From an uncultured Flavobacteriales bacterium (GTDB lineage: Bacteria; Bacteroidota; Bacteroidia; Flavobacteriales_D; Sanyastnellaceae): a stretch of 10,079 nucleotides of DNA. Below, one piece after another: positions 1 to 10,079 of the stretch. The position numbers and the translations under genes were made by a program. The notes beneath the pieces were generated by a model. That model worked only from the letters and a program-made list of their open reading frames with translations. It was not told the origin of the DNA and made no database searches. The stretch is taken from assembly GCA_913057815.1 (NCBI GenBank), contig CAJXOV010000044.1, forward strand, positions 1 to 10,079, read 5' to 3'. Within the stretch, counting starts at the first letter, position 1; the number at the start of each line of letters is the position of its first letter.

Positions 1-42
1 CCTCTCTATTCGTCGGCAGCGTCAGATGTGTATAAGAGACAG
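1..42 (+). other. Illumina Nextera adapter (not genomic)
   Basis: Position 1 fits the last base of the P5 oligo. Positions 2-9 read CTCTCTAT, which matches the Nextera i5 index S502/N502. Positions 10-23 read TCGTCGGCAGCGTC, the Read 1 adapter stem. Positions 24-42 are the 19-base Tn5 mosaic end ending in TATAAGAGACAG. The match is complete and in the right order, so this is untrimmed library adapter and the organism's DNA begins at about 43. The ATG at 26 lies inside the mosaic end and is not a real start codon. Confidence 0.98.
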
Positions 43-544
43 ACTTAATGGTGAAGGACAATTGTTCGAAAATTTGGATTATACCGACAGTATTATGGCT
101 ATCGCAATGTCATGGGGGAGTTTCGATGCACAAATTGGAGTTACAAATGAGATAATTAATACAGGTAGAATCTCGCTAATTCAAGATTCGAAACTTAAAA
201 ATAGACTAACTGGTTGGAGTAGTATGCTAATTAATTCAGGAGAAGATTATCAAGCTAGAATGGACCATTGGGAATTGAGATTAACTCCTTATTTAGGCCG
301 CTATTTCAATTTAGCCCATATTGATAATTATGCTGATTGGGATGCTTGGGATAAAGAGTATCGTACGAGCTCATATAAGTCACCTTTCGCACCAAATACG
401 AATTTGGACCCGCTTGAATTCGAAAATATGATTTACACTTTCAAATTCAATAACGATTTTATTATCATGGATGAGATTGCTGTTTCTGCATACATCGATG
501 AAACATTAGTACTTATTGAAAAGAATTTAAAAGCTAAACGATAA
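43..544 (+). CDS. DUF6090-like protein, 5'-truncated by contig end
   Basis: The reading frame is open from the adapter junction to a TAA at 542-544, giving about 166 genuine residues. The apparent N-terminus MCIRDR is translated adapter and should be removed. The remaining part is rich in aromatic and charged residues. Its segment NEIINTGRISLIQDSKLKNRLTGW (shown here as the stretch around residues 42-65 of the adapter-fused frame) resembles the pattern 'sG.l.lI.n..Lr..L..w' that I associate with DUF6090 proteins of Bacteroidota. Family members usually carry an N-terminal transmembrane helix and a short linker, which would be in the missing 5' part, followed by an extracytoplasmic alpha-helical region like the one seen here. 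Function is unknown. The next gene starts only 5 bases after the stop, so the two are probably co-transcribed. Family assignment is from memory of the pattern and is moderate; the truncation is certain. Confidence 0.7.
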
Positions 545-549
545 TTCAA

Positions 550-1821
550 ATGAAAAAACAGATTTATCTACTGATCTCTCTCTTCATATTCTTATTTTAC
601 TCGTGTAATCATAGTGATTCTAGTAAATTAGATTATGGGTCCAAGACAATTGAATTAATAAAAATTGTAGAAGAAAATCCAGAGATTAAGAGTCTTTTAT
701 TGGCTTCAATAGCGCAAGCCAAAGAAATAAATTCTGATAAGAAGACTAATCCAGCCCAAACATTAGAGGAGTATTACGAATTTGTTTCATGGACAGAAAA
801 TGTGATGCCTTGGCAATTTTTAGAAGTAGATTATGCAAATACGCTTTATGATAGGATTGATCAAAGTTTATGCTACTTTTTCTTTATAAATGATCAGCCA
901 ATAGAGGCGCTTGAAGGAAAGGGATACTTTAATAATTCTCTCCAATATCATGAGCCTTACAAATCTTGGCTAACGAGCTTCAATAGAACTTATGGCGAGT
1001 TTATGGATTCTGAGGACTCATGGAATAAAGAATATCACCAAATAGCTCTTGCAGATGGCATTTTTGGACTTGAAAATGATTGGTATGAAGATCATTCCAA
1101 TTGGAAGACTTTTAATCAGTTCTTTTCAAGGCATCTTAAATCTCTTGATAAAAGGCCAATAGCTGTGCCAGGTGATAATAAGGTAGTTATCTCTCCAGCT
1201 GATGCTCAGCCTCAAGGTGTGTGGGCCATAGACAGTACTTCTATGATAGTGGAGAAAGATGGGATTGCGGTAAAGTCAGGAACTTTATACGATGTTAAAA
1301 ATCTCCTTGGAAATGAAAGCGAATATGCGGATGCATTTGCCAATGGTACGTTTACACATTCATTTTTAGATGTAGGTGACTACCATCGTTATCATTTCCC
1401 GTTGGGTGGTGTAGTGAAAGAAATGGGTATTATTTCAGGTGAAAGTGTCTCAGGAGGCTATACTACCTGGGATCCTGTGAATAAGAGATATAAATTTGAT
1501 GCTTCATCAGTCGCTTGGCAAGCCATTGAAACAAGAGGATGTGTGATTTTGGAGACTGAAGAATATGGGTTAGTTGCATTGTTACCTATTGGTATGTGGC
1601 CAGTTTCTTCTGTTAATTTTAAAGATGATTTACATGTTGGTAGCCAGGTTTCAAAAGGTGATGAGTTAGGTCACTTCTTATTTGGAGGCTCTGATTTTAT
1701 AACGATTTTTCAAGATAAGGCACAATTTGTTTTGGAGGCTCCAAAGAAGGAGAACAGTGATTCATACCAGCATCAACTTATGGGAGAACGATTAGGTTCT
1801 CTAGGGAATAATAACAACTAG
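550..1821 (+). CDS. Lipoprotein phosphatidylserine decarboxylase-family (PsiD-like) pyruvoyl enzyme
   Basis: The 423-residue product starts with a lipoprotein signal peptide (KK, hydrophobic core, FYSC with Cys19 as the acylation site). Residues about 70-190 resemble the N-terminal extension (PSDC-type) of decarboxylases such as fungal PsiD. The catalytic domain follows: FFSRHLK...RP at 191-203, SPAD with Asp218, SFLDVGDYHRYHFPLGG at 271-287 with His279 and His282, and FGGSD at 378-382. In the family, a proenzyme cleaves itself between Gly and Ser (here Gly380/Ser381) to make the pyruvoyl group, and the Asp/His/Ser set (D90, H144/H147, S254 in E. coli Psd) is conserved here, so the enzyme looks active. 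Canonical Psd makes phosphatidylethanolamine on the cytoplasmic face of the inner membrane; this one would be exported. The N-terminal extension points more to an amino acid (possibly aromatic) decarboxylase than to a lipid enzyme, but the substrate cannot be read from sequence. It probably shares a transcript with the DUF6090-like gene. Confidence 0.88.
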   Translation: MKKQIYLLISLFIFLFYSCNHSDSSKLDYGSKTIELIKIVEENPEIKSLLLASIAQAKEINSDKKTNPAQTLEEYYEFVSWTENVMPWQFLEVDYANTLYDRIDQSLCYFFFINDQPIEALEGKGYFNNSLQYHEPYKSWLTSFNRTYGEFMDSEDSWNKEYHQIALADGIFGLENDWYEDHSNWKTFNQFFSRHLKSLDKRPIAVPGDNKVVISPADAQPQGVWAIDSTSMIVEKDGIAVKSGTLYDVKNLLGNESEYADAFANGTFTHSFLDVGDYHRYHFPLGGVVKEMGIISGESVSGGYTTWDPVNKRYKFDASSVAWQAIETRGCVILETEEYGLVALLPIGMWPVSSVNFKDDLHVGSQVSKGDELGHFLFGGSDFITIFQDKAQFVLEAPKKENSDSYQHQLMGERLGSLGNNNN

Positions 1822-1905
1822 CGGTCTTTTTATGCTTAAGTGAGCTTGAAATTAAAAATGTGGTATGTTTATTGGCCTGTATCGATAAGAATAATCACAC
1901 AACTC

Positions 1906-2370
1906 ATGAAATTTCAACACTTCTTTATAATTCTAATAAGCGTTGCAACGCTTCATTCCTGCAGCTCGACAAAACAGGCTCAAACTGACAGCTCAGCTGA
2001 TAACTCATGTTTTAATGGTGAATGGAAACTGAAGGATAGTTGGGTATTCGATTCTACTCTAGTATTTGAAAGGATTGATAAAACGATAGAAAGACCTGAT
2101 TATGAAGAGGTATTTATTATAGACGGATCTTCTATGAAACATGAGGTAAGAACTAATATAGGCATGTGTGGGAATGGAACTTTCTTTTTAGACTCAGCCT
2201 CATTCGATTCAAGTTCTAAGAATGTAGAAATGAATCTTCTTGGAGGTTATATGGTAGAGAGTACTTTTAAGTATAAAGCTTCCTATAAGGTAGCAGCCCG
2301 AAATGATATTGGTTTTACTCTTGAGCTTAAGAAAGTCATTTTGAATGAATCCAAATCAGATTTTGAATAG
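1906..2370 (+). CDS. Small lipoprotein of unknown function
   Basis: I chose the ATG at 1906, giving 154 residues. The frame is open back to a GTG at 1840, but the 22 extra residues (with several Trp/Tyr) would spoil a clean signal peptide, while MKFQHFFIILISVATLHSC is a textbook lipoprotein signal with Cys19 as the acylation site. A Ser/Thr/Asp-rich tether (about 20-35) follows, then a domain that opens with NGEWKLKDSW and alternates short strands to the C-terminus. The GEWKL opening and predicted strand pattern recall lipocalin-like lipoproteins of Bacteroidota, but I cannot name a family. It has two Cys (residues 34 and about 85) that might form a disulfide after export. It lies 84 bases after the decarboxylase on the same strand, without a clear terminator between them, so co-transcription is possible. 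Confidence 0.75.
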   Translation: MKFQHFFIILISVATLHSCSSTKQAQTDSSADNSCFNGEWKLKDSWVFDSTLVFERIDKTIERPDYEEVFIIDGSSMKHEVRTNIGMCGNGTFFLDSASFDSSSKNVEMNLLGGYMVESTFKYKASYKVAARNDIGFTLELKKVILNESKSDFE

Positions 2371-2488
2371 AAGAATCGCGTGCAAATAATTGTTTCTCTA
2401 CTTTTAGTTTAGAAGCTTTTTACCATTGACAGAGTGTATCTTTTTAATTTCTTAAATATTATAACTGTAAGTCAAAAACATTTACAAT

Positions 2489-4618
2489 ATGAAACTATTA
2501 TTGCTGGCTATCTCTTTTGGTTTTTTTTCAGAAAACGTTCTAAGTCAAGAGCTGTTTTTATCTGAAATATTAGACAATCCAAAGAAGTATGGAGAGCCAA
2601 TCGAAAACTCGCTTCCTAAAAACGAAGTTCCTGAATTATTGAATTCTCTAGAAGAGGGAACCTTTTTTTTGAAAAATGGTTTAAGAAGTTCAAAGTATTT
2701 AAATGCTGATGAGTGGATTCGAATTAAGGATAGCGTAACTGTTTCTAATATCTATGTAGCATTCTCTAAATATCCTATTAAAAGAGGAAAGTACTCCATG
2801 AAGCATGACCTGTTATTCAATAGGTTAAAGAACCTATTTATAATAGATTCAGAGTTAAACTCTATAGATATTAATTATGAAATAATCTTGCAAACTAATT
2901 GCATTTCTGATGGACAAGTTGATAGCCTTTTTCATGGAATTATTATAGAATATGAGTCGATAGATGAAAAGGAATTAGAAACAGAAAAGAAGGCGAAGTC
3001 AGCAACCGATTTAGCTTATCATGGAAATTCCATGAGCGCTTCTGAGTTAAAAAATGCTATTGAGATGTTTGAGAGTTTGCCTAAAGATCTTAAATCATCT
3101 TTGGACTCTTTAGAGTCAGATTCTCAGCTGGTTATTTTAGAAGAATATTTTGAAGAGAAGCTCTTAGAGTCTGGAGAAAGAAGAGAAAATTCATTTTCCG
3201 AAAAAAGGAAAAAAGTGTTAGAAGGAAAGGTGAATTCGTTTCTTAGGATTTATGGAGGTCTACGTGATAGTACTACATATAAAGTTTTAGAAAGAAATCA
3301 GGATTGGGAGAACTCATTGGTGGTGTCGGATTGGACTGGGAGTATTTACGGTTATGGAGCTCAGGCTCTTCAGTGGCATGTCAATCATTTAGAAACTTCA
3401 GGATTGAGTTATTTCACGCTATTTAATGATGGTGATAATACCTCTACTGGAAGAAAGATGATAGGTGCTACAGAGGGGATTTATCATGCTCAGGCAAATC
3501 AAATTGACAAATTAATTCAACTCTATCAATTGGTAATGTTGAAAGGAGGTGGAGGAGATGGGCCTGAAAATGATTTGGAGGCGGTACTAGCAGGAATGGA
3601 GGAGTTTCCAGAGTATGGTGAAATAATTCTCATAGCAGATAACAATGCATGTGTAAGAGATATTGAGTTACTGGAATATATAGATAAACCGGTGCGTGTA
3701 GTGCTTTGTGGTTATAAAAGTATATGGGGAGTTAATCCACAATATATAGAAATAGCAGAACAAACAGGCGGTTCTATCCATACTATGGAGGAAGACCTAA
3801 CTGAATTTAATTATGAAGTAGTTAAAAAGAGAACAGGGAAGAAAAGAATAGTAGGAAGTGAGCTGAAAATAGGTAAAAAGCCATGCTCAGATAAAGCTAT
3901 AAGTGTAGTTAGAGACTATGGTCATGTATATATGGATTTGGATTCTGCTAAGCAGGATAAATGGATAGTTAACAAAGTTTCATTATCAGGAAAAGGCCTT
4001 AGTAAGGTTCCTGGAAAAATCAAAAAGTTGAAGGTTATCAACTCTTTAGATTTAAGTAATAATAACTTACAAAAATTGAATAATAATCTACTGAAATGTA
4101 TAACGCTAAGAGAATTGAATTTGTCGAATAATCAAATTTCTGAACTTCCTGTAAAAATGGGTAAACTACATCTTCTCAAACATTTAGATTTAAGTTCGAA
4201 TAAGTTCGATACATTATCTTATAGGGCAATAAATCAGTTGAAATTTTTAAAAACACTTAATCTATCAGATAACTCTCTATCCGAATTACCAAAATCTTTT
4301 TCGTCTAAATACTTGGAGGTGTTTGATCTAAGCCAAAATGAGCTAACTGAATTGCCAGCTAAACTCACTAGCTGCAGAAGGCTTAAGAAATTATACTTAA
4401 ATGATAATCAACTAAATAGTCTACCTAGAAGATTCAGCAAGTTGAAGCATATAGAGGAATTAGATATTTCTTTTAATGAATTAACTGATTTACCATCTTC
4501 TCTCTTTAAGCTGAAAAAGCTTAGGTTATTAAACATTAGCGGTAATGAGTTTTCCGATGAATACATTAAAGAAATCAAAGCCAAATTACCCGAAACAATT
4601 ATCGAAGTTGAAAATTAA
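2489..4618 (+). CDS. Secreted VWA-like domain plus leucine-rich repeat protein
   Basis: The 709-residue product has an N-terminal signal peptide (about 1-20, ending VLSQ) with no lipobox Cys. Residues 20-260 are a charged region of unknown fold, rich in Glu/Lys/Ser and partly coiled-coil-like (about 150-250). Residues 275-430 look like a von Willebrand factor A domain: VVSDWTGSIYG with D281, T283 and S285 in place of the DxSxS metal site, the GGGGDGPEND loop at 353-362 followed by a helix, then the strand EIILIADN (D384) and the strand VRVVLCG. About nine leucine-rich repeats of 22-24 residues fill 497-695, the tail ending soon after, without a type IX sorting domain or membrane anchor. VWA and LRR domains both bind proteins, so a role in adhesion or in assembling an extracytoplasmic complex is plausible. 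The gene is preceded by a 118-base non-coding stretch, with a weak promoter candidate (TTG at 2426-2428, TAATTTC at 2445-2451), so it is likely its own transcription unit. Confidence 0.85.
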   Translation: MKLLLLAISFGFFSENVLSQELFLSEILDNPKKYGEPIENSLPKNEVPELLNSLEEGTFFLKNGLRSSKYLNADEWIRIKDSVTVSNIYVAFSKYPIKRGKYSMKHDLLFNRLKNLFIIDSELNSIDINYEIILQTNCISDGQVDSLFHGIIIEYESIDEKELETEKKAKSATDLAYHGNSMSASELKNAIEMFESLPKDLKSSLDSLESDSQLVILEEYFEEKLLESGERRENSFSEKRKKVLEGKVNSFLRIYGGLRDSTTYKVLERNQDWENSLVVSDWTGSIYGYGAQALQWHVNHLETSGLSYFTLFNDGDNTSTGRKMIGATEGIYHAQANQIDKLIQLYQLVMLKGGGGDGPENDLEAVLAGMEEFPEYGEIILIADNNACVRDIELLEYIDKPVRVVLCGYKSIWGVNPQYIEIAEQTGGSIHTMEEDLTEFNYEVVKKRTGKKRIVGSELKIGKKPCSDKAISVVRDYGHVYMDLDSAKQDKWIVNKVSLSGKGLSKVPGKIKKLKVINSLDLSNNNLQKLNNNLLKCITLRELNLSNNQISELPVKMGKLHLLKHLDLSSNKFDTLSYRAINQLKFLKTLNLSDNSLSELPKSFSSKYLEVFDLSQNELTELPAKLTSCRRLKKLYLNDNQLNSLPRRFSKLKHIEELDISFNELTDLPSSLFKLKKLRLLNISGNEFSDEYIKEIKAKLPETIIEVEN
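3977..4573 (+). repeat. Leucine-rich repeat coding array (about 9 units)
   Basis: Within the VWA-LRR gene, residues about 497-695 repeat the pattern LxxLxLSxNxLxxLPxxxxxLxx. Recognisable units begin near INSLDLSNNNL, LRELNLSNNQI, LKHLDLSSNKF, LKTLNLSDNSL, LEVFDLSQNEL, LKKLYLNDNQL, IEELDISFNEL and LRLLNISGNEF, with a degenerate first unit (VSLSGKGL). The LP after most units is the bacterial/Ras-group type. The units have diverged at the DNA level, so this is an old array rather than a recent tandem expansion. Confidence 0.9.
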
Positions 4619-4689
4619 ATTTTTGGTAAACTAGAATAAACGTGAGTGACTAAATGTGAAGCTAAGAACATTAGACTTTATATTAAATC

Positions 4690-5400
4690 TTACAGCTGAA
4701 TTAGTTCTCCATCTCCAGAGTCTTCGATTTCTATAATGTTGACAGGTGAAGAGTGTAGAATTACATCACCCACATCTAAAATGCTGTATTCTAATCGCTC
4801 AGTAGGAGAGATGTCTATGTTTCCTTTGGATCCGTTTTCTATTAAAGCCACATCTGTAGTTAGTGATTTGGCGTCTACAGACATTAGTGCATGATTCCAG
4901 ATTTTGGTAACTCCACTTTGTCCTGTTATGGTTAGTTTTCCTCCAGCAGGTTGATTATTCCAATAGTAAAACGTACCACAGTCCAGTTCTAAATTGGCCT
5001 CGTTTACTTTGCTCTTAAGAACAATGCCGAATTCCTCAGATGTAATAGGATTAGCAGTAGATACAAAACCAGATTCTTCAACTTCCACTAAACTCAACGG
5101 ATGAGAATAAATGTGCAATTCGATTTCATTTTTATGTGGATTAGCCCACCCTGAGGATTTATCGTTTCTAATTTCTAAGATGCTGTCATTAATAGAAAAC
5201 TTAACAAATTCCTGTCTTGATTTAGCTGTTGTTATTTCTATTCTAAACTCTTCAGATTCATGAAGAAAGGTAGTAAACGAATCAAATAGTTTGATGTGGT
5301 TAAACGATTCTAAATCATGAGATTCTGTTGTTTTGTTGCCGTCTTTAGTGCAACTTAAAACTAAAAGGGAAATACAGATAAAAAGTGCTGATTTTCTCAT
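4690..5400 (-). CDS. DUF2807 (head-GIN domain) lipoprotein
   Basis: The 236-residue product has a lipoprotein signal peptide (MRKSALFICISLLVLSC, Cys17), followed by TKDG, which partly resembles a Bacteroidota surface-export signal (Lys then acidic right after the Cys). The mature part opens with FNHIKLFDSFTTFLHESEE and LEIRND, matching the DUF2807 pattern 'F..I.v.....v.l..g' ending in 'L.I'. The rest is short repeating strands (LVEVEESGFVS, LTITGQSGVTK, NIIEIEDSGDGEL) as expected for the right-handed beta-solenoid of this family. Family members are common in Bacteroidota and their function is unknown; the 'auto-transporter adhesin' label is only a putative database name. It starts 3 bases after the stop of the PagL-like gene, so the two are very likely one operon and translationally linked. 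Confidence 0.85.
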   Translation of the reverse strand: MRKSALFICISLLVLSCTKDGNKTTESHDLESFNHIKLFDSFTTFLHESEEFRIEITTAKSRQEFVKFSINDSILEIRNDKSSGWANPHKNEIELHIYSHPLSLVEVEESGFVSTANPITSEEFGIVLKSKVNEANLELDCGTFYYWNNQPAGGKLTITGQSGVTKIWNHALMSVDAKSLTTDVALIENGSKGNIDISPTERLEYSILDVGDVILHSSPVNIIEIEDSGDGELIQL

Positions 5401-5403
5401 TTT

Positions 5404-6501
5404 CTACAGTTTTATACCTATTCCAAATTCAGGATAATCCAGCACCACTAAGTGTGATTTCATGGCTACTCTAACCCAAGTTTTATCTGAGATTTGGTAT
5501 CGAATTATTCCACGATTATACATGGGTTTTTCCTCTATGTTTTCTTTTAGTCCTATGTAAAAACCTTCTTGTAAACTGAGACTAAATTTCCTGTACCTAA
5601 GAGTTTGACTCATGTGAATTCCGGTTTGAAAGTCATAGATAGATTTATATTCTTTTCCTTTTTCAAGTAATTGAGTCTCTTGAGAAGAATCGTAGAAAAT
5701 ATCAGCTCCTAATCCTAAATGTAAAGCTCTCCAGACCGAACGTTCCGCTTCAAAAGCTAAAGATGAGGTAAGGAAGTAACCTGAAGACAAAGACCTAGTA
5801 GCTTTTCCTCCAATGCTTCCAAAAAGAGAATAAACATTCTTTCGTTCATGCGGGCTAAGAGCGGTAGTGATTCGGATGGAACGTTTTCCTAACCTGTAGT
5901 TTACTCCGACATATCCAGTAAGGTAGTTTAACCCTAAATTCGGCTCGGCTGTGTTTCCGTTTGAAAAGTGATCGAATGAAAGTCCTCCATCTAGCTCAAG
6001 TTTTTCAGTGATTTCATAGTCGGCACCCCATCGCATATTGAAGTGCACATTAAGATTAGATCCTACAGCTACATTTTGGTAGTTATCTATCAAGTCAAAT
6101 TTTTGGTTGACATAACTAAGCCCTATTCCCGTACGATTATAAAAATTGAATTTGTTTTTATTGATAAGGTCAATTTTAAAGAAATAGGTGAGGGCTAATT
6201 CTCTTCCAAAAATGTCGTCATTTCCTAGTGAAGAATAAAATAATGAAATTCCACAGGAAGGGTAATTAAAGAGTCTTTCCCATTCATTTTTTCCCATAGA
6301 CTCCTTAGAGAAGTTCACATCTATAGAACGGATGTAATCATTTGTATAAAAGGATATAAACTGATATTCAGGAAGATTCCAACCTAAATGAGAGTTTATT
6401 CCTAGCTGAGTGTCTTTAAAAAAAGAAGACTGACTACTACTGGAAGTGCTGCATCCTAGAAGGATAACAGCCAAAATGATATAAGTGCGAAGTGAATTCA
6501 A
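5404..6501 (-). CDS. PagL-like acyloxyacyl hydrolase, outer-membrane beta-barrel
   Basis: The 365-residue product has an N-terminal signal peptide and many amphipathic strands ending in a C-terminal aromatic/Leu strand (YPEFGIGIKL), as in an outer-membrane barrel. Residues 174-203 read LSFDHFSNGNT...PNLGLNYLTGYVGVNYR; the H-x-S-N motif (His178, Ser180, Asn181) and the following PNxGxN match lipid A 3-O-deacylases (PagL, PF09411), which remove an acyl chain from lipid A. The Glu that completes the P. aeruginosa triad (12 residues after Ser128) falls at Asn192 here, so activity is not assured. The barrel is about twice the length of PagL, with a C-terminal region (205-365) of unclear role. The start is a TTG; upstream frame reaches a TAG at 6519-6517 with no ATG, and the next Met is at residue 69, so TTG is the best start. 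The signal also contains LLGC (Cys17), so lipidation is possible. Confidence 0.8.
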   Translation of the reverse strand: MNSLRTYIILAVILLGCSTSSSSQSSFFKDTQLGINSHLGWNLPEYQFISFYTNDYIRSIDVNFSKESMGKNEWERLFNYPSCGISLFYSSLGNDDIFGRELALTYFFKIDLINKNKFNFYNRTGIGLSYVNQKFDLIDNYQNVAVGSNLNVHFNMRWGADYEITEKLELDGGLSFDHFSNGNTAEPNLGLNYLTGYVGVNYRLGKRSIRITTALSPHERKNVYSLFGSIGGKATRSLSSGYFLTSSLAFEAERSVWRALHLGLGADIFYDSSQETQLLEKGKEYKSIYDFQTGIHMSQTLRYRKFSLSLQEGFYIGLKENIEEKPMYNRGIIRYQISDKTWVRVAMKSHLVVLDYPEFGIGIKL

Positions 6502-6510
6502 CTTGAATTC
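6494..6510. repeat. Perfect inverted repeat over the PagL-like start codon
   Basis: The sequence reads GAATTCAA-C-TTGAATTC: two 8-base arms around one central base, without mismatch. The TTG start codon (6501-6499 on the - strand) lies inside it. It could be an operator or, in the mRNA, a short hairpin (GAAUUC stem, AAGUU loop) that hides the start codon. EcoRI-like palindromic content can also arise by chance. Confidence 0.75.
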
Positions 6511-6511
6511 G

Positions 6512-6540
6512 TAAATCTACTAATTATGGGAATTGCTCAA
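6512..6540 (-). promoter_or_regulatory. Candidate Bacteroidota promoter of the PagL-like/DUF2807 operon
   Basis: On the - strand a TTG (6540-6538) is followed after 18 bases by TAGATTTA (6519-6512), close to the TAnnTTTG -7 consensus of Bacteroidota with a TTG -33 element. Only 10 bases separate the -7 box from the start codon, so the transcript would be almost leaderless, and the palindrome at 6494-6510 would cover the transcription start. This is a pattern match only. Confidence 0.4.
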
Positions 6541-6582
6541 TACTTAATTGATGATTTCTCATTACAATAAGTAGAAGAGTCT

Positions 6583-7860
6583 TTAATTAAGCACAGCATT
6601 ACTTTCAGCTAATACCGCATTAAAAGCATTAGAAATGTCGGTGATAAGATCATCTGAATTTTCTACACCAATTGAAAGTCTTACCAATTGTTCTGTGATG
6701 CCCAAATTCTGCTTGTGTTCTGGCTCTAAACCAATGTGGGTCATAGTGGCTGGATGCTGAGCTAAACTTTCTGTACCTCCTAAGCTTACCGCTAGTTTGA
6801 ATAAACTCAGATTATTAAGGAATACAAATGCTTCTTTTTCTCCGCCTTTTATGTAAAAAGAGATCATGGCTCCAGGAGCAGAATATTGCTTTTTATATAG
6901 GTCATATTCCTCTGTTCCTTTTTCAAGCAGCCCTAAATATGACACCTTATTCACCTCTTCATGAGTATTTAAGAAATTAGCCACTGCTTCAGCGTTTTTA
7001 GTTTGCTGATCCATTCTAACTTTTAGAGTTTCTAAACTTCTGGTTAATAACCAACATGTGTTTGGAGATGCCATGTTTCCTAAGAATGTTCTTAGCACTT
7101 TTACTCTTTGCATAAGGTCTGCATTTCCAAGCACTGCACCCGCTATTAAATCACTGTGTCCTCCGATATACTTAGTGGCAGAATACAACACTAAATCAGC
7201 TCCTAAGTCCAAGGGGTGACTCCAAAGTGGTCCCATATACGTGTTGTCCGTAGCTAAATACACTGGCTTTTCTTCAGTAGAAAAATGATCGGCTATTTCC
7301 TTACATTCACTTATATCTATAAGTTCATTAGTAGGGTTGGCAGGCGTTTCTATGTAAACCATAGCTAGTTTATCTGCTTTTCCAGTGTCTTTTATTAACT
7401 GTATTATTTCATCTTTAGATTGGTTAGGAGTGAAGCCCACTGCATGAACTCCTATTTTAGGTAGAAAATGATTTATAAAATGATCAGTTCCACCATACAC
7501 TGGAGAACTAAATAAAAGTAGGTCTCCAGGCTTTAAGAATTCTAAAAGAACTGTGCTGATAGCAGACATTCCGCTTTCGAAAACGGCACAGTCGTCAGCT
7601 TTATCCCATAAGCACAGTCTATTTTCTAAAATTTCTAGATTGGGATTGTTTATTCTGCTATAGATCAATCCTAATTCTTCTTCAGCCTCTTTGCTACGCA
7701 AACCGTAGGCAATTTCGAAAAATGCTTTTCCTTCCTCTGCGGTTTTAAACACGAAAGTAGATGTCTGAAATACAGGTGGTTTAATAGCGCCTTCTGATAA
7801 TTCTGGCTTATAGCCATGTGACATCATTAAACTCTCAGGGGAAAACTTAGGGTTACTCAT
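6583..7860 (-). CDS. PLP-dependent Cys/Met metabolism enzyme, methionine gamma-lyase-like
   Basis: The 425-residue product has the full set of family motifs (PF01053): YSR (67-69, phosphate contact from the neighbouring subunit), SGM at 96-98, VYGGT (121-125), IETPANPTN (170-178), D205 for the pyridine nitrogen, YSATKYIGGHSD with Lys230 as the PLP Schiff base, SLGGTESLAQHPATMTH (359-375) and RLSIGVE with Arg394. Such enzymes are cytosolic tetramers acting on methionine, cystathionine or homocysteine. LAQHPA-MTH and ETPANP favour methionine gamma-lyase (methionine to methanethiol, ammonia and 2-oxobutanoate). However, the Cys found in that enzyme (C116 of P. putida) is Gly124 here, as in cystathionine gamma-synthase/lyase, so substrate is unresolved. 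An insertion at about 48-64 before YSR is unusual for the best-known members. It faces a divergent Lrp-type regulator, an arrangement resembling mdeA/mdeR. ATG start, complete gene. Confidence 0.85.
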   Translation of the reverse strand: MSNPKFSPESLMMSHGYKPELSEGAIKPPVFQTSTFVFKTAEEGKAFFEIAYGLRSKEAEEELGLIYSRINNPNLEILENRLCLWDKADDCAVFESGMSAISTVLLEFLKPGDLLLFSSPVYGGTDHFINHFLPKIGVHAVGFTPNQSKDEIIQLIKDTGKADKLAMVYIETPANPTNELIDISECKEIADHFSTEEKPVYLATDNTYMGPLWSHPLDLGADLVLYSATKYIGGHSDLIAGAVLGNADLMQRVKVLRTFLGNMASPNTCWLLTRSLETLKVRMDQQTKNAEAVANFLNTHEEVNKVSYLGLLEKGTEEYDLYKKQYSAPGAMISFYIKGGEKEAFVFLNNLSLFKLAVSLGGTESLAQHPATMTHIGLEPEHKQNLGITEQLVRLSIGVENSDDLITDISNAFNAVLAESNAVLN

Positions 7861-7893
7861 TTTCTTAATTTTATTGGTTAGGATATTCTACGG

Positions 7894-7901
7894 CAAAAGT
7901 A
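7894..7901 (-). promoter_or_regulatory. Candidate -7 element of the lyase gene
   Basis: The - strand reads TACTTTTG, an exact match to the Bacteroidota TAnnTTTG box, 33 bases before the lyase ATG. No TTG lies at the usual -33 distance, which would fit a promoter that needs an activator. An adjacent palindrome overlaps it. Confidence 0.5.
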
Positions 7902-7906
7902 CTCTT
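7895..7906. promoter_or_regulatory. Candidate Lrp-type operator palindrome
   Basis: AAAAGTACTCTT is a 12-base palindrome with one mismatched pair, centred on AGTACT, and it overlaps the -7 box of the lyase gene. AT-rich imperfect palindromes are usual for Lrp/AsnC operators. It lies within the 171-base region shared by the lyase and the regulator gene. Operator identity is inference. Confidence 0.35.
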
Positions 7907-8031
7907 GGGTAGTTGTATTTACTGTGGTTTGTTTTGAATTAAGATAAATAATCTTTTTAGTGTCATTTTTATGGATGATTGTTCTAATTTTAGCGTTGCA
8001 ATACTGATCAAACAGAATAATACACTGGCTC

Positions 8032-8496
8032 ATGGAAAAGAATTTGGACAATACCGACCTCGAAATCATTAGAATCCTTCAGAAAAATGCCAAATCAACG
8101 ATAAAGGAACTGGCAGATGCACTCAACTTATCTAACACTCCAGTTTTTGACAGGATAAAACGGTTAGAAAAGTCAGGAGTCATAACAGGATATACAGCTT
8201 TAGTAAACAGGAGAAAGCTAGGATTGAATTTAATGGCTTTTTGTACACTTACTCTCAAGGGGCACAATGCTGAGTTTTTAAAGCAGTTTGAAACTGATGT
8301 AAACCTGCTTCCCGAAGTTATAGAGTGTTATCATTTGACAGGAAGTTTTGATTATCTCTTAAAAGTACTAGTGGGAGATATGGCCGATTATCAGGAGTTT
8401 GTGACTAAGAAACTTACTTCTTTGGCTAACATTGATCGAGTAACGAGTTCTTTTGTGCTTACTGAGTTGAAAAATGAGGCTGTGCTTCCTATTTAA
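8032..8496 (+). CDS. Lrp/AsnC family transcriptional regulator
   Basis: The 154-residue length is typical of the family. Residues 5-60 form the AsnC-type winged helix: LDNTDLEIIRILQKNAKS, then the helix-turn-helix with ELADALNLSNTPVFDRIKRLEKSGVI. Residues 65-148 form the RAM effector and oligomerisation domain, with the LTGSFDYLLKV loop (102-112) that binds amino acids in relatives. These proteins assemble as dimers to octamers and respond to leucine, methionine or other amino acids. It is divergent from the PLP lyase with a 171-base gap, so it most likely controls that gene and itself, with the lyase substrate as candidate effector. Upstream, TAATTTTA at 7985-7992 is a weak -7 candidate without a TTG partner. 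Confidence 0.95.
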   Translation: MEKNLDNTDLEIIRILQKNAKSTIKELADALNLSNTPVFDRIKRLEKSGVITGYTALVNRRKLGLNLMAFCTLTLKGHNAEFLKQFETDVNLLPEVIECYHLTGSFDYLLKVLVGDMADYQEFVTKKLTSLANIDRVTSSFVLTELKNEAVLPI

Positions 8497-8506
8497 TTAT
8501 CTGAAA

Positions 8507-9235
8507 TTAGTTTCTTCTAGTCATATCCACTTTCCGTTCTCCTGAGGCTATTCGGTATCTTAACACAGCTAATACTTGAGTTTTCAAACCGCCCCAATCT
8601 ACTCCCATGCCTGGAGAATAACCGTAAGAATAGATACGATTTTCTATAATATCTCTGCCAAATTGAATACCGGCTTTAAGTGATAAGCTTTTGGAGAAAT
8701 TAATGGCTGTTCCAGTACTAATGGCTACACTTATATTCCCTGATCGGTAATCTTCGAATAAAATGATAGAGGCTATAGGATCTATGCTTTCTTTAATTCT
8801 GCTTTCAGATATTTTAGAGTAAATGGCTCTTAATCCTATGAAAGGCTCAAAAATCAACCTTTTGTATTTTTTATCACCGTTGTTTTTAGTGAATTGATAG
8901 TCTGCACCAGCTCTGAAAAAATATCCTTTGCCTAAATCCGAATAGCTATCTCTGGCTATTTTTAAAAGCGTCCCTTTTTTAGGTGTTTCAGAAATACCTG
9001 CGGCTATATTATAACCAAATCTATTTGTTCTGTATGATTCAATTTGAAGTGAGTATTCTCCATTATAAATAGGAGCTAGGTTAGCACCAATTACTAGTTG
9101 TGTATAAACTTTTCCTGTGCCTATGAATCGGAAAGCTTCGCTCATGTTGCCTTCTGAGGCCGTGGCTAAAGGTGACTGAGTTAATGATGTTAGGCAAGAA
9201 ATAACCAGAATAAATAATATTTCAATTTTTTTCAT
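8507..9235 (-). CDS. Predicted outer-membrane beta-barrel protein
   Basis: The 242-residue product has an N-terminal signal peptide (MKKIEILFILVIS core; cleavage near residues 20-27) and then alternating strands with aromatic ends: FGYNIAAGI, GYFFRAGADYQF, LIFEPFIGLRAIY, LSLKAGIQFGR and TQVLAVLRYRI near the C-terminus. This is the layout of an eight- to ten-stranded outer-membrane barrel, but I recognise no specific family. A 13-residue charged tail follows the last strand, which is unusual for proteins whose final residue is the barrel signal. Its ATG overlaps the TGA of the upstream gene by four bases (ATGA), so the pair is translationally coupled. It converges on the Lrp gene with only 10 bases between stops, leaving no room for a strong hairpin terminator. 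Confidence 0.75.
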   Translation of the reverse strand: MKKIEILFILVISCLTSLTQSPLATASEGNMSEAFRFIGTGKVYTQLVIGANLAPIYNGEYSLQIESYRTNRFGYNIAAGISETPKKGTLLKIARDSYSDLGKGYFFRAGADYQFTKNNGDKKYKRLIFEPFIGLRAIYSKISESRIKESIDPIASIILFEDYRSGNISVAISTGTAINFSKSLSLKAGIQFGRDIIENRIYSYGYSPGMGVDWGGLKTQVLAVLRYRIASGERKVDMTRRN

Positions 9236-10067
9236 TTATTTAGAACTTCTGATAAGTAGGCTGTGAATGATTCGCAAGTACTGAATTCTTGATAAGAATT
9301 AGAATATTCTTTTTTAAATTGTTCATCATATTTATTAATAGTAATTGTAGAGTGTTTTTCTGAATTGGTGGCAAATTCTTTATAAAAATCTTCACATCTG
9401 GCTGCCATGTATAAGCATAATGCTCGTAACTTTTCGTCTATCGCAACTTCTCTTGCTTTTAAGTAATATTCTCTGGCCTTCACTGCTCCAAAGTAATTTG
9501 GGTCATCCTGAAGTCCATGTTCAGAATGGTTACTGGACCAATAAGACCGGCTCATTATCCATGAGTTTCCATGGTAAGACATATTATAATAGCAATTAGC
9601 TACTTTTAAGAGGTCTCTTGCTTGATTAGAATTGTTAGGATTTCTGCCGCATTTTTTAAAAGAAATTAGTTCTTTTAATAATTCAGGTTTAGTAAACTTA
9701 ACGGTATCGGCTGCGGAAGCTTCATGCGCACCAGAGAGAGTGGTGAAAAAAGGATTTGCGTCTAAGTATTTTTGGTAAGGGTATTGGCTCCAGATAGTGT
9801 CATTTACAGTTGAAAATGCGTCTAAAGCCTTATCCAAATTGTCTTCTCTTAGGTATTTAGTTCCTAAGAGATTTTTTAGTTTTTCACTATCCTGAATTAC
9901 ATGCGAATACATCCAGTCAGGAAATTTAGGGTTTTGACTATATATTTCATCTATAATCGCTTTGGTTTGTTCTGTGTTATAATGAGCATCTAAATAACAA
10001 TCATATTCATAGTAGAAATCGTTCCATAAAATTGATTCCCTTTTTTTGGATTTCCAAGCAATAGAGC
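9232..10067 (-). CDS. Helical-repeat-like protein of unknown function, 5'-truncated
   Basis: The frame is open from the contig end to a TGA at 9234-9232, about 277 visible residues; the Met at 9912 is only an internal codon, since 51 further in-frame codons lie before it. The sequence is largely helical with TPR-like segments: KYLREDNLDKALDAFSTVND, then NQARDLLKVANCYYNMSYHGNSW, and AREYYLKAREVAIDEKLRALCLYMAARCEDFY. The 'YYNMSYHGNSW ... A..YY.kA ... CLYMAARCE' arrangement is one I recall from uncharacterised Bacteroidota proteins, in which the helical region is the C-terminal part of a longer exported protein. Function is unknown. It ends in a four-base overlap with the barrel gene, suggesting the two act together at the envelope. 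The missing N-terminal part prevents judging the signal peptide. Confidence 0.75.
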
Positions 10068-10079
10068 CTGTCTCTTATA
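10068..10079 (-). other. Partial Nextera mosaic end (not genomic)
   Basis: The last 12 bases, CTGTCTCTTATA, equal the start of the reverse-complement Tn5 mosaic end. With the clear adapter at the other end, this is untrimmed read-through rather than genome. Confidence 0.9.

What the first reader, a model, noticed from the sequence alone, without database searches (positions are those of the whole stretch)
550..1821. An exported, lipid-anchored pyruvoyl decarboxylase
All catalytic landmarks of the phosphatidylserine decarboxylase family are present (D218, H279/H282, GGS at 379-381), but the protein begins with a lipoprotein signal and has a PsiD-like N-terminal extension. Known Psd enzymes face the cytoplasm. 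A self-made pyruvoyl cofactor is suited to work outside the cytoplasm, where PLP supply is limited. An envelope-located amine- or lipid-forming decarboxylase in Bacteroidota would be little described.
Basis: partly seen in the sequence, partly recalled or inferred. Interest (0 to 1): 0.7.

Follow-up and report, generated by a model that had tools for sequence, protein, structure and literature searches.

The report
Exported, lipid-anchored self-made-cofactor decarboxylase
A bacterium carries, beside its ordinary phosphatidylserine decarboxylase, a second relative of that enzyme whose sequence says it is sent out of the cytoplasm and anchored by a lipid; relatives in several bacterial groups keep an export signal and the active site, which points to a little-noticed kind of envelope decarboxylase whose substrate is still unknown.

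The parts
550..1821 (+). exported pyruvoyl-decarboxylase family gene (423 aa)
   Evidence: PF02666 5.6e-37
550..603 (+). signal peptide, residues 1-18
   Evidence: sequence; same type of N-terminus in relatives
604..606 (+). Cys19, proposed lipidated residue
   Evidence: sequence; C in 178 of 224 aligned proteins
628..939 (+). N-terminal helical domain, about residues 27-130, PSDC/PsiD-like
   Evidence: hhalign to five PF12588-bearing proteins from residue 29; fold match to PsiD 27-379; PF12588 weak in 14 of 60 relatives, not in the query
1096..1806 (+). PS_Dcarbxylase catalytic domain, about residues 183-419
1201..1203 (+). D218, catalytic Asp position (role recalled)
   Evidence: D in 224 of 224
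1384..1395 (+). H279-R-Y-H282
   Evidence: both His in 224 of 224
1687..1692 (+). G380/S381, predicted self-cleavage site; S381 would become the pyruvoyl group, leaving a 43-residue small chain
   Evidence: S381 in 222 of 224; cleavage itself inferred from the family
1693..1695 (+). D382, residue after the pyruvoyl serine; Thr in most Psd and bacterial PSDC rows of the alignment, Asp also in L022-L024
   Evidence: D in 222 of 224; alignment

Best explanation
The gene makes a pre-protein that is exported by Sec, trimmed and lipidated at Cys19, and held at the periplasmic side of a membrane (probably the outer one). After folding outside the cytoplasm it cuts itself between G380 and S381, with D218 and the histidines as helpers, and S381 becomes a pyruvoyl group; the cofactor needs no supply from the cytoplasm. 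The pyruvoyl group then forms a Schiff base with the amine of a small soluble amino acid (or similar amino-carboxylate), whose CO2 is released to give an amine. It works like PsiD and the Aspergillus arginine decarboxylase, but in the envelope. Shown here: domain, intact active site, conserved export signal, purifying selection, separate clade, coexistence with a housekeeping-type Psd, PsiD-like predicted fold. Inferred: lipidation, which membrane and face, self-cleavage, and above all the amino-acid substrate.
Against: Position 218 is Asp as in Psd (P-A-D in 7 of 10 Psd rows, Asp in 10 of 10), whereas all 10 PSDC/PsiD rows of the tree have A-C-E with Glu. Pairwise identity in the structural alignment is higher to E. 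coli Psd (27-28%) than to PsiD or the Aspergillus enzyme (19-20%). The profile keeps an E. coli-like S-L-Q-Y-x-x-P stretch in the helix at 130-140. An AU test does not reject exported+L022-L024+Psd as one side of a branch (p 0.149); exported+Psd alone is at p 0.050. Of 15 immediate neighbours scanned in 8 carrier loci none has an amino-acid or amine domain; the window's own amino-acid genes, a Cys/Met-type PLP enzyme and an Lrp/AsnC regulator, lie about 4.8 kb away and are kept in a congener without the exported gene. The signal call is my own rule, not SignalP; the same rule called the canonical-type Psd L001 a lipoprotein and L033 a Sec protein.
Confidence: 0.55

Rival explanations
1. An envelope phosphatidylserine decarboxylase: it converts phosphatidylserine (own, mislocalised, or from other cells) to phosphatidylethanolamine at the periplasmic or outer face, as the outer-membrane lipoprotein ClsO does for cardiolipin.
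For: Asp at 218 like Psd, higher identity to E. coli Psd (27-28%), S-L-Q-Y-x-x-P stretch kept, a sister relation to Psd not excluded (AU p 0.050 and 0.149), a lipid anchor brings it to membranes; precedent for exported phospholipid synthesis in ClsO (abstract of PMC12846801) and for a secreted Psd in Toxoplasma (passages of PMC7949121).
Against: A canonical-type Psd is present in this genome and in 16 of 16 other carriers tested; the full-length fold is that of amino-acid decarboxylases; many clade members have no Cys and would not be lipid anchored; all five NCBIfam Psd models listed for the query score below their cut-offs.
Confidence: 0.28
2. Export signal mispredicted: an ordinary cytoplasmic or inner-membrane Psd-family enzyme with an N-terminal membrane helix.
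For: Psd-family proteins can have N-terminal hydrophobic segments; my rule called L001 a lipoprotein, L033 a Sec protein, and L031 and L056 unclear.
Against: Single short hydrophobic run followed by a polar linker and a conserved Cys in divergent sequences; members without Cys have A-x-A type ends instead; the nearest non-exported relatives L022-L024 and five plasmid PSDC proteins lack any such signal.
Confidence: 0.1
3. Exported enzyme acting on another amino-carboxylate in the envelope, neither a free amino acid nor phosphatidylserine.
For: GGSD instead of GGST beside the pyruvoyl serine (D382 in 222 of 224) hints at a distinct pocket.
Against: No positive evidence; a free amine next to the carboxylate is needed for the Schiff base, which argues against N-acylated amino-acid lipids (established chemistry, recalled).
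Confidence: 0.07

Closest known systems
PsiD, L-tryptophan decarboxylase of Psilocybe (PDB 8x4q, 8zia)
   Different: A-C-E in place of the Asp motif at 218; no bacterial export signal known to me; 19-20% identity
Aspergillus oryzae pyruvoyl arginine decarboxylase (PDB 9jer, 9jf5; Murakami 2024 seen only as a citation in passages of PMC12283126)
   Different: A-C-E motif; fungal; 19% identity
Canonical bacterial Psd (E. coli 7cnw; this genome's own L001)
   Same: catalytic domain, Asp, H-x-x-H and G-S site in E. coli-type rows; 27-28% identity to E. coli Psd
   Different: no counterpart of the first ~115 residues; housekeeping; G-A-T rather than G-M in 8 of 10 rows; separate clade
ClsO, outer-membrane lipoprotein cardiolipin synthase (PMC12846801, abstract and start of introduction seen)
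   Same: a lipid-synthesis enzyme placed in the envelope as a lipoprotein
   Different: different enzyme and reaction; function shown by experiment there, not here
Secreted Toxoplasma PSD (PMC7949121, passages seen)
   Same: exported member of the Psd family
   Different: eukaryotic; lipid substrate; its relationship to this clade was not tested

Membership tests
Phosphatidylserine decarboxylase superfamily (PF02666) | profile match over the curated cut-off | tested here: met
   127.8 bits against 22
Phosphatidylserine decarboxylase superfamily (PF02666) | Asp, two His and Gly-Ser cleavage site present | tested here: met
   D218, H279, H282, G380-S381; the roles of these residues are recalled
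Phosphatidylserine decarboxylase superfamily (PF02666) | self-cleavage to a pyruvoyl enzyme | not testable with these tools
   needs purified protein
Canonical bacterial Psd | reaches an NCBIfam Psd equivalog cut-off | tested here: not met
   93 of 371, 73.9 of 111.75, 69.3 of 307, 53.3 of 285, 11.8 of 183 bits
Canonical bacterial Psd | falls inside the canonical Psd part of a tree | tested here: not met
   exported clade 100/99 and Psd 98/94, 100/100 for both; a sister relation to Psd is not excluded (AU p 0.050 and 0.149)
Canonical bacterial Psd | decarboxylates phosphatidylserine | not testable with these tools
   no assay
PSDC/PsiD-type amino-acid decarboxylases | PF12588 domain N-terminal to PF02666 | tested here: not met
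   no match in the query at E<=1; 14 of 60 relatives match at E<=0.1, best 3.3e-5; five PSDC controls from plasmids all match
PSDC/PsiD-type amino-acid decarboxylases | full-length two-part fold | tested here: met
PSDC/PsiD-type amino-acid decarboxylases | A-C-E motif at the position of D218, shared by PsiD, the Aspergillus enzyme and the 8 bacterial PSDC rows of the tree | tested here: not met
   S-P-A-D-A in the query
PSDC/PsiD-type amino-acid decarboxylases | decarboxylates a free amino acid | not testable with these tools
   no assay
Bacterial lipoproteins | signal peptide ending in a lipobox Cys | tested here: met
   FYSC19, and 115 of 121 proteins by a strict rule; own rule, not SignalP
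Bacterial lipoproteins | lipid attached to the Cys | not testable with these tools
   needs labelling
Surface-exposed Bacteroidota lipoproteins | acidic export signal just after the Cys (rule recalled) | tested here: inconclusive
   query has one acidic residue in +2 to +6 (NHSDS); over the family two or more in 4 of 118 and none in 64 of 118; leans to periplasm-facing

The most novel reading that the evidence does not exclude
A multi-phylum clade of pyruvoyl enzymes has moved out of the cytoplasm as lipoproteins or periplasmic proteins and makes amines from amino acids in the bacterial envelope, outside the reach of PLP-dependent decarboxylases; the self-made cofactor is what allowed the move.
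Probability: 0.45. Interest if true: 0.75.

Novelty: new variant of a known kind. Interest (0 to 1): 0.52.

Why it matters
Where a source names these proteins, it calls them 'phosphatidylserine decarboxylase (precursor)', so they are read as housekeeping lipid enzymes; the evidence here says they are an extra, exported paralogue. If active, they would be an envelope route to amines or to phosphatidylethanolamine that needs no PLP, and a further case beside ClsO of metabolic enzymes sited in the envelope as lipoproteins. The question is directly testable with one purified protein.

Tried and rejected
Operon and neighbourhood: the upstream ORF (26-544) ends 5 bp before the gene, but its 5' end is cut by the contig end and it has no Pfam match. 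I suspected a DUF6090 protein because one lies upstream of a distant relative (L047), but BLASTP found no similarity. Fifteen immediate neighbours in eight carrier loci (L004, L005, L040-L045; one neighbour of L045 not scanned) gave no amino-acid or amine domain; farther ORFs were only read by eye. The downstream side is conserved among three green-sulfur-type loci (L042, L043, L045: the same 455-aa ATPase and 295-aa ORF), but not in L041, L044 or the other carriers read.

Mis-binning of the contig: considered and made unlikely; the window's Cys/Met-type PLP gene is 91% identical to one in congener G298 and keeps the divergent Lrp neighbour. The empty site could not be shown: the G298 contig ends first and the LRR neighbour was not found in three congeners (where no positive control rang).

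Plasmid carriage: tblastn of the plasmid collection gave 54 records, each under 60% identity; in the 20 rows shown identity was 24-32%. Promoter and terminator scans were at chance; no Rfam match, no tRNA.

Literature: ten searches listed no paper whose title or abstract opening describes an exported bacterial Psd-family protein; three of them returned nothing and several lists were capped (15 of 63 papers shown). The library holds open-licence papers only.

Full report
What is there. The ORF at 550-1821 (+) codes for 423 aa. Pfam gives PF02666 at 5.6e-37 and otherwise only a DUF at 0.085.

Is the export signal real? Of the 121 proteins P0001-P0121 (query included, twice), 115 have a lipobox-like Cys after a hydrophobic run by a strict rule. 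With a looser rule, the 224 proteins of both searches split into 172 lipoprotein-like, 37 Sec-like, 4 unclear and 11 without a signal, several of the last being visibly truncated. Both searches list only the best 120 of 2241 and 1620 matches, so this describes the near clade. Green-sulfur-type loci (the FMO protein in 14 of the 15 handles tested, all but G253) mostly have A-x-A type ends. The same rule on related proteins outside the clade gave 'none' for L022-L024, L026-L028, L030, L032, L034-L037, L048-L055; 'Sec' for L025 and L033; 'unclear' for L031 and L056; and 'lipoprotein' for the canonical-type Psd L001, which I take as a false call (two hydrophobic segments in a row). So the rule is imperfect, and conservation across the clade is the stronger argument. 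Acidic residues after the Cys are rare (two or more in 4 of 118), which by the recalled rule for Bacteroidota surface lipoproteins leans to the periplasmic side.

Selection. Against L004 and L005 (81% identical) the query has dN 0.13 and dS 2.1 and 1.6, near saturation: purifying selection. L004 has Phe in place of the lipobox Cys.

Second Psd. This genome has a 218-aa PF02666 protein next to a CTP_transf_1 (cdsA-type) gene. All 16 other carriers tested (one, G201, with a broken exported copy) have a second, short PF02666 match: open frames of 214-257 aa in 15 and of 407 aa in G341. Three congeners without the exported gene have only the short kind; two of them are incomplete (62% and 85%). 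The exported protein is therefore best read as an accessory paralogue.

Distribution. At E<=1e-10, 31 of 296 phylum genomes have some match, but only 16 are of the exported type by identity of 53% or more (G000, G253 and 14 of one green-sulfur-type genus code, one broken). In the class, 2 of 395 at E<=1e-60, own included; in the family of G253, 1 of 294, itself; in the family of G165, 15 of 81 at E<=1e-10, one broken; in 40 relatives 2 at E<=1e-10, the genome itself and one 35% match. Source names include Flavobacteriales, Cyclobacteriaceae, Flavisolibacter, Terriglobales (Acidobacteriota), Steroidobacteraceae (Pseudomonadota) and Chthoniobacterales (Verrucomicrobiota), most of them metagenome assemblies. 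Such patchiness suggests horizontal transfer or frequent loss (inference).

Where it sits. A tree of 43 chosen rows (17 exported; L031 left out) gives the exported clade 100/99, canonical Psd 98/94, PSDC/PsiD 100/99, exported plus L022-L024 99/93, and these with PSDC/PsiD 96/84. With L001, L055 and L035 also left out as long rows the groups are the same and the last branch is 96/85, yet the AU test does not reject exported+L022-L024+Psd (p 0.149) and gives p 0.050 for exported+Psd; these groups were named after the tree was seen. The clade is thus firm, its sister group less so. Motifs are mixed: Asp at 218 as in Psd (10 of 10 rows), where all 10 PSDC/PsiD rows have A-C-E; G-M as in PSDC/PsiD, where 8 of 10 Psd rows have G-A-T; and G-G-S-D, shared only with L022-L024 among the rows aligned. 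D382 is kept in 222 of 224.

Function. The shared architecture, the second Psd alongside, the members without a lipid anchor and the amino acid permease-type gene next to a PSDC relative on an Enterobacter plasmid favour a small amino acid as substrate. The Asp at 218, the higher identity to E. coli Psd and the S-L-Q-Y-x-x-P stretch favour a lipid. Gene context is silent: 15 immediate neighbours in 8 carrier loci carry no amino-acid or amine domain, and the window's own Cys/Met-type PLP gene with its Lrp regulator is kept in a congener that lacks the exported gene. I put 0.55 on the amino acid, 0.28 on phosphatidylserine.

Known or new. The catalytic family is known, as are amino-acid-decarboxylating members (passages of PMC12603985, and of PMC12283126). 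A secreted Psd is known in Toxoplasma (passages of PMC7949121), and an outer-membrane lipoprotein cardiolipin synthase was reported in 2026 (abstract of PMC12846801). In the rows listed, none of my ten searches showed an exported bacterial Psd-family clade. I rate it a new variant of a known kind.

Noticed in passing
window 1-43: The contig begins with what looks like a Nextera transposase adapter (AGATGTGTATAAGAGACAG at 24-42; adapter recalled), so the start of ORF 26-544 (MCIRDR...) is an artefact and the real upstream gene is cut.
   Followed up: partly
window 6583-7860 (-) and 8032-8496 (+): Cys/Met-metabolism PLP enzyme divergent from an Lrp/AsnC regulator; the pair is kept in congener G298 (91% identity for the enzyme).
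   Followed up: yes
window 2489-4618 (+): 709-aa LRR protein with an N-terminal part without Pfam match; not found in three congeners.
   Followed up: partly
window 5404-6501 (-) and 4690-5400 (-): PagL-like lipid A deacylase domain protein beside a DUF2807 protein with a lipoprotein-like start.
   Followed up: no
L025 / L047:7303-8445: A distant Psd-family relative outside the exported clade has its own Sec-type signal and starts about 6 bp after a DUF6090 gene: a possible second, independent export event.
   Followed up: partly
L052:1-2289: On an Enterobacter plasmid typed as conjugative, a PSDC-type decarboxylase follows a gene annotated as basic amino acid/polyamine antiporter by 29 bp, as if a decarboxylase-antiporter pair.
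   Followed up: partly
L045:7651-8196 (G201): A green-sulfur-type genome holds a truncated, stop-interrupted copy of the exported gene.
   Followed up: no
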